A DNA stretch of 64,000 nt, taken from the NCBI GenBank assembly GCA_000511875.1, contig AZIN01000001.1, forward strand, positions 1,495,332-1,559,331, given 5' to 3'. Position numbers and translations under genes: made by a program. Positions 1 to 64,000 of this stretch are shown piece by piece. The notes under the pieces were generated by a model. It did no database searches, was not told the origin of the DNA, and saw only the letters and a list, made by a program, of their open reading frames with translations. Position 1 is the first letter of the stretch. Each line of letters starts with the position of its first letter. This DNA is from Gammaproteobacteria bacterium MOLA455. GTDB taxonomy: Bacteria > Pseudomonadota > Gammaproteobacteria > Pseudomonadales > Porticoccaceae.

Positions 1-907
1 CTTGCAAGAAGATGAAGCGCCAGATAGCCAACAGAATTGCGACGACGAATACACCAGTGATGACGTAACCTACGATACCGCCGAAGTGCCAGCGCTCAAC
101 CAGAGTTGGTGTATTGATCAGTGCGCGCAACAAGCCGCCACCCAGTGGTCCTGTAGGATCCAGCCCCACTTTGGTAAAGCCACTCACTGCCTCTTGCAGA
201 TCTGCAGCGCTGCCCTGATGACCAGAAGGCTGACGCGCCAGCTCTGATACCAGACCGCTCTCTGGGCTGTATTCTAGATACATGCCGTTAGCCATCAAGT
301 TATAAGTACCAACACGCAAAACTTCCATTTCTTCTTGTGAGCCATCAGCGCGCAATACGGTGCGGTTGAACTTAACAACACGGCCACTTTCGTTCATTTC
401 ACGCTGCTGCTCGAACCACAACTTCTCAATGTCCATGATAGAAGGCAAGCGAGTGTCACTGCTCATCTTTTCAATCAACTCATCGAGGAATTCGGTACGA
501 CCAGGGATCTGAGCACTTACGACAGACTGAGTTAGATTCGCGCGGATATCACCTGCGGCTCCAGTCAGATGCCCAAACAATTCCTTGAGAGAGCCGAGGC
601 GTTTATCACGCTGCTCACGCAGACCTATAAGCTTCAGTTCGTTGTCACGGATAGTCTGTTCCAGACGATCAGAACGACGCTCTTCAGCAGTCTTTGTGTT
701 CTTCGCTTTAGTAAGCTCTGCGTCCTGCTTGCGCTGGTCGCGCTTGAAGTCAGCTTCACGATCTCGATATTCCTGAGTTTCAGACATCTTAGAACTCTGA
801 ATCATGTTCAGCAGTTCGTCGAGTGATTTAGCTTCCTGTGTTAGCGCTGGCATGCTTACTGCAGCAGCTAAGAAAGCGGCACAAACTTTAATGAATGACA
901 GTTTCAT
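1..907 (-). CDS. MotA/TolQ/ExbB-family proton channel protein, partial
   Basis: This is the N-terminal part (about 302 codons) of an ExbB-type inner-membrane proton channel with a long periplasmic N-terminal extension; the C-terminus lies beyond the window. I read it directly from the minus strand. It has a signal peptide, then a charged, probably coiled-coil region (about residues 30-115), a conserved middle, and the first hydrophobic segment only at about residues 275-300. Proteins of this form drive TonB-dependent uptake together with a second ExbB, ExbD and TonB. The start ATG (907-905) overlaps the stop of the upstream DUF3450 gene as ATGA, with GGAG about nine bases upstream, so the two genes are translationally coupled. 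The family is clear; the transported substrate cannot be told. Confidence 0.85.
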   Translation of the reverse strand, partial: MKLSFIKVCAAFLAAAVSMPALTQEAKSLDELLNMIQSSKMSETQEYRDREADFKRDQRKQDAELTKAKNTKTAEERRSDRLEQTIRDNELKLIGLREQRDKRLGSLKELFGHLTGAAGDIRANLTQSVVSAQIPGRTEFLDELIEKMSSDTRLPSIMDIEKLWFEQQREMNESGRVVKFNRTVLRADGSQEEMEVLRVGTYNLMANGMYLEYSPESGLVSELARQPSGHQGSAADLQEAVSGFTKVGLDPTGPLGGGLLRALINTPTLVERWHFGGIVGYVITGVFVVAILLAIWRFIFLQ

Positions 908-1686
908 TGTGCAGTCTCCGGAGCGTTGATTGGCATTTCCATAACATCCTGCGGCGCTAATTTCTTAGCTATGCGAATGCCTTGGTCTACAGGGCGACGG
1001 TAATCAGAACCCAGAGTTTCCCAAGAGCCAGTAGCTTTGTTCCAAGCACCAGTCTGTGATTTATCTTTAGTTTGATACATCAGGGCAACACGGCCGACGC
1101 GCAACATGTCTACTTCAACCTCAGAACCATCAGCGTTGATATCAACGAGATCGCGGTAGGTTTCAAGAGACAGGCTGTACTCAGACTCGATATCGTAGAT
1201 TTCGAGGATCTGGCGGAATTTTTCAGCTGAAGAGAACTTGGCGCTATCGAGGTTATCGAAAAGTGCTTCGACAGCTTCAGCGCGCATTTCAGTCTTGAAG
1301 GGAACGTCCAGCTCAACAAAGGTGCGCAGTGCTTTGAGCATGTTTTCCATTAAAGGCGATATACCGCGCTCAATAACAGTAGCATTCTCAATCGACTCAA
1401 CGAGCTCAGCCATCATTTGCTTCTGGCTTTCGATTTGGCGCTCAAGCTGTGAGTTATAAACACGCAGACTTTCAATCTGCTTATTCACTTGCTTGAATTC
1501 TTGTAACAGACCGTCGGTTTGATCGGCGATGCGATCAACTTTTTCTTGGGCTGTTTTCGCGGCTTGAACCTTAACGGCTCCTGCTTTTAACACTTCACTT
1601 ACTTCTGTAGCCTGAACTGCAACTGCAGTTAAGCCACCGGCAAGTACGGCGCATAAGGCCAGTGCTTTTAGTGGTTGCTTTTTCAT
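904..1686 (-). CDS. DUF3450 family periplasmic protein
   Basis: A 260-residue exported protein of the DUF3450 family, found next to TonB/ExbB/ExbD operons in marine gammaproteobacteria; its biochemical function is not established. The N-terminus MKKQPLKALALCAVLAGG is a typical signal peptide, followed by a long heptad-rich helix (about residues 30-100) and a conserved alpha/beta C-terminal part. I chose the ATG at 1686 rather than an upstream in-frame start at 1767 because a GAGGG ribosome-binding site precedes it and the signal peptide begins there. The 3' end overlaps the ExbB-like gene by four bases. By context it is probably a periplasmic accessory of the TonB energising complex (inference). 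Confidence 0.85.
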   Translation of the reverse strand: MKKQPLKALALCAVLAGGLTAVAVQATEVSEVLKAGAVKVQAAKTAQEKVDRIADQTDGLLQEFKQVNKQIESLRVYNSQLERQIESQKQMMAELVESIENATVIERGISPLMENMLKALRTFVELDVPFKTEMRAEAVEALFDNLDSAKFSSAEKFRQILEIYDIESEYSLSLETYRDLVDINADGSEVEVDMLRVGRVALMYQTKDKSQTGAWNKATGSWETLGSDYRRPVDQGIRIAKKLAPQDVMEMPINAPETAQ

Positions 1687-1857
1687 AGTTCCCTCAACTG
1701 GGTCTATCGGATTGATGATCTTTATATTCTCAAACACTGGAATTAATACTCGCCCAGCAGCTGACAATTTTTATTGGTGCGTCTTTTTAACAGGCTGATC
1801 TAAAAGAATCAATCTGTGGCCTTAATTTGAGGTCGGCTAACTGAATTGGGATTGGCT

Positions 1858-1876
1858 TTGTTACCTAATGTAACAA
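1858..1876. repeat. Perfect inverted repeat abutting the folA stop
   Basis: TTGTTAC-CTAAT-GTAACAA forms a 7-bp stem with a 5-base loop immediately after the folA stop codon. There is no clear T-run, so it may be a weak transcript-end hairpin or a protein site in the gap between folA and the DUF3450 gene. Confidence 0.35.
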
Positions 1877-2380
1877 CTAGCTGGGCTTTCGTTCCAAGAC
1901 CAGATATCTGTAGGGATGAGTGTCGGTTTTCTCAGGTAACTGCTCACTGACTTGATGCCACTGCTCTAAATCATAGTCGGGAAAGAATGCATCGCCCTCT
2001 ACTTCAGCCTGAACTTCAGTTAGGTAGAGGCGGTCGGCAACCGGCAATGTCAGGCGATAGATTTGCTCGCCGCCAATCACCATAATTTCTTCGGCCCCAG
2101 CATCAGCGCAGGCTAAACGCGCCAGAGTCATCGCCTGGAGCAAGGTTTGCGCAACCTGAACACCTTCGGCGCGCCATTCAGGGTCGCGGGTGATCACTAT
2201 GTTTGTGCGCCCGGGAAGCGGTCGACCAATGGAGTCATAGGTCTTGCGGCCCATAATTAAGGGCTTACTCATGGTCACTGCCTTAAAGTATTTGAGGTCT
2301 TCTGGCAAATGCCAGGGCAGCTGATTATTCAGACCAATTACACGGTTAAGGCTCACAGCCACAATTAAAGATACTTGCAT
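1877..2380 (-). CDS. folA: Dihydrofolate reductase
   Basis: FolA reduces dihydrofolate to tetrahydrofolate with NADPH in the cytoplasm, regenerating the cofactor oxidised by thymidylate synthase. The 167-residue length is normal. The sequence begins VSLIVAVSLNRVIGLNNQLPWHLPEDL (shown here only as the family pattern around residues 3-29) and contains MGRKTYDSIGRPLPGR and a late VIGGEQIY motif, all diagnostic of bacterial DHFR. It lies 19 bases downstream of thyA on the same strand, in an lgt-thyA-folA arrangement like that of Pseudomonas, so the enzyme and its metabolic partner are probably co-transcribed. Confidence 0.97.
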   Translation of the reverse strand: MQVSLIVAVSLNRVIGLNNQLPWHLPEDLKYFKAVTMSKPLIMGRKTYDSIGRPLPGRTNIVITRDPEWRAEGVQVAQTLLQAMTLARLACADAGAEEIMVIGGEQIYRLTLPVADRLYLTEVQAEVEGDAFFPDYDLEQWHQVSEQLPEKTDTHPYRYLVLERKPS

Positions 2381-2399
2381 AATATTGTCTCAGGCGCGG

Positions 2400-3305
2400 T
2401 CAGACCGCTACAGGTGCAGAAATGGGTCCATGGCTCTGATAGTCGAGCAATTCAAAGTCGTCAAAAACAAAATCAAATAGGTTGTCGACGTCGGCATTGA
2501 TCGCCAGCGTCGGCAGCGGATAAGTCTCGCGGGAGAGCAGCTCCTCCACCTGATCCATGTGGTTGCTGTAGAGGTGTGCATCGCCAAAGGTGTGGACGAA
2601 ATCACCAGGCTTAAGACCGCATACCTGCGCAATCATCAGGGTCAATGCGGCATAGGAAGCAATATTAAACGGCACTCCGAGAAACACGTCGGCACTGCGT
2701 TGATAGAGCTGACAGGAGAGACGTCCCTCGGTAACATAAAACTGGAATAGGCTGTGACAGGGTGGTAGACCCGATTTAACCATTACAGGAATATCTTTTG
2801 GATTCCATGCCGACACTATTAAGCGCCGCGAATCGGGGTTGGCTTTGATCTCTTCAACCACCTGAGCAAGCTGATCTACGCCCTCAAAATTACGCCACTG
2901 ATGACCGTAAACAGGCCCCAGATTGCCGTACTGCTGAGCAAACTCATCATCGTCCTTAATGCGCTGCACAAACTCCGTCTTTTTTGTGTTCCACTCCGGC
3001 GAATACATAGGGTAGGCCGCTTCTTGGTCAGTCTCGCGCAGCCAGTTCTGGTAGGGCCAGTCATTCCAGATGCCGACGCCATTTTCGACCAGGTAGCGAA
3101 TATTGGTATCGCCGCGAATAAACCACAGCAGTTCATGGAGTATGGATTTGAGATGAACTTTTTTAGTCGTCACCAAGGGAAAGCCCTTGCTCAAATCAAA
3201 GCGCATCTGATGACCAAAGATACTTTGGGTACCGGTGCCGGTGCGATCTTCTTTTTTAACGCCGTGATCGCGAATATGTTTAATTAAATCTAAGTATTGT
3301 TGCAT
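2400..3305 (-). CDS. thyA: Thymidylate synthase (long form)
   Basis: ThyA converts dUMP and methylene-tetrahydrofolate to dTMP and dihydrofolate. The catalytic cysteine sits in [13 protein letters not shown] at residue 183, and [10 protein letters not shown] and the C-terminal substrate-binding region are present. At 301 residues it is about 37 longer than the E. coli enzyme; the extra sequence falls between about residues 85 and 125, an insertion also known in other long-form ThyA proteins, so it is not a defect. The start ATG lies nine bases after the lgt stop, making lgt-thyA-folA a tight operon. Confidence 0.97.
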
Positions 3306-3314
3306 GAAAAACTC

Positions 3315-4157
3315 TTATGCCTTGCGGCTGACAAGTGCGCGCAGGGATTTGCGCATTAACCAGAGACCGAAGAGAACCATCGGGACACAGAGAGTCTGAC
3401 CGCGAGTCATCCAGCCGAGCAACTCCGCGGCACCTGAATCTAGAGCAAACTGAGGGTCTGGCTGACGGACAAACTCAACAGCAAAGCGGAAGGCGCCGTA
3501 GAGAATTAAAAATAGGCCTGAGACTTCGCCAAATAGACGAGGCCTTCTGGCATACCAGTTGATAATCAAGAACAGCACCGCGCCCTCGAGAAAGGCCTCA
3601 TACAATTGCGAAGGGTGGCGCGCCAATTGCTCTGGGTCAGCAGGGAACAGCATGCCCCAAGACAGATCAGTGGGACGGCCCCAGAGCTCCTGACCGACAA
3701 AGTTTCCCAGGCGACCAAAGAACAGGCCAGCTGGCACCAACGGCACAACAAAATCGGCAAGGCTGAGAAACGAGATCTTGTGCTTGCGCGCATAGAGCAT
3801 AAGAGCAAAGGCAACGCCGAGCAGGCCGCCATGGAATGACATGCCACCTTCCCAGATGCGAAAAATCATACCGGGATCGGCGAGCCATTTGTCGGCGCTG
3901 TAAAACAGCATGTAGCCAAAACGGCCGCCGAGAATCACGCCCCAGGCACCAAACACAATAAGATCCTCAACCTGGGTTTTAACAATCGGCGACCAGGGAC
4001 GCTGGCTGTTGCGGTTTGCCAATAACCAAGCACAGGTGAACGCCAACAGATACATAATGCCGTACCAGTGCACCTGCAGTGGACCAATAACCGTACCCGC
4101 CAATTCAAACGGTCCTAGTGACAGTGCGACTGGGTCGATCTGTGGATAATTCAGCAT
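3315..4157 (-). CDS. lgt: Prolipoprotein diacylglyceryl transferase
   Basis: Lgt transfers a diacylglyceryl group from phosphatidylglycerol to the lipobox cysteine of prolipoproteins in the inner membrane. About seven hydrophobic segments are visible, together with the conserved MSFHGGLLG (His109) and the Lgt signature GRLGNFVGQELWGR (from residue 148). I prefer the ATG at 4157 (280 residues), preceded by GAGAAA, over the GTG at 4169, which adds only four residues. It is the first gene of the lgt-thyA-folA cluster. Confidence 0.95.
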   Translation of the reverse strand: MLNYPQIDPVALSLGPFELAGTVIGPLQVHWYGIMYLLAFTCAWLLANRNSQRPWSPIVKTQVEDLIVFGAWGVILGGRFGYMLFYSADKWLADPGMIFRIWEGGMSFHGGLLGVAFALMLYARKHKISFLSLADFVVPLVPAGLFFGRLGNFVGQELWGRPTDLSWGMLFPADPEQLARHPSQLYEAFLEGAVLFLIINWYARRPRLFGEVSGLFLILYGAFRFAVEFVRQPDPQFALDSGAAELLGWMTRGQTLCVPMVLFGLWLMRKSLRALVSRKA

Positions 4158-4323
4158 TGCGTTTCTCACGTTTTAATTCTGCGCCGATGATAACTTTTTA
4201 TCTATGCAGCTGCCACGCAGCGATTGAAAAAAGGGATAAAATAAAGTTATTCATACAGAGCGATTCAAATAAAATATCAAAAATAAACCTAAACTAAAAT
4301 GCTAAAAAGCTACACTGCGCTCT

Positions 4324-5088
4324 ATGTGTCTACTTGCAATCGCCTTTAATCACCGCCCAGATGTCGCTCTCGCCGTCTGTTCAAATCGCGATGAATTCTA
4401 TCAGCGTCCAACTCTGCCCATGCATTGGTGGCAGGATATGCCTGTACTGGCCGGTCGCGATAAGAAGGAGGGGGGAACCTGGATGGGGCTCTCTCGCAGT
4501 GGCCGTTTCGCCGCGGTGACCAACTTTAGAGACTTGTCTAAGCCAGGATTTCATGAGGCGCGACCCAAATCACGGGGCAACCTAGTAACCGATTTTCTCT
4601 GCTCCCAGGCATCGGCTCAGAACTGGGTGAATTCGGTGCTTGAGAGTTTGGATCTGTATGGCGGATTTAATCTGCTAATTTACGACGGCGAGCAACTGCT
4701 CTATTTGAATAATTTCAATAACCAGGTCCGCAGTCTTGAGCCCGGCATTTATGCCCTGAGCAATCATCTATTGGACAGCCCATGGCCGAAGGTTGACTAC
4801 GCGCGGCAACGGCTCACAGAGACCCTCGACGATCAGCGCAGCAATCAACAAATATGCGACGATCTGTTGGGCCTTCTAGAGAAAAATCAAAACTATCCCG
4901 ACCACTTGCTCCCTGATACCGGCGTCTCAGCGGACTGGGAACGACGCTTGTCCTCAGCGTTTATTGTTGCAGAAGATTACGGTACCAGGGCATCAACCTC
5001 GATTGTGCTTTCGAACTCAGGCAGCAGTGTTGCCGAACGGACTTATATAAAAGGTATTGCAGAACAGAGCGAGATATTTACTTTTTAA
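4324..5088 (+). CDS. NRDE/TANGO2 family protein
   Basis: A 254-residue cytoplasmic protein of the NRDE (TANGO2) family. The family-defining N-terminus is present: MCLLA followed by SNRDEFYQRPT and GGTWMGLSRSGRFAAVTNFR. Eukaryotic TANGO2 has been linked to heme handling and lipid metabolism; the bacterial function is not settled. The Cys at position 2 is invariant in the family. The gene is alone on the plus strand, divergent from lgt across 154 AT-rich bases and convergent with ptsP, ending 21 bases from its stop. Confidence 0.88.
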   Translation: MCLLAIAFNHRPDVALAVCSNRDEFYQRPTLPMHWWQDMPVLAGRDKKEGGTWMGLSRSGRFAAVTNFRDLSKPGFHEARPKSRGNLVTDFLCSQASAQNWVNSVLESLDLYGGFNLLIYDGEQLLYLNNFNNQVRSLEPGIYALSNHLLDSPWPKVDYARQRLTETLDDQRSNQQICDDLLGLLEKNQNYPDHLLPDTGVSADWERRLSSAFIVAEDYGTRASTSIVLSNSGSSVAERTYIKGIAEQSEIFTF

Positions 5089-5130
5089 GGCTATTTGACC
5101 AGCTTAGGGCTATTTGACCAGCTTAGGGCT
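5089..5130. repeat. 19-bp tandem duplication at the ptsP 3' end
   Basis: Two identical copies of a 19-base unit (5089-5107, 5108-5126) followed by the first four bases of a third. The array spans the last codons and stop of ptsP and fills the convergent gap to the NRDE gene. Because the duplication repeats the ptsP stop region, the protein end is unaffected. Confidence 0.9.
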
Positions 5131-7437
5131 AGTCAAACTGTCTGAAAAACCGGCCTTTTCATCAAGCTCGGCTGGGCGATAAAGCTTCACCAGCTCTGGT
5201 CGACTGAGAGCATCAGAGAGTAATTGAGAAACAGAACCCGCATCAGACATACGCAGAGCGCGTTTAGCCAATCTCCTAGCCTCGACTTTCGACACCTGAC
5301 TGAGCATAGATTTCACTTTTAGCAAGCTATTGGCACTCATGGATAGATGGTCATAACCCAAACCCATGAGCATAACCGCCGAGAGGGGATCACCGGCCAT
5401 CTCACCACAAACACTGATCTGACAGTTCACCGCATCGGCCTGCTCAATAATACTTTTTAGGGCGCGCAAAACCGCTGGATGCAGAGAGTGATAAAGGTCT
5501 GCAACCCGCGGATTATTGCGGTCTACAGCGAGCAGATACTGAGTCAAATCGTTAGTGCCTACAGAGAGAAAATCTACCCGCCGACCGATCTCCTTGACTT
5601 GATAGACCGCTGCTGGCACTTCGATCATCGCTCCGATGGCGGGCTTTTCAAGATTATAGCCCTCCTCTAGCATGAGCTCCCTAAAGGCTCTGTCAATTAG
5701 TTCCATGGCACTGTCCAGCTCAGGTACACTGCTGATCATGGGTAGCATAATACGCAGATTATTGAGCCCTTCACTGGCGCGCAACATGGCGCGAATCTGA
5801 ATCAAAAAGATCTCTGGGTGATCGAGTGAAATACGAATACCGCGCCAGCCGAGAAAGGGGTTTTCCTCTTCAATGGGGAAGTAGGGCAGCGCTTTATCGC
5901 CACCTATATCTAATGTACGCATAGTCACTGGATTGGGCGCAAAAGCCTGCAATTGCTCGCGATAGATTTCGGTTTGCTCATCTTCCGTGGGAAAGCTCGA
6001 ACGCATAAAAAACGGAATTTCAGTGCGGTAAAGACCCACACCTTCGGCACTGCTTTTTAGGGCCAGGGCAATATCCTGACGCAGACCAGTATTAATCCAC
6101 AGAGCAATGGAAAATCTATCCGGGGTGACACAGGGAATATCACGGAGTCTTTCAAGGTCCTTAGCCAGCAGTTTTTCCTGGCGCTGACGATGCAGATAGG
6201 CGCGACGCATACGGCGTGTCGCACGGCTGATTACATCGCCGCTAAAGCCATCAATAATTAACTCATGGCCTTCCATCTCGGTCCAGGGCAAATCCACTGC
6301 ACCCATCACTGTGGGCACGCCTAAGGCGCGACCGACAATCGCCATATGGGAGTTGCTCGACCCTTTAACCGACACTATGCCGACCAAGCGGTCTATCGGA
6401 ATATCCGCCAGAGCCGAGGCAGACAGATCTTCACCGAGCAAGATAATCCGTCGCGGCAGCGGCTGAGTATTTTTTTCATTGCGCTGCAGATAACCCAGTA
6501 CACGACGACCCAGATCATTGACGTCAGCGGCGCGCTCACGGAGATAGGGGTCATCCATTTTGCGAAAGGTGCGCACATGTTTGAGGATCACCGAGCTCCA
6601 GGCGCTTTGCGCAGCCTGACCATCAACAATTGCCGCGATCACTTCGCCACCCAAAGAGTGGTCATCGAGCATGCGGATATAAATATCAAACAGCGCGATC
6701 TCTTCCGAGCTCAACTTGCCCTCAAGCCCCTTGCTAAGATTGCGCATATCGTCTTTGGCCGACTCCAGGGCCGTGCGGAATACCTCTATCTCGGCGGGGA
6801 TGTCAGTGGCAAAGCGTTCGGGAACTGACTTGAGATCTGCGGTTGGCGCAACTAAGACAACTCGACCAATACCCACACCAGGTGAACTGGGAATACCGCG
6901 AAACAATGCTTCGCGAAGCCTGTCACCCCCAACCGAGGCCAGTTGACGCAACGCGCCGGTGGCTTCTGCATGGGCGATGGCTCCCGACAGCTGAGCGCAG
7001 ACAGTCACCACAAAGGCTTCTTCTTCACTCTCGAAGCGTCTCTGGGTTTCCTGTTGTAAGACCAAGACGCCCAGCACCTTGCGGTGATGAATTATTGGCA
7101 CACCCAAAAATGAGTGAAAGGGGCTCTCGCCGGTTTCTTCGAAATAGGCAAAGCTTGGATGCTTGTCGGCGTCTTTTAAATTAAGCGGTTCTTCTCGGGC
7201 GGCGACCAGACCCACCAGGCCCTCACGCATAGCCAAACGCACATTGCCAATCGACTCTTGGCGCAGACCTTCGGTGGCCATCAGCACATAGCGCTGATCG
7301 GATTCGTCGAATAAATAAACCGAACAGACACCGGCCTGCATGGCCGAGCGCACTTCTTTAACAATAATTGTCAGCACCTCGCCAAGACTGCGGGCACTGT
7401 TTACCTCTTGCACTATATTGCGCAGCGACGCCAACAT
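5110..7437 (-). CDS. ptsP: PEP-protein phosphotransferase of the nitrogen PTS (GAF-EI)
   Basis: EI-Ntr takes phosphate from phosphoenolpyruvate and passes it to NPr (PtsO), then to EIIA-Ntr, a regulatory relay tied to nitrogen and potassium status. The 775 residues show an N-terminal GAF domain (about 15-160), the phosphohistidine domain with His364 in KGSSNSHMAIVGRALGVP, and a C-terminal PEP-binding barrel with GVGLYRTEIPF, TLDIGGDK and SVCGEMAGDP. The start is two bases after rppH, giving an rppH-ptsP operon, the same pairing as in E. coli and Pseudomonas. Confidence 0.96.
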   Translation of the reverse strand: MLASLRNIVQEVNSARSLGEVLTIIVKEVRSAMQAGVCSVYLFDESDQRYVLMATEGLRQESIGNVRLAMREGLVGLVAAREEPLNLKDADKHPSFAYFEETGESPFHSFLGVPIIHHRKVLGVLVLQQETQRRFESEEEAFVVTVCAQLSGAIAHAEATGALRQLASVGGDRLREALFRGIPSSPGVGIGRVVLVAPTADLKSVPERFATDIPAEIEVFRTALESAKDDMRNLSKGLEGKLSSEEIALFDIYIRMLDDHSLGGEVIAAIVDGQAAQSAWSSVILKHVRTFRKMDDPYLRERAADVNDLGRRVLGYLQRNEKNTQPLPRRIILLGEDLSASALADIPIDRLVGIVSVKGSSNSHMAIVGRALGVPTVMGAVDLPWTEMEGHELIIDGFSGDVISRATRRMRRAYLHRQRQEKLLAKDLERLRDIPCVTPDRFSIALWINTGLRQDIALALKSSAEGVGLYRTEIPFFMRSSFPTEDEQTEIYREQLQAFAPNPVTMRTLDIGGDKALPYFPIEEENPFLGWRGIRISLDHPEIFLIQIRAMLRASEGLNNLRIMLPMISSVPELDSAMELIDRAFRELMLEEGYNLEKPAIGAMIEVPAAVYQVKEIGRRVDFLSVGTNDLTQYLLAVDRNNPRVADLYHSLHPAVLRALKSIIEQADAVNCQISVCGEMAGDPLSAVMLMGLGYDHLSMSANSLLKVKSMLSQVSKVEARRLAKRALRMSDAGSVSQLLSDALSRPELVKLYRPAELDEKAGFSDSLTSPKLVK

Positions 7438-7439
7438 AG

Positions 7440-7943
7440 TTAGGAGCCCTTAGAAGAGAGTGAGTGCTGCAAGCGGGCATTGGCAGAAGAAAATTCCTGC
7501 AATGCATTGCGATAAATTGTGCGCTTAAAGGAGATTACCGAATTGACTGGGTACCAGTAGTTGACCCACTGCCAATCATCGAATTCAGGGGTACCACTGG
7601 TATCGAAGCGAACGCTTGCAGGATCGCAGGTCATCTGTAAATAAAACCAGCGTTGCTTTTGGCCAATACACAGAGGCTTGGAGTGTTTGCGCTGCATCTG
7701 CTCGGGAATATTGTAGCGCAGCCAGCGCTTGGAGCGCTGGAGGATTTTTACATCGTCAGATTTGAGACCGACTTCTTCGTAGAGCTCGCGATAGAGCGCA
7801 TCCTCAACGGACTCGCCGTGATCTATGCCGCCCTGGGGGAACTGCCAAGCCTGCTGGCCAACTCGCTTTGCCCAGAATAGACGGCCGTTGCCATCACCTA
7901 TAACAATAGCGACGTTGGAGCGATAACCATCCTTATCAACCAA
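7440..7943 (-). CDS. rppH: RNA pyrophosphohydrolase (TTG start)
   Basis: RppH removes pyrophosphate from the 5' end of transcripts and so triggers RNase E-dependent decay. The Nudix box runs from residue 38 to 60 (GGIDHGESVEDALYRELYEE and following VGL), and KPLCIGQKQRWFYLQ matches the family. The first codons VDKDGYRSNVAIV align with the E. coli start; the only in-frame initiator there is TTG, since a stop lies just upstream and no ATG or GTG fits, with AAGGG about ten bases before it. It is followed immediately by ptsP. Confidence 0.95.
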   Translation of the reverse strand: MVDKDGYRSNVAIVIGDGNGRLFWAKRVGQQAWQFPQGGIDHGESVEDALYRELYEEVGLKSDDVKILQRSKRWLRYNIPEQMQRKHSKPLCIGQKQRWFYLQMTCDPASVRFDTSGTPEFDDWQWVNYWYPVNSVISFKRTIYRNALQEFSSANARLQHSLSSKGS

Positions 7944-8078
7944 TTCAAATACACCCTTTTATGCAAGCATCAATGCTGCTTCATTGTTCCATAGTCTGCC
8001 GATATCGGCAATTTTCTCTTGAGACAACCCTGCGCTATGGTTATCCTCTCGAATTAAAACCCACCTGGACACCACGTT

Positions 8079-8735
8079 ATGGCACTGGCTATTTTCGACC
8101 TCGACAACACATTGATCTCTGGTGACAGCGATCACAGCTGGGGCGAATTTTTAGTCTCTGAGCAACTTGTTGACGCTCAGCAGTTCAAGAAAACCAATGA
8201 CCAATTCTACGCTGATTACGTCGCCGGTAGTTTGGATATTTTTGCCTATCTAGAATTTTCTCTGCAGCCATTGACTGAAATGTCCATGGCGGAGCTCGAC
8301 AAACTCCATAAGCGCTTTATGCAGCAGGTGATTGCACCTATGCAATTGGCCAAAGCCAAAGCTCTACTTCAACAGCATCGGGATACCGGCGATCGACTGT
8401 TAATTATCACCTCGACCAATCGTTTTATTGTCGAGCCAATCTGCCACAGTTTAGGCGTGACAGAGATTTTGGCCACAGATGCGCAAATCGTCGACGGCCG
8501 CTATAGCGGCAAAATTGAAGGCGTGCCTACTTATAAAGAAGGCAAGGTCGTGCGACTCAATGCCTGGCTGGCAGAACAGCGCGAGACCCTTGAAGGTAGC
8601 TGGTTTTACAGTGACTCGATCAATGACCTGCCACTGCTGCTGGAAGTTGATCATGCTGTGGCCGTAGATCCCTGCCCGGCGCTACAAGAAATAGCTGCAC
8701 AAAAACACTGGCAGATTATTTCCCTGCGAGACTAG
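8079..8735 (+). CDS. HAD-superfamily IB hydrolase (SerB-like phosphatase)
   Basis: A 218-residue HAD-family phosphatase. Motif I is FDLDNTL (residues 5-11), motif II lies at LLIITSTNRF, and motif III/IV at WFYSDSINDLPLL. It resembles the IB-type phosphoserine-phosphatase-like proteins next to rppH in Pseudomonas, but the substrate cannot be read from the sequence. It is transcribed divergently from rppH and is followed by a hairpin terminator. Confidence 0.85.
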   Translation: MALAIFDLDNTLISGDSDHSWGEFLVSEQLVDAQQFKKTNDQFYADYVAGSLDIFAYLEFSLQPLTEMSMAELDKLHKRFMQQVIAPMQLAKAKALLQQHRDTGDRLLIITSTNRFIVEPICHSLGVTEILATDAQIVDGRYSGKIEGVPTYKEGKVVRLNAWLAEQRETLEGSWFYSDSINDLPLLLEVDHAVAVDPCPALQEIAAQKHWQIISLRD

Positions 8736-8755
8736 AAGGTATTAGAGATAGATAT

Positions 8756-8790
8756 AAAAAAACCCCGACCTGTCTAGCGTCGAGGTTTTT
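8756..8790. terminator. Bidirectional intrinsic terminator
   Basis: An A-run, a nine-base stem (AACCCCGAC with GTCGAGGTT, one mismatch) and a T-run lie between the convergent HAD hydrolase and gcvH genes and can serve both. Confidence 0.8.
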
Positions 8791-8851
8791 ATAGCGGCCT
8801 AGATGACGTGCAAAATGCCCGATCAGCTATCCACCCTGTTTATTTTATCGC

Positions 8852-9238
8852 TTATTCTTCTACGGAGGCCGCATAAGTCTCGGCGTCCATCAGATCACCC
8901 ATGCTAGCTGTGTCTGTAGGCATAACACGGAATAACCAGCCATCACCATAGGGAGAGCTATTAACGCTCTCAGGCTCATCTTCAAGAGCTGGGTTAATTT
9001 CTGTCACATCACCGGTAACCGGAGAGTAAATATCCGAAGCCGCTTTAACCGACTCAATCACAGCAACTTCAGAACCGGCGTCAATATGGGCGCCCACTTC
9101 GGGCAGCTCTATGTAGACCACATCGCCTAGTGCATCCTGAGCGTGATCGGTAATTCCGACAACAACGCTACCGTCGCTTTCCAATCTAGCCCACTCGTGA
9201 CTGCTGGCGTATTTTAATTCTGCTGGGACTTCGCTCAT
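8852..9238 (-). CDS. gcvH: Glycine cleavage system H protein
   Basis: GcvH carries the aminomethyl group between the P and T proteins on a swinging lipoyl arm. The lipoylated lysine is Lys65 in [17 protein letters not shown]; the length (128) and flanking HEWAR and YGDGWLF motifs are normal. gcvT and gcvP are not adjacent; the neighbours are unrelated, so gcvH is monocistronic here. I see no obvious tandem glycine riboswitch in the short leader. Confidence 0.96.
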
Positions 9239-9444
9239 TAGGTTCTCTCCCTTACCACTTCAATAAGATTAATAAATTTAAGGCCATCGTTCACCGCCTG
9301 ATCCCCATGCGGGCATTCTACTGATGAACAGACTTAAAGTTAAAGATATTTTCACAACTAATGACGACAAGATTTAAATGTGTAAAATACTGGCCCGTTA
9401 AAAGGACCTCGAGCCAGCGCTCACCACCATTACAGGAGTTATTT

Positions 9445-10353
9445 ATGCTGCATATTTCTTCGACTATCAGATCGCTGTTCGGCCTGATTCCACTTTTTAC
9501 CTCTGCACTTTTTACCTCTGCACTTTGCCTTGCCGATCAACTGGCTTTGACCAATGGCGACATCCTCAACGGAACCATGCAGGAAAAAACCGAAGATCAG
9601 GTACTGTGGATGTCGGACAACTTTGGTCTGCTGGCCATAGATAAGACGCGCATTGCGACCTTAAATGGCGCGGCTCTAGATGCCCCCACTGCTGCACTTT
9701 TTAGCAACACCTACAACGGCGATCTGTCTTTTACCGGAGGCTACTCTAGCGGCAATATCAAGCGTGAAGACTGGGATCTCGACGGCGATGTGGAGTGGCG
9801 TGACGGTGAATTTCGCTACAGCTCTGAAATCAACTTTGAAAGCCATAGCCTCGACGGTTCCAGACCCGCAGAACAATATGATCTCGGCTACGGTGTCGAT
9901 TGGTTTTTTCAGGATAAGTGGTTCTGGAGCAATGCCCTGTCTTGGGGGGCCAATGACGATCGCTCTATTGATCAGTTCTACTCAGTAGGTAGCGCCATAG
10001 GTCGCCAGTTCTGGGACTCGGAAATTACCTCGCTATCAGCTGAGACCGGTTTGCTATGGATCAGCGAAGACCTTAAAGATCAAACCAAAGATCACCGACT
10101 AACCTGGAGTTGGGCGGCAGACTATCGACGCATGCTGGGTAACAATATGGAGATTTTCCACCGCCATGGACTGCTGGTGGCACTGACCGATATGAGTGAC
10201 TCGGAAATCAATGCCGACTTCGGACTAAAGGTGCCGGTAGTGGCAAATCTGTTCACCGAGCTCAAGCTTGAATGGACCTATGACAATCAGCCAGCGCTAG
10301 GGACGCGCTCTTCTGACAGTCAGTTGACCATAGGCGTTAACTACAGCTGGTAG
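9445..10353 (+). CDS. DUF481 family outer-membrane/exported protein
   Basis: A 302-residue exported protein of the DUF481 (YdiY-like) family, likely an outer-membrane beta-barrel: after the signal peptide come an N-terminal segment with TNGDILNGTM, then alternating aromatic strands (for example YDLGYGVDWFFQDKWFWSN) and a C-terminal aromatic residue, GVNYSW, as in porin-like barrels. I start at ATG 9445, preceded by AGGAG, rather than at the upstream in-frame ATG 9361. The signal peptide contains a 15-base tandem duplication (9491-9520) that doubles the FTSAL motif. Function unknown. Confidence 0.82.
   Translation: MLHISSTIRSLFGLIPLFTSALFTSALCLADQLALTNGDILNGTMQEKTEDQVLWMSDNFGLLAIDKTRIATLNGAALDAPTAALFSNTYNGDLSFTGGYSSGNIKREDWDLDGDVEWRDGEFRYSSEINFESHSLDGSRPAEQYDLGYGVDWFFQDKWFWSNALSWGANDDRSIDQFYSVGSAIGRQFWDSEITSLSAETGLLWISEDLKDQTKDHRLTWSWAADYRRMLGNNMEIFHRHGLLVALTDMSDSEINADFGLKVPVVANLFTELKLEWTYDNQPALGTRSSDSQLTIGVNYSW
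9491..9520. repeat. 15-bp tandem duplication within a signal-peptide coding region
   Basis: Two identical copies of CACTTTTTACCTCTG lie in frame in the DUF481 gene, lengthening the hydrophobic core of its signal peptide by five residues. Confidence 0.85.
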
Positions 10354-10374
10354 TTTGTAAAAAATGGTCAGACA

Positions 10375-11367
10375 CTAACGCATCAATTGAATCGGCGGCT
10401 CCTGCAGCGCGGCAAACTGCTCCCGCAGCTGAAGAATATGCTCGCTCCAATAACGCGGTGTATTAAACCAGGTGAAGGCCCGGGGAAAAGCCGGGTCTGT
10501 CCAGCGCTTAGCGATCCAGGCACTGTGGTGCATAATCCGCAAGGTGCGCATCACTTCAATCAGCTTTAGCTCGCGCACATCAAAATCATAGAACTCGCTA
10601 TAACCTTCCACTAGTTCGGCAATCTGTAATGTCTGCTCCTGACGATCACCGGACAGCAACATCCATAGATCCTGAATCGCAGGCGCCATGCGGGAGTCGT
10701 CAAAATCGACAAAATGCGGGTTATCATCGCGCCAGAGAATATTTCCAGAGTGGCAGTCGCCGTGGACGCGAATATGATTAATTTCGCCGTAATCTGTCAG
10801 AATCTCCTCGACCTTGTTCATAATATCCAGAGCCAGAGAATCGTAGGCCGGACGCAGACCCTCGGGAATAAACTGTTCGCTGATCAGCTTATAGGAATTC
10901 CAGCCAAAGGCTTTGCTACTTAACTTGGGCCTATATTTAAACGGCTTGGTGGCGCCGATGCCATGAATGCGTCCCATCAATCGGCCAAGAATAAATAGAT
11001 TGTCGAGGTTATCCAACTCTGGCGCGCGACCGCCTTTGCGTTGAAAAAGAGCAAAACTAAAGCCACCGAATTCACTCAAGCTATTGCCCTCTGCATTGCA
11101 CCATGGCGGCACCACTGGCAATTCTTGGTCCACCAGCTGAAAACAAAATTCGTGCTCTTCAAGAATTTGCTCACGACTCCAACGAGCCGGGCGATAGAAC
11201 TTGGCGATCATCGGTGTCTCGTCTTCGATGCCCACCTGATAGACCCGATTTTCATAGCTATTCAGTGCCAACAGACGTCCGTCACTGACGAAACCGGCGC
11301 TCTCAACAGCGTCGATCAACAAATCGGGGCTAAGACTATCAAAGGGATGAGTTTTCAATTCGGACAT
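10375..11367 (-). CDS. srkA: Stress response kinase A (YihE/RdoA)
   Basis: SrkA is a cytoplasmic Ser/Thr kinase with an aminoglycoside-phosphotransferase fold that protects stressed cells from death in E. coli. The 330-residue protein shows the catalytic HGD at 202-204 followed by GNILW, and the metal-binding FVDFDD at 219-224. In E. coli the gene is next to dsbA; here it is not. I start at ATG 11367; a TTG three codons upstream is also in frame, and neither has a strong ribosome-binding site. Its stop is 22 bases from the convergent DUF481 gene with no terminator between. Confidence 0.92.
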   Translation of the reverse strand: MSELKTHPFDSLSPDLLIDAVESAGFVSDGRLLALNSYENRVYQVGIEDETPMIAKFYRPARWSREQILEEHEFCFQLVDQELPVVPPWCNAEGNSLSEFGGFSFALFQRKGGRAPELDNLDNLFILGRLMGRIHGIGATKPFKYRPKLSSKAFGWNSYKLISEQFIPEGLRPAYDSLALDIMNKVEEILTDYGEINHIRVHGDCHSGNILWRDDNPHFVDFDDSRMAPAIQDLWMLLSGDRQEQTLQIAELVEGYSEFYDFDVRELKLIEVMRTLRIMHHSAWIAKRWTDPAFPRAFTWFNTPRYWSEHILQLREQFAALQEPPIQLMR

Positions 11368-11413
11368 TGGGGGCAACCGTTAGCTGAGTTGCGCGGAGTT
11401 TACACTGATGAGC

Positions 11414-11830
11414 TCAGTCCGGAGAGACTTTTGAACGCAGAGACTTCTGCTTGCCGTGCAGGGACTTTTTATCCATACGCCGACGCTGGGAGCCCTTGGT
11501 GGGCTTGGTGGGCCGACGAACCTTTGGCGTATAGCTCACTTCAACCAGAAGCTGCACCAGTCGATCCAGTGCTTCCTGACGATTCTTTTCCTGACTGCGG
11601 GTAGTTTGCGCCTTGATAACAATCACCCCCTCTTTGGAGATGCGCTGGTCACGGAGTCTCAGCAGTCGCTGCTTAAATAAATCCGGGAGCGATGATTGCT
11701 TTACATCAAAGCGCAGATGAATCGCTGAGGAAACTTTGTTGACGTTCTGCCCACCAGGGCCCTGGGAGCGCACCGCCGATAACTCAATTTCGCTATCGGC
11801 AATCGATACTCCAGCGGTAACATACAACAT
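11414..11830 (-). CDS. arfB: Alternative ribosome-rescue factor B
   Basis: ArfB (YaeJ) hydrolyses peptidyl-tRNA on ribosomes stalled without a stop codon. The release-factor catalytic loop is RSQGPGGQNVNKVSSA (GGQ at about residues 26-28), and the long basic C-terminal tail (KGSQRRRMDKKSLHGKQKSL) that enters the mRNA channel is present. The 138-residue length is usual. It starts two bases after the DUF1653 gene, in a run of minus-strand genes from 12721 to 10375. Confidence 0.95.
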   Translation of the reverse strand: MLYVTAGVSIADSEIELSAVRSQGPGGQNVNKVSSAIHLRFDVKQSSLPDLFKQRLLRLRDQRISKEGVIVIKAQTTRSQEKNRQEALDRLVQLLVEVSYTPKVRRPTKPTKGSQRRRMDKKSLHGKQKSLRSKVSPD

Positions 11831-11832
11831 GA

Positions 11833-12051
11833 TTAGGTAGTGGCCTCAATGAATTCGAAGCGGGCAACGGTTTTACCCCCAATATCAAGGGTTTCCATAA
11901 ACATAGTCAGGGGGCGAACCCAGAGACTGAAATCCCCATAGAGTGTTTTGTAAACCGCCATCATTTCCTCTGTCTCGCTATGTTGGGCGACGCCAATGAC
12001 TTCGTAGAGATTGCCTTTGTAATGTTTGTAAATTCCCGGTGCCAATTTCAT
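11833..12051 (-). CDS. DUF1653 family protein
   Basis: A 72-residue conserved protein of the DUF1653 family: it begins KLAPGIYKHYKGNLYEVIGVAQHSET and has the VYKTLYGD and WVRPL motifs. The fold is a small beta-barrel; no biochemical role is established. It lies between the FAH-family hydrolase (one base) and arfB (two bases), so it is part of their operon. Confidence 0.88.
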   Translation of the reverse strand: MKLAPGIYKHYKGNLYEVIGVAQHSETEEMMAVYKTLYGDFSLWVRPLTMFMETLDIGGKTVARFEFIEATT

Positions 12052-12052
12052 A

Positions 12053-12721
12053 TTAAATTCTTTTTACTATAGTAGAGGATAGATTAATGTTATTTGACAG
12101 ACTCAGTTGCAGCTCATCACCTAAGGCCAAAGGTCCAACGCCAGCTGGGGTACCTGTGAGCACAATGTCGCCTGGCTGCAAGGTGAAGAACTGACTGATA
12201 TAGACCAACAGCGGCAACACCGGGATCAGCATATCGGCGCTGCTGCCATCCTGTTTTAATTCGCCATTTTGACGCAGCTGAATCTGCTGGTCCTGCAACT
12301 CCGCCACCGGCGATGTCACAAATACGGATGTGGGACAGGCCCCATCAAAGGCCTTGGCTTTCTCCCAGGGCAGACTTTTCTGTTTCAGCTCAGCCTGTAA
12401 ATCGCGCAATGTTAAATCCAGAGCTATGCCAATACCAGCAATAGCGGAGGCTGCCTGCTGCTCAGAACAATTGCTGAGAGACTGACCAATTAAAATGGTC
12501 ATCTCCGCCTCAAAGTGACAGGAGCCCCAGGCTGTGGGAATTGCCACTGGCCCGTCCAGTGAGCAAAGAGCTGTGCTCGGCTTAATGAACAGTACCGGCT
12601 CGGTGGGAATCGGATTATTCAGCTCTTTTGCGTGCTCGGCATAGTTTCTGCCGACGCAGACAATTTTTCCTAGAGGCAATGACAGGGGCGTGCCGTCGAC
12701 AATATGGATGTAATCTGACAT
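12053..12721 (-). CDS. Fumarylacetoacetate hydrolase family protein
   Basis: A 222-residue FAH-superfamily enzyme, of the small acylpyruvase/oxaloacetate-decarboxylase-like class. IVCVGRNYAEHAKEL opens the domain; the metal-binding acidic residues are in CHFEAEMTILIG and the later ALDLTLRDLQ; TGTPAGVGPL is the usual C-terminal motif. The substrate is not determinable. First gene of an FAH-DUF1653-arfB-(srkA) run. Confidence 0.88.
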   Translation of the reverse strand: MSDYIHIVDGTPLSLPLGKIVCVGRNYAEHAKELNNPIPTEPVLFIKPSTALCSLDGPVAIPTAWGSCHFEAEMTILIGQSLSNCSEQQAASAIAGIGIALDLTLRDLQAELKQKSLPWEKAKAFDGACPTSVFVTSPVAELQDQQIQLRQNGELKQDGSSADMLIPVLPLLVYISQFFTLQPGDIVLTGTPAGVGPLALGDELQLSLSNNINLSSTIVKRI

Positions 12722-12744
12722 TGGATTTCCTTAGAATAAGACAA

Positions 12745-12770
12745 GAGAGCGGGATAAGAGAGCGGGATAA
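12745..12770. repeat. 13-bp tandem duplication
   Basis: Two exact copies of GAGAGCGGGATAA (12745-12757 and 12758-12770) and a partial third lie in the gap upstream of the FAH-family gene. Confidence 0.9.
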
Positions 12771-12798
12771 GAGGGCCGAGAAATAGCTCAAAAGTTAC

Positions 12799-13164
12799 TT
12801 AGAAAATAATTGACCTGTTGTCATTAAGTAGCAGTGCACCTTTAACCACTCGGTAAATAGCCCACAGAGTAAGAATCCCCCAGACCAGCCAGCCAAGTAA
12901 CAGTAGCCAGGATATTAATCCCACGATCCACCACAGCAATCCATACCAAAAGGTATTCAATTGCCAGCGAAAATGAGTCTCCAGCCAGGTGCCTCGAACA
13001 CTGTCGCGCTTAATATAATTGACCATCATTGCCGCAATCCAGGTTAATCCTCCAGTGAGGAAGCCAAAGCCCTGGAGTATATAAACAAGGAATGCGAGAT
13101 TTTTGCGCTCTGCTAACGAGGGGTCGAGAAACTCCGAGTCGCTAACATCGTCATTAATGATCAT
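12799..13164 (-). CDS. DUF4870-type small membrane protein
   Basis: A 121-residue inner-membrane protein with about three hydrophobic segments (about residues 24-46, 70-92 and 92-110) and the VRGTWLETHFRWQLNTFW region typical of DUF4870/Tic20-like proteins. Function unknown. It follows the FAD-linked oxidoreductase gene by 30 bases on the same strand. Confidence 0.75.
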   Translation of the reverse strand: MIINDDVSDSEFLDPSLAERKNLAFLVYILQGFGFLTGGLTWIAAMMVNYIKRDSVRGTWLETHFRWQLNTFWYGLLWWIVGLISWLLLLGWLVWGILTLWAIYRVVKGALLLNDNRSIIF

Positions 13165-13194
13165 GGGATTTACTCTTCTAGCTCAGGGGGCTAC

Positions 13195-14589
13195 TCAACA
13201 GTCAAACAACTTGCCCGGATTCATAATATGGTTGGGGTCGAAGGCTCGCTTAATACTACGCATCATATCCATTTCCACTTCAGATCGGGAGTAGTGAAGG
13301 TAATCTTTCTTCAGTAACCCGACCCCGTGTTCAGCAGAAACACTGCCTTCATACTTTGCCAATAACTGCCCAATCAAAGAATTGACATTAACACATTTGC
13401 TATGGAACTGATCTACCGAAAGAACCTCTGGCTTAAGAATGTTAAGGTGCAGGTTGCCGTCCCCTATATGGCCATACCAGATTATTTCAAAATCCGGATA
13501 CTGCTCCATAACCAGCTGATCAACCTCTCCAAGAAAATCTGCCATGCGTGAAATACGCACTGAGATGTCGTTTTTATAGGGCTGCCACTGCCACAGCGTC
13601 TCGGAAATATCCTCACGCAATTTCCACAGACTTTTCGCCTGAGACAAACTTTGGCTGAGAACCCCATCCATCACCCAGCCCTTATCGACACAGTGTTCAA
13701 ACAATTCCATGGCCTTATCCACCACATCTGGGCTGCTGTGTTCGAACTCAAGCAGGGCATAAAAAGCGGTCTCTGTCTGAAACGGTACGGCGTGCCCGCG
13801 ATGAGCTAGAACCTTGTCCAGGGCCTGCTGAGAGAAAAATTCAAAGGCACTGAGATCCAGAGCGTGACTAAAGCAGGTCAGTACATCGACAATCTCAGGA
13901 AAATATTCAATTCCCAACACCATCACTGATGATTCCAGCGGCGCAGGAGCTAGCTGGATCGTAGCCTCACAAATCAGCCCTAGTGTTCCTTCGGAACCAA
14001 TAAAGAGATGGCGCAGATCGTAACCGGTATTATTTTTTGCCAAGCCTTTATTTAGCTCAAACAGGTCGCCGGCACCGTTGACCACCTTAAGGCCGGCAAC
14101 CCAGTTGCGTGTCATACCGTACTTGATCACTTTAATGCCGCCAGCGTTGGTCGCTATATTGCCGCCAATCTGGCTGGAGCCCGAAGAGGCAAAATCCACT
14201 GGGTAACAAAGTCCCCGCTCCGCGGCAAATTGTTGCAGCTGCCCAGTGATCATCCCAGCACCCACTTTGACGCTGCGATCCACTGGGTTAAATTCAATCA
14301 CTTGATTGATTCGATCAAGGGCCACTACCAGCTCGCCATCCTTTGCCACAGCACCGCCACTTAGACCCGTCCTGCCACCCGAGGGCACAATGGCCAAATT
14401 GTACTGATTGGCAAGTCGCACAATAGACTGCACCTCTTCAACCGTTCCCGGCAAAACCACCCCGCAGGGTGCCGCTTGCCACAGCATCGTGCGATCAACG
14501 CCAAAGCGCTGCAAATCGTCGACTTCGAGCAGTAATCTCGACTCACCAACGATGGCGACTAGCTGCTCAATAATAGGCTGGGGTAACAT
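13195..14589 (-). CDS. FAD-linked oxidase, D-2-hydroxyglutarate dehydrogenase-like
   Basis: A 464-residue flavoprotein of the VAO/GlcD family. The FAD-binding domain has PSGGRTGLSGGA, GGNIATNAGG and GSEGTLG; the C-terminal substrate domain has WYGHIGDGNLHLN (metal-ligand histidines) and EHGVGLLKK. Closest families are D-2-hydroxyglutarate dehydrogenase and D-lactate/glycolate oxidase. D-2-hydroxyglutarate arises from a SerA side reaction, and a serA gene is present at 47.4 kb, so this role is plausible, but lactate or glycolate cannot be excluded from sequence. Confidence 0.88.
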   Translation of the reverse strand: MLPQPIIEQLVAIVGESRLLLEVDDLQRFGVDRTMLWQAAPCGVVLPGTVEEVQSIVRLANQYNLAIVPSGGRTGLSGGAVAKDGELVVALDRINQVIEFNPVDRSVKVGAGMITGQLQQFAAERGLCYPVDFASSGSSQIGGNIATNAGGIKVIKYGMTRNWVAGLKVVNGAGDLFELNKGLAKNNTGYDLRHLFIGSEGTLGLICEATIQLAPAPLESSVMVLGIEYFPEIVDVLTCFSHALDLSAFEFFSQQALDKVLAHRGHAVPFQTETAFYALLEFEHSSPDVVDKAMELFEHCVDKGWVMDGVLSQSLSQAKSLWKLREDISETLWQWQPYKNDISVRISRMADFLGEVDQLVMEQYPDFEIIWYGHIGDGNLHLNILKPEVLSVDQFHSKCVNVNSLIGQLLAKYEGSVSAEHGVGLLKKDYLHYSRSEVEMDMMRSIKRAFDPNHIMNPGKLFDC

Positions 14590-15091
14590 CTTAATTGATC
14601 CTTTTTGGTCTTTTTAAGTGATAAAAATTAAGTAAAAGTAAGTACAGGCTCCTTGGCCGTTTGCCTAAGGTCGGCATAGTAGCATCGAGTTTTAGATTTA
14701 AACCCGTTTCGGGAGTTGGAAGAACATTTTTTGACCCCAATAAATCCGTCCACAAAGTAACCCGCCGACAACTAAAAACGACTAATCACACCATTTCGGC
14801 CCTGAATCTTGCCCTAAATTATGAAAAATGGTTAAAAATTGATCAAAATAGCGGTTTATTTGATTAAAGACAGCGCAAATATTAGCCAAATCAAGAAAAA
14901 CCCAATACACTGCGCGGTCTGAATTGACGGTTGCACACTTTAGTGTCTGTTGAAACAGTAATGCCTTTATATTATGACTGTTGCGTAATGCAAAATCAGT
15001 TCTACTATAATGGTGTAGGCTAGCCCCGTTACGAGGCTGGATATTTTAAATGCCTTAAACGGTACACAATTTTTTATAAGTGAGGTTAGTT
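14590..15091. other. Intergenic region upstream of the cold-shock gene
   Basis: About 500 AT-rich bases between the divergent flavoprotein and cold-shock genes. It holds the probable csp promoter (14981-15011) and a leader with a small AGCC/GGCT hairpin near 15022. A 68-codon plus-strand frame at 14661-14867 has no recognisable family, no good ribosome-binding site and is probably not a gene. Confidence 0.5.
14981..15011 (+). promoter_or_regulatory. Probable sigma-70 promoter of the cold-shock gene
   Basis: A perfect TATAAT (15006-15011) is preceded after a 19-base spacer by TTGCGT (14981-14986). It would give a leader of about 75 bases before the ATG, as expected for a csp gene. The spacer is longer than ideal. 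Confidence 0.45.
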
Positions 15092-15301
15092 ATGTCGGAT
15101 AGAGTTTCTGGCACTGTTAAGTGGTTCAACGACAGTAAAGGTTTTGGTTTCATCGAGCAAGAAGGCGGCGGTGACGTATTTGTTCACCACAGCGCAATCC
15201 AAGCTGATGGCTTCAAATCTCTGAAAGAAGGCCAAGCGGTAACGATGGAAGTTACTCAAGGTCAGAAAGGCGCTCAAGCTGAGAACGTAGTTGCCGACTA
15301 A
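15092..15301 (+). CDS. Cold-shock domain protein (CspA family)
   Basis: A 69-residue single cold-shock domain that binds single-stranded RNA/DNA. RNP1 is KGFGFI and RNP2 is VFVHHSAI; it begins [18 protein letters not shown]. The start is ATG 15092, with TGAGG seven bases upstream; an in-frame GTG at 15080 overlaps that site and is rejected. Monocistronic, with its own promoter and a strong terminator. Whether it is cold-induced cannot be decided. Confidence 0.96.
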
Positions 15302-15338
15302 TTTCTGATTATGCTTTAAAGCAAATCAGTAAGTTATG

Positions 15339-15370
15339 AAAAACCCGATAAGAAATTATCGGGTTTTTTT
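15339..15370 (+). terminator. Intrinsic terminator of the cold-shock gene
   Basis: A perfect 8-bp stem CCCGATAA/TTATCGGG closed by a GAAA tetraloop and followed by seven T; an A-run on the other side makes it usable in both directions. Confidence 0.95.
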
Positions 15371-15503
15371 ATGCTCCGAATAAAGTACCAGGTAACGATA
15401 GGACTTACCTGCGCACAGAGCTCAACTCAATAGACTCTGCTGAGCGAACCAAAGCGAGGAGGCGCATACTGAGAGCCAGAAAGCGCACGCTAAAAGGACC
15501 AGA

Positions 15504-15532
15504 CAAAAAAAATCCCGCCAACCGGCAGGATT
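15504..15532 (-). terminator. Intrinsic terminator of rpmB-rpmG
   Basis: On the minus strand, a nine-base stem (one mismatch) with a GGTT loop is followed by eight T, 22 bases after the rpmG stop. Confidence 0.85.
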
Positions 15533-15553
15533 TTTCGACAAGCTAGAGGCCGC

Positions 15554-15721
15554 TTACTTAATCTTGGCTTCTTTGTAGATCACATGCTTTCGGATAGTGG
15601 GATCATACTTCTTGATCTCCATTTTCTCAGGCATATTGCGCTTGTTTTTATCTGTAGTGTAAAAGTGTCCAGTGCCAGCACTGGATACCAAACGAATCTT
15701 TTCTCTCGCTGATTTAGCCAT
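15554..15721 (-). CDS. rpmG: 50S ribosomal protein L33
   Basis: A 55-residue gene read directly from the minus strand. It opens [20 protein letters not shown] and ends [10 protein letters not shown], matching gammaproteobacterial L33 residue for residue at conserved positions. It lacks the CxxC pairs, so it is the zinc-independent form. It starts 11 bases after the rpmB stop with AGGAGA upstream, and a terminator follows. Confidence 0.98.
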
Positions 15722-15732
15722 CAGTAGTCTCC

Positions 15733-15969
15733 TTAGACCTTCTGCCCACGAGCCTGAAGCTCAGACAAGACAATTTCAATACCTTTTTTGTCAATGATGC
15801 GCATACCTTTAGTAGATACACGAAGCTTAACAAAGCGTTTTTCGCCTTCAACCCAAAAACGGTGGGAATGAAGGTTTGGCTCAAAGCGTCGACGTGTTCT
15901 GTTTTTCGCGTGAGATACATTGTTTCCAGCCATTGGGCGCTTGCCTGTGACTTGACATACTCTGGACAT
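15733..15969 (-). CDS. rpmB: 50S ribosomal protein L28
   Basis: L28 (78 residues) from [20 protein letters not shown] to the basic C-terminus. The ATG at 15969 is chosen because it matches the invariant start of L28; a longer frame reaching 16008 adds 13 unrelated residues. Only one cysteine is present near the N-terminus, so it is a non-zinc form. First gene of rpmBG, with a promoter and hairpin leader upstream. Confidence 0.98.
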
Positions 15970-16047
15970 TTCTACTGCCTCTGATTGCAATTGTGATGAC
16001 CGAATCATAATCCGCTCAACACGTGAATTCTGGATATCTAACCCTAG

Positions 16048-16066
16048 TTGCAGGACCCTCCTGCAA
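16048..16066. repeat. Perfect inverted repeat in the rpmB leader
   Basis: TTGCAGGA-CCC-TCCTGCAA, an 8-bp perfect stem. It would fall within the first bases of a transcript from the promoter at 16077-16105 and so form a 5'-terminal hairpin on rpmBG mRNA. Confidence 0.6.
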
Positions 16067-16076
16067 AGGGGCGCAA

Positions 16077-16105
16077 TTTATACCAGAAAGGCCTATCTGA
16101 ATCAA
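16077..16105 (-). promoter_or_regulatory. Probable sigma-70 promoter of rpmBG
   Basis: On the minus strand TTGATT (16105-16100), a 17-base spacer and TATAAA (16082-16077). Position and orientation fit transcription of rpmB-rpmG with a leader of about 100 bases. Confidence 0.6.
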
Positions 16106-16153
16106 ATCAAATCGCCGGATTAGTAGCTATTGGGGGATTTAATTGGCATAAGC

Positions 16154-16828
16154 TTATAAATTGCCACGCTGGGCCAATGAGACAACCTCGCCACGGCCAA
16201 TAATCAGATGATCGAGCAAGCGGATCTCAACCAGATTAAGCGCCTGCTTTAAACGCCGAGTTATAGCTATATCAGCCTGACTGGGCTCAGCCAATCCCGA
16301 AGGATGATTATGGGCAACAATCACCGCCGCGGCATTCTTGCGCAGCGCACGAGCCACAACTTCCCGGGGATGAACACTGGCTGCATCAAGAGTGCCCTGA
16401 AATAGCTCGTGGGTATCAATCAGCTGATGCTTGCTGTCTAACAACAGCATCATAAACACCTCGCGCTTGTAATCGCGCATCTGCACCGAGAGATAGTCGC
16501 TGACCTTTTCCGGACTGGTAAACACAGGCTGACCTTCAAGCTGCTCCTGAAGGTATCGTCGGGTCAACTCCACCGACGCCTTGAGCTGGACAAACTTGGC
16601 TGTGCCCACGCCTTTAGCTTTGCAGAAGGTCGTGTGATCTGAGCTGATCAAGGCTCCGAGACCGCCAAAATCCTTGATTAGATCTCGCGCGAGATCAATT
16701 GCGGTGATTCCCGGCAGGCCGGTGCGCAGAAAAATTGCCAATAACTCAGCGTCAGAAAGTGCCGACGCCCCCCGAAGAATTAACTTCTCTCGCGGCCGTT
16801 CATTCACCGGCCAGTGGCTTATAGCCAT
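16154..16828 (-). CDS. radC: RadC family JAB-domain protein
   Basis: A 224-residue RadC/YicR protein. An N-terminal helix-hairpin-helix-like region (about 20-85) is followed by an MPN+/JAMM metallo-domain with AHNHPSG (His173, His175) and Asp186. Despite the name, a role in DNA repair is not supported in E. coli and the activity is unknown. The position next to rpmB and coaBC is the conserved gammaproteobacterial order. Confidence 0.93.
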   Translation of the reverse strand: MAISHWPVNERPREKLILRGASALSDAELLAIFLRTGLPGITAIDLARDLIKDFGGLGALISSDHTTFCKAKGVGTAKFVQLKASVELTRRYLQEQLEGQPVFTSPEKVSDYLSVQMRDYKREVFMMLLLDSKHQLIDTHELFQGTLDAASVHPREVVARALRKNAAAVIVAHNHPSGLAEPSQADIAITRRLKQALNLVEIRLLDHLIIGRGEVVSLAQRGNL

Positions 16829-16908
16829 AGTAAGTCCTTATTTTTTGCTACAGAAATCCTGCTCTTAATGGTATCTTACAGCCTTTATCTGAGCTGTCCG
16901 GACGATTA

Positions 16909-18102
16909 ATGAGCACCCTTTCAAACAAACGAATAATAGTCGGCGTCAGTGGCGGCATAGCTGCTTATAAAAGTGCCGAAGTCGTCAGGCGATTACAGGA
17001 CGCCGGTGCTGAGGTTCGCGTAGTGATGACACCAGGTGCCGAAGAATTTATTCGCCCACTGACTTTGCAAGCCCTCTCTGCTCATCCCGCACATGCCGAC
17101 CTATTGGATCCAGAGGCCGAGGCTGGCATGGGCCATATTGAATTGGCCCGTTGGGCAGACCTCGTTTTGATCGCGCCAGCTACAGCGGACTTTATTGCTT
17201 CCATGGTCCACGGTCGGGCCAACAGCTTGTTAAATGCCATCTATCTGGCGACACCAGCTATAGTTGCTGTAGCTCCAGCCATGAACCAAGGCATGTGGTC
17301 GCATCCGGCCACCACAGCCAATATGAAACAACTCAGCCAGCGTCTGGTGAAGATATTTGGTCCCGACAGCGGCAGCCAAGCCTGCGGCGATATTGGCCCA
17401 GGGCGCATGCAGCAACCTGACATGTTGGTTGAGCAGGTTGCCGCTTGCTTTGCCTCACTGCAACTGAGCGGCAAGAAACTGGTGATTACCGCCGGACCCA
17501 CACGCGAAGCAATTGATCCGGTGCGCTATATCAGCAACCATAGCTCCGGAAAAATGGGCTATGCCCTAGCCGAGGCTGCTATTGAAGCTGGCGCAGAGGT
17601 CACACTGATCTCCGGGCCGGTCAATCTTGAGCCACCAGAGGGCTGTAAAGTAATCCCAGTGATTTCTGCCGCCGATATGCACAGCGCCACCATGAGCGCC
17701 TGCGCCGATGCAAACATTCTGATTGCTGCCGCCGCAGTGGCCGACTACCGCCCAGTGACTGTTGCTACTCAGAAAATGAAGAAACACGCGGATGCCATAA
17801 CCCTTGAGTTGGAAAAAAATGTGGATATTGTCAGTGCCGCAGCGATTGAATATAAAAACCTTTTTGTCGTGGGTTTTGCCGCTGAGACTCAGGACGTAGA
17901 GCGTTATGCACTAGGTAAACTCCAGCGCAAAGGTCTAGACGCGATAGTCGCCAACGATGTGTCGCGCAGCGATGTGGGCTTTAACAGTGATAATAATGAA
18001 GCTTGGTGGATCAGCGCAGACACCAGCAAGACCTTTAGTATAAGGAGCAAAACGCAACTGGCTCGCGACATTGTCGCCGCTATAACTGAACAGCTCGGTT
18101 AG
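16909..18102 (+). CDS. coaBC: Bifunctional PPC decarboxylase / PPC synthetase
   Basis: CoaBC joins cysteine to phosphopantothenate and decarboxylates the product, two steps of coenzyme A synthesis. The N-terminal flavodoxin-like CoaC domain has VGVSGGIAAYKSAEVVRRL and the active His in GMGHIELARWAD; APAMNQGMW is its substrate-recognition motif. The CoaB domain begins at KLVITAGPTREAIDPVRYIS and contains AAAVADYRP. The 397-residue length is normal. It is divergent from radC; algC follows 31 bases later, whereas dut usually sits at this point. Confidence 0.97.
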   Translation: MSTLSNKRIIVGVSGGIAAYKSAEVVRRLQDAGAEVRVVMTPGAEEFIRPLTLQALSAHPAHADLLDPEAEAGMGHIELARWADLVLIAPATADFIASMVHGRANSLLNAIYLATPAIVAVAPAMNQGMWSHPATTANMKQLSQRLVKIFGPDSGSQACGDIGPGRMQQPDMLVEQVAACFASLQLSGKKLVITAGPTREAIDPVRYISNHSSGKMGYALAEAAIEAGAEVTLISGPVNLEPPEGCKVIPVISAADMHSATMSACADANILIAAAAVADYRPVTVATQKMKKHADAITLELEKNVDIVSAAAIEYKNLFVVGFAAETQDVERYALGKLQRKGLDAIVANDVSRSDVGFNSDNNEAWWISADTSKTFSIRSKTQLARDIVAAITEQLG

Positions 18103-18133
18103 CGAGTGCCTCGCCAGCCTGTTGCCACTTAAA

Positions 18134-20476
<2,343 letters not shown>

Positions 20477-20477
<1 letters not shown>

Positions 20478-21064
20478 TGGCTAAAAAACCCGGCACCCGC
20501 GCCCAGGAAATTCTCCAGGCCCTAGCTCGCATGCTTGAACATTCAGGTGGTGGACGAATTACCACTGCGGCGTTGGCCGCTGAAGTGGGGGTGTCTGAAG
20601 CGGCGCTCTACCGCCACTTTCCCAGTAAAACCCGCATGTATGAAGGACTGATCGATTTTATTGACGAAACCATTTTTGCCCGGGTGCGCGGTATTGTCAG
20701 CGACGAGCCAGACCCGATTAATCAATGCTACCGCATTCTTAGTTTAGTGCTGGCGTTCTCTGAGAAAAACCCGGGTATCACGCGCATCCTCAATGGTGAT
20801 GCTCTTACAGGTGAGACGGCGCGACTGCATGATCGAGTCCAACAGTTTTTCGATCGCCTGGAATCACAGCTCAAGCAGATACTCCGTGAAGCAGAAATCC
20901 GCGACGGTTTAAAATTACAGGTGCCAGTGGCCACTGCAGCGAACCTGATGCTCTGCAGTGCCGACGGAAAAATAAGTCAATTTGTGCGCAGTCAGTTTAA
21001 GGCTGCGCCAACGCGGAACTGGCAGGAACAGTGGCAGTTATTGACTGCCGCCATGTTTGAATAA
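20477..21064 (+). CDS. slmA: Nucleoid occlusion factor SlmA (TetR family)
   Basis: SlmA binds DNA sites over the chromosome and blocks FtsZ assembly there. The 195-residue protein has an N-terminal TetR helix-turn-helix (RITTAALAAEVGVSEAALYR, residues 27-46) and a C-terminal dimer domain ending in NWQEQWQLL. It shares one base with argB, so is translationally coupled. Placement beside pyrE is conserved with E. coli. Confidence 0.95.
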
Positions 21065-21078
21065 TATCCAGAGACAAG

Positions 21079-21119
21079 CTGTTAGTGCGCCGCTGTCATT
21101 AGCAGCTCCGCACTAACAG
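21079..21119. terminator. Long hairpin between slmA and pyrE
   Basis: CTGTTAGTGCG and CGCACTAACAG form a perfect 11-bp stem with a 19-base loop that itself contains GCTG/CAGC. It lies between two convergent genes and is followed by TGTTTTAG, so probably acts as a bidirectional terminator. Confidence 0.75.
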
Positions 21120-21127
21120 TGTTTTAG

Positions 21128-21778
21128 CTAGACGCCGTACTGCTCTCTATAACCTTCAATCGCAGCAATCAACGCATCATTCTCAGGCTTGGTTTTCAGG
21201 TAGTCGATAATATCGCCAATATCGACAATACCCACCACTGGGATTGAGAAATCTCGCTCCACTTCCTGAATCGCCGACAGCTCAGACTTGCCCTTTTCTT
21301 TACGATCCAAACCAATCACCACACCGGCCGCTGAAGCACCGGCACTCTCGACAATTTGCATCACTTCGCGAATCGCCGTGCCTGCGGTTATCACATCATC
21401 GATTATCAATACTCGACCTTCGAGAGGTGCGCCGACCATGGTGCCGCCTTCGCCATGATTCTTTGCCTCTTTGCGGTTGAAGCAGTAGGGCACGTCACGA
21501 TCATGATGATCGGCGAGAGCGATTGAGGTGGCTGCCGCCAAGGTAATACCTTTATAGGCTGGGCCAAACAATACATCAAACTCAATACCTGACTCGATAA
21601 TAGCCGCCGCATAGCTGCGGCCCAATTCGGCCAGGGCGCGACCCGTATAAAATTGACCGGCATTAAAGAAGTACGGTGAGACACGGCCAGACTTTAGCCT
21701 GAACTCGCCAAATTTAAGTGCGCCACTGCGCAAGCCATTGTCGATAAACAGGGTTTTGTAATTATTTTCAGTTGTCAT
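21128..21778 (-). CDS. pyrE: Orotate phosphoribosyltransferase
   Basis: PyrE joins orotate to PRPP to form OMP in pyrimidine synthesis. [20 protein letters not shown] near the N-terminus and the PRPP loop [17 protein letters not shown] are diagnostic. I place the start at ATG 21778 (216 residues), which aligns best with E. coli; an ATG at 21787 is equally possible and neither has a clear Shine-Dalgarno. It follows rph closely, as in E. coli, where rph-pyrE is controlled by attenuation; no attenuator is evident in the short gap here. Confidence 0.95.
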
Positions 21779-21811
21779 AATAGTCATCACTGCTGTTGGT
21801 GTGGGCAAGTT

Positions 21812-22531
21812 CTATTGAGCTAGTGCCATCTTCTGCACTCGCACTAAATCGGCGATACCCTGCTTGGCCAGCGCTAACATGGCGCTCAACTCATCTTCGC
21901 TAAAGGGGGCTGCCTCAGCAGTGCCCTGAACTTCAATAAAGCCGCCCTCGCTGTTCATCACCACATTCATATCGGTTTCAGCTTTAGAGTCTTCTGGATA
22001 ATCCAAGTCCAGTACCGGCATACCTTTATAAATACCTACAGAAACTGAGGCAATCATGGTAAGCAGAGGATCATCAAGAATCGCTTTTTTACGCTGCAGG
22101 TGACGAATCGCATCGACCATAGCAACACAGGCGCCCGTAATAGCAGCAGTACGAGTACCGCCATCCGCTTGAATCACGTCGCAATCAATATTGATGGTAT
22201 GCTCGCCAAGCTTTTTCATATCGACGGCGGCTCTAAGAGAGCGGCCAATCAAGCGCTGAATTTCCTGGGTGCGGCCGCCTTGCTTGCCGCGTGCCGCTTC
22301 GCGATCCATTCTTGAACCGGTGGAACGGGGCAACATGCCATATTCAGCGGTTACCCAACCTTCGCCTTTACCGCGCAAAAATCTTGGCACACCGGGCGTT
22401 ACACTGGCAGTACAGATGACTTTGGTTTTGCCAAATTCAATCAGTACAGAGCCCTCTGCATGACAGGTGAAATCGCGCGTTATTTTTACTTGTCGAAGTT
22501 GCTCTGGGCGTCGGCCACTGGGTCGAGTCAT
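21812..22531 (-). CDS. rph: Ribonuclease PH
   Basis: RNase PH trims tRNA 3' ends phosphorolytically. The 239-residue sequence contains [33 protein letters not shown] and [19 protein letters not shown], all family motifs, and is full length (unlike the truncated K-12 allele). First gene of rph-pyrE, divergent from yicC. Confidence 0.97.
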
Positions 22532-22650
22532 AGTTTTTACCTAGTTCGAGTGCTAATGAAATAAAAGTGGCGCAAAGTGTAGCAAATCTACCAACCAGTT
22601 GACCGCCTTTGTTACCATGACCCACCGTATATTTTTCTACTGGAGACACC

Positions 22651-23514
22651 ATGGCCCGGAGTATGACCGCATTTGCCCGCTGCAGCACAGAGTTCAGTTG
22701 GGGTTCAGTTACCTGTGAACTGCGCTCTGTTAATCACCGCTTTCTCGAAACCGGCTTTCGCCTGCCCGACAGCCTGCGCCCTATTGAGATGCCCCTACGT
22801 GAAATCGCTCGCAAGAAGCTCAGTCGCGGCAAGGTTGATTGCTCCCTGCAACTGGCCTTTAACAATGCTGATGCCAGTCTCGAAGCAGATCTAGAACTGG
22901 CCAAGCGCATGATCGCCATGGCTGAATCCATAGGCGCCGAAATGCAGTCTCCAGCGCCTATTTCACCTCTAGAAATTATGCGCTGGCCCGGCATTCTTCA
23001 GGAGCAGACTGTAGATGCTGAAGCTCTGCACCAGGCCGCCACCGAAACCTATAGAGCCACCGTGGAGCAACTGCTCAAAGGACGCAAGCGCGAGGGCGAC
23101 AAGCTGGCAGAGATGATTGAGCAGCGACTGCTGGGCATCGAAAAGCAATTAGTTATTGTCCGTGAGCATCTGCCCTCTATTCTCAGCGATCAGCGCAAGC
23201 GCCTTGAGCAAAAGCTCAGCGAACTAAAAGAGCAGTTTGATGCAGATCGCCTTGAGCAAGAGATGGTGATTATTGCCAATCGCACTGACGTAGACGAAGA
23301 GCTGGATCGTCTGGAGGCCCATATCAGCGAGATCCGCCGCGTCTTAACCGGCAAAGAATCCATAGGTAGGCGTCTGGATTTTCTGATGCAGGAACTCAAT
23401 CGCGAAGCCAACACTCTGGGCTCAAAATCCATTGCCGGTGTCACCACTCAGGCATCAGTAGAATTAAAAGTACTGATAGAACAAATGCGTGAGCAGATCC
23501 AAAATATTGAATAG
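22651..23514 (+). CDS. yicC: YicC/YloC family endoribonuclease
   Basis: A 287-residue YicC-family protein, reported to be an endoribonuclease. MTAFARCSTEF and CELRSVNHRFLETGFRLP mark the N-terminal domain, and EELDRLEAHISEIRR with GRRLDFLMQELNREANTLGSK mark the conserved C-terminal domain; the middle is a long helical region. GGAGA precedes the ATG. In many bacteria yicC is followed by gmk; here an S1/P1 nuclease gene sits between. Confidence 0.95.
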   Translation: MARSMTAFARCSTEFSWGSVTCELRSVNHRFLETGFRLPDSLRPIEMPLREIARKKLSRGKVDCSLQLAFNNADASLEADLELAKRMIAMAESIGAEMQSPAPISPLEIMRWPGILQEQTVDAEALHQAATETYRATVEQLLKGRKREGDKLAEMIEQRLLGIEKQLVIVREHLPSILSDQRKRLEQKLSELKEQFDADRLEQEMVIIANRTDVDEELDRLEAHISEIRRVLTGKESIGRRLDFLMQELNREANTLGSKSIAGVTTQASVELKVLIEQMREQIQNIE

Positions 23515-23539
23515 ACAATCTACAGGGAGAAACAGACGT

Positions 23540-24415
23540 ATGGGCTCTGATAGCTTCGCCGGAAACTGTTTCTCTGTTGCTGTGGTTTTTTTGCTGGCAA
23601 TTAGCAGTGGCCAGAGCGTGGCTTTTGGCGTCGATGGTCACCGTATTACTGTGGCCATTGCAGAAAAACATCTGAGTAAAAAAACTGCGTCCGCGCTGGC
23701 TCAAATCAGTGGCGACAGCGGGCTATCAGAGTTGGTCCTCTGGCCCGATCAAATTCGCGGCTCGCAAAAATGGTCACATACCAAGCCCTGGCACTATATC
23801 AATATCAAAGATCAACAACGCTTTGCCGATCTCCATCGCAGTCGCAAAGGCGATGTGCTCAGCGCCCTCAATGAATCCTATAGTCAACTGAGAGACCCCC
23901 GCACCGGCAAGCAGCAACGCCGCGAAGCACTGAGTTTTTTTCTGCATATGGCCGGGGATATTCACCAACCACTGCACGTGGGTCGCTATAGTGATCTCGG
24001 CGGTAATCGTGCGCCAATTAAGTGGCTGGGTAACAATAAACGCCGCAACTTACATTGGGTCTGGGATACTGGCCTGATTAAAGATGAGACATTAAGCGTC
24101 GAACAATACAGCACCCTAATCAATGTGAGTACCGCGCAACAGAGACACAACTGGCAACGCGACAGTTTTTTAGACTGGGCCAAAGAGTCGAAAAGGTTGC
24201 GCGCACAAGTGTATGAATTTGGCCAGCCAGTGACAAAGGGGCCCATCAGGATCGATCAACGCTATGTTGATCGCACCAAGCCGCTGCTGAAAAAGCGCTT
24301 GCTTATGGCTGGCATTCGCCTCGCCGGCTGCTTAAATCGGATCTTTGATCCTGAGGGTTTCGCCCAGTTAGCTGCAGATAAAAATGCCTGTGAAACCGGC
24401 AGGCATCTGGAATAA
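23540..24415 (+). CDS. S1/P1-type zinc nuclease, exported
   Basis: A 291-residue secreted phosphodiesterase of the S1/P1 nuclease family, which degrades single-stranded nucleic acids with three zinc ions. After the signal peptide the mature protein would start near FGVDGHRITVAIAE; His-rich zinc motifs follow: HYINI, FFLHMAGDIHQPLHVGRYSDLGGN and NLHWVWDTGLI. The usual mature N-terminal Trp, whose backbone helps bind zinc, is Phe here. The ATG at 23540 with AGGGAGA upstream and a signal peptide is preferred over a frame opening at 23489 inside yicC. A role in acquiring phosphate or nucleosides from external DNA/RNA is inference. Confidence 0.88.
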   Translation: MGSDSFAGNCFSVAVVFLLAISSGQSVAFGVDGHRITVAIAEKHLSKKTASALAQISGDSGLSELVLWPDQIRGSQKWSHTKPWHYINIKDQQRFADLHRSRKGDVLSALNESYSQLRDPRTGKQQRREALSFFLHMAGDIHQPLHVGRYSDLGGNRAPIKWLGNNKRRNLHWVWDTGLIKDETLSVEQYSTLINVSTAQQRHNWQRDSFLDWAKESKRLRAQVYEFGQPVTKGPIRIDQRYVDRTKPLLKKRLLMAGIRLAGCLNRIFDPEGFAQLAADKNACETGRHLE

Positions 24416-24432
24416 TTTTCTCGCTACTGTAA

Positions 24433-25089
<657 letters not shown>

Positions 25090-25170
25090 CGCCACTCAGC
25101 GAATCACCTCAGAGACGCACCGGCGAGTTGTCCTGGCACCGCTAAAGGGAAAGTTATTCTGCCGAGTTTA

Positions 25171-25199
25171 TTGTCGTAGCCCCGCGCTTTAGGTAAACT
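25171..25199 (+). promoter_or_regulatory. Possible promoter of rpoZ-spoT
   Basis: TTGTCG (25171-25176), a 17-base spacer and TAAACT (25194-25199) lie 62 bases before the rpoZ ATG. Four of six bases match in each box. Confidence 0.35.
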
Positions 25200-25261
25200 G
25201 GGCGACTCGGCAGCATTGGGCTGCGCTTAAGTTAAAATTATTCACCCCGGCGGAATTAAAA

Positions 25262-25708
25262 ATGGCTCGCATTACTGTAGAAGATTGTTTGGATCATGTT
25301 GATAATCGTTTTGAACTAGTCATGATTGGCTCCAAACGTGCTCGTCAAATTGCCACTGGCGGACGTCCTGCCTTAGTTCCTGAAGAGAATGACAAGCCAA
25401 CCGTTATTGCTCTGCGCGAAATCGAAGCGGGTTTAGTTACAGCCGCTATTCTTACTGAAAAGCCTCAAGACTACGAAATTCTTGATGCATCCGAAGATGA
25501 GCCAGAAATGGATGCTGATGCAGCGGTTATCGCAGCAATCGAAGCGGCTCTGGCTCCTGAAGGCGCTGCTGATCCTGAAGAGGCTGTAGAGCCTGACCTG
25601 GCTGCCGCACTCGAAGCTGCTATGGCAGCAGAAGCAACTAACACGGCCGAAGCTCCTACAGCTGAAACACCAGAGACTCCAGCGGCACCAGAAGAGCCTA
25701 CTGTTTAA
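25262..25708 (+). CDS. rpoZ: RNA polymerase omega subunit with long acidic tail
   Basis: Omega assists assembly of RNA polymerase and forms part of the ppGpp site on the enzyme. Residues 1-75 are standard omega ([44 protein letters not shown]). Beyond residue 78 the protein carries about 70 extra residues made nearly only of Ala, Glu, Pro, Asp and Thr, giving 148 residues against 91 in E. coli. The tail is probably disordered. spoT follows 30 bases later. Confidence 0.96.
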
Positions 25709-25738
25709 GGTTTTATTTGTTTTCAGGGAGAGAGCCAT

Positions 25739-27853
25739 TTGGCGCTGCGATTACTGCTAGACAAACTCTCTTACTACCTCGAAGTTAAAGAAGTCCGCCG
25801 TGTCGAGCGGGCTTATACCTTTGCTGAAAAGTGCCATGAGGGCCAGCTGCGTCAAAGTGGCGACCCTTATATTACGCATCCCCTCGCAGTAGCCCATATT
25901 CTCGCTGATATGCATATGGATCATGAAAGCCTTATGGCTGCCATGCTCCACGATGTGATTGAAGACACAGGCGTCACCAAAGGTCAGATTAGTCGACGCT
26001 TCGGTCGTCCCGTTGCAGATCTGGTGGACGGTGTCAGTAAACTCACCGGCATCGAGTTCCAATCCAAAGCCGAACAGCAGGCCGAAAGCTTTCAAAAAAT
26101 GACTTTAGCCATGTCTCGGGATATTCGCGTGGTCTTGGTTAAGCTCGCCGACCGCCTGCACAATATGCGTACCCTGGGTGTGCTATCGCCAACTAAGCGC
26201 CGCAGAATCGCCCGAGAAACCCTGGATATATACGCGCCCATCGCCCAGCGCCTCGGCATCAATGATATACGTCTCGAACTGGAAAACCTTGGCTTTGCCG
26301 CCATGTATCCCCTGCGTCACCGGCGCCTGCGGGAGGCCATGAAAGCCGCGAAAAAAAATCGCAAAGAAGTGGTCGCTGAAATTCACCAGTCCATGGAAAT
26401 ACGCCTTGAGCAAGAAAACGTCGAAGCCACAGTTAAAAGTCGCGAAAAACACCTCTGGAGCATCTACCGCAAAATGCGTGAGAAGAAGCGCTCCTTTCGT
26501 GACATTATGGACGTCTTCGCTTTTCGCCTAGTTGTTACCAGTGTCGACGACTGCTACCGCACCCTCGGCATGATCCACAATATGTTTAAGCCGGTGCCCG
26601 GCGAATTTAAAGATTACATCGCCATACCCAAAGCCAACGGTTACCAATCACTGCACACAGTACTGGTGGGCATGCACGGCGTGGTCATTGAAGTGCAGAT
26701 CCGCACCGTGGAAATGGAAGCCATGGCCAGCTATGGTATTGCCGCCCACTGGGAATACAAAGCTGGCAGACAGACCGCGGACGTCAATCAACGACGGGCA
26801 GCACGATGGATTCAGGGCCTATTGGAGATGCAGCAGCAGGCGGGAGACTCACTGGAGTTTCTTGAACATGTCAAAGCCGACCTGTTCCCGGATGAAGTCT
26901 ATGTTTTCACCCCCAACGGCAAAATTATTGAACTGCCCAGCGGCGCCACGGCCATCGATTTCGCCTATTCAGTGCACACCGGATTGGGCAATAGCTGCAT
27001 CGCATGCCGCGTCGACGGTCAGCTAACGCCCCTGTCAGAACAGTTGGAGAGCGGCCAACGCGTTGAAATTATTAGCGCCGAAGAAGCCCAACCAAATCCC
27101 AACTGGCTAAACTTTGTTGTCACGGCCAAAGCGCGCAGCGCCATTCGCCACTATCTCAAGAATCAGCAGCATGATGAATCTGTAGATCTAGGCAAACGAC
27201 TACTCGACCAAGCTCTTAACCGTCTTGGCACTCGCTACAAAGAGCTGAAGAAATCCCAGATCAAACGCCTGTTAAAAGATACCGGTGCCTCGACATTTGA
27301 ATATATTCTGCAGCAGATCGGTCTCGGTAATCGTGTGCCATTTGCCGTCGCCAATGTGCTGGTGCCGGAAAACAAGCGCAAACCTTTAGAAGAGAATAAG
27401 AAGTCGACACTGCCGATTATGATCGACGCCTCCGATGGACTGCTGCTGCAATATGCGCGCTGTTGCCACCCGATTCCAGGAGATCCGATCCTCGGTCATA
27501 TTTCCCCGGGAAAAGGGCTGGTAATCCATCTAGAGACCTGCCGTAATCTATCTGAGATTCGCAATAATCCAGAGAAGTGTATGGCCCTGAGCTGGTCAAA
27601 CAAGCCCAAGGGCGAATTCCCGGTGGAGTTGAAGGTCGAGATTACACCGGAGCGAGGCTTTATTGCGGCACTGGCATCACGCATGACCAAGGCAGACGCC
27701 ACTATTGAGCATGTAAGCGTAGACGAAAAAGATGCCTTTACCAGCATAGTGGATGTCGTACTTACAGTTCGCGACCGCATTCACTTAGCCGATATACTGC
27801 GACGGGCTCGGGGACTAAAACAGGTTCGCCGTATTTACAGAGTTAAAAACTGA
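25739..27853 (+). CDS. spoT: Bifunctional (p)ppGpp synthetase/hydrolase SpoT (TTG start)
   Basis: SpoT makes and degrades the stringent-response alarmone. The 704-residue protein has an HD hydrolase domain (about 45-145; LHDVIEDT, KLADRLHNMRTL), a synthetase domain (about 230-340; FKDYIAIPKANGYQSLHT), a TGS domain (about 385-445; VYVFTPNGKIIELPSG) and a C-terminal ACT domain, so both activities look intact. The start is TTG 25739 with GGAG eight bases upstream; this gives the same N-terminal length as E. coli SpoT and no ATG is available. Context gmk-rpoZ-spoT-ridA is conserved. Confidence 0.96.
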   Translation: MALRLLLDKLSYYLEVKEVRRVERAYTFAEKCHEGQLRQSGDPYITHPLAVAHILADMHMDHESLMAAMLHDVIEDTGVTKGQISRRFGRPVADLVDGVSKLTGIEFQSKAEQQAESFQKMTLAMSRDIRVVLVKLADRLHNMRTLGVLSPTKRRRIARETLDIYAPIAQRLGINDIRLELENLGFAAMYPLRHRRLREAMKAAKKNRKEVVAEIHQSMEIRLEQENVEATVKSREKHLWSIYRKMREKKRSFRDIMDVFAFRLVVTSVDDCYRTLGMIHNMFKPVPGEFKDYIAIPKANGYQSLHTVLVGMHGVVIEVQIRTVEMEAMASYGIAAHWEYKAGRQTADVNQRRAARWIQGLLEMQQQAGDSLEFLEHVKADLFPDEVYVFTPNGKIIELPSGATAIDFAYSVHTGLGNSCIACRVDGQLTPLSEQLESGQRVEIISAEEAQPNPNWLNFVVTAKARSAIRHYLKNQQHDESVDLGKRLLDQALNRLGTRYKELKKSQIKRLLKDTGASTFEYILQQIGLGNRVPFAVANVLVPENKRKPLEENKKSTLPIMIDASDGLLLQYARCCHPIPGDPILGHISPGKGLVIHLETCRNLSEIRNNPEKCMALSWSNKPKGEFPVELKVEITPERGFIAALASRMTKADATIEHVSVDEKDAFTSIVDVVLTVRDRIHLADILRRARGLKQVRRIYRVKN

Positions 27854-27884
27854 CAGCTACTTAAACAGCTACTTAAACAGCTAC
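27853..27884. repeat. 12-bp tandem array at the spoT stop
   Basis: Two exact copies of ACAGCTACTTAA (27853-27864, 27865-27876) and eight bases of a third, starting with the last base of the spoT stop codon. Confidence 0.9.
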
Positions 27885-27907
27885 ACAGACAACCTTCGGA
27901 GACGATC

Positions 27908-28291
27908 GTGACCAATAAAGCCGTAATTCATACAGACAAAGCACCAGCCGCTATCGGTACTTATTCCCAGGCCGTAAAGGTCAATAACACGGTGTACTTA
28001 TCCGGACAGATCCCGCTGATCCCTGAAACCATGGAATTAGTCGAAGGCGATATCAGCGTGCAGATCCGCCAGGTATTCGACAACCTCAGTGAAGTCTGCG
28101 GCGCCTCTGGTGGTGATCTGAGCAATATAGTTAAGCTCAATATCTTCCTTACCGATCTGAGCAATTTTGCGACAGTCAATCAGGTGATGGGCGAGTATTT
28201 CCAACAGCCCTACCCAGCCCGTGCCGCCATTGGTGTCAGCGAATTGCCCAAAGGTGCTCAGGTTGAGATGGATGGTATTCTGGTTATTTAA
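27908..28291 (+). CDS. ridA: RidA family reactive-intermediate deaminase (GTG start)
   Basis: RidA hydrolyses reactive enamine/imine products of PLP enzymes such as threonine dehydratase. The 127-residue sequence has [24 protein letters not shown]-type [12 protein letters not shown], and [19 protein letters not shown] with the substrate-binding Arg (about 104). The start is GTG with CGGAG eight bases upstream. It follows spoT closely, as in Pseudomonas. Its 3' end overlaps the convergent epimerase gene by eight bases. Confidence 0.95.
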
Positions 28292-29126
28292 GGCGAGCAT
28301 CAATCAACGATTGATAACCCTCTTTATAACTGGGGTACAGGAATTCATAACCACTGTCTAAGAGCCGCTGATTGCTGCAGCGGCGAATGGCTTTTTGCTC
28401 GACAATCTCATCCTCCAGCTGCACCTTCAACTGCTGTGCCAACCATATACGGAGATCGTGCTGGGTAACCGGCGCGGAGTCAGTGGCTATATAAAGACTT
28501 TCAAGTACTTTGCCTGCCTCAAAAGCGCGAACCAAATGTGCCAAGACTCCGGCACAGTCCTCACTGTAAATGCGGTTGCTCCACTGCTGGGGCTCCGCCG
28601 GACGGCCTCTACCCGCAATGATTTGGTCTAACATACGGGTACGCCCTGGCCCATAGATGCCGGAAAATCTTACGATTACTGTCGCGCAAGATAAGTCAGC
28701 GATCTGCTGCTCGGCTTCAAGTAGCAACTTGCCGGAAAAGCTTAGCGCTTTGGTCGGCGACTGCTCATTCACCCAACCACCGTTACAATTACCATAGACG
28801 CTGGTACTCGACACCCAAATCACTAGTTTAGGTACAGCAGTTGTCAAGGTCATGGCAGTAGCCAGTGTTTTGGCACTGTCGACATAAGCGCGCTGATAGG
28901 CCTCTGGGGTAAATCCATCAGGGGTTAAAGTGGCTACCAAGATATCAAAACCCTGATTCAAGACCTCTACCATAAAATCCAGATCGCTCATGCTACCGGC
29001 TAGAGGAGAAATAAAATCCGCTAGACTCTGTGGATTGCGCTTTAAGCCAAAACAGTCAAAATCAGCAGCCAGACGGGCAGCGCTACGACTGCCTATATCG
29101 CCACAGCCGGCAAATAATATTTTCAA
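28284..29126 (-). CDS. NAD(P)-dependent epimerase/dehydratase-like protein (TTG start)
   Basis: A 280-residue extended SDR-like protein resembling YeeZ. The nucleotide-binding start is [17 protein letters not shown], with STSVYGN and a sugar-epimerase-like [11 protein letters not shown]. The catalytic YxxxK is not obvious, so it may be an atypical or non-catalytic member; the substrate is unknown. The start is TTG with AGGAAA eight bases upstream; no ATG is in frame nearby. It is convergent with ridA (8-base overlap) and divergent from recG. Confidence 0.82.
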
Positions 29127-29322
29127 TCTATGTTTCCTATAGGGTGTATTTTGGCTATCATCAAGGCCAATTCAAAGGTCGCTATATGCCCCTTACAGAA
29201 CCGGATTAGGTCAACCAAACGACGCTCAGTATAGCGCTTGTGAGACTCTAACGTGAATTGAGTATTGGGTTTTTCCAGCACTCCAATGTTGACAGCAACC
29301 TTGCCGGGATTACACTCAGCTA

Positions 29323-31428
29323 ATGACCTCCCTTTCACTAAATAGTATCGGCGTCGAAAAGCTTCGGGGAGTCGGTCCGCTGCTGTCTGCCAAACTGCAA
29401 AAGCTCGGCCTCTATTCAGTCCAAGATCTTCTTTTTCATCTGCCGCTGCGCTATATAGACCGCACCAAAATTACGCCTATAGGCGGTGTGCAACCGTTAA
29501 CCGAAGTCGTGATAGAAGGCGAAGTTCGCGGCAGCGATGTGGTCTTTAGCCGCCGGCGAAGCTTGGTCTGCCGGGTACAGGATCACAGCGGTCTGATGAC
29601 ACTGCGCTTTTTTCACTTTAATCAGGCTCAGCAACAGAGCTTACAGCCGGGTACCAAATTGCGCTGCTTTGGCGAAGTGCGCCGCGGAAAGTCTGGGCTG
29701 GAGATGTATCACCCGGAATATCAGCTGCTCAATCAGGCGCAGCCACCGGCCTTGGCCGAAACCCTGACACCGATTTATCCGGCCACCGAGGGCGTGACCC
29801 AACAGCGTATTCGCGATCTCTGCGGTCAGGCGTTAAGGTTACTGGAACAACACAGCATTGAAGACTGGCTACCTGCGGAACTGGTTAATAGTCACTCCAA
29901 TTATTCCTTAGTCGACGCCCTACATCTGCTCCACAACCCGCCGCCGGGCACGGCAATTAATCTTCTCGCAGAGGGCGAGCACCCAGCGCAACAGCGCTTA
30001 GCCAGCGAAGAGTTAATTGCCCACCATCTAAGTCTGCTGCGTCTGCGGCAAAAAATTCAACTGCAAGCAGCCCCGGCACTGCTGCCGAATCAAGCTGCGG
30101 CCGATCGCTTCTTAGCACAACTACCCTTTACTCTCACCGCTGCTCAACAGCGTGTTGCCGGCGATATCAGCGCCGACATTAGCCAACCCATACCCATGCT
30201 ACGTCTGATTCAGGGTGATGTGGGCGCGGGTAAAACAGTGGTTGCCGCACTGGGGGCAGTGCAGGCCGTGGCCAACGGTATGCAGGCAGCATTGATGGCA
30301 CCTACCGAGATTCTCGCCGAGCAGCATAGAGTCAATTTTGAAACTTGGTTGGCGCCACTGGGTATTCGTATCGCCTGGCTGACAGGCAAGTTAAAAGGTA
30401 AGGCGCGAGAGGTGCAGCTGGCGGCGATTGCCGACGGCAGTGCGCAGATTGTTATAGGCACCCATGCGCTGTTTCAGGAGGCCGTGGTGTTTCATAATTT
30501 GGGCCTAACCATTATTGACGAACAACATCGCTTTGGCGTACATCAGCGCTTGGCGCTGCGCAAAAAGGGCGCGGTGATAGACACGGAAATCGATGAAGAG
30601 GGGTCTACTCCCCATCAGCTGATTATGACTGCCACACCGATTCCTCGGACATTGGCTATGAGCGCCTATGCCGATCTGGACTGCTCGGTAATCGATGAAT
30701 TACCCCCAGGGCGCAAGCCGATCGAGACCGTTGTGCTCAACGAACTACGCCGCAACGACGTTATCGAAAGAGTCCGCGCCTCCTGCCAGGATGGTCGCCA
30801 GGCCTATTGGGTCTGCACCCTTATTGAAGAGTCCGACGTGCTCGAAGCTCAGGCTGCAGAGGCCACTGCTCAAGAACTGCAGCTGCTGCTCTCAGAGCTC
30901 TCTGTAGGGCTTATTCACGGTCGCCTCAAACCGAAAGAAAAGGTTCAGATGATGCAGGCCTTTAAGGCTGGTGAGATCAATCTACTGGTAGCCACCACCG
31001 TTATTGAAGTGGGAGTGGATGTACCCAATGCCAGCCTGATGATTATCGAAAACTCCGAACGCCTGGGCCTGTCCCAACTGCATCAGCTGCGCGGGCGGGT
31101 TGGTCGTGGCAGTCAGAGCAGTCACTGTGTACTGCTCTACAGTGCACCGCTGTCGGGCAATGGCGCGGCGCGGCTAAAGATTATGCGCGAGACCAATGAC
31201 GGCTTTAAGATCGCTGAAAAGGATCTTGAGATCCGCGGCCCGGGCGAAGTTCTGGGAACTCGCCAAACTGGCGATATGCAGTTCCGGATTGCCGACTTGC
31301 AGCGCGACGCTCATCTGCTACCAGAGGTTAAGCGCATGGCCATCAAGTTGCTGCAGGATTATGCCCATAACGTAGACCCACTTATCGCACGCTGGCTCGG
31401 TCACAGCGAACAATACGGGCAAGCTTAA
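29323..31428 (+). CDS. recG: ATP-dependent DNA helicase RecG
   Basis: RecG reverses stalled replication forks and branch-migrates Holliday junctions. The 701-residue protein has an N-terminal wedge/OB domain (about 60-160), Walker A GDVGAGKTVVA, the DEQH box IIDEQHRFGVHQR, motif III TATPIPRTLAM and helicase-C motifs HQLRGRVGRGSQSSHC. The length is normal. recG near spoT is conserved, although trmH, found between them in E. coli, is absent. Confidence 0.97.
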   Translation: MTSLSLNSIGVEKLRGVGPLLSAKLQKLGLYSVQDLLFHLPLRYIDRTKITPIGGVQPLTEVVIEGEVRGSDVVFSRRRSLVCRVQDHSGLMTLRFFHFNQAQQQSLQPGTKLRCFGEVRRGKSGLEMYHPEYQLLNQAQPPALAETLTPIYPATEGVTQQRIRDLCGQALRLLEQHSIEDWLPAELVNSHSNYSLVDALHLLHNPPPGTAINLLAEGEHPAQQRLASEELIAHHLSLLRLRQKIQLQAAPALLPNQAAADRFLAQLPFTLTAAQQRVAGDISADISQPIPMLRLIQGDVGAGKTVVAALGAVQAVANGMQAALMAPTEILAEQHRVNFETWLAPLGIRIAWLTGKLKGKAREVQLAAIADGSAQIVIGTHALFQEAVVFHNLGLTIIDEQHRFGVHQRLALRKKGAVIDTEIDEEGSTPHQLIMTATPIPRTLAMSAYADLDCSVIDELPPGRKPIETVVLNELRRNDVIERVRASCQDGRQAYWVCTLIEESDVLEAQAAEATAQELQLLLSELSVGLIHGRLKPKEKVQMMQAFKAGEINLLVATTVIEVGVDVPNASLMIIENSERLGLSQLHQLRGRVGRGSQSSHCVLLYSAPLSGNGAARLKIMRETNDGFKIAEKDLEIRGPGEVLGTRQTGDMQFRIADLQRDAHLLPEVKRMAIKLLQDYAHNVDPLIARWLGHSEQYGQA

Positions 31429-31523
31429 ACAAAGCAGTCCAGAATCATGTGGCGGAGGCGATTATGATTGCCATGGCGTTCGAATTCGAATGGTCTCCTT
31501 GCCTTGAGGCATAGTTTTTTTAT

Positions 31524-31543
31524 TGACGAGAAACTACTCGTCA
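31524..31543. repeat. Inverted repeat downstream of recG
   Basis: TGACGAG-AAACTA-CTCGTCA forms a perfect 7-bp stem in the 225-base gap between recG and the convergent VF530 gene. Seven T lie before rather than after it on the plus strand, so it is not a canonical terminator. I see nothing else recognisable in this gap. Confidence 0.5.
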
Positions 31544-31653
31544 GTCTTATAAACGTAGACCATATTTAGAGGTGTTTGCCGACTAGGCCGGCCCAAGAGT
31601 TTTAGCTGACTAAATGCTGAGTTAGCCCTAAAGAATTGTTAAAAAAGGTGGCC

Positions 31654-31983
31654 TTATGACTTTTTGAAGGCGCCAGAGGCCCAAGGGTTGGGCTTGGACT
31701 CGGCCTTAGCGGAGTTAGGACGCTTAGCGGTCGTTGCAGATGGAAACCTAGTAAACTTTGCCACATAGAGCTTCTCAACCTGCTCACGGGCCCAGAGAGT
31801 CCTGCGCAAAAACTTGAGACTGGATTTTATCGAGGGATTGCTCTTAAAGCAGTTAATCTTGACTCTCTCGGCTAGGTAGGGAAACCCATAGCTATCTACC
31901 AACTGAGTCACCACTGCCTCAAGGGTAAGCCCGTGCAGCGGGTTATTCGGTTGCTGATCTATAGATTGAGAGTCTTTAGTCAC
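31654..31983 (-). CDS. VF530 family (DUF2132) DNA-binding protein
   Basis: A 109-residue protein of the VF530 family. The core [40 protein letters not shown] and [15 protein letters not shown] is nearly identical to the family consensus. VF530 from Vibrio is a small helical protein suggested to bind DNA; the role is unknown. The C-terminal 35 residues are basic, Pro/Ser-rich and probably disordered. Confidence 0.88.
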
Positions 31984-32016
31984 GGTGATGGGATGCTCAG
32001 TGATTATGCTCTTATG

Positions 32017-32331
32017 CTAGGCAAAGTATGAACAGACATAGTTAGTAACCTGCTGCACTCTAACTGAAAACTTCGCCGCCGCTGGAACGCCGAATTCACT
32101 GCCCCCAGTGCAAGCCTGCCATTCTGTTGCGCCGGGCAGCAGAACATCCAACTTACCCGACGTAATTTCCATTAACTCGCGGACTTCGGTGCCAAATTCA
32201 TACTCACCAGGCAACATCACACCAAGGGTTTTCTGGGTACCGTCGGCAAGGACTATAGCGCGGCTGGTCACCTGGCCATCGAAATAGACATTGGCTTCTA
32301 AGCTGACGCTAACATTGGCAAATTCTGACAT
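32017..32331 (-). CDS. ppnP: Pyrimidine/purine nucleoside phosphorylase PpnP
   Basis: PpnP (YaiE, DUF1255) is a small cupin that phosphorolyses several nucleosides. The 104-residue protein shows KTLGVMLPGEYEFGTEVRE, GKLDVLLPGATEWQ and GSEFGVPAAAKFSVRV. I start at ATG 32331, which has AGGG upstream; an earlier in-frame ATG at 32361 would add ten hydrophobic residues not found in the family. It is separated from VF530 by 33 bases. Confidence 0.92.
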   Translation of the reverse strand: MSEFANVSVSLEANVYFDGQVTSRAIVLADGTQKTLGVMLPGEYEFGTEVRELMEITSGKLDVLLPGATEWQACTGGSEFGVPAAAKFSVRVQQVTNYVCSYFA

Positions 32332-32576
32332 AACAAACCCTATGGATAAAAAGAGAAACATGGATGAAAGAGATACGCTGCTATACAGCTCTTGGTGCAG
32401 ATTATACCGATAGATTAGGGCTAATACCTATCCCAACGTTGATAAGAGATTAAAATTCGGGCATTTGTTACGGATCACCCAACAGCTAGCTATTTGACTT
32501 CCCTTTAGCTAATCCTTTGCACTGCAACAAGGTCAGTTCAGATACTGATCCGTTCCCAGCTCAGATTTAAAGGCAC

Positions 32577-32603
32577 AAAAAAGAGCGCCGAAGCGCCCTT
32601 TTT
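32577..32603 (-). terminator. Intrinsic terminator of the fba operon
   Basis: On the minus strand GGGCGC-TTCG-GCGCTC (one G-U pair, stable TTCG loop) followed by six T, 24 bases after the fba stop. The rest of the 32332-32626 gap shows nothing recognisable. Confidence 0.93.
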
Positions 32604-32626
32604 AAACTAGCTATACATGATCTGAG

Positions 32627-33691
32627 TCAGTTAATTTGAGCATCCAACTCACCACGCATATAACGCTCGGCCATGGTATCTAAACTCATCACCTTGATCT
32701 TGGAGGCGTTACCTGCAGTGCCAAAGGCTTCATAGCGAGCCACAGCGATATCTTTCATTGCAATTGTGGTTTCTTTAAGGAAAGCACGGGGATCAAAGGC
32801 CGATGGGTTTTCCGACAAGAAGCGACGTACCGCGCCAGTTGAGGCGAGGCGCAGATCGGTGTCTATATTAATTTTGCGCACACCGTGCTTAATCCCCTCG
32901 CAAATTTGTTCGACTGGAACACCGTAGGTTTCAGGAATTTCGCCGCCGTATTGATTAATAATTTGCAGCCATTCTTGGGGAACCGAGGATGAACCGTGCA
33001 TCACCAGATGAGTTCCAGGAATACGGCGGTGAATTTCTTTGATGCGATCGATTGCCAGAATATCACCTGTGGGTGGGCGGCTAAATTTGTAGGCGCCATG
33101 TGAAGTTCCGCAGGCAATGGCCAGGGCGTCGACGCCGGTTTTGGCGACAAAGTCAGCGGCTTCCTCTGGGTCGGTGAGCATTTGCTCGTGGGTTAGCTTG
33201 CCCTCTGCTCCAGAACCGTCCTCTTCGCCGGCTTCACCAGTTTCCAGTGAACCTAGGCAACCCAGCTCACCCTCTACAGAAACGCCGCAGGCGTGAGCCA
33301 TGTCGACAGTGCGACGGGTGACATCAATATTGTATTCGTAGCTCGACGGTGTCTTGCCATCGCCTTCTAGGGAGCCGTCCATCATTACCGAGCTAAAGCC
33401 CTGCTGGATTGAGCGCTGGCAGATTGCCGGGGTAGTGCCATGATCCTGGTGCATACACACGGGGATATGTGGCCACTCTTCGATAGCAGCAAGGATCAGG
33501 TGGCGCAGGAACGGAGCGCCAGCATATTTGCGTGCTCCGGCTGAGGCCTGAACAATTACTGGGCTCTGGGTTTGATCCGCGGCGAGCATGATGGCGCGCA
33601 TCTGCTCGAGGTTGTTTACGTTAAATGCGGGGACGCCGTAATCTTGCTCGGCGGCGTGGTCTAACATCTGTCTTAATGAGATTAGGGCCAT
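32627..33691 (-). CDS. fba: Fructose-bisphosphate aldolase, class II
   Basis: A 354-residue zinc-dependent aldolase of the IIB type, interconverting fructose-1,6-bisphosphate with triose phosphates. Zinc and catalytic residues are in [28 protein letters not shown] and VMHGSSSVP. Last gene of a tkt-epd-pgk-fba cluster arranged as in Pseudomonas. Confidence 0.97.
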
Positions 33692-33699
33692 AGTGCTCT

Positions 33700-33776
33700 T
33701 CCTTTATAAAGTCCTTTATAAATTCTTTATCGCGCTCTCGATTGTGCTCTTGTTTGTGCTCTCTATTACTCTTGCC
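33700..33776. repeat. Degenerate 12-bp tandem repeats between pgk and fba
   Basis: TCCTTTATAAAG/TCCTTTATAAAT (33700-33723) is followed from 33729 by four diverged 12-base units around a TGCTCT core (ATCGCGCTCTCG, ATTGTGCTCTTG, TTTGTGCTCTCT, ATTACTCTTGCC). They fill most of the gap. Confidence 0.7.
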
Positions 33777-33829
33777 ATCGCCATTGCTTTAGAGATCCGT
33801 GGTTTTTCTGGTCCCACGAATCAACCTCT

Positions 33830-34993
33830 CTAGTCTTTGGCACGCTGCTGAAGCATGGTCACAGCGGGAAGTTCTTTGCCTTCAACGTATTCGAGAAAGG
33901 CGCCACCCCCGGTTGAAATATAGGAGACTTGATCAGCAATATCATACTTATCCACTGCGGCCAGGGTATCTCCGCCTCCAGCGATGGAAAATGCCGGGCT
34001 TTTAGCAATGGCTAACGATAAGGCTTTGGTGCCCTCACCAAATTGATCAAACTCAAATACGCCTACTGGGCCGTTCCAAATAATGGTGCCCATTAACTGT
34101 AGCAGTTCTGCCAGCTTAGCTGAGGAATCCGGACCTATGTCAAAAATCATATCGTCGTCTTCAACGTCATCCACTGACTTGACCGTGGCTTCAGCGGTTT
34201 CCGAAAAGACTTTGCCAACCACTACGTCGGTGGGCAGTGGAATATTCACTTTCTTCATCAGCGCTTGGGCAGCGGGAATAAGGTCTAACTCGAAAAGCGA
34301 TTTGCCCACCGGCTTGCCAGCAGCGGCGAGGAAGGTATTGGCTATGCCACCGCCGACAATCAGCTGATCTACTCTCTCGGAGAGGGTTTCGAGAACCATT
34401 AATTTGGTTGAGACTTTGGAGCCGCCAACAATTGCTGCAACCGGAGGAGTAGGCGCTGCTAGGGCTTTTTGCAGAGCATTTAATTCTTTTGCCAGCAATG
34501 GTCCGGCACAGGCAGTGGGGGCATATTTGGCTACGCCATAAGTTGAGGCCTGAGCCCGGTGAGCGGTGCCAAAGGCATCCATAACAAAAATATCACAGAG
34601 CTTGGCGTAGGCTTTGGCGAGAATATCGTCGTTCTTTTTCTCGCCGGGATTGAAACGTACATTTTCAAGGATAACGATATCGCCGTCGTTCATATTGATG
34701 CCGCTGGTCCAGCTCTGTTCGAGCCTAACCGGCTGACCGAGCAGGTCGCTTAGATGCTTGGCGACGGGTTCCATACTAAATTCGCTGCTGTACTCGCCCT
34801 CAGTGGGTCTACCCAGATGAGACATGAGAATCACTTTGGCGCCGGCTGCAACAGCCTGCTGAATAGTGGGCAGTGCTGCTTTGATACGGGCATCGCTAGT
34901 GACCTGGCCGTCCTTGATTGGTACATTGAGGTCTTCACGAATCAATACACGCTTACTGGCTAGGTCCAGCTCGGTCATTAACTTGACGGTCAT
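33830..34993 (-). CDS. pgk: Phosphoglycerate kinase
   Basis: Pgk transfers phosphate from 1,3-bisphosphoglycerate to ADP. The 387-residue protein has [33 protein letters not shown]-type [21 protein letters not shown] and the C-terminal AGGGDT nucleotide motif. It lies between epd and fba on the minus strand with repeats in both gaps. Confidence 0.97.
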
Positions 34994-35024
34994 ATCAATC
35001 CTTAAATTTGTAGTTGTTGTGAGC

Positions 35025-35063
35025 TTGTAATATTAGTTTGTAATGTTGGCTTGTAATGTTGGC
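35025..35063. repeat. 13-bp tandem repeat, three units, between epd and pgk
   Basis: TTGTAATATTAGT (35025-35037) and two exact TTGTAATGTTGGC copies (35038-35050, 35051-35063) end four bases before the epd stop. Confidence 0.9.
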
Positions 35064-35066
35064 TGG

Positions 35067-36089
35067 TCAGTTTGGCCCCTGCGCCCCACACCAGTGCAGC
35101 AACGTATCGATCATTCTATTGGCATAGCCCCATTCGTTATCGAACCAGATCAACACTTTGACGAGTTTTTCTTGGCTTACTCTCGTCTGACTGGCATCGA
35201 CTATGCCGCTGCGTGGGTCGTGATTGAAATCACAGGAGGCTAGTGGCTCTTCGGTGTAACCGAGCACGCCATTTAAAGGGCCCAGCGAGGCCTGTTCAAG
35301 GGCGCCATTAATTTCATCTATACCCACGTTGCTGTTGAGTATCACCGATAGATCAATGACTGAGACATTCACCGTGGGCACGCGCATGGCCTGAGCCTGA
35401 AAGCGTCCGGTCAACTCAGGTAACAAGCGGTCTATACCCAGCGCTAAGCCGGTGTCCACAGGAATAATCGACTGCATCGCGGCGCGGGTTTTGCGTAAAT
35501 CGGTGTCGTGATAGGCGTCGATAACTGGCTGATCATTCATCGCCGAATGAATGGTGGTGATTACACCAGCTTCGACGCCAAACTGATCATTGAGCACTTT
35601 GATTACTGGCACCACACAGTTGGTGGAACAGGAGGCACTGGAGATAATGGTTTCGTCGCCGCTGAGACTGTGCTGATTAATGCCGAAGACAATGGTGGCA
35701 TCAACTGTGGGTTCTGCTGGCTGGGAAAACAGCACGCGCTTGGCGCCGCTGGCGATATGTTGCTCGGCAGTTGCGCGGTCAGAGAAGGTACCACTGCACT
35801 CTAATACCACATCAACTTCGAGTTCTGCCCAAGGCAGTTGGTCGATGTCTGTCTGATGAAGAATGACAATGCTGTCACCATTGATCTGCAATCGATTTTC
35901 GTCCACTGAAACTGTGCCCGAAAAACGTCCATGAGTGGAGTCATAGCGGGTCAGGTGGGCGATGGTCTTGCTGTCGGCAAGTTCATTTATTGCTACTACT
36001 TGAACGCTGTTGCGCGCCTCTGATTCATAGAGCGCGCGCAACACCGAGCGGCCGATACGGCCATAGCCATTAATGGCTATGCGTATCAC
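35067..36089 (-). CDS. epd: Erythrose-4-phosphate dehydrogenase / GAPDH family (GTG start)
   Basis: A 340-residue GAPDH-family enzyme. NAD-binding INGYGRIGRSVLRALYES, catalytic Cys154 in SASCSTNC and His181 in TTIHSAMNDQPVIDAYHDTD are present. INELADSKTIAHL and the HSAMNDQPVIDAYH segment match Epd better than glycolytic GAPDH, and tkt-epd-pgk is the classical order. Epd supplies 4-phosphoerythronate for pyridoxal phosphate synthesis; glycolytic activity cannot be excluded. The GTG start shares one base with the tkt stop (TAGTG). Confidence 0.9.
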   Translation of the reverse strand: MIRIAINGYGRIGRSVLRALYESEARNSVQVVAINELADSKTIAHLTRYDSTHGRFSGTVSVDENRLQINGDSIVILHQTDIDQLPWAELEVDVVLECSGTFSDRATAEQHIASGAKRVLFSQPAEPTVDATIVFGINQHSLSGDETIISSASCSTNCVVPVIKVLNDQFGVEAGVITTIHSAMNDQPVIDAYHDTDLRKTRAAMQSIIPVDTGLALGIDRLLPELTGRFQAQAMRVPTVNVSVIDLSVILNSNVGIDEINGALEQASLGPLNGVLGYTEEPLASCDFNHDPRSGIVDASQTRVSQEKLVKVLIWFDNEWGYANRMIDTLLHWCGAQGPN

Positions 36090-38083
36090 TAGCCGATGGC
36101 CTCAACAATATTGGCCACCACATTTTCAACAGTGAAACCAAACTCTTTCATCAGTGCGCCGCCAGGAGCAGACTCACCGAAGCTAGTCATGCCGACAACG
36201 CGACCGTCGAGACCGACAAACTTGTACCAGTAGTCAGCGTGCAATGCTTCAACCGCAACACGGGCTCTCAATGCTGCAGGCAAGACCGCTTCGCGGTAGT
36301 CAGCGTCCTGGGCAGAGAAGATCTCGGCACAGGGCATAGAGACAACACGTACCTGAGTGCCCTGCTCGGCTAGCTGCTCAGCGGCAACCATAGCCAGCTC
36401 AACTTCTGAACCTGTGGCAATAACAACCGCCTGAGGCGCATCGCAATCCCGGAGGATATAACCACCGCGTTCGATATCTGCAACCTGCTGCGCGCTGCGT
36501 GGCATAGGTGCCAGACCTTGACGACTAAATACCAGAGCACTGGGTCCATCGCGACGAACAATGGCGCTCTTCCAGCAGACTGCAGATTCCACTGTGTCAC
36601 AGGGCCGCCAAGTATGCAGGTTAGGTGTCGAGCGCAAAGCACTGAGCTGCTCTACGGGCTGGTGAGTTGGGCCGTCTTCGCCGAGGCCGATTGAGTCATG
36701 GGTGTAGACAAAGATACTTTGAATACCCATCAGCGCTGACATCCTTACTGCGTTGCGGGCATATTCCATAAACATTAGGAAGGTGGCGCCGTAGTTAACG
36801 AAGCCGCCGTGGAGTGCGATACCGTTCATCATTGCGCTCATGCCGAATTCACGGACGCCGTAATAGATGTAGTTGCCGTCAGCATTGTCGCCACTAATGT
36901 CCTTTGAACCAGACCAGATAGTCAGGTTAGAACCGGCCAGATCCGCGGAACCGCCAAGCAGTTCGGGCAACATTGGGCCATAGGCATTAAGGCAGTTCTG
37001 AGAAGCTTTGCGCGAGGCAACCTTTTCCATATTGTCCTGGCACTGCTGAATATAGGCATCAGCCTGTGCATTAAAGTCTTCTGGCAGATCACCACGGGTA
37101 CGCCGCTCAAACTCTGCAGCCAGTTCCGGAAACTCAGCGCGGTACTCTTCAAACTGGCTAGCCCAAGCAGTCTGCGCAGCAGTGCCTTTAGCAACGCCAT
37201 CCCAGCCGGCGTAGTGCTCGTCGGGAATCTCGAAAGGACCATGAGTCCAGCCCAGAGCCTCGCGAGTGAGTGCCACCTCGTCAACGCCCAGCGCGGCGCC
37301 GTGACAATCTTCTTTGCCCTGCTTGTTGGGCGAACCAAAACCAATAATGGTTTTGCAGCAAATTAAAGTTGGCTTGTCAGTCTCGGCATGGGCCTGTTCT
37401 ATGGCCGCTTTAATCGCCTCGCTATCGTGGCCGTCGACGTTAGCAATCACATGCCAGCCATAGGCTTCGAAGCGCGCTGCTGTGTCATCGCTAAACCAGC
37501 CTTCAACTTCACCGTCAATGGAGATGCCGTTGTCATCGTAAAACGCGGTTAACTTGCCGAGCTTTAAGGTACCGGCCAGCGAGCAAACTTCATGGGAAAT
37601 ACCTTCCATCAAACAGCCATCACCGAGGAAGGTGTAGGTTTGGTGGTCGACAATATCGTGACCAGGACGGTTGAACTGCGCGGCGAGAACTTTCTCAGCC
37701 AGGGCCATACCGGTGGCGTTACTGATACCTTGGCCGAGGGGGCCAGTGGTAGTTTCGACACCGGGGGCATAACCGTATTCAGGGTGACCAGGAGTCTTAG
37801 AGTGCAACTGGCGGAAATTTTTGATTTCCTCAATTGGCAAATCATAGCCAGTGAGATGCAACAGGGAGTAGAGCAGCATCGAGCCGTGGCCATTGGAGAG
37901 CACAAAGCGATCTCGGTTGACCCAAGCAGGATCAGCTGGATTATGGCTCAGATAGTCATTCCAGAGAACTTCAGCAATATCTGCCATGCCCATTGGGGCA
38001 CCTGGATGGCCACTATTAGCCTGTTGAACAGCATCCATACTGAGGGCGCGAACAGCATTTGCAAGCTCTCTACGTGAGGCCAT
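36089..38083 (-). CDS. tktA: Transketolase
   Basis: Transketolase moves two-carbon units between sugar phosphates with thiamine diphosphate. The 664-residue protein has [18 protein letters not shown], the cofactor motif [12 protein letters not shown] and, in the pyrimidine domain, [20 protein letters not shown]. First gene of tkt-epd-pgk-fba, divergent from the SahR-like regulator across 218 bases. Confidence 0.97.
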
Positions 38084-38252
38084 GAATCATCACTCCTGGG
38101 TAGTTAAATTTTAGGCGCGCATTGTCTCCTACCCGAGGTTACCAGTAAACCGATATTCGCTATGCCTACTGTTTATCCACAGGCATTTCTGTGGCCTAAA
38201 TAATAACTGCTGGCGTCGCAGATCTCGCTATCCGTCAAAACACCTTACTCCT

Positions 38253-38274
38253 TATATAAAAATATTTTGATATA
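38253..38274. promoter_or_regulatory. Near-perfect 22-bp palindrome, candidate SahR operator
   Basis: An AT-rich palindrome (38253-38274; arms TATAT.AAAAT and ATTTT.ATATA, only one mismatched base pair) ends 27 bases before the ATG of the ArsR-type regulator that heads the metK-ahcY-metF run. ArsR-family dimers bind such sites, so autorepression of the SAM-cycle operon is likely (inference). Confidence 0.6.
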
Positions 38275-38301
38275 GAAAGCCACTATGTTAAAGTCCCGCT
38301 C

Positions 38302-39306
38302 ATGACCAACCTCAGCCACTTTGACAGCCAACCCAGATCCACCACTGATACCGGGGCCATTACAGCACTCTGCAAAGCGGCGGGCGATCCTTTGCGCATG
38401 CAGGTTTTAAAGGTGCTACAGCAAAATGCCTACGGCGTATTAGAGCTGTGTCAGGTGTTTGATATTCGCCAATCGGCCATGAGCCATCACCTGAAAATTC
38501 TCGCCAATGCCGGTCTAGTGGCAACCCGTCGCGAAGGCACTACAATTTTTTATCGCCGCAACGAGAGCCATCCGGATACAGATTTGCAGGCGCTGCAACA
38601 TGTGCTGTTTCAGACCATTGACGACGCCGCTTTAGATCCAGCCCTGCGCACACGATTGGAATCGATTAATACAGAGCGCTCAGCGGCTTCGGTGGCGTTT
38701 TTTAATCAGAATGCGGCGCGCTTTGAAGAGAATCAGGATCTGATCGCCAGCTGGTCGGACTATGGCGAGAGTGTCGAAAGCTTTCTCGACAGCAGCATTG
38801 GCGCGAGCCATTCGGCGTTGGAAATCGGCCCCGGTTACGGGCAGTTTCTCGGCAAATTGTCGGTGACATTTAAGCGGGTTACGGCACTGGATAACTCTGC
38901 AGAGATGCTTGAGCAGTGCCGCACCAGAGCCACCAGTCAGGGCCTGAAAAATATCGACTTTAAGCTTGGTGACACCAACCTAGCCATCAGTGAAGGGCTG
39001 CGCAGCGACTGTATATCCTTAAATATGGTGCTGCATCACAACCCCACGCCGGGGTCTATCATCGCAGCCTGCGCGCAGCTTTTAAATGCTGGCGGCGTGC
39101 TCTTGATCACCGATCTCTGCGCCCACGACCAGGAATGGGTGCAAAAAGCCTGCGGTGATCTCTGGCTTGGCCTGGAACCTCAGGAACTGACTCGCTGGGC
39201 GCAAAGTGCCGGGCTGGTGGAGGGCAACAGTCTCTATCTAGCACAGCGCAATGGCTTTCGAATTCAACTGCGGCAGTTTGTTAAACCTCTGCCCGACAAC
39301 CATTAA
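38302..39306 (+). CDS. sahR: ArsR-type regulator fused to a SAM methyltransferase domain (SahR-like)
   Basis: A 334-residue protein with an N-terminal ArsR winged helix (about 20-90; [20 protein letters not shown]) and a C-terminal class I methyltransferase fold with motif [11 protein letters not shown] at 173-182. This domain pairing, next to metK and ahcY, matches SahR, a repressor of methionine/SAM-cycle genes that responds to S-adenosylhomocysteine. The methyltransferase-like domain probably serves as ligand sensor. The equivalent gene lies between metK and tktA in Pseudomonas. Arsenic or metal sensing is unlikely as no cysteine pair is seen in the recognition helix. Confidence 0.82.
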
Positions 39307-39335
39307 TCTCAAGACAGATTACAACGGAAAAGTGT

Positions 39336-40490
39336 ATGTCTAATTACAATATTTTCACCTCAGAATCCGTCTCTGAAGGCCACCCAGACAAAATGGCCGA
39401 TCAGATTTCTGATGCAGTTTTGGATGCCATTTTAAAGGATGATCCGCACTCCCGGGTTGCCGTAGAGACCATGGTCAAAACCGGCATGACGATTATTGCA
39501 GGAGAGGTGCGCACCGATACCTATGTAGATCTCGAGCAGATTGTTCGTGATGTGATTACCGGCATCGGCTACGACAGTTCCGAGGTAGGCTTTGATGGCA
39601 ATTCCTGCGCCGTGCTCAACGCCATTGGCAAGCAGTCTGGGGATATTGCTCAGGGTGTTGACGAGGCTCAGGACAAAGATATTGGCGCTGGCGATCAGGG
39701 CCTGATGTTTGGTTATGCGAGTAACGAGACTCCTGTACTGATGCCGGCACCTATCTATTATGCTCACCGTTTGGTGGAGCGCCAAGCCCAGCTGCGCAAG
39801 AATGGTGTGCTGCCCTGGCTGCGTCCCGACGCCAAGAGTCAGGTAACGCTGAGATATGAGAATGGCAAGCCGGTGGCGATTGATGCCGTAGTGCTGTCGA
39901 CACAGCACTCACCGAACATTGCCCTGCCGGATCTGCAGGAAGCGGTGCGCGAAGAAATCATTAACCACGTGCTGCCAGAAGAGTGGCTCCACGCTGGTAC
40001 CCAATATCATATTAACCCTACCGGTCAGTTTATTATTGGCGGGCCTATGGGCGACTGTGGTCTCACCGGACGCAAGATTATCGTCGACACCTACGGCGGC
40101 ATGGCCCACCACGGTGGCGGTGCATTCTCTGGCAAGGACCCCACCAAGGTGGATCGTTCAGCTGCTTATGCAGGGCGCTATGTGGCGAAAAATATTGTTG
40201 CTGCAGGACTGGCTGATCGCTGTGAGATTCAGGTTTCTTACGCCATTGGTGTCTCTGAGCCCACGTCAATCAGCGTTAACACATTTGGCACCGGGAAACT
40301 CTCCGACAATGAGATTGTCACTCTGATTCGAGACAACTTTGATCTGCGCCCCCGTGGCCTGATCGAGATGCTCGATCTGCGCCGGCCAATTTATCAGCAG
40401 ACAGCGTCTTACGGCCACTTTGGTCGTGAGTTGGAAAACTTTACCTGGGAAAGAACCGACAAAGTGGCGGACCTACAAAAGGCTCTCTAA
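39336..40490 (+). CDS. metK: S-adenosylmethionine synthetase
   Basis: MetK makes SAM from methionine and ATP. The 384-residue protein has [29 protein letters not shown] and the P-loop-like [19 protein letters not shown]. It starts 29 bases after the SahR-like gene, so it is probably under its control. Confidence 0.98.
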
Positions 40491-40536
40491 TCGTTTAAAA
40501 CCCAAAATTGAAAAATTGATCAACAGGAAATAATGT

Positions 40537-41907
40537 ATGTCAGACGTCAAATTTAGCGATTACAAAATCGCCGATATCTCCCTTGCCGATTGGGGCAAGA
40601 AAGAGATTTCAATCGCCGAGTCCGAAATGCCCGCACTGATGGCCCTGCGCGAGAAGTACCGTGCCGAGCAACCACTTGCCGGAGCGCGAATCCTCGGCTG
40701 TATTCACATGACTATTCAAACCGCCGTACTCATAGAGACTCTCGAATCACTGGGAGCCGAGGTGCGCTGGACCTCATGCAATATTTTCTCAACCCAGGAT
40801 CACGCTGCCGCGGCAGTTGCCGCTAATGGCACGCCGGTATTTGCCTGGAAGGGTGAAACTGAAGAAGAGTATGAGTGGTGCCTGGAACAGCAAGTCTTAA
40901 AAGACGGTGTGCCCTGGAATGCCAACATGATTCTCGACGATGGTGGCGATCTGACTGGCCTGTTGCACCAAAAATACCCACAGGTTCTCGAAGCTGTACA
41001 CGGCGTTACCGAGGAGACCACCACAGGTGTTCACCGCCTTTATGAAATGCTTAAAGCTGGCGAGTTAAAAATTCCCGCGATCAATGTTAATGATTCAGTA
41101 ACCAAGTCCAAGTGCGACAACAAGTACGGCTGTCGTCACAGTCTTAATGATGCAATCAAGCGCGGTACCGATCACCTGCTCTCAGGCAAGAAAGCGGTTG
41201 TAGTGGGTTATGGCGATGTCGGCAAAGGCTCGGCCCAGTCCCTGCGTCAAGAAGGCATGATCGTTAAGATTACAGAAGCAGATCCAATCTGTGCCATGCA
41301 GGCCTGTCTCGACGGATTTGAAGTAGTTTCAACGTACAACGAAGGAGATGTAAGCAAGGGGGTTAACGCTGATCTGTTGGCCAATACCGATCTGCTGGTT
41401 ACCAGCACCGGTAACTTCAACGTCTGTGGATCCGACATTCTGTCTGCCCTCAAGAGCGGCTGCGTGGTCTGCAATATAGGTCACTTCGACAATGAAATTG
41501 ACACCGCATTTATGCGCAAAACCTGGGAGTGGGATGAGATCAAACCTCAGGTACACAAGGTCTACCGCGATCGTGCCAACAATGATCACCTGCTGCTGTT
41601 AGCCGAAGGCCGACTGGTCAATTTGGGTAATGCTACAGGTCACCCGAGCCGCATTATGGATGGCTCTTTTGCCAACCAGGTACTGGCCCAGATCGATCTG
41701 TACAAGAAGCAGTATGCCGCACAGGATGCTGCCACTAAGGCTCAGATGTTGCGCGTTGAAGTACTGCCCAAGCATCTTGACGAAGAAGTTGCTGGCCATA
41801 TGGTGCGCGGTTTTGGTGGTGTGATCACCAAACTAACTCAGGCTCAAGCCGACTATATTAATGTACCTGTTGAAGGTCCATTTAAAGGTGATAGCTACAA
41901 GTATTAA
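40537..41907 (+). CDS. ahcY: S-adenosylhomocysteinase
   Basis: AhcY hydrolyses S-adenosylhomocysteine to adenosine and homocysteine, relieving product inhibition of methyltransferases. The 456-residue, NAD-dependent enzyme has [17 protein letters not shown], the NAD-binding [16 protein letters not shown] and the C-terminal [10 protein letters not shown] end. Third gene of the sahR-metK-ahcY-metF run; it makes this the one-step SAH recycling route rather than the Pfs/LuxS one. Confidence 0.98.
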
Positions 41908-41952
41908 TCGGTGAGTCAGACTTTTAGTTGACGGCCATAAAGGACCCCTTTG

Positions 41953-42801
41953 ATGAGTATAGATAGACCAGATCTCAGCTTTGAATTTTTCCCGCCGAAA
42001 ACCGAGCAGGGGAAAATCAAGCTAGCGAAAACGCGACAGGAGTTGGGCAAGTTTAATCCGGAGTTTTTCTCGGTGACCTATGGTGCTGGCGGATCCACTC
42101 GCGCCACCACTGCAGATCAGGTTGCCGCGATTCAGGCCGATGGGTTTGAGGTTGCACCGCATATCTCCTTTGGTGGCAACTCAGAAACCGAAGTTCTGGA
42201 GCTTCTTAACAGCTACAAGGCCTCTGGTGTCAAACATCTGGTTGCCCTACGCGGCGACCTACCCTCGGGCATGGGTGGTGCTGGCCAGCTGGTTCATGCC
42301 AATCAGCTAGTGGCTTTTATTCGGCAGCACACCGGTGATCACTTCGACATTAATGTGGCTGCCTACCCTGAGATACATCCGGAAGCTGAGAGCTACAGCA
42401 AAGATGTTTATTGGCTCGGTGAAAAGTTTAAGGCCGGTGCTAACCGCGCGATAACCCAATACTTTTATACCGCCGACGCTTACTTTAAGTTTGTCGACGA
42501 GTGCGCCAAAGCGGGAATTGGCGAGCCGATTATTCCCGGCATTATGCCCCTGACCAATTACGCCAACCTGATGCGTTTCTCTGATAGCTGCGGTGCGGAT
42601 ATTCCCCGCTGGTTGCGTTGGCAATTGAAAGAGCGCAGCAACACTATGGACGATCTGGTTAGCTATGGCATTGACATCGTCAGCGAGCTGAGCCAAAAGC
42701 TCCTCGACGGTGGCGCGCCTGGACTGCACATATACACCATGAACCAATGGCAGGTCACTAGTACGCTGTGCCGCAATCTCGGCTTTTCGGATAATCACTA
42801 A
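41953..42801 (+). CDS. metF: Methylenetetrahydrofolate reductase
   Basis: MetF makes 5-methyl-tetrahydrofolate for homocysteine remethylation. The 282-residue FAD enzyme has LSFEFFPPKTEQG, VTYGAGGSTR and HLVALRGDLP. The ATG at 41953 has AAGGA eight bases upstream; a TTG directly before it is ignored. It completes a SAM-cycle operon with metK and ahcY; the methionine synthase itself is not in the window. Confidence 0.97.
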   Translation: MSIDRPDLSFEFFPPKTEQGKIKLAKTRQELGKFNPEFFSVTYGAGGSTRATTADQVAAIQADGFEVAPHISFGGNSETEVLELLNSYKASGVKHLVALRGDLPSGMGGAGQLVHANQLVAFIRQHTGDHFDINVAAYPEIHPEAESYSKDVYWLGEKFKAGANRAITQYFYTADAYFKFVDECAKAGIGEPIIPGIMPLTNYANLMRFSDSCGADIPRWLRWQLKERSNTMDDLVSYGIDIVSELSQKLLDGGAPGLHIYTMNQWQVTSTLCRNLGFSDNH

Positions 42802-42810
42802 TTAGACACC

Positions 42811-43548
42811 ATGCGTATTCCTCGAATATTCACTGATCAGCCCCTCAGCAGCGGCGCTAAGCTGGCCCTTACGGGCAGCGCCGCGCGGCATCTGTTCTCG
42901 GCACTACGCATGTCGGTGGGTCAGGAAATCACTCTGTTTAATGGCCTTGGTGGAGAGTTTTCCGCCACATTGACCACTACAGCAAAGTCTCAAGTGGATG
43001 TCAGCGTTGGCGACTGTCGCGAAATCGATCGCGAGTCGCCACTGAAGCTGCATCTTGTGATTGCCGTGTCTCGAGGTGAGCGCATGGACTGGATCATGCA
43101 AAAAGCCACCGAGCTCGGGGTAACGGAAATCACTCCGCTGTTTAGTGAGCGAACTGAGGTGAAGCTTAACCGCGAGCGACTGGAAAAGAAGTTGCGCCAC
43201 TGGCAGCAGGTGTCGATTAGTGCCTGTGAGCAATGTCAGCGCAATAGAGTGCCAACCATTAATAACGCCCTGACCTTGGATCAATGGTTGAGCCAGAGCC
43301 ATGAGGATCCAGAACAGCTAAAGCTGGTACTGCACCATCGCAGTGATAAAACCCTGGCACAGCATCAACCTCCAGAGAATGTCTGCTTGCTGGTGGGGCC
43401 TGAGGGAGGTCTTAGCGACAGTGAAATCAAGCGCGCCATAGATAGGGGCTTTGCCGCTCTGACTCTAGGTCCCCGAGTGATGCGTACTGAAACCGCACCG
43501 CTGGCAGCGATTAGTATTATGCAGTCACTCTGGGGAGATATGGGCTGA
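42811..43548 (+). CDS. rsmE: 16S rRNA m3U1498 methyltransferase
   Basis: RsmE methylates U1498 of 16S rRNA using SAM. The 245-residue SPOUT enzyme has an N-terminal PUA-like domain and the knot motifs VGPEGGLSDSEI and LGPRVMRTETAPLAAI. It starts nine bases after metF, linking a SAM consumer to the SAM-cycle genes. Its TGA overlaps a probable CTG start of the next gene. Confidence 0.96.
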   Translation: MRIPRIFTDQPLSSGAKLALTGSAARHLFSALRMSVGQEITLFNGLGGEFSATLTTTAKSQVDVSVGDCREIDRESPLKLHLVIAVSRGERMDWIMQKATELGVTEITPLFSERTEVKLNRERLEKKLRHWQQVSISACEQCQRNRVPTINNALTLDQWLSQSHEDPEQLKLVLHHRSDKTLAQHQPPENVCLLVGPEGGLSDSEIKRAIDRGFAALTLGPRVMRTETAPLAAISIMQSLWGDMG

Positions 43549-44426
43549 AACGGTTTAGCTGCGTCGCTCTGCTTGGTTTTAGCCTGCTGCTACAGAGCCT
43601 TACTCAAGCCGCGATATTTGGTGATGGCAACCCTGAAAATGGTATAGAAGATCAGCGTCTGATCCTGAGCCCAGAGCAACAGAGCCAACCACAGTCCAAT
43701 GCCATAGCTGCGGTTGGCACCATTATGTGTGATGGCGGACTAAGGGGCACTGCGACTCATATCCAAAGCCCCGCTACAGGTACCGGCGAATCTATTATTG
43801 TCACCGCGGCACATATTCTATTCAACGCAAAATCTGGGAAAAGGTACGCGTCTTGCAGCTATCTCCCGAGAAATAAGCGCCTAAGTGCCATTTCTTTTAA
43901 AACCATTTCCGAGCACAACTTCGATCCACGGAATAGTAATAAGATTGCTCAATCGGAAAACGATATTGTCTTTGTGGCCCTAAACCGGGTTTTACACCAG
44001 CCCGCCCTGCTATTAAGCGAATCTCGATCCATAGGCAGCGAGAAGCTATCGCTATTGGGCTATAACAGCAGCCAAAATCACCTCACAGAATCAACCGACT
44101 GCAAACAATACCGGTCAACTCAATTTACTAGTGAGAAACTGTTGTTACATGACTGTGATGCCAGAAGTGGCGCCTCTGGTGGACCGTTGATTTTGCGCAG
44201 TAACAATGGTCAGCCAGCCAAGCTGATCGCCGTACATGGCGGAACTCTGCTAATCAAAACCCTGTTGATCGACGGGACGGATGAAGTTCAAAGTCACAGC
44301 GCCAGACGCGACGGCGCTGTGGTCGACCCAGAGCGCTGGATTAATCAGGCACGCAGAGTGGATCGAGCTGTACTTGAACGGCTGCGGCACTTTGTTGCAT
44401 ATCTTGCCAAGGATTCTCAGAACTAA
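43545..44426 (+). CDS. Secreted trypsin-like serine protease (CTG start proposed)
   Basis: A serine peptidase of the trypsin/V8 fold with His90 in VTAAHIL, Asp140 in SENDIVFVAL and Ser211 in DARSGASGGPLI, a complete triad. The first ATG (43725) would cut off the export signal and the first strand. Reading upstream in the same frame gives a clear signal peptide, KRFSCVALLGFSLLLQSLTQ, directly after a CTG at 43545-43547. That CTG overlaps the rsmE stop as CTGA and has GGGGAG seven bases upstream; no ATG, GTG or TTG lies in the stretch. I therefore place the start at CTG, giving 293 residues. Its 3' end overlaps convergent fabY by 86 bases. Substrate unknown. Confidence 0.75.
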   Translation: MKRFSCVALLGFSLLLQSLTQAAIFGDGNPENGIEDQRLILSPEQQSQPQSNAIAAVGTIMCDGGLRGTATHIQSPATGTGESIIVTAAHILFNAKSGKRYASCSYLPRNKRLSAISFKTISEHNFDPRNSNKIAQSENDIVFVALNRVLHQPALLLSESRSIGSEKLSLLGYNSSQNHLTESTDCKQYRSTQFTSEKLLLHDCDARSGASGGPLILRSNNGQPAKLIAVHGGTLLIKTLLIDGTDEVQSHSARRDGAVVDPERWINQARRVDRAVLERLRHFVAYLAKDSQN

Positions 44427-46290
44427 AGGTCACATCCCGAGCAAACCCAGGAATATGTATGCCCTCAGTACTAATGGTTACCCCGGCCTCTTCGATCAAC
44501 GGCTCGCCGAAACGGTAAATCACGTCCAGCTGGGCTGCGTCAGCCTGCACTGCATACTCAGCTGCGGCGGCGCGTGTCACCTTGCGCAGGTCAAGGTACT
44601 GATTAAATTGATCCGCATAACGCACGGCCAGCATCTCTTCTACTTTACTCGGCGACAGCACCAGGGCAGTGGCATTGTTACCACCAAAGCCTTTCGAATT
44701 AATAAACGCTACGTGCATTGCATTACCGCTGACATCCAAATCTTGCAGCGGGAAGCGCAGGCGCTCCTGAGCCACATCTGGTGCCACTTCAGTAATGGTT
44801 TTAATCCCGGGAATGGTTTGATATTTAAAGGTTCCAAGAGCGGAGACAAGCTGATCGCCACTGGCTGTAGAGAGGGAGTGGCCGACATAGGATTTGGTCG
44901 CTGTTATCGGCCAATCATAGATATCAAAAGCGATAGCAACTTGCTCGATCAGATGGGATTCCGTGGTGCGATTAGCTGGCGTGCTGGATCCGTGAGCATG
45001 AACAAAACTATGCTTTGTAACGCTGTCTTTTCCAACAATATTGATTGCTGCCGCAACCGCTTTAGAAAAGGAGATATAGTTGCCCACTCCAGGTGCTGAG
45101 ATCGACTTCTTAACGCCATCGGCATTGATAAAGACCTCTGGTACGGCACCGTGGATATCGGCACCCAGCTCTATAGCTAAGGCATCATCCATAAGCACAA
45201 TATACTGGGTGGCTTCGGACAGGGTAAAGCCGCAGTTGTGGCCGAAAGGACGGCTGGCTCGACGCCAATCTGGCGTGTCCGTGCCGTCTAACTTACACAG
45301 GTTTTCATCACTGCCCAGGGCGCTCATATTGGCGAAGCCCTCAGAGATCTCGGGGGTTACGCCAGCTTCGGCATTGCCCAAAATGGCTACGCGACGACGA
45401 CCGCTGCGAATATCTCGAACTGCCGCCTGGAGTACATAGAGAAAGCTTGCACAGGCACCGGTAATGGCTTCCGTATGACCCACGCTACCCAGAACATAGG
45501 CGTTGACAAAGTCCGCTGGCATCGAGTTTAACCCCAGAGGCACCTGCTTAGCCGTAGTGCGACCGCCGCGCAGACGCGCCTGCAGCAAGCCCCCGAAACC
45601 CTCTTCGGTCATCTGGCTCAAAGCGCTAGATGAGTAAACACCCACTTCGTCTGGCGCCACTGATGCTGCTATTTTGTCCCATGGTATACCTATAGAATGC
45701 ACGGCATCGCTGGCGCCGAGCAAGGCCATCTGCAAGCTGCGCGGATGGAAGCGGCTGTTGTAGTGGTCAGATGGATTAAAGCCGCTCGGCAATTGCCCAG
45801 CTGCCTTGGCGATAAGCTCATAGGGAGACTCAATCAGATACTGACTCGAACCAGTTGCAGTCACCTCAACATTGCCATCTTCAAGATCGCGGACCTGCCA
45901 GCTCTTTGGCGGTACCTTCGGCAAGTCACGTTTAAGCATGTTGAATTGAACTGCCTGATCAGGACTATCGGTGAACGATATCTTTTTATGACCCGAAATA
46001 TTGGCCGGATCAAATAACTCAATTTTGCGGATCAATGTACCGTCAAGTACTTGCTGACGAAAATGTTGGTCTACCTCTGCGGCGCTCAATGCTGCACCCT
46101 GCTGGTCACGATAAGTTTCTCCCTCTTTGGTGACCTGGGCCATCAAACAAGCGAGGCTAACGACCGTATTAACCTGCTCTTCAGCTGGCAGCGTCTCGAG
46201 AATCATACGGCGAAAAGCCTGGTGAGAAGAGCTGCGTCCAGCAGCGCTGTAGCCGCCGAATCCGACGATAACGGGAAGAGAGTTAGGCAT
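44341..46290 (-). CDS. fabY: Beta-ketoacyl-ACP synthase FabY
   Basis: A 649-residue ketosynthase that in Pseudomonas aeruginosa condenses acetyl-CoA with malonyl-ACP to start fatty acid synthesis, replacing FabH. The N-terminus LPVIVGFGGYSAAGRSS is characteristic. The thiolase-fold catalytic residues are the Cys in ITGACASFLYVL and the His residues in VHAHGSSTPANRTTE and KSYVGHSLSTASG. ATG 46290, with AAGGA eight bases upstream, is preferred to an in-frame upstream start at 46347. It is divergent from a GlxA-type regulator. Confidence 0.92.
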   Translation of the reverse strand: MPNSLPVIVGFGGYSAAGRSSSHQAFRRMILETLPAEEQVNTVVSLACLMAQVTKEGETYRDQQGAALSAAEVDQHFRQQVLDGTLIRKIELFDPANISGHKKISFTDSPDQAVQFNMLKRDLPKVPPKSWQVRDLEDGNVEVTATGSSQYLIESPYELIAKAAGQLPSGFNPSDHYNSRFHPRSLQMALLGASDAVHSIGIPWDKIAASVAPDEVGVYSSSALSQMTEEGFGGLLQARLRGGRTTAKQVPLGLNSMPADFVNAYVLGSVGHTEAITGACASFLYVLQAAVRDIRSGRRRVAILGNAEAGVTPEISEGFANMSALGSDENLCKLDGTDTPDWRRASRPFGHNCGFTLSEATQYIVLMDDALAIELGADIHGAVPEVFINADGVKKSISAPGVGNYISFSKAVAAAINIVGKDSVTKHSFVHAHGSSTPANRTTESHLIEQVAIAFDIYDWPITATKSYVGHSLSTASGDQLVSALGTFKYQTIPGIKTITEVAPDVAQERLRFPLQDLDVSGNAMHVAFINSKGFGGNNATALVLSPSKVEEMLAVRYADQFNQYLDLRKVTRAAAAEYAVQADAAQLDVIYRFGEPLIEEAGVTISTEGIHIPGFARDVTFSSENPWQDMQQSAAAVQVQLDPLCVPD

Positions 46291-46379
46291 TGGAACGTCC
46301 TTGGAACACAACAATTGATAGAGGGTAAGTGTAAGTAGAGCTGGCAACCTATACTTTCGTTAATCAGCCAAAATATTAA

Positions 46380-46408
46380 GTATATTGGCCATTATATGGT
46401 ATATTGCC
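46380..46408. promoter_or_regulatory. Direct repeats upstream of the GlxA-type regulator
   Basis: GTATATTGGC (46380-46389) and GTATATTGCC (46399-46408) are direct repeats 19 bases apart, ending six bases before the regulator's ATG and within the fabY upstream region. An imperfect palindrome CCAA..TTGG (46368-46388) overlaps the first. AraC-family proteins often bind direct repeats about two helical turns apart. Confidence 0.45.
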
Positions 46409-46414
46409 GCCACT

Positions 46415-47407
46415 ATGGCCTTTAATCTAACGCTTTTACTCTGTGACAATATGCTTGTCTCCAGCACCACCTTGGCGGCAGAAATTTTCCAATTTGCCGA
46501 AGCCATGGCCCGTGCCAGCAGAGCACCTCACACGAAACTCAATCTGCGCTGGGTCAGTATCGATGGCAATCCAGTAATGACTTCTGCCGGTTTTCGGCTA
46601 ACACCAACCCACTCTATAGACGACAGTTTTACCAGTGATCTTATTCATATCCCAGCTCTGTGGCGCAATCCACGGCCAGCGGTAATGAAGAATCTAGCTA
46701 GTATCCCCTGGCTGCAGGAGCAGCATCAGCTCAATAGCAGCTTTACTGCTGTAGGTACAGGCGTCTGTTTTTTGGCTGAGGCGGGGCTACTCGACGATAA
46801 ACCGGCGACCACTCACTGGCACTACTTTGACCAGCTACAGCGCAGCTACCCGAAGGTGAAGCTGGCGCGCCAACATTTCACCACACAGGCCGGCAACATT
46901 TTTTGCGCGGCAAGCATCAATGCTATGGCTGAACTAATCATGCATCAGGTAGAGCGGATTTTTGGACCGGTGATTGCGCGTCAGGCGCAACGTAATTTTT
47001 TCCATGAAATTCGAAATTTAACGGAGCCGCTAAACTTGGGCGACCAGCATAAGACACACAGCGACGAAGCTGTGGTGCAGGCACAGATGTGGATTCAGGA
47101 TAATCTCAGCAAGCAGTTGACGGTACCTGAATTAGCGACGCAATTTGGTATGAGCACAAGAACGTTTAATCGCCGTTTTGTCGCAGCTGTGGCAATGACC
47201 CCGGGGGATTATCTGACAGATGTGCGCATGACCTTTGCCTGTGATCTGTTAAAGAATACAGATTTAACGATTTTGGAGATTGCGGGCTATAGCGGCTACA
47301 ACGATGCCAGTTGGTTTTCGTCGCGCTTTAAGCACTGGTCTGGCAATAGCCCTAAAGAGTACCGCAACACTGTGCGGGGGAAGCTATTTTCCACCGAGAT
47401 GACGTGA
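46415..47407 (+). CDS. GlxA-type transcriptional regulator (DJ-1/PfpI-like plus AraC HTH)
   Basis: A 330-residue regulator. The N-terminal half resembles a DJ-1/PfpI (class I amidotransferase-like) ligand domain, with GTGVCFLAEAGLLDDKPATTHW around the nucleophile-elbow position. The C-terminal half is an AraC/XylS domain with two helix-turn-helix motifs (LTVPELATQFGMSTRTFNRR and ILEIAGYSGYNDASWFSSRF). I start at ATG 46415; the Shine-Dalgarno is weak. Divergent to fabY across about 124 bases, so it may control fabY (inference). Confidence 0.88.
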   Translation: MAFNLTLLLCDNMLVSSTTLAAEIFQFAEAMARASRAPHTKLNLRWVSIDGNPVMTSAGFRLTPTHSIDDSFTSDLIHIPALWRNPRPAVMKNLASIPWLQEQHQLNSSFTAVGTGVCFLAEAGLLDDKPATTHWHYFDQLQRSYPKVKLARQHFTTQAGNIFCAASINAMAELIMHQVERIFGPVIARQAQRNFFHEIRNLTEPLNLGDQHKTHSDEAVVQAQMWIQDNLSKQLTVPELATQFGMSTRTFNRRFVAAVAMTPGDYLTDVRMTFACDLLKNTDLTILEIAGYSGYNDASWFSSRFKHWSGNSPKEYRNTVRGKLFSTEMT

Positions 47408-47431
47408 ACGCCACCCCGGCAGAGAGTGTAG

Positions 47432-48601
47432 TTAGATAATACGAACGTGAACAACACCTTCGACTGCTTCGATCTGGGCCTTAAGGCTGTCATTGAGGTC
47501 ACCCTCTATATCGATAATATTGTAGGCAATCTCATCGCGGCTCTTATTAACCATATCCACAACGTTGATCTCGCCGTCAGCTAAGACAGACAATACGCTG
47601 CCGAGAACCTTGGGCACGTTTTTATTGGTGAAGGTAATACGCGTTCCACCATTGCGTGACATTTTAATCTTGGGATAATTAACCGAGTTGAGGATGTTAC
47701 CGTTCTCAAGGAAATCCATCAGCTGGTTGGCAGCCATCACCGCACAGTTCTCTTCTGCTTCTTCAGTGCTGGCGCCTATATGCGGCATCAACAGCACATC
47801 GTCACGGCCGAGCAGTTCAGGAGCTGGGAAGTCAGTGATATAACCGGCGATCACACCAGCGTCCAACGCCGCCACCATGTCGGCACTGCTGACAATTTCT
47901 TCGCGGGCAAAGTTAAGAATCTTGGCAGTGGGTTTCATACCTGACAGAGTGTTGCTGTTAATTAGGTGCTTAGTCGCAGCAATAGCTGGAACATGCAGAG
48001 TAATGAAGTCTGAACAGGCCAGCAGCGCCTCGAGATTTTCCATGCGCTCAACACTACTCGACAGCTGCCAGGCAGCTTCAACCGAAATTGCCGGATCGTA
48101 GCCAACTACATTCATGCCCAACTCTAGAGCCAGATTGCCAATCATAGAACCAATGGCTCCAAGACCGACGACGCCCAATGTTTTACCCTGAATTTCGCTA
48201 CCGGCAAAGTTCTTCTTCTCTTTCTCAAGTAACTTGCCCATCTCACCTGAATCGGTAATCTCGGTGAGGCCCTGGACATAATTCATACCACCGTAAATAT
48301 CCCGCGACCCCAACAGCAGTGCCGCGACAATCAACTCTTTTACCGCATTGGCATTAGCCCCCGGGGTATTGAATACGACCACGCCCTTTTCAGTGTAATC
48401 AGCAACCGGAATATTATTCGTACCAGCGCCGGCGCGGGCAACAGCCACTACAGAATCCGGCAGCACTTCAGTGTGCAGTTTCTGACTGCGCAATAAAATA
48501 CCGTCTGCATCAGTGGTTTCACTGGACACTTGGTAGCTGTCTGTAGGAAAGCGGCTCAGGCCTTTGGATGAAATAGCATTGTAGGTACGAATTTTATACA
48601 T
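47432..48601 (-). CDS. serA: D-3-phosphoglycerate dehydrogenase
   Basis: SerA oxidises 3-phosphoglycerate, the first step of serine synthesis. The 389-residue form has the NAD-binding GVVGLGAIGSMIGNLALELG, catalytic Arg in LNFAREEIV, His in LMPHIGASTEEAEEN and a short C-terminal ACT domain (about 315-389) for serine binding. It lacks the longer E. coli arrangement and the usual ARGGxVD sequence, so it belongs to a divergent SerA branch. It follows serC by 74 bases. Confidence 0.93.
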   Translation of the reverse strand: MYKIRTYNAISSKGLSRFPTDSYQVSSETTDADGILLRSQKLHTEVLPDSVVAVARAGAGTNNIPVADYTEKGVVVFNTPGANANAVKELIVAALLLGSRDIYGGMNYVQGLTEITDSGEMGKLLEKEKKNFAGSEIQGKTLGVVGLGAIGSMIGNLALELGMNVVGYDPAISVEAAWQLSSSVERMENLEALLACSDFITLHVPAIAATKHLINSNTLSGMKPTAKILNFAREEIVSSADMVAALDAGVIAGYITDFPAPELLGRDDVLLMPHIGASTEEAEENCAVMAANQLMDFLENGNILNSVNYPKIKMSRNGGTRITFTNKNVPKVLGSVLSVLADGEINVVDMVNKSRDEIAYNIIDIEGDLNDSLKAQIEAVEGVVHVRII

Positions 48602-48675
48602 GATTTTGTGATCTCGGTTTTTAGTCTTTTAGTCGATGGTACTGTTAGCAAAAGGAAGATCTGCGCGTCTTTTGT

Positions 48676-49791
48676 TTACGCGCTAACTTCGTTATAAGCC
48701 CAATCCAGCCAAGGCAGCAATGCTTCGAGGTCGGCGACCTCAACGGTGGCGCCACACCAGATACGCAGCCCAGCCGGTGCATCGCGGTAGGCACCTATAT
48801 CGTAGGCAACAGCCTCCGAGGCTAACAACTTAACAATCTGTTTAACCTGATCTTCGTCGAGATCAAGGGTTAAGCAGACACTGGTATTTGAAATTTGATC
48901 CGCTTCCTGCGCCAAGAAATGGGCCCAAGGGCGGCTCTCGACAAAACCTTTGATCACATCGAGGTTGGCATTGGACTTGGCAATCGCTGCTGGCAGTCCC
49001 CCGATTGAACGCACCCAATCGAGAGCGTCTAAGTAGTCGGCAACGCAAAGCATTGACGGTGTATTAATGGTTTCGCCGCGAAAAATACCTTCAATCAGCT
49101 TGCCACCTTTAGTGAGGCGGAAAATCTTTGGCAGAGGCCAAGCTGGGGTGTAGCTTTCCAGACGTTCAACCGCACGGGGGCTGAGAATCAACATACCGTG
49201 GCCGCCTTCACCGCCGAGAACTTTCTGCCAGCTGTATGTCACTACATCGAGCTTTTCCCACGGCATCTCCATAGCAAAGACTGCAGAAGTCGCGTCACAA
49301 ATCGTTAGACCAGTGCGATCATCACTGATCCAGTCGGCATTCGGCAGTTTGACGCCGGCCGTGGTGCCATTCCAAGTGAACACTGTGTCATGATCTGGAT
49401 TGGCCTGAGTCATATCCGGAAGCTGACCATAGTCCGCAGTGTAGCTCTGGAGGTTAGCTAATTTAAGCTGCTTAGTAGCGTCTGTAAGCCAGCCGCTACC
49501 GAAGGATTCCCAAGCGAACACGTCTACGGGACGCGCACCGAGCACCGACCACATGATCATTTCAAAGGCGCCGGTATCTGAAGCGGGGACCACCCCTACT
49601 CGGTAACCTTCAGGCAAGCCGAGAATGTCTGCCGTATCAGTGCAGGCGCGACCCAGCGCAAGCTTGCCGACACTGGAGCGATGTGAGCGGCCCAAGGTGT
49701 CTATATTAAGAGTATTGAGGTCATAACCTGGACGCTTAGAGCAGGGGCCAGAGGAGAAATTTGGATTGGCGGGCTTGTTAAGTGGCTTCAT
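48676..49791 (-). CDS. serC: Phosphoserine aminotransferase, alphaproteobacterial/archaeal type
   Basis: SerC transaminates 3-phosphohydroxypyruvate to phosphoserine. The 371-residue PLP enzyme starts [15 protein letters not shown], and has the Schiff-base Lys190 in [15 protein letters not shown]. These match the SerC subfamily common in Alphaproteobacteria and Methanosarcina, not the E. coli/Pseudomonas type. It is paired with serA, so the two steps are co-transcribed; a serB-type phosphatase is not adjacent, although a IB HAD phosphatase is at 8.1 kb. Confidence 0.93.
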
Positions 49792-49982
49792 GGAATGCAG
49801 TGACTTCTTTGGTTAATAAGATTTATCAGGGATGGCAAAGGTGACGCAGAGTTTAATCGGGCTATACCGGCCTATAAAGTGCTTTTGCTCATTGTGATTA
49901 TTGATCTGGCCTATTATCGGCCAGGATAAAACCTGCTAAAGGGCCTAAAGGCCTGAAGAACCCAGGGGAGCTGTGGGCGCAA

Positions 49983-50624
49983 TTACTGCGCGACAGCTCG
50001 CTCTTTGGCAATCAGATAGTCGGCAACCTTGATCATGCCTTCAAAACCACCAGACATCCTCGCACTGACTCGGTATTTTCCGTTGACGACCATCTCTGGG
50101 GTTCCCTGAGTACGGTAACCGCGCATACGTGCCTTAGCCTGATTCACCATGCTACTCATACCAAAGGAGTTATAGACCTGAGTGAATTTCTCCGCACTAA
50201 CGCCGGCGGCGACAAAAAACGGAGTCAGATCTTGCTCTGAGCGAATCGCTTTGCGCTTAACGTGAATGGCTTCAAAAATAGGCATATGCACCTGATCCAA
50301 AACCTTCAACATGCTGGCGCTGTAATAGGCGCGAGCATAGAGTTCCATGCTTGGCTGCCAAACTGCTGGGGTGCGTTGCATATCAACATCAGCTGCCAAA
50401 GTCTCAACCCAGGGCTCGAGCACCGCTTCAAAGTTAAAGCAGTGACCGCAGCTGTAGGCGAATACTTCATTGACTTCAATCTTGGACGGATTCGCTGTTC
50501 TAACAGCTTGGGGTAACACTTCATAGTCAACGCCGGCTTTAAATGCGCTGTCTTCAGCTGCACAGCCCAACGAAACAGGCAGTAAAAGCAGTAAAAAAAC
50601 ATAACTGGAAATACGTCGCAACAT
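49983..50624 (-). CDS. dsbA: Thiol:disulfide interchange protein DsbA
   Basis: DsbA introduces disulfides into periplasmic proteins. After a signal peptide (about 1-23) comes a thioredoxin fold with the active site Cys59-Gly-His-Cys62 (E. coli has CPHC), an inserted helical domain and the cis-Pro loop GTPEMVVNGKY. The 213-residue length is normal. It neighbours cytochrome c4, yihA and polA as in Pseudomonas. Confidence 0.95.
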   Translation of the reverse strand: MLRRISSYVFLLLLLPVSLGCAAEDSAFKAGVDYEVLPQAVRTANPSKIEVNEVFAYSCGHCFNFEAVLEPWVETLAADVDMQRTPAVWQPSMELYARAYYSASMLKVLDQVHMPIFEAIHVKRKAIRSEQDLTPFFVAAGVSAEKFTQVYNSFGMSSMVNQAKARMRGYRTQGTPEMVVNGKYRVSARMSGGFEGMIKVADYLIAKERAVAQ

Positions 50625-50719
50625 AAGAAACTCCTGTGAAACTATTTAGATATCTCGTCGTTTACCCAAGCCAAAACAAACTGCACTCCGTTTTTACAGA
50701 GCACAGTCTTAGTTTAATA

Positions 50720-51361
50720 TCAGTTAAGCCCTGAAATGTAGTTGGCCACTGCTTTAATTTCTTTATTGCTCAAACGCTCAGCAACGCCCTGCATAATCTT
50801 GGCATTGGCACCGCTGGCGCGCTCGCCACTTTGATACTTAAGTAACTGGCTAGCGATATAGTCGGCATGCTGACCACCAAGGCCAGGATAGCCCGCAGGG
50901 CCATTACCTGTTCCCGCTGGCGAATGACAACCGGCACAAGAAGGGACTCCAGTCTTCAAGTTGCCGCCGCGGTATAGACTTTCACCTAACGCGAGAACTT
51001 CAGCAGGATCGCTGTAACCGATCATAGTGATTTCCTGTGCACCCGCAATGGTACGCTGCTGACTGTCGTAATAGGCTGCCATATCCTGCAGATCTTGATC
51101 GGAGTTGGCATCCAGTAGACCGGTCATCGAGGCAATCACGCGCTCGCCAGATTTAATGCTCTGTAATTGACGGTAGAGGTATTTCTCACCCAAACCAGCT
51201 AGCTTGGGAAAGGACGGAACCATGCTGTTGCCGTCGCTTGCATGGCAACCAGCGCACATTGCTACCTTGTTTTTCCCTGCTGCAGCATCGCCAGATGCCA
51301 AAACCTGAGTAGCTGCGAATGTAGCTACCAGACAAATAATCGTTAAAAAGCTTTTTTTCAT
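50720..51361 (-). CDS. Diheme cytochrome c4
   Basis: A periplasmic diheme cytochrome that donates electrons to terminal oxidases. After the signal peptide (cleavage near residue 22) are two heme sites, CAGCH at 36-40 and 142-146, each followed by a Met ligand region, in two homologous halves. 213 residues is usual. It is upstream of dsbA (95 bases) and divergent from yihA. Confidence 0.95.
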
Positions 51362-51503
51362 GGTTAATCAACTCGTGCAATCGGCTAGAATAGGTTGCTT
51401 CGGTGCAACTACGTTTATCTGTACCCCAGCCATGTCGGCTAAAGCCGGCGCATTATATACCAATATGCGTCGACTCTTACAGCGAGATAATGACCCTTTA
51501 TTC

Positions 51504-52142
51504 ATGGATTTAAATCATATCAATTATCAGGGCGTTACATTTCTAACCAGCGCCCCCTCAATCAAACAATGTCCTGAAGACAGTGGTTGTGAAGTTGCCT
51601 TTGCCGGGCGCTCCAACGCTGGCAAATCCAGTGCAATTAATACGCTTACGCGCATCCGCGGACTGGCCCGAACCAGTAAAACTCCCGGGCGAACCCAGCT
51701 GATTAATTTCTTTGACCTGGGCAATGATAAGCGCTTGGTCGATCTTCCCGGATACGGCTATGCCAAAGTGCCTATAGAGATGAAGCGTGAGTGGGACCGG
51801 GATTTAGCAGAGTACTTGCAGTTGCGCCAAAGCCTTGCGGGGCTGGTGTTGCTGATGGATATTCGCCACCCGCTGCAAGAGTTTGACCTGCAGATGCTTA
51901 ATTGGGCTGCGCAAGCTGGATTGCCCGTGCATATTTTGCTGACCAAGTCAGACAAGCTCAAACGGGGGCCAGGACAGAGCGCGCTATTAATGGTTGAGCG
52001 GCATCTGCGCAATATGGATCCGGGTTGCACTTTGCTTAGCGTGCAGACGTTCTCTTCTTTAAAGAAGTCGGGGTTGCCACAACTGGAGTCTGTGCTGGCT
52101 CACTGGATGAACTCAGACTTTGTTGATCCAGCTACCAGCTAA
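51504..52142 (+). CDS. yihA: Ribosome biogenesis GTPase YihA/EngB
   Basis: A 212-residue essential GTPase that assists 50S assembly. G1 is [11 protein letters not shown]3 is [10 protein letters not shown]4 is LLTKSDK. The ATG at 51504 gives an N-terminus ([17 protein letters not shown]) matching E. coli YihA; a frame open from 51360 adds 48 non-conserved residues and would overlap the cytochrome c4 start. It is convergent with polA, as in E. coli and Pseudomonas. Confidence 0.95.
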
Positions 52143-52213
52143 ACAATTCAGCGGCCTCTGCAAGACTTCACCCGCATCCCTTTAAAAGCCCCTTGCGTAG
52201 CAAATTCCAAAGC

Positions 52214-52244
52214 AAAAAAAACCCGGCTCAAAATTGAGCCGGGG
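52214..52244 (-). terminator. Strong intrinsic terminator in the polA-yihA gap
   Basis: On the minus strand a near-perfect 10-bp stem (CCCGGCTCAA / TTGAGCCGGG) is followed by eight T. It can end polA transcripts and the candidate sRNA described here. Confidence 0.93.
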
Positions 52245-52319
52245 TCTGCGTTGCTTTGCTTGGGAGTTTCAGCGTTGCAGTTGCTTAGGTTGGGGGGAGA
52301 GTAAGCAATCATGTCTTGC
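52214..52319 (-). ncRNA. Candidate Spot 42/ErsA-like small RNA
   Basis: The 300-base gap between polA and yihA is where spf (Spot 42) lies in enterics and ersA in Pseudomonas. Here a promoter-like element (52325-52351), about 75 bases without an open frame, and a strong Rho-independent terminator with a T8 tail define a transcript of about 105 bases, the size of Spot 42. It contains a C-rich, apparently unpaired CTCCCCCCAACC (about 52290-52301) able to pair with ribosome-binding sites, followed by the terminator hairpin, the layout of an Hfq-dependent sRNA. I see no clear primary-sequence match to Spot 42. The evidence is position and architecture only. Confidence 0.45.
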
Positions 52320-52324
52320 CCTAT

Positions 52325-52351
52325 TTAAGACAGACTGAAACGAAATAGTTC
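52325..52351 (-). promoter_or_regulatory. Possible promoter of the candidate sRNA (sigma-E/AlgU-like)
   Basis: On the minus strand GAACTA (52351-52346), a 15-base spacer and TCTTAA (52330-52325). This resembles the GAACTT-N16-TCTGA pattern of extracytoplasmic sigma factors such as AlgU, which controls ersA in Pseudomonas; the match is imperfect. Confidence 0.3.
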
Positions 52352-52444
52352 ACAAATAATTTAAATAAAATGAAAATAATTTCTACCCCGAGAGCAAACC
52401 TCTATTTTATTCGCCCTTTTAAGCACCTAATCGACTAGAAAATC

Positions 52445-55231
52445 CTAGTGTGCTTCATCCCAGTTATCGCCTATACCAATATCAACCACCAGAGGCACCA
52501 ACAGCTCGGCGGCGCTCTCCATAAGATCGTTAACACCTTTTTTCACCTCATCCATCTCCGATTCTGGAACTTCTAAAACCAATTCATCGTGCACCTGCAT
52601 AATAATTTTGCTGGTCAAGTCGCTGTTTTCCAGCCAGTTATGCACATTGATCATCGCTAGCTTAATAATATCCGCAGCGGTGCCCTGCATTGGTGCATTG
52701 ATCGCAGTGCGCTCGGCGGCCTGACGGCGCATGCCGTTGCTGGCGTTTATTTCCGGCAGATAGAGTCGACGACCAAAAACGGTTTCGACAAAGCCATTTT
52801 CCGCTGCGGTGTGGCGAATATTATTCATATAGTTTTGCACCCCAGGATAGCGGGTGAAGTAGAGCTCAATATATTCCGCCGCTTGCTTGCGGTTGATGTT
52901 CAGCTGGCGCGCCAAACCAAAGGCAGACATGCCATAAATCAGACCAAAATTAATCGCCTTGGCACTGCGGCGCTGATCGATAGTCACCTCTTCGGCCGCG
53001 ACACCAAAGACTTCCGCAGCAGTGGCGCAGTGAATATCCTGACCGGCACTAAAGGCGGCCAACAAGCTGGGATCTTCGGACAGGTGCGCCATAATACGCA
53101 GCTCGATCTGAGAGTAATCCGCCGCCACTAGCTTACAGCCGGGAGCAGCAATAAAGGCCTGTCGCACTCGGCGGCCCTCGGCGCTGCGGATGGGGATATT
53201 TTGTAGATTGGGATCCGACGAGGAGAGTCGTCCGGTAGCGGTTCCCGATTGATGATAAGAGGTATGAATTCGCCCGGTGACCGAGTTGATCATGGTCGGC
53301 AGCTTATCAGTGTAAGTGGATTTTAATTTTGCAAGACCGCGATGCTCTAATAATACTTTGGGCAATGGATATTCCAATGCCAGCTCTTGTAGCACTTCTT
53401 CTTTGGTGGATGGTGCACCCTTAGCAGTTTTCTTCAGCACCGGGATCTGCAGTTTTTCAAAAAGTATTTCGCCGAGCTGCTTTGGCGAGGCCAGATTAAA
53501 CTGCTGCCCGGCTAATTCCCAGGCTTCTGTTTCAAGCTCCCCTAATCGCGCTGAGAGTTCCTGGCTCTGTTGAAATAACAATGTGTCATCCACCAGCGCG
53601 CCGCTGCGTTCAATACAGGATAAGACTGGGACCAGTGGTAGCTCAATATCTTCAAAAACTTTTTTCAGTGTTGCCTCGGCAGCTACTCGCGGCCACAGGG
53701 CGTGGTGGAGTCGCAGGGTAATATCTGCATCTTCAGCGGCATAGGGCCCGGCCTGCTCGAGGGCTACCTGATTAAAGGTTAACTGCGCGGCGCCTTTTCC
53801 AGCCACGTCGGAAAATTTGATGGTCTCTTCGCCCAGGTAGTTGAGAGCCAAGCTGTCCATATCATGGCGACTCGCCACCGAGTCGAGAACATAGGATTCA
53901 AGCATGGTGTCGAAAGCGATGCCGCGGAGTCTGATGCCATGTTGGGCGAGCACGCTCATATCGTATTTTAAATTTTGACCCACTTTGGGGAATGCGGGAT
54001 CTTCCAAATAAGGCTTGAGACTCTCAAGCACAAACTCAGACTTAAGCTGCACCGGCGCGCCCATGTAGTCGTGGGCAAAGGGAATGTAACAGGCCTCCCC
54101 CGGGGCTGTAGACAACGAAATACCCACCAGTTGAGCACGCATATAATCGAGACTGGTGGTTTCTGTATCTACTGCAACTAGGTCAGCGGATTTGATTTTG
54201 TCAATCCAACTAGCCAGCTCTTGCTCGGTCAAAACGACCTGATAATCTTTGGCAATCACGGGCGCATCAACAGGAGCTGCAACCAGATCATCCAACTCAT
54301 CGGTAATTGGGGTTGCGGCTGTCGCGGCTGGTTTGGGGTTAGAATTGTTCTGAGAATTAGATTGGGCCTCGTCAATCCAGGTCTTAAATTCCATATCCTT
54401 AAATAGGCTGAGCAAGGCCGCGTTATCCGGCTCGCCGTTCTTCAGCTCAGACAGATGGACGGGCATTTCAACATCGGTCTTAATGGTCGCTAGCTTGTAA
54501 GAGAGATAGGCCAGCTCTTTATTGGCCAGCAGTTTCGGCGACATGGTTTTAGCGCCGCGAAAGGCTAACCCGGCTACCTCATCTAAATTCGCGTAAATAT
54601 CATCCAAGCCACCAAGGCCCTGAATTAATCCCAGGGCAGTCTTCTCTCCAACACCTGGGACGCCGGGAATGTTGTCCGATTTGTCACCCAAGAGCGCCAG
54701 ATAATCAATAATGAGCTCTGGGGGAATACCGAATTTCTCGATCACCCCTGCCCTATTCATGGCACTGTTGTTCATGGTGTTAATCAAGGTGATATGCTCG
54801 TTGACCAATTGAGCAATATCTTTATCACCAGTGGAAATCACCACTGCCTGTTTTGCTGCGGTCGCCTGCACCGCCAAAGTGCCAATGACATCGTCGGCCT
54901 CGACGCCGTCAATAATTAGCATGGGCATACCCATGGCCTCAATAATCTCATGGATCGGGGCTATCTGGTCTCGCAGGTCGTCAGGCATCGGCGGCCGATT
55001 GGCTTTGTACTCAGTGTAAATCTCATCGCGGAAGGTTTTGCCCTTGGCATCAAAGACCACCACATGGGTGCTGTCTGGATAGTCTTTCTGCAGACGCCGC
55101 ATCATATTGATCACACCCTTAACTGCACCGGTAGGCTTGCCTTTACTGTTGGTCAGTGGTGGCAACGCATGGTAGGCGCGATAGAGGTAGGAGGAGCCAT
55201 CGACGAGAATCAGCGGGGTTGTAGTGTCCAT
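52445..55231 (-). CDS. polA: DNA polymerase I
   Basis: A full-length (928-residue) Pol I for repair and Okazaki fragment processing. Domains in order: 5'-3' exonuclease (about 1-290; ILVDGSSYLYRAYHA, VEADDVIGT), 3'-5' exonuclease (about 325-520; AVDTETTSLDYMRA and the AEDADITLRLH end, so the proofreading acidic residues are kept) and polymerase (TATGRLSSSDPNLQNIPIR, AADYSQIELRIMAHLS, RRSAKAINFGLIYGMS, MQVHDELVLEVP). ATG 55231 is used; a GTG three codons upstream is also in frame. A Q/N/P-rich linker lies at about 295-315. Confidence 0.97.
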   Translation of the reverse strand: MDTTTPLILVDGSSYLYRAYHALPPLTNSKGKPTGAVKGVINMMRRLQKDYPDSTHVVVFDAKGKTFRDEIYTEYKANRPPMPDDLRDQIAPIHEIIEAMGMPMLIIDGVEADDVIGTLAVQATAAKQAVVISTGDKDIAQLVNEHITLINTMNNSAMNRAGVIEKFGIPPELIIDYLALLGDKSDNIPGVPGVGEKTALGLIQGLGGLDDIYANLDEVAGLAFRGAKTMSPKLLANKELAYLSYKLATIKTDVEMPVHLSELKNGEPDNAALLSLFKDMEFKTWIDEAQSNSQNNSNPKPAATAATPITDELDDLVAAPVDAPVIAKDYQVVLTEQELASWIDKIKSADLVAVDTETTSLDYMRAQLVGISLSTAPGEACYIPFAHDYMGAPVQLKSEFVLESLKPYLEDPAFPKVGQNLKYDMSVLAQHGIRLRGIAFDTMLESYVLDSVASRHDMDSLALNYLGEETIKFSDVAGKGAAQLTFNQVALEQAGPYAAEDADITLRLHHALWPRVAAEATLKKVFEDIELPLVPVLSCIERSGALVDDTLLFQQSQELSARLGELETEAWELAGQQFNLASPKQLGEILFEKLQIPVLKKTAKGAPSTKEEVLQELALEYPLPKVLLEHRGLAKLKSTYTDKLPTMINSVTGRIHTSYHQSGTATGRLSSSDPNLQNIPIRSAEGRRVRQAFIAAPGCKLVAADYSQIELRIMAHLSEDPSLLAAFSAGQDIHCATAAEVFGVAAEEVTIDQRRSAKAINFGLIYGMSAFGLARQLNINRKQAAEYIELYFTRYPGVQNYMNNIRHTAAENGFVETVFGRRLYLPEINASNGMRRQAAERTAINAPMQGTAADIIKLAMINVHNWLENSDLTSKIIMQVHDELVLEVPESEMDEVKKGVNDLMESAAELLVPLVVDIGIGDNWDEAH

Positions 55232-55344
55232 ATTTTCCACGAAGTTGTTGATAGGAGAAGCATTAGTATTGAAGCTGCAGGATACAGGATTTTGCCGGGC
55301 CTGTTGATAGTTGATAGATTCGGCGAGCCGCTTAATCCATCGCT

Positions 55345-56343
55345 TTATGAGTCAGCCTGTAAGCCATTGCTTAAGTCGCTCTTTACGCTGTTGAAGCAGC
55401 CCTTAAACTGCGCCGCCAATCTCTGCATAAAGCTTGCATAGGCCTCAGCGACTAGGGCTTGATCTAGACCCTGAAGATCGATGAGCGCCACTGGTAGTGA
55501 CAATTCTTGAGCAATGACTTGAGCGTCACGATCTGCGTATTGGGGCTCAATAAAAATACAACTGGCGGAAGAGGCTGTGGCCCTCTGGCGCAGGCGATAC
55601 TGGCTTCTAACACCCTGAGTGGCGCCACTGGCATCGCGAATGGAAAGCCCAGGCTGAAGCCCAAAGGTGCTGGTGAAATGATCTAGCGCATCGTGATGAA
55701 CTAGAAACTGCTTGTCTCTCAGGGGGGACAGCTCGGTGGTAAAATCTGCGATTTGCTCGGCACTAATAATTTCTTTTACCGGGAGATGAAGACGCTGCTG
55801 AATCTCGGCCGCAATTCGATTGGCATTTTGAGGGTTTAGCCAGACATGGGGGTCTGCTGTTAATGCGTTATGGATACTGTCGCCATGATGAGCATGAGTA
55901 TGGCCACCGATGTTCTGCTGATTGCCTGCATCTTGTGGCGCCATCAATGGCAGCTGCATTACTGTAATACGCTTTTTCTCGGGCAATAAGGCCATTGGTT
56001 TGGCCACTCGAGATTCAAACATTTCCCCGATCCAAATAATCAGATCTGCCTGGTCAATTTTCTTTAGCGCCGAGACTGGTAACGAGACCTCATGGGCGGA
56101 CTGCACTGCCGATTGCAGATATTCGACTCGAGCCTGATCACCGACGGCAGACTGGGCAATAATCGCCAGGGGTTTAATCGTGGTGATGATTAGGGGCTTG
56201 GGGGTTGAAGGCTGTTGGGCCAAGGTCTTGGCGGTTTCAGGGGAAGCCATCAGTACCTGAGCTGTTAAGGCGCTCAAAACGGTAGCAATCTTTAATAACT
56301 TGTTACAATGTATCACTTTAGTTAAAGTCAGTGTTTTCATCAT
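55345..56343 (-). CDS. znuA: Zinc ABC transporter substrate-binding protein
   Basis: ZnuA captures periplasmic zinc for ZnuBC. After a signal peptide, the zinc-ligand histidines are His84 (SAHEVSL), His166 (ADPHVWLNP) and His216/217 (FLVHHDAL). A short His-rich loop GGHTHAHHGD (147-155) precedes the second ligand. Two cysteines near the C-terminus (SCIFIEPQ and KGCF) match the conserved disulfide. It is divergent from zur across a perfect Zur-type palindrome. Confidence 0.94.
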   Translation of the reverse strand: MMKTLTLTKVIHCNKLLKIATVLSALTAQVLMASPETAKTLAQQPSTPKPLIITTIKPLAIIAQSAVGDQARVEYLQSAVQSAHEVSLPVSALKKIDQADLIIWIGEMFESRVAKPMALLPEKKRITVMQLPLMAPQDAGNQQNIGGHTHAHHGDSIHNALTADPHVWLNPQNANRIAAEIQQRLHLPVKEIISAEQIADFTTELSPLRDKQFLVHHDALDHFTSTFGLQPGLSIRDASGATQGVRSQYRLRQRATASSASCIFIEPQYADRDAQVIAQELSLPVALIDLQGLDQALVAEAYASFMQRLAAQFKGCFNSVKSDLSNGLQADS

Positions 56344-56382
56344 TAGCGGTAATGCCCCAAAGCATCGAATTGTAAAAAATAT

Positions 56383-56397
56383 TGTTATATTATAACA
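56383..56397. promoter_or_regulatory. Zur box between znuA and zur
   Basis: TGTTATATTATAACA is a perfect 15-base palindrome with a central T, equal to the core of the known gammaproteobacterial Zur box (TGTTATANTATAACA). It lies 40 bases upstream of znuA and 52 upstream of zur, so zinc-Zur can repress both. Confidence 0.9.
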
Positions 56398-56448
56398 TTA
56401 CATTTATTGTATAAACATCGATTAACTAGAGCTACTACATAGAGCCTC

Positions 56449-56994
56449 ATGCTGACCAATTCTCGATTAGTTCACCAGCCCCATGACCACGGCCGCTGCA
56501 TCAATGCCGCCCTGAGTCGTGCCGAGGAACTCTGCGCCGCCAGCAAGGCGCGGCTGACGCCCACGAGAAAATCCGTGCTGCAGCTGCTCTGGCAGAGCCA
56601 TCAACCTCTGGGGGCTTATCAACTGCAAGATCAGCTGGCCGTGCTCACAGGTAAATCCATAGCCCCGCCGACCATTTACCGCGCCATTGAATTTCTTCTC
56701 GGACTCGGACTGATCCACCGTATCGCTTCACTCAATGCCTATATCGGCTGCCCTTTTCCCGGCAGTGACCACAGCAATCTCTTTATGATCTGCACTAAAT
56801 GCGGCAGCGCCGCCGAAGTCGCCCATAACAGCCTTAATGAACTGCTGCAAAAAGCCAGCGACAAAGCTAATTTTACCCTCCAGAGCCAGGCCCTGGAGCT
56901 TTTTGGGCTATGCCCTAACTGCGGCCTATCAGCGGCTCAAGACAAGCCCTTAAGTACAGAGAGTACAGAGAGCACAAAGAGCCCAGAGAATTAA
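56449..56994 (+). CDS. zur: Zinc uptake regulator Zur (Fur family)
   Basis: A 181-residue Fur-family repressor. The DNA-binding region has RLTPTRKSVLQLLWQ and PPTIYRAIEFLLGLGLIHRI; the structural zinc site is the two CxxC pairs CTKC and CPNC, typical of Zur. The last 12 residues come from four 9-base tandem units (56953-56988), giving STESTESTKSP, a low-complexity tail outside the family core. znuC follows four bases later. Confidence 0.94.
   Translation: MLTNSRLVHQPHDHGRCINAALSRAEELCAASKARLTPTRKSVLQLLWQSHQPLGAYQLQDQLAVLTGKSIAPPTIYRAIEFLLGLGLIHRIASLNAYIGCPFPGSDHSNLFMICTKCGSAAEVAHNSLNELLQKASDKANFTLQSQALELFGLCPNCGLSAAQDKPLSTESTESTKSPEN
56953..56988. repeat. 9-bp tandem repeat at the zur 3' end
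   Basis: Four in-frame units, AGTACAGAG twice, then AGCACAAAG and AGCCCAGAG, encode the STE-like tail of Zur. Confidence 0.9.
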
Positions 56995-56998
56995 CAAC

Positions 56999-57763
56999 AT
57001 GACTAAACCGCTTATTAAACTAGAGCAAATCAGCAAATCATTTGGCGCACGCCCAGTACTGGAAAATATCTCTATGCAACTGCTGCGCGGAGAGATTACC
57101 ACATTGATTGGGCCCAACGGCGCTGGGAAATCCACTCTGGTGAGAATTATTTTAGGCCTGCTGAAGCCCGACAGCGGCTCAGTGCAACCCTCAGATGAAC
57201 TGAAGATCGGCTATATGCCTCAGAAGATCAGTATTGATCCTACTCTGCCAATCTCCACCTGCCGATTTTTGCAGCTGGCCAATACCTCACACAGCGCCTG
57301 CCATGCGGCTCTTGAGAAGGTGGGTATAGGACACTTGGCCAAAGCGCCTGTGCAGACCCTCTCTGGAGGTGAGATGCAGCGCGCCTTGTTGGCCAGGGCA
57401 ATTGTCCGCAATCCAAACTTTCTGGTTCTCGATGAGCCGGTACAGGGGGTTGATGTAACCGGGCAAAATGCTCTCTATACGATGATTGCTGAACTCAGCA
57501 AGTTGCTTAACTGTGGGGTACTGATGGTCTCTCACGATCTTCATCTGGTGATGTCCGCTACCGACCATGTGATCTGCCTAAATCAACATATCTGCTGCCA
57601 GGGCAATCCCGAGCAGGTCACCCAAGATCAAGCCTATATAGATATCTTTGGCCAGACTACAGCTATCTATGCCCATCAGCACGACCACCAACACAGTATT
57701 CACGGTGAAGTGCTCGACAAACAGGGTAACCACAAACATGGCGAGGGATGCAGCCATGACTGA
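56999..57763 (+). CDS. znuC: Zinc ABC transporter ATP-binding protein
   Basis: A 254-residue ABC ATPase: Walker A GPNGAGKSTL, signature TLSGGEMQRALLARA, Walker B NFLVLDEP and H-loop VSHDLH. The C-terminus is His-rich (HQHDHQHSIHGE, NHKHGEGCSHD), consistent with zinc handling. It overlaps znuB by eight bases. Confidence 0.96.
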   Translation: MTKPLIKLEQISKSFGARPVLENISMQLLRGEITTLIGPNGAGKSTLVRIILGLLKPDSGSVQPSDELKIGYMPQKISIDPTLPISTCRFLQLANTSHSACHAALEKVGIGHLAKAPVQTLSGGEMQRALLARAIVRNPNFLVLDEPVQGVDVTGQNALYTMIAELSKLLNCGVLMVSHDLHLVMSATDHVICLNQHICCQGNPEQVTQDQAYIDIFGQTTAIYAHQHDHQHSIHGEVLDKQGNHKHGEGCSHD

Positions 57764-58541
57764 TTTTCTTCTCTATGCACTGTTAGCCGGATTGGGGGTG
57801 GCGTTGGTGGCTGGTCCCTTGGGCTGCTTTGTGGTGTGGCGACGCATGGCCTATTTTGGTGACACTTTGGCCCACTCAGCTTTATTGGGGGTATCCATCG
57901 GCGTGCTGCTGGGAATTAATATAAGCATTACTGTGGCCGCCATCCCCATGCTCATAGCGCTAGGGTTGGTCTACCTGGAGCAGCGCGGTATTTTGTCTCT
58001 GGATACACTGCTCGGCATTCTCAGCCACTCAGCTCTGGCAACTGGCTTGGTATTGATCTCGCTGCTGCCAGACGTGCGGGTCGACCTGATGTCACTGCTG
58101 TTTGGCGACCTGCTCTCGGTCACCAAGAATGATCTATGGATGATTTATGGCGTGGCGGGGACTGTAGTTGCACTGCTGCTGTGGCTATGGAAACCTCTGA
58201 TCAATATTACAGTTCATGAGGAGTTAGCCAGTGTTGAGGGCGTCAAGACCTCAGCGGTGCGCACTGCACTGATGCTGATAACCGCCCTAGTGATTGCTAT
58301 TGCGATGAAAATTGTTGGTGTACTACTGATCACGGCGTTGCTGATTATTCCCGCGGCAACTGCACGAAGAGTGAGCAGAACACCTGAGCAGATGGCCGTG
58401 ATGGCAAGCTTGATCGCCATGTTAACTGTCGTGATGGGACTCGGCATGTCTTGGTATGCCGATACGCCAGCAGGTCCCTCTGTAGTGGTCTGTGGCGCGT
58501 TGCTATTTACCCTTTCTCTGGTGTTTAAGCAGCGCAGTTAG
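57756..58541 (+). CDS. znuB: Zinc ABC transporter permease
   Basis: A 261-residue permease with about seven to eight membrane segments. RRMAYFGDTLAHSALLGV is the conserved ABC-3 motif contacting ZnuC, and MKIVGVLLITALLIIPAATAR is the other family signature. ATG 57756, inside the znuC 3' end and preceded by GAGGGA, is chosen over a longer frame from 57648 that reads through znuC. The stop TAG overlaps the stop of the convergent SCO1 gene. Confidence 0.96.
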   Translation: MTDFLLYALLAGLGVALVAGPLGCFVVWRRMAYFGDTLAHSALLGVSIGVLLGINISITVAAIPMLIALGLVYLEQRGILSLDTLLGILSHSALATGLVLISLLPDVRVDLMSLLFGDLLSVTKNDLWMIYGVAGTVVALLLWLWKPLINITVHEELASVEGVKTSAVRTALMLITALVIAIAMKIVGVLLITALLIIPAATARRVSRTPEQMAVMASLIAMLTVVMGLGMSWYADTPAGPSVVVCGALLFTLSLVFKQRS

Positions 58542-59182
58542 CGGAGAAAAGAGTCTTTAATTGAGCGCCAGGTCTGACGCATAGCCACTTCCCCGTGGGG
58601 CGCTTTGAAAAACCCATGGTAGTGACCCTTGGGATTAATCAACACCACTTGAGTACTGTGATCGACGGTATAGTTGTCGTCACCTAGATCTACCTTGGTA
58701 TAGGCAATAGTGAGCTGCGTACTGAGCCCCAAAATAGAGTAGGGATTGCCGGTGACGCCAATGAAGTCTTCGTTGAAGTAGGGCACATAGAGGGCCATTT
58801 TTTCAACGGTATCGCGCTCGGGATCCAGAGACACCATCACGATCTGTAAGTTTTCTTTTTCGTTATCACTCAGATCTTCGTACATGGCATTGAGTGTCGA
58901 AAGGGTGGTGGGGCAGATATCTGGACAGTTGGTAAAACCAAAGAACACTATGCTCCAGACACCTTTAAAATTTTCTAAGGTGAACGGTTCGCCATTGTGA
59001 TCGATCAGGTCGAAGTCACTAAATATCCGCGGCGTACTCAGCTCAATCGCACCATTAACCCGCAGGTCTTCTGCGGACATAGGTACCGGCTGACGCATCT
59101 TCCAGGCGAAACCAAAGATCACTAAAACGATAAAGCAGAGGATAACCAAGACGGTCAATTTAATACCGGTTTGTTGCTTCAT
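58538..59182 (-). CDS. SCO1/SenC family copper chaperone
   Basis: A 214-residue membrane-anchored thioredoxin-fold protein that delivers copper to the CuA site of cytochrome oxidase. One N-terminal membrane helix (about 8-27), copper ligands Cys86 and Cys90 in NCPDICPTT, and a His in VDHSTQVVLINP. ATG 59182 has GGAG upstream and is preferred to a TTG at 59197. Last gene of the cox cluster; stop codons overlap by four bases with znuB. Confidence 0.94.
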   Translation of the reverse strand: MKQQTGIKLTVLVILCFIVLVIFGFAWKMRQPVPMSAEDLRVNGAIELSTPRIFSDFDLIDHNGEPFTLENFKGVWSIVFFGFTNCPDICPTTLSTLNAMYEDLSDNEKENLQIVMVSLDPERDTVEKMALYVPYFNEDFIGVTGNPYSILGLSTQLTIAYTKVDLGDDNYTVDHSTQVVLINPKGHYHGFFKAPHGEVAMRQTWRSIKDSFLR

Positions 59183-59216
59183 GATACTGTTCTCCAAAGG
59201 CGCCTGTGGCGAAAAA

Positions 59217-59252
59217 AGTGCCCACGGCTAAATAAGTGCCCGCGGCTAAAAA
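59217..59252. repeat. 18-bp tandem duplication between SCO1 and cyoE
   Basis: AGTGCCCACGGCTAAATA (59217-59234) and AGTGCCCGCGGCTAAAAA (59235-59252) differ at two bases. Confidence 0.85.
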
Positions 59253-59279
59253 ATCTGTGGCGGCAACCGAGGCAGCCCG

Positions 59280-60185
59280 TTAAATAATCGGTGTGCTCTC
59301 TACAAGGTAGTGATCGAGCAACATAATCACAAACAACAGCATTAAGTAGGTAATCGAATACTTAAAGGTCTTCATGCCCGACTCATCATCTTGGCCATAG
59401 AGCATTACCAGCGACCAATACAGAAAGCCTGCACCTAAGATCAGAGCACCGGCCAAATACAACAGACCAAACATGCCGGTCAAAAACGGCAGCACGGTAA
59501 TCACAATCAACAGCAATGTGTAGAGCACAATATTAATCTTGGTGTATTGCTCGCCGTGGGTCACCGGCAGCATGGGGATCTTGGCCTTGGCGTAATCCTC
59601 TTTACGGTGGATCGCCAGAGCCCAAAAATGCGGAGGGGTCCAAGCGTATATAATCAGTACTAGCAGGAGGGCGTTATAGTGCACATCACCAGTAACAGCA
59701 GTCCACCCCAGCAGCGGCGGCGCTGCGCCAGCCAAACCACCAATCACAATATTCTGTGGCGTCGCACGCTTTAAATACATGGTGTAAACAAAGGCATAGC
59801 CAATCGATGACGCGAGGGTCAGCCATGCGGTAATCTGGTTGATAAATACCAGCAAGATAACCATTCCCGCCAAGCCGGTCAAAGTGGCGAACATAATCGC
59901 CTCATTGGGCTGAATGCGGCCACGGGCAATAGGGCGGTTGTGGGTACGGGCCATGGTGTCGTCAATCTTGCGATCGACAATATGATTTACCGCAGCGGCC
60001 GAGCCGGCGCAGAGAGCGATACCCAGATTACCCAAAATCAAAACATCCAGAGAGACGAACCCATCAGTGGCTAAGAGCATGCCGATCAGGGAGGTCAGAA
60101 TCATTAGCGCAACCACGTTAGGCTTGCACAACTCTAGGTAGTCGCGCCAGCTTACGCCGGTTGTTTCTAATTCAGTTTGTTGCAT
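59280..60185 (-). CDS. cyoE: Protoheme IX farnesyltransferase (heme O synthase)
   Basis: CyoE/CtaB farnesylates heme B to heme O. The 301-residue integral membrane protein has the prenyltransferase motifs NHIVDRKIDDTMARTHNRP and YAWTPPHFWALAIHRKEDY and about eight or nine membrane helices. GGAG lies nine bases before the ATG. Heme A synthase (ctaA), usually directly upstream in this cluster, is absent from the gap. Confidence 0.96.
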   Translation of the reverse strand: MQQTELETTGVSWRDYLELCKPNVVALMILTSLIGMLLATDGFVSLDVLILGNLGIALCAGSAAAVNHIVDRKIDDTMARTHNRPIARGRIQPNEAIMFATLTGLAGMVILLVFINQITAWLTLASSIGYAFVYTMYLKRATPQNIVIGGLAGAAPPLLGWTAVTGDVHYNALLLVLIIYAWTPPHFWALAIHRKEDYAKAKIPMLPVTHGEQYTKINIVLYTLLLIVITVLPFLTGMFGLLYLAGALILGAGFLYWSLVMLYGQDDESGMKTFKYSITYLMLLFVIMLLDHYLVESTPII

Positions 60186-60219
60186 ATACTTCAGCTCCAG
60201 AGGCCTATCTGTTTATTGA

Positions 60220-60264
60220 AATCTCGTATTTGACGATCTTGTAATTGATGGTCGCGTAATTAAA
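60220..60264. repeat. Degenerate 15-bp tandem repeat, three units
   Basis: Units at 60220-60234, 60235-60249 and 60250-60264 share a TC..GTA.TT core (10-11 of 15 bases between neighbours). They occupy the gap where ctaA would be expected. Confidence 0.5.
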
Positions 60265-60274
60265 GGCCTGTTGA

Positions 60275-60892
60275 TTAACGATCTGGTGAATATTTTAGCA
60301 AGTGCTTCATATCTTCTAGCAACCCCATAACATCATCGTCTTGGGTGTAGTAGAGAATAACCTCAGCATCGGGGGTCACCACAAAGTAACGGGTGTCGGC
60401 CATGTCCCACTCTGCTGAGGTGTTTTTCAACAACTGTGTAAACTCATTCAAACCTGTGGTTTGAATAGTTAAATGCGGGTGAGCCAAGCTGAGATCGTCA
60501 AATTCCTGCTGCTGCAATTGCTCGGCATTGGCGAGGTATACACGCTCTGCTCGACGGACTAATTTGCCCATTAATATGTGAACCGACCGGGTATCTAAAA
60601 TCACCTGGTTACAGGCAGCATCACAGCTGTCACCGCCAGCCACAACAATCTTCCACTTTGCGGCTTTATCGGGGTTGGCAGGGAATACCGCGCGAGCATC
60701 CACCGCAGGCTTAACCAGTTGACCCTGATTTGTGGTACCTAAGGTGGCCATCAATTGCTGCCGATCCTCCTCTGACTTGGGCTGCATCAATGTGCCAGCG
60801 ACCATTACACCGCCAACCATGATCAACATAATCCAAATCTGGATTTTCATGCCGCGGTTGCGGGGGCCTTGGGTTGTCTGCGCGTCACTCAT
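60275..60892 (-). CDS. Cox-cluster membrane-anchored protein, function unknown
   Basis: A 205-residue protein with one N-terminal membrane helix (about 16-36) and a periplasmic part. It resembles the uncharacterised protein at the same position (between SURF1 and ctaA) in Pseudomonas cox clusters. DSCDAACNQVI (about 87-97) holds two cysteines spaced CxxxC, and RYFVVTPDAEVILYY is like the end of a SCO/thioredoxin fold, so a copper or thiol role in oxidase assembly is possible (inference). Its ATG overlaps the SURF1 stop as ATGA. Confidence 0.8.
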   Translation of the reverse strand: MSDAQTTQGPRNRGMKIQIWIMLIMVGGVMVAGTLMQPKSEEDRQQLMATLGTTNQGQLVKPAVDARAVFPANPDKAAKWKIVVAGGDSCDAACNQVILDTRSVHILMGKLVRRAERVYLANAEQLQQQEFDDLSLAHPHLTIQTTGLNEFTQLLKNTSAEWDMADTRYFVVTPDAEVILYYTQDDDVMGLLEDMKHLLKYSPDR

Positions 60893-61677
60893 AAAGCTTC
60901 ACTCTCTGTTTTTGCCATTTTAAATTTGAACCATGCCGCGAGGTTTGAGTTCGCATTGATAGTGAGTAACAACAACACCAACGCCATAACAAACCACTGT
61001 ACTGCATAGGCTGTATGCTTCTCCGGCTGAACCGACACCGTCGGCCAACCAGTGGTTAATGCACCAGCTGAATCGCTATCCAACCGCAGTTGGTAGGGAA
61101 AAAATTCACTGGCGAAAATTTCTTCGGCACGCTCGGCGGAAATCCAGCCTACGCGTGCCGGCCAACTCTTAACGACACGGACCCCGTCATCTAACTGCAG
61201 ACCACCGCGCAAAACCTTATAGAGAGATCCGCGCAACTGTACCTTACCTATCACCGGCTCGATTACAGGTAGCTCATTGCGATCCAGTGATCCCTGAACC
61301 CAGCCGCGGTTAACCAGTACCTTTAATTGGCTAGCGTCCTCCTCAACAAGACTGAGCACTTCAAAAATCTCGTAGCCGGGCCTGCCATTGCGGACGCGAT
61401 TATCCAGCAAAACACGTCGTGATGCATCTAGTTCACCGACCAATTGAATCTGCCTATACTGCAGATTTTTATCTGTATCCAGCAGCGCAAAGCTCACCGG
61501 CTGTGACTCTTGGTTAGCCTTAAACTCGGCCAGTATCTCGCGCTTATCTTGAGCTCGATCCAACTGCCAATAACCCAAGCTGATTAACAGTGGCATCATT
61601 AACAGCACGAGGAACAATAACTTGGCATTTGGCTGCCAAGCAAAGGTTTCCGCGTTAAGATGTGGCTCAGCGTTCAT
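60889..61677 (-). CDS. SURF1 family cytochrome oxidase assembly protein
   Basis: SURF1 helps insert heme A into subunit I of aa3-type oxidases. The 262-residue protein has membrane helices at both ends (about 20-38 and 228-245) around a periplasmic domain with SLGYWQLDRAQDK, LLDNRVRNGRPGYEIF and VLVNRGWVQGS, all family motifs. Overlaps the next gene by four bases; divergent from the DUF2909 gene. Confidence 0.95.
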   Translation of the reverse strand: MNAEPHLNAETFAWQPNAKLLFLVLLMMPLLISLGYWQLDRAQDKREILAEFKANQESQPVSFALLDTDKNLQYRQIQLVGELDASRRVLLDNRVRNGRPGYEIFEVLSLVEEDASQLKVLVNRGWVQGSLDRNELPVIEPVIGKVQLRGSLYKVLRGGLQLDDGVRVVKSWPARVGWISAERAEEIFASEFFPYQLRLDSDSAGALTTGWPTVSVQPEKHTAYAVQWFVMALVLLLLTINANSNLAAWFKFKMAKTESEAL

Positions 61678-61722
61678 TTATGTTTAAATTCCACTTTCTA
61701 TTATCTTTAACCCGAGACCACT

Positions 61723-61998
61723 ATGCTCAAGACCCTAATGCTTATACTGCTCATCGCCCTCATAGCCAGCCTGTTTGGTGGCCTAAACTTTTTAGTTAAG
61801 GATCTTGGGGGCGACAATAAAAAACGTCTACTTTATGCACTGGGACTGCGTGTCACTCTTGCAGTGATGTTAATCGGCACCATAGTATACGGCGCCTACA
61901 CCGGACAGATCAAAAGTCAGGCGCCATGGGACAAACAACTGCACCCAGAGAATGTTGCACCGTCTATTCCAACAGCGCCTGCGGCTCCGAAGCCTTAA
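61723..61998 (+). CDS. DUF2909 twin transmembrane protein
   Basis: A 91-residue protein with two membrane helices (about 2-24 and 40-62), the DUF2909 pattern, and a Pro/Ala-rich C-terminus. It is the only plus-strand gene in the cox cluster, as is common in gammaproteobacteria; function unknown. Confidence 0.85.
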   Translation: MLKTLMLILLIALIASLFGGLNFLVKDLGGDNKKRLLYALGLRVTLAVMLIGTIVYGAYTGQIKSQAPWDKQLHPENVAPSIPTAPAAPKP

Positions 61999-62043
61999 TA
62001 TGTAGTTTTATAGAACCAACGACTGCAGAGCCAAACTACAAAC

Positions 62044-62077
62044 AAAAACGGCCAGGCATATTGCCTGGCCGTTTTTT
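62044..62077. terminator. Bidirectional intrinsic terminator
   Basis: AAAAACGGCCAGGC-ATATT-GCCTGGCCGTTTTTT, a perfect 9-bp GC stem flanked by A and T runs, between the convergent DUF2909 and coxC genes. Confidence 0.96.
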
Positions 62078-62096
62078 ACGTATCGCGAAATTCTAT

Positions 62097-63038
62097 CTAG
62101 TCGAATACATAGACTACAAAAAACAATAGGATCCAGACAACATCAACAAAGTGCCAGTACCAGGAGGCAGCTTCAAAACCGAACTGATCTTCATTGCTAA
62201 AGTGTCCTTTGATTGCACGAAGCAAGGCAATCAATAGCATGACGGTTCCCAGAGTTACGTGAGCACCGTGAAAGCCAGTCAACATGAAGAAGGTAGTTCC
62301 GTAGATACCAGACTCTAGGGTGAGACCCATATGCTGGTATGCATGAACGTATTCTTCAACCTGAAGTACCAGGAAAATCATGCCAAGCAATACTGACAGC
62401 GCCAACCAACCGATAAACTGCTTGCGGTTGTTGTTCTTGAGGCCGGTGTGGGCAATGTGAACAGTGATACTAGAGGTCACTAGAATAACGGTGTTCCACA
62501 GTGGCAACCAGCCTAACAACTTGGCCCACCCTGGAAAGCTCATCGCTTCGTCGGGACCCTTAAACACTGCATTGTCACCATTTGCCGCTTGATCAGGAGT
62601 GATCATCGGCGGCCACTCCGCTTCATAGCCAGGCCAAAGGATAGCGTTGTTGGCAACGGCAGCGTCGGTAGGGGTATCGTCAAATATGCCAACAGCCGCA
62701 TCACCGCCCAACCAGGAGTTTACAATCACTCGCAGGTAGAACAGGGCACCAAAGAAGGCTGCAAAGAACATTACTTCAGAGAAGATAAACCACAGCATAC
62801 CCAAAACATAAGAGCGTTTGAGCTGGTCATTCGCCAAGCCGCGCATATTTTCATCAATAACTATGCTCCACCACTTGAACATCACCACGGCCATAATGAC
62901 CAGGCCAGCAGTAAAGACCATGCTTCCACCACTGACAACCCATGACGCGGCGCCATAAGCCATTAATCCCATGCCCGTGGCAGTGATAATCGGCAGTTTG
63001 CTCTGCTCGGGTACGTAATAGCTACTTTCTGTTGACAT
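62097..63038 (-). CDS. coxC: Cytochrome c oxidase subunit III
   Basis: A 313-residue membrane subunit of the aa3-type oxidase. Seven membrane helices are visible; MLWFIFSEVMFFAAFFGALFY, GFHGAHVTLGTVML and ASWYWHFVDVVWILLF are conserved. A loop of about 45 residues (about 115-160) is inserted between helices, as in other gammaproteobacterial CoxC. CGGAG precedes the ATG. It follows ctaG. Confidence 0.96.
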   Translation of the reverse strand: MSTESSYYVPEQSKLPIITATGMGLMAYGAASWVVSGGSMVFTAGLVIMAVVMFKWWSIVIDENMRGLANDQLKRSYVLGMLWFIFSEVMFFAAFFGALFYLRVIVNSWLGGDAAVGIFDDTPTDAAVANNAILWPGYEAEWPPMITPDQAANGDNAVFKGPDEAMSFPGWAKLLGWLPLWNTVILVTSSITVHIAHTGLKNNNRKQFIGWLALSVLLGMIFLVLQVEEYVHAYQHMGLTLESGIYGTTFFMLTGFHGAHVTLGTVMLLIALLRAIKGHFSNEDQFGFEAASWYWHFVDVVWILLFFVVYVFD

Positions 63039-63079
63039 CTTTTATCTCCGTGTTGTTATTCCCAAGCGCTTGAGAATGA

Positions 63080-63631
63080 CTATAACTGTGCTATCGGATC
63101 TGCCGCTCGATCGGTTATATCGAAAATCGTATAGGAGAGCGTCACACTATTAACGCCCTCCGGCAAATCCGGATCAATAATAAATATAAGTTTAAGGTCT
63201 GCCTGATCGCCTGCTGCCAGAGGCTGATTCTCAAAACAGAAACACTCTGTCTTGTGAAAATAATCTGCCACATTATTTGGCACCAAGCTCGGTATCGCCT
63301 GAGACACCATATCTTCGTCAGTAATATTGTGGGCAAAGTAGGTGATCTCTGTGGGCTCACCTGGGTGCACTACAACACTGTCTTTCTCCGGCTTAAATAT
63401 CCAGGGCATGGATGCATTGTTTGACGCCACAAATCTAACTCTGACCTCGCGCGATGTATCAACCCTGACATCAACTGCAGTGTACGCATCACCTGTTTTG
63501 CCACCGAGGCCGGTGATCTCGCAAAACAGGTCATACATAGGTGGCAATATAAAGATTGCAAAAGCAAACATACCGGCCGCACCAAAAAGCGACTTGACCA
63601 CGACCCGCCGGTTAGAAGCATCCGCTGACAT
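63080..63631 (-). CDS. ctaG: Cytochrome c oxidase assembly protein CtaG/Cox11
   Basis: CtaG delivers copper to the CuB site of subunit I. The 183-residue protein has one N-terminal membrane helix and the copper motif ECFCFENQPL, with YFAHNITDEDM and PDLPEGVNSVTLSYTIF. It starts 13 bases after the coxA stop. Confidence 0.96.
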   Translation of the reverse strand: MSADASNRRVVVKSLFGAAGMFAFAIFILPPMYDLFCEITGLGGKTGDAYTAVDVRVDTSREVRVRFVASNNASMPWIFKPEKDSVVVHPGEPTEITYFAHNITDEDMVSQAIPSLVPNNVADYFHKTECFCFENQPLAAGDQADLKLIFIIDPDLPEGVNSVTLSYTIFDITDRAADPIAQL

Positions 63632-63644
63632 AACCTAAGCCCCC

Positions 63645-64000
63645 CTACTTAAACTCGGGGGGTTTTGCGAACGTATGGTAAGGCGCTGGTGATGGAACAG
63701 TCCACTCCAGTCCTTCGGCCCCTTCCCAGGTCTTTTCTTCGGTAGTTGGCTTACCATTGCGGATTGTCGCGATGACGTTGTACAACAACATTATCTGCGC
63801 GCCACCATAGATAAAGGCTCCAATACTAGAGACCATGTTCCAGTCAGCAAACTGAAGGCCGTAATCGGCGTAGCGACGTGGCATACCGGCCAGACCCAAG
63901 AAGTGCTGTGGCATAAAGGCAATATTAAAGCCGATAAAGGCAACCCAGAACTGCACCTGACCCATGGTTTCGTTGTACATCTTTCCACACCACTTTGGTA
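63645..64000 (-). CDS. coxA: Cytochrome c oxidase subunit I, partial (C-terminal end)
   Basis: The last 117 or so codons of coxA; the N-terminal part lies beyond the window edge. Reading continues upstream of the first ATG (63980) to the edge as PKWCGKMYNETMGQVQFWVA, matching heme-copper oxidase subunit I. NIAFMPQHFLGLAGMPRRYADY and two last membrane helices are visible. It precedes ctaG and coxC in the usual order. Confidence 0.95.
   Translation of the reverse strand, partial: PKWCGKMYNETMGQVQFWVAFIGFNIAFMPQHFLGLAGMPRRYADYGLQFADWNMVSSIGAFIYGGAQIMLLYNVIATIRNGKPTTEEKTWEGAEGLEWTVPSPAPYHTFAKPPEFK

Follow-up and report, generated by a model that had tools for sequence, protein, structure and literature searches.

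In Pseudomonas aeruginosa, the AlgU-controlled small RNA (sRNA) ErsA is encoded in the gap between polA and engB and, in the accessible text of three reports, represses oprD together with Hfq (PMC5819304, PMC8575079, PMC7264166). The sRNA sX13 of Xanthomonas lies directly downstream of polA and uses C-rich loops to act on start regions rich in G. According to the accessible text of that report, the apical loops of sX13 carry 4C or 5C, G-rich motifs are found near the start codons of the mRNAs that it represses, and Spot 42 and the alpha-r7 sRNAs are noted by its authors at the same locus (PMC3771888). ChvR of Caulobacter is described, in the part of the paper available, as a dedicated sRNA that represses the mRNA of a TonB-dependent receptor, its stem-loops pairing with the leader (PMC6237742). 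The enteric sigma-E sRNAs are induced by sigma-E and lower the mRNAs of outer-membrane proteins, again by the accessible text (PMC1804206).

As a working model, the RNA predicted here in the Porticoccaceae would be like ErsA in its control and place and like sX13 in its pairing chemistry, and is assigned to neither by sequence. With ErsA it shares the polA–engB/yihA gap, the polA strand and, at the level of the motif, a sigma-22/AlgU (RpoE)-type promoter; a sigma-E-like motif also follows polA at the corresponding position in ErsA-like loci. The bodies differ, as ErsA is described as a 132-nt RNA with a U-rich unstructured domain II, a block that is absent here, and there is no convincing sequence similarity. 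ErsA is also described as acting with Hfq on an outer-membrane protein mRNA, that of oprD, in its start region, whereas its counterparts here are a candidate target and an hfq gene. With sX13 the likeness, drawn from the description of that RNA and not from its sequence, lies in the position after polA, a predicted C-rich apical loop (62 of 68 elements here) and high conservation between variable flanks. However, sX13 is described from Xanthomonadaceae only, has three C-rich loops and is Hfq-independent, and the accessible text mentions no sigma-E promoter (PMC3771888). The alpha-r7 sRNAs of alpha-proteobacteria, likewise compared by their description, resemble it in the polA locus and in apical C-rich motifs (PMC3771888). 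ChvR is comparable in having the leader of a TonB-dependent receptor as its target, which is a candidate here, but it is under ChvI-ChvG control and Hfq-independent as far as the accessible text goes (PMC6237742). Spot 42 (spf, RF00021) occupies the same position after polA, but no covariance match to it was obtained here, and its targets, as described, belong to carbon metabolism. Spot 42 is controlled by cAMP-CRP. RybB and MicA, which are enteric sigma-E sRNAs, use seed regions at the 5' end and not a C-rich loop and, unlike the RNA predicted here, are encoded at loci other than the polA gap.

A predicted sRNA gene in the polA–yihA gap

The host is a member of the SAR92-clade Porticoccaceae, and its five closest polA relatives (95–97% identical) include HTCC2207. 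In the window, which is the whole 64,000-nt stretch of DNA analyzed, a 302-bp gap separates the convergent genes polA (minus strand, 52445..55240, stop at 52445; Pfam DNA_pol_A, E 3.7e-168), the upstream flank, and yihA/engB (plus strand, 51504..52142, stop at 52142; Pfam MMR_HSR1, E 3.8e-17), the downstream flank. The analysis confirmed that this gap holds a predicted sRNA gene that is conserved and unannotated, has a promoter of the envelope-stress type and contains a C-run. The minus-strand features on which the first-pass annotation had based its candidate, GAACTA-N15-TCTTAA, a C6 run and a T8 terminator, were all found there, with a predicted RNA of ~109 nt.

The putative promoter (52325..52351, minus strand, as are all parts of the element) is of the sigma-E (RpoE/AlgU) type, with the sequence GAACTA at –35 (52351-52346) and TCTTAA at –10 (52330-52325) separated by a spacer of 15. 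The predicted sRNA, a conserved block of ~109 nt whose start was placed from the promoter, covers 52214..52322. When it was folded with the Cs kept unpaired, the hairpin UUGCUUA-CUCUCCCCCCAACC-UAAGCAA (52281..52308) presented the C-run in its loop; the C6 run itself (52292..52297), which has an invariant core of four Cs in the SAR92-type sequences and lies within ACUCUCCCCCC, is the proposed pairing site. A second box, ACUCCCAAG (52259..52267), is conserved in the A1 sequences and may serve as a second pairing or chaperone site; its variants in A1 include ACUCUCCAAG and CUCUCCGAG, and it is degenerate in L046, L049 and L053. The intrinsic terminator (52214..52243) found by the terminator scan consists of a G+C-rich stem (52243-52222) followed by T8 (52221-52214). 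The earlier description of this terminator was right as to the stem and the T8, and the stem was scored by the scan as 9 pairs with a 4-nt loop, not as 10 pairs. A sigma-70-like scan of the gap revealed no promoter on the minus strand. A covariance model built from 36 SAR92-type sequences (R1), of which the window is one, scores the window sRNA at 87 bits.

No Rfam family reached its gathering score in the whole window, and the weak matches (mir-4524, ylbH and others), all far under their gathering scores, were rejected. The proposed assignment to Spot 42 was also rejected: RF00021 gave nothing at the gathering score in the window and was absent from 52000-52600 at E values up to 10, and a covariance search of the whole genome gave nothing while detecting the E. 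coli control. As for the literature, no paper on this SAR92/Porticoccaceae polA-gap RNA was found among the top-ranked open-licence PMC papers, which is a weak negative.

We propose, with a probability of about 0.6, that the gap encodes a stand-alone RpoE-controlled sRNA whose C-box silences outer-membrane mRNAs, a TonB-dependent receptor being the best candidate target. According to this model, RpoE would be freed from RseA under envelope stress and would drive the synthesis of a terminated RNA of ~109 nt. Probably assisted by Hfq, its exposed UCUCCCCC would then pair with outer-membrane mRNAs at their G-rich Shine-Dalgarno regions, the translation of the receptors would fall and the envelope would be relieved. 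For a group of marine bacteria, the model amounts to a large answer that can be put to the test. It links the polA locus of many families in one order with a sigma-E-like promoter and proposes that a TonB-dependent receptor of the SAR92 clade is under post-transcriptional control.

Relation to ErsA across the order

There is a nearly even chance that the RNA is a diverged ErsA orthologue, i.e., that one ancestral sigma-E sRNA at polA had its body rewritten in each family. For the examination of this relation, polA was sought in 293 genomes of the order and matched in 288, and 58 polA-downstream stretches from outside the family were examined, some of which were the best-scoring loci and the rest of which were hand-picked across families. 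In 22 of the 58 stretches, including most of the ErsA-like loci, the polA strand carried a sigma-E-like motif no more than 250 nt beyond polA, and none of the 58 carried it on the other strand (shuffle control: mean 0.8, maximum 5), which agrees with a common origin. The motif was seen in 15/20 stretches with an adjacent yihA and a gap of at least 120 nt, and in 7/33 in which yihA was not found; a C4 run followed it in 21 of the 22 cases (15.7 in shuffles, maximum 19). After polA in 13 more loci of other lineages (L081-L083, L085-L088, L090-L095) no such motif was found.

The loci of family f21 resemble Pseudomonas ErsA in place and architecture, from which we infer their ErsA identity, and they have a U-rich block in common with the f8 and f35 loci (11 loci). 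ErsA-like RNAs with this block were also noticed in two families besides the Pseudomonas-like one (L111, L114, L124, L142, L154, L165), L154 having two copies. Against orthology, the U-rich block was not found anywhere in the Porticoccaceae set, whose 94 gaps and stretches include 16 from other lineages and some duplicates. The covariance models did not cross over convincingly either. The model R2, made from eight ErsA-like loci, recovered its training loci and the untrained f8 loci L114 and L124, but gave no significant match in the SAR92-type gaps, so that membership in ErsA by sequence was not borne out by this check; its best match in Porticoccaceae was the divergent locus L072. Applied to the loci outside Porticoccaceae, R1 gave nothing with an E value below 0.38. 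The locus L072, which is weakly matched at the same place by both R2 (E 0.0075) and R1 (E 0.0094), is a point in favor of the common ancestor.

Since neither model recognizes the other family while the place and the promoter are shared, the place and the promoter agree with ErsA and the body does not. By sequence comparison, the predicted Porticoccaceae RNA is an unrelated family at ErsA's place with a promoter of the same type. What is left of the original Spot 42/ErsA-type designation is therefore the ErsA-type locus, the ECF-type promoter and the C-rich segment, for which conservation gives good support, without the Spot 42 family and without membership in ErsA by sequence.

The C-box and its candidate target

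The sRNA folded better than its shuffled versions (z –2.36; 5 of 200 shuffles were as good). As the first-pass annotation had anticipated, the C-run is predicted to be exposed, the six Cs of the window sRNA being mostly unpaired (probability 0.64–0.95). The C-run hairpin competes with a 5' hairpin, GGGCAA/UUGCUU, which belongs to the minimum-energy fold, and the Cs are unpaired in both. With the Cs kept unpaired, the first C-run, the only one covered by this test, was placed in a hairpin loop in 62/68 elements, compared with 41.6 expected from shuffled flanks. The energies of the C-box hairpins were only modestly better than those of shuffles (mean z –0.3 to –1.3), the related sequences not being independent. 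The stems around the C-run vary by subgroup (UUGCUUA/UAAGCAA, UUGCAU/AUGCAA, AUCUC/GAGAU and AUUCUC/GAGAAU), and the two arms change together across the subgroups, as in UUGCU/AGCAA to UUGCA/UGCAA. The RNAalifold analysis of the 36-sequence alignment supported the terminator only, in which 9 of 11 pairs showed a double change in one or more sequences; for the Porticoccus copies, it supported two stems around the C-box as well.

The sequence GGGGGAGA was sought shortly before ATG in seven close genomes. The search gave 75 matches versus 45 for the reversed control, both the sRNA locus itself and overlapping matches being included, and 30 of the 75 were translated. The sole gene start found with GGGGGAGA in all seven genomes was that of a TonB-dependent receptor, which has the Pfam plug and barrel domains. 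We consider this receptor, with the leader AUCUCGGGGGAGAU, the best candidate target. The gene algC had been suggested as a target instead; in the gene at 18134-19555 of the window, which we take to be algC by its motif TASHNP, the leader has no G-run, and none of the 12 9-nt matches antisense to the C-box in the window lies near it.

The sRNA sequence CUCUCCCCC and the leader sequence AUCUCGGGGG(G)AGAU are complementary in 14/14 genomes in which both sequences are known, seven of which had served to pick the receptor. The same leader sequence is present in G031 and G017, and the G-run is kept in G066 and G067; it is missing from the receptor leader in G096 and in two small genomes, G029 and G055. 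In G026 and G030, the sRNA carries UCUCCCCCGAGA and the leader of a receptor homologue (48–49% identical) carries UUCUCUAGGGGAGAA, which gives a shorter match. In genus g12 (L116, L364; genome G096), the sRNA has CCCCCCUCU and the leader of the receptor homologue AGAGGG, the order of the letters being flipped on both sides with 6 bp only. Leaders were taken from 50 stretches, one of which gave no leader and one of which, L341, has a wrong start. Among the resulting 49 leaders of the receptor and its homologues, 29 contain AUCUCGGGGG(G)AGAU, 9 UUCUCUA(A)GGGGAGAA, 2 AUCCUGGGGGAU and 9 other sequences. An sRNA of the UUCCCCUAG type occurs in L044, L045, L051, L052, L055 and L056, and of the genomes with the leader type UUCUCUAGGGG, polA was found only in G026 and G030, whose sRNA is of another type. 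By a loose criterion, folding placed two or more Gs in a hairpin loop in 36 of the 41 distinct leaders. In L348:464-482 and its homologues, a TonB-dependent receptor gene begins with a conserved hairpin whose loop is G-rich, and the receptor leader hairpin could be a separate element in its own right. In the proposed mechanism, the hairpin AUCUC-GGGG-GAGAU of the receptor start region would allow an 8-bp pairing with the sRNA, either loop to loop or loop to ribosome site.

It is unlikely, though by no means negligibly so, that the sRNA is truly RpoE-controlled and its C-box acts elsewhere, as a protein titrator, as a sponge or on other mRNAs, the receptor hairpin being an unrelated translation element. 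The thermodynamic ranking by RNAduplex points in this direction in that it does not favor the receptor: its leader paired with the sRNA at –17.4 kcal/mol, which placed it 42nd among 57 leaders, and shuffling the leader gave an equally good value in 62 of 300 cases. The leader variants also each retain a hairpin of their own. In addition, GGGG stands at most 16 nt from the start in 18 of the 368 ORF leaders examined, in a scan that took the first ATG of the longest ORF as the start and misplaced some leaders, so one such leader is not rare. However, the G-run, with its drifting flanks, belongs to the most strongly conserved segments of the receptor leader before the start codon, and the complementarity to the C-box in all 14 genomes likewise argues for the receptor. 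The target and the mechanism of the proposed RpoE-controlled sRNA are well motivated, and we put them forward as unproven.

On a wider scale, we tentatively suggest that the post-polA stretch of the Pseudomonadales may be an old home of sigma-E-driven C-rich sRNAs, in which the promoter and C-box were kept and the body was rewritten in each lineage. ErsA would be one version and the SAR92/Porticoccus family another, sometimes in tandem or with a second sRNA elsewhere, and in the SAR92 lineage the C-loop RNA and the G-loop hairpin of the TonB receptor would be a co-maintained kissing pair.

Conservation of the element within Porticoccaceae

The gaps were excised from 80 polA loci of relatives and from further genomes. 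In the 13 group-A gaps, including that of the window, the mean pairwise column identity was 1.0 for GAACT and 0.87 for the RNA, and the flanks drifted, to 0.595 over the 80 nt after polA and to 0.344 downstream. The element DNA matched genomes of the same genus only (14 of 112 family genomes, its own counted). For the wider family, 64 Porticoccaceae-like loci were chosen by title and polA identity, some of which bear the titles Pseudomonadales, Cellvibrionales and, in one case, Flavobacteriaceae; the Halieaceae loci L077-L079 were excluded, L003-L015 were omitted as largely duplicates of loci taken from genome contigs, and three loci were cut off, which left 61 complete gaps. A GAACT-type –35, TCCCC and a T-run were present in 57/61, by a rule that required no –10 and accepted any T-run as a terminator. 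The expectation that the promoter and the C-rich segment would be conserved among relatives while the rest drifts was borne out. Three of the four exceptions, L047, L048 and L050, fail this rule; the fourth, L069, was counted as absent as it has the promoter and C-box but no scored T-run, and R1 finds it at E 3.8e-9. The gaps L047, L048 and L050 are SAR92-related, and the element has apparently been lost or has decayed in them; R1 matches are weak in L050 (E 0.08) and L048 (E 0.39, at the terminator end).

Tandem repetition of the element, twofold or threefold and with a separate –35, C-run and T-run for every copy, was seen in at least 11 of the 57 gaps. Three copies stand between polA and yihA in L059 and L061 and two in nine other Porticoccaceae-like loci, and R1 reveals a second copy in L060 also. 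On the untrained Porticoccus-type copies, R1 gave E values of 7e-11 to 3e-4, most of them below 1e-5. Counts over 68 elements leave out L071 and L072, which are divergent though among the 57, and L077-L079. A –10-like pentamer from a permissive list stands 15–17 nt after GAACT in 68/68 elements, and the first C-run is 4–8 long; UCU and four Cs are invariant in the 36 SAR92-type sequences.

Some matches of R1 were tried as further copies and rejected. The match G000:C1:578415-578523 (E 2.5e-5 / 1e-6), considered as a paralogue, lies at an ORF end with no GAACT-type promoter seen, and that at 15280 of the window (E 0.019) covers the terminator after an ORF end. The matches in 13 out-of-family genomes (E 8e-6 to 9e-4) were regarded as chance, none of the five with a known polA position being at polA. 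A copy of the polA-type sRNA was observed in G017 away from this genome's polA copy (L224:1410-1506; R1 E 7e-8), with GGAACTT...GTCCTA before it and a C-box. In the Halieaceae loci L077-L079, polA is followed by GAACTT and then by the hairpin CGTCTC-ACTTTCCCCA-GAGACG (L079 was folded).

The sigma-E-type promoter

The genome contains 18 occurrences of a GAACT-N15-17-TCTDA-type pattern and 35 of its reversed control, so the promoter match alone is not significant; it becomes significant because it is conserved. The –35 sequences of the 68 family elements are GAACTT (42), GAACTA (21), GAACTC (4) and AAACTT (1), a count that is partly built in because the elements were sought with a GAACT-type rule. 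The genome encodes RpoE (309 bits, above the NCBIfam cut-off), with RseA_N (Pfam) in the next gene, and Hfq, which is also over its cut-off. Upstream of rpoE, GAACTW...GTCTGT or a close variant is present in 18 of 23 genus genomes, and upstream of rseA, GAACCTT/GAACTTT...GTC[TA]TA in 23/23, both counts being made with no shuffled control. Because the same promoter type precedes rpoE and rseA, the control by sigma-E is well supported, and as the identity of the promoter rests on this comparison, the RpoE dependence of the sRNA is likely at the level of the motif. The promoter, C-box and terminator are shown by the alignments to be conserved as one block, with a promoter type that resembles those of rpoE and rseA in the genus. 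The observation is real as regards a conserved element, which is most likely sigma-E-dependent.

These data also bear on the possibility, which we regard as quite improbable, that the element is a conserved polA 3' UTR with its terminator, that any stable RNA is cut from read-through and that GAACT is not a working promoter. From the polA stop onward, the first terminator detected by the scan was that of the element, and excision from 3' UTRs is an established origin of sRNAs, as the accessible text of one report has it (PMC9438474). Against this possibility stand the –35 and –10 hexamers, conserved together with their spacing and resembling the rpoE and rseA promoters, the tandem copies that each repeat the –35, C-run and T-run, and the drift of the 80 nt adjoining polA. 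A small protein starting from the conserved ATG (MIAYSPP...) can practically be dismissed: its frame is open in the window, but changes in the length of the C-run cut it short in 10/13 group-A sequences, so the stretch is most likely non-coding, in agreement with the ~105 bases without coding potential described at first.

In the rpoE–rseA gap (L258-L280), the conserved sigma-E-like motif lies 71–142 nt before rseA in 23/23 genus genomes, and it may drive rseA separately or another RNA. A second sRNA candidate was observed in the same genome (L175/L228; G000:C1:15677-15812, plus strand), between a gene for an AraC-type regulator and an rlmKL-like gene. It has the same promoter type, GAACTTTTCAGAAAGGAGCGGTCTTA, two C5 boxes and a terminator, and it is matched with E values below 1e-6 in ten further genomes of the genus; G012, G043 and G013 also contain weaker second matches.
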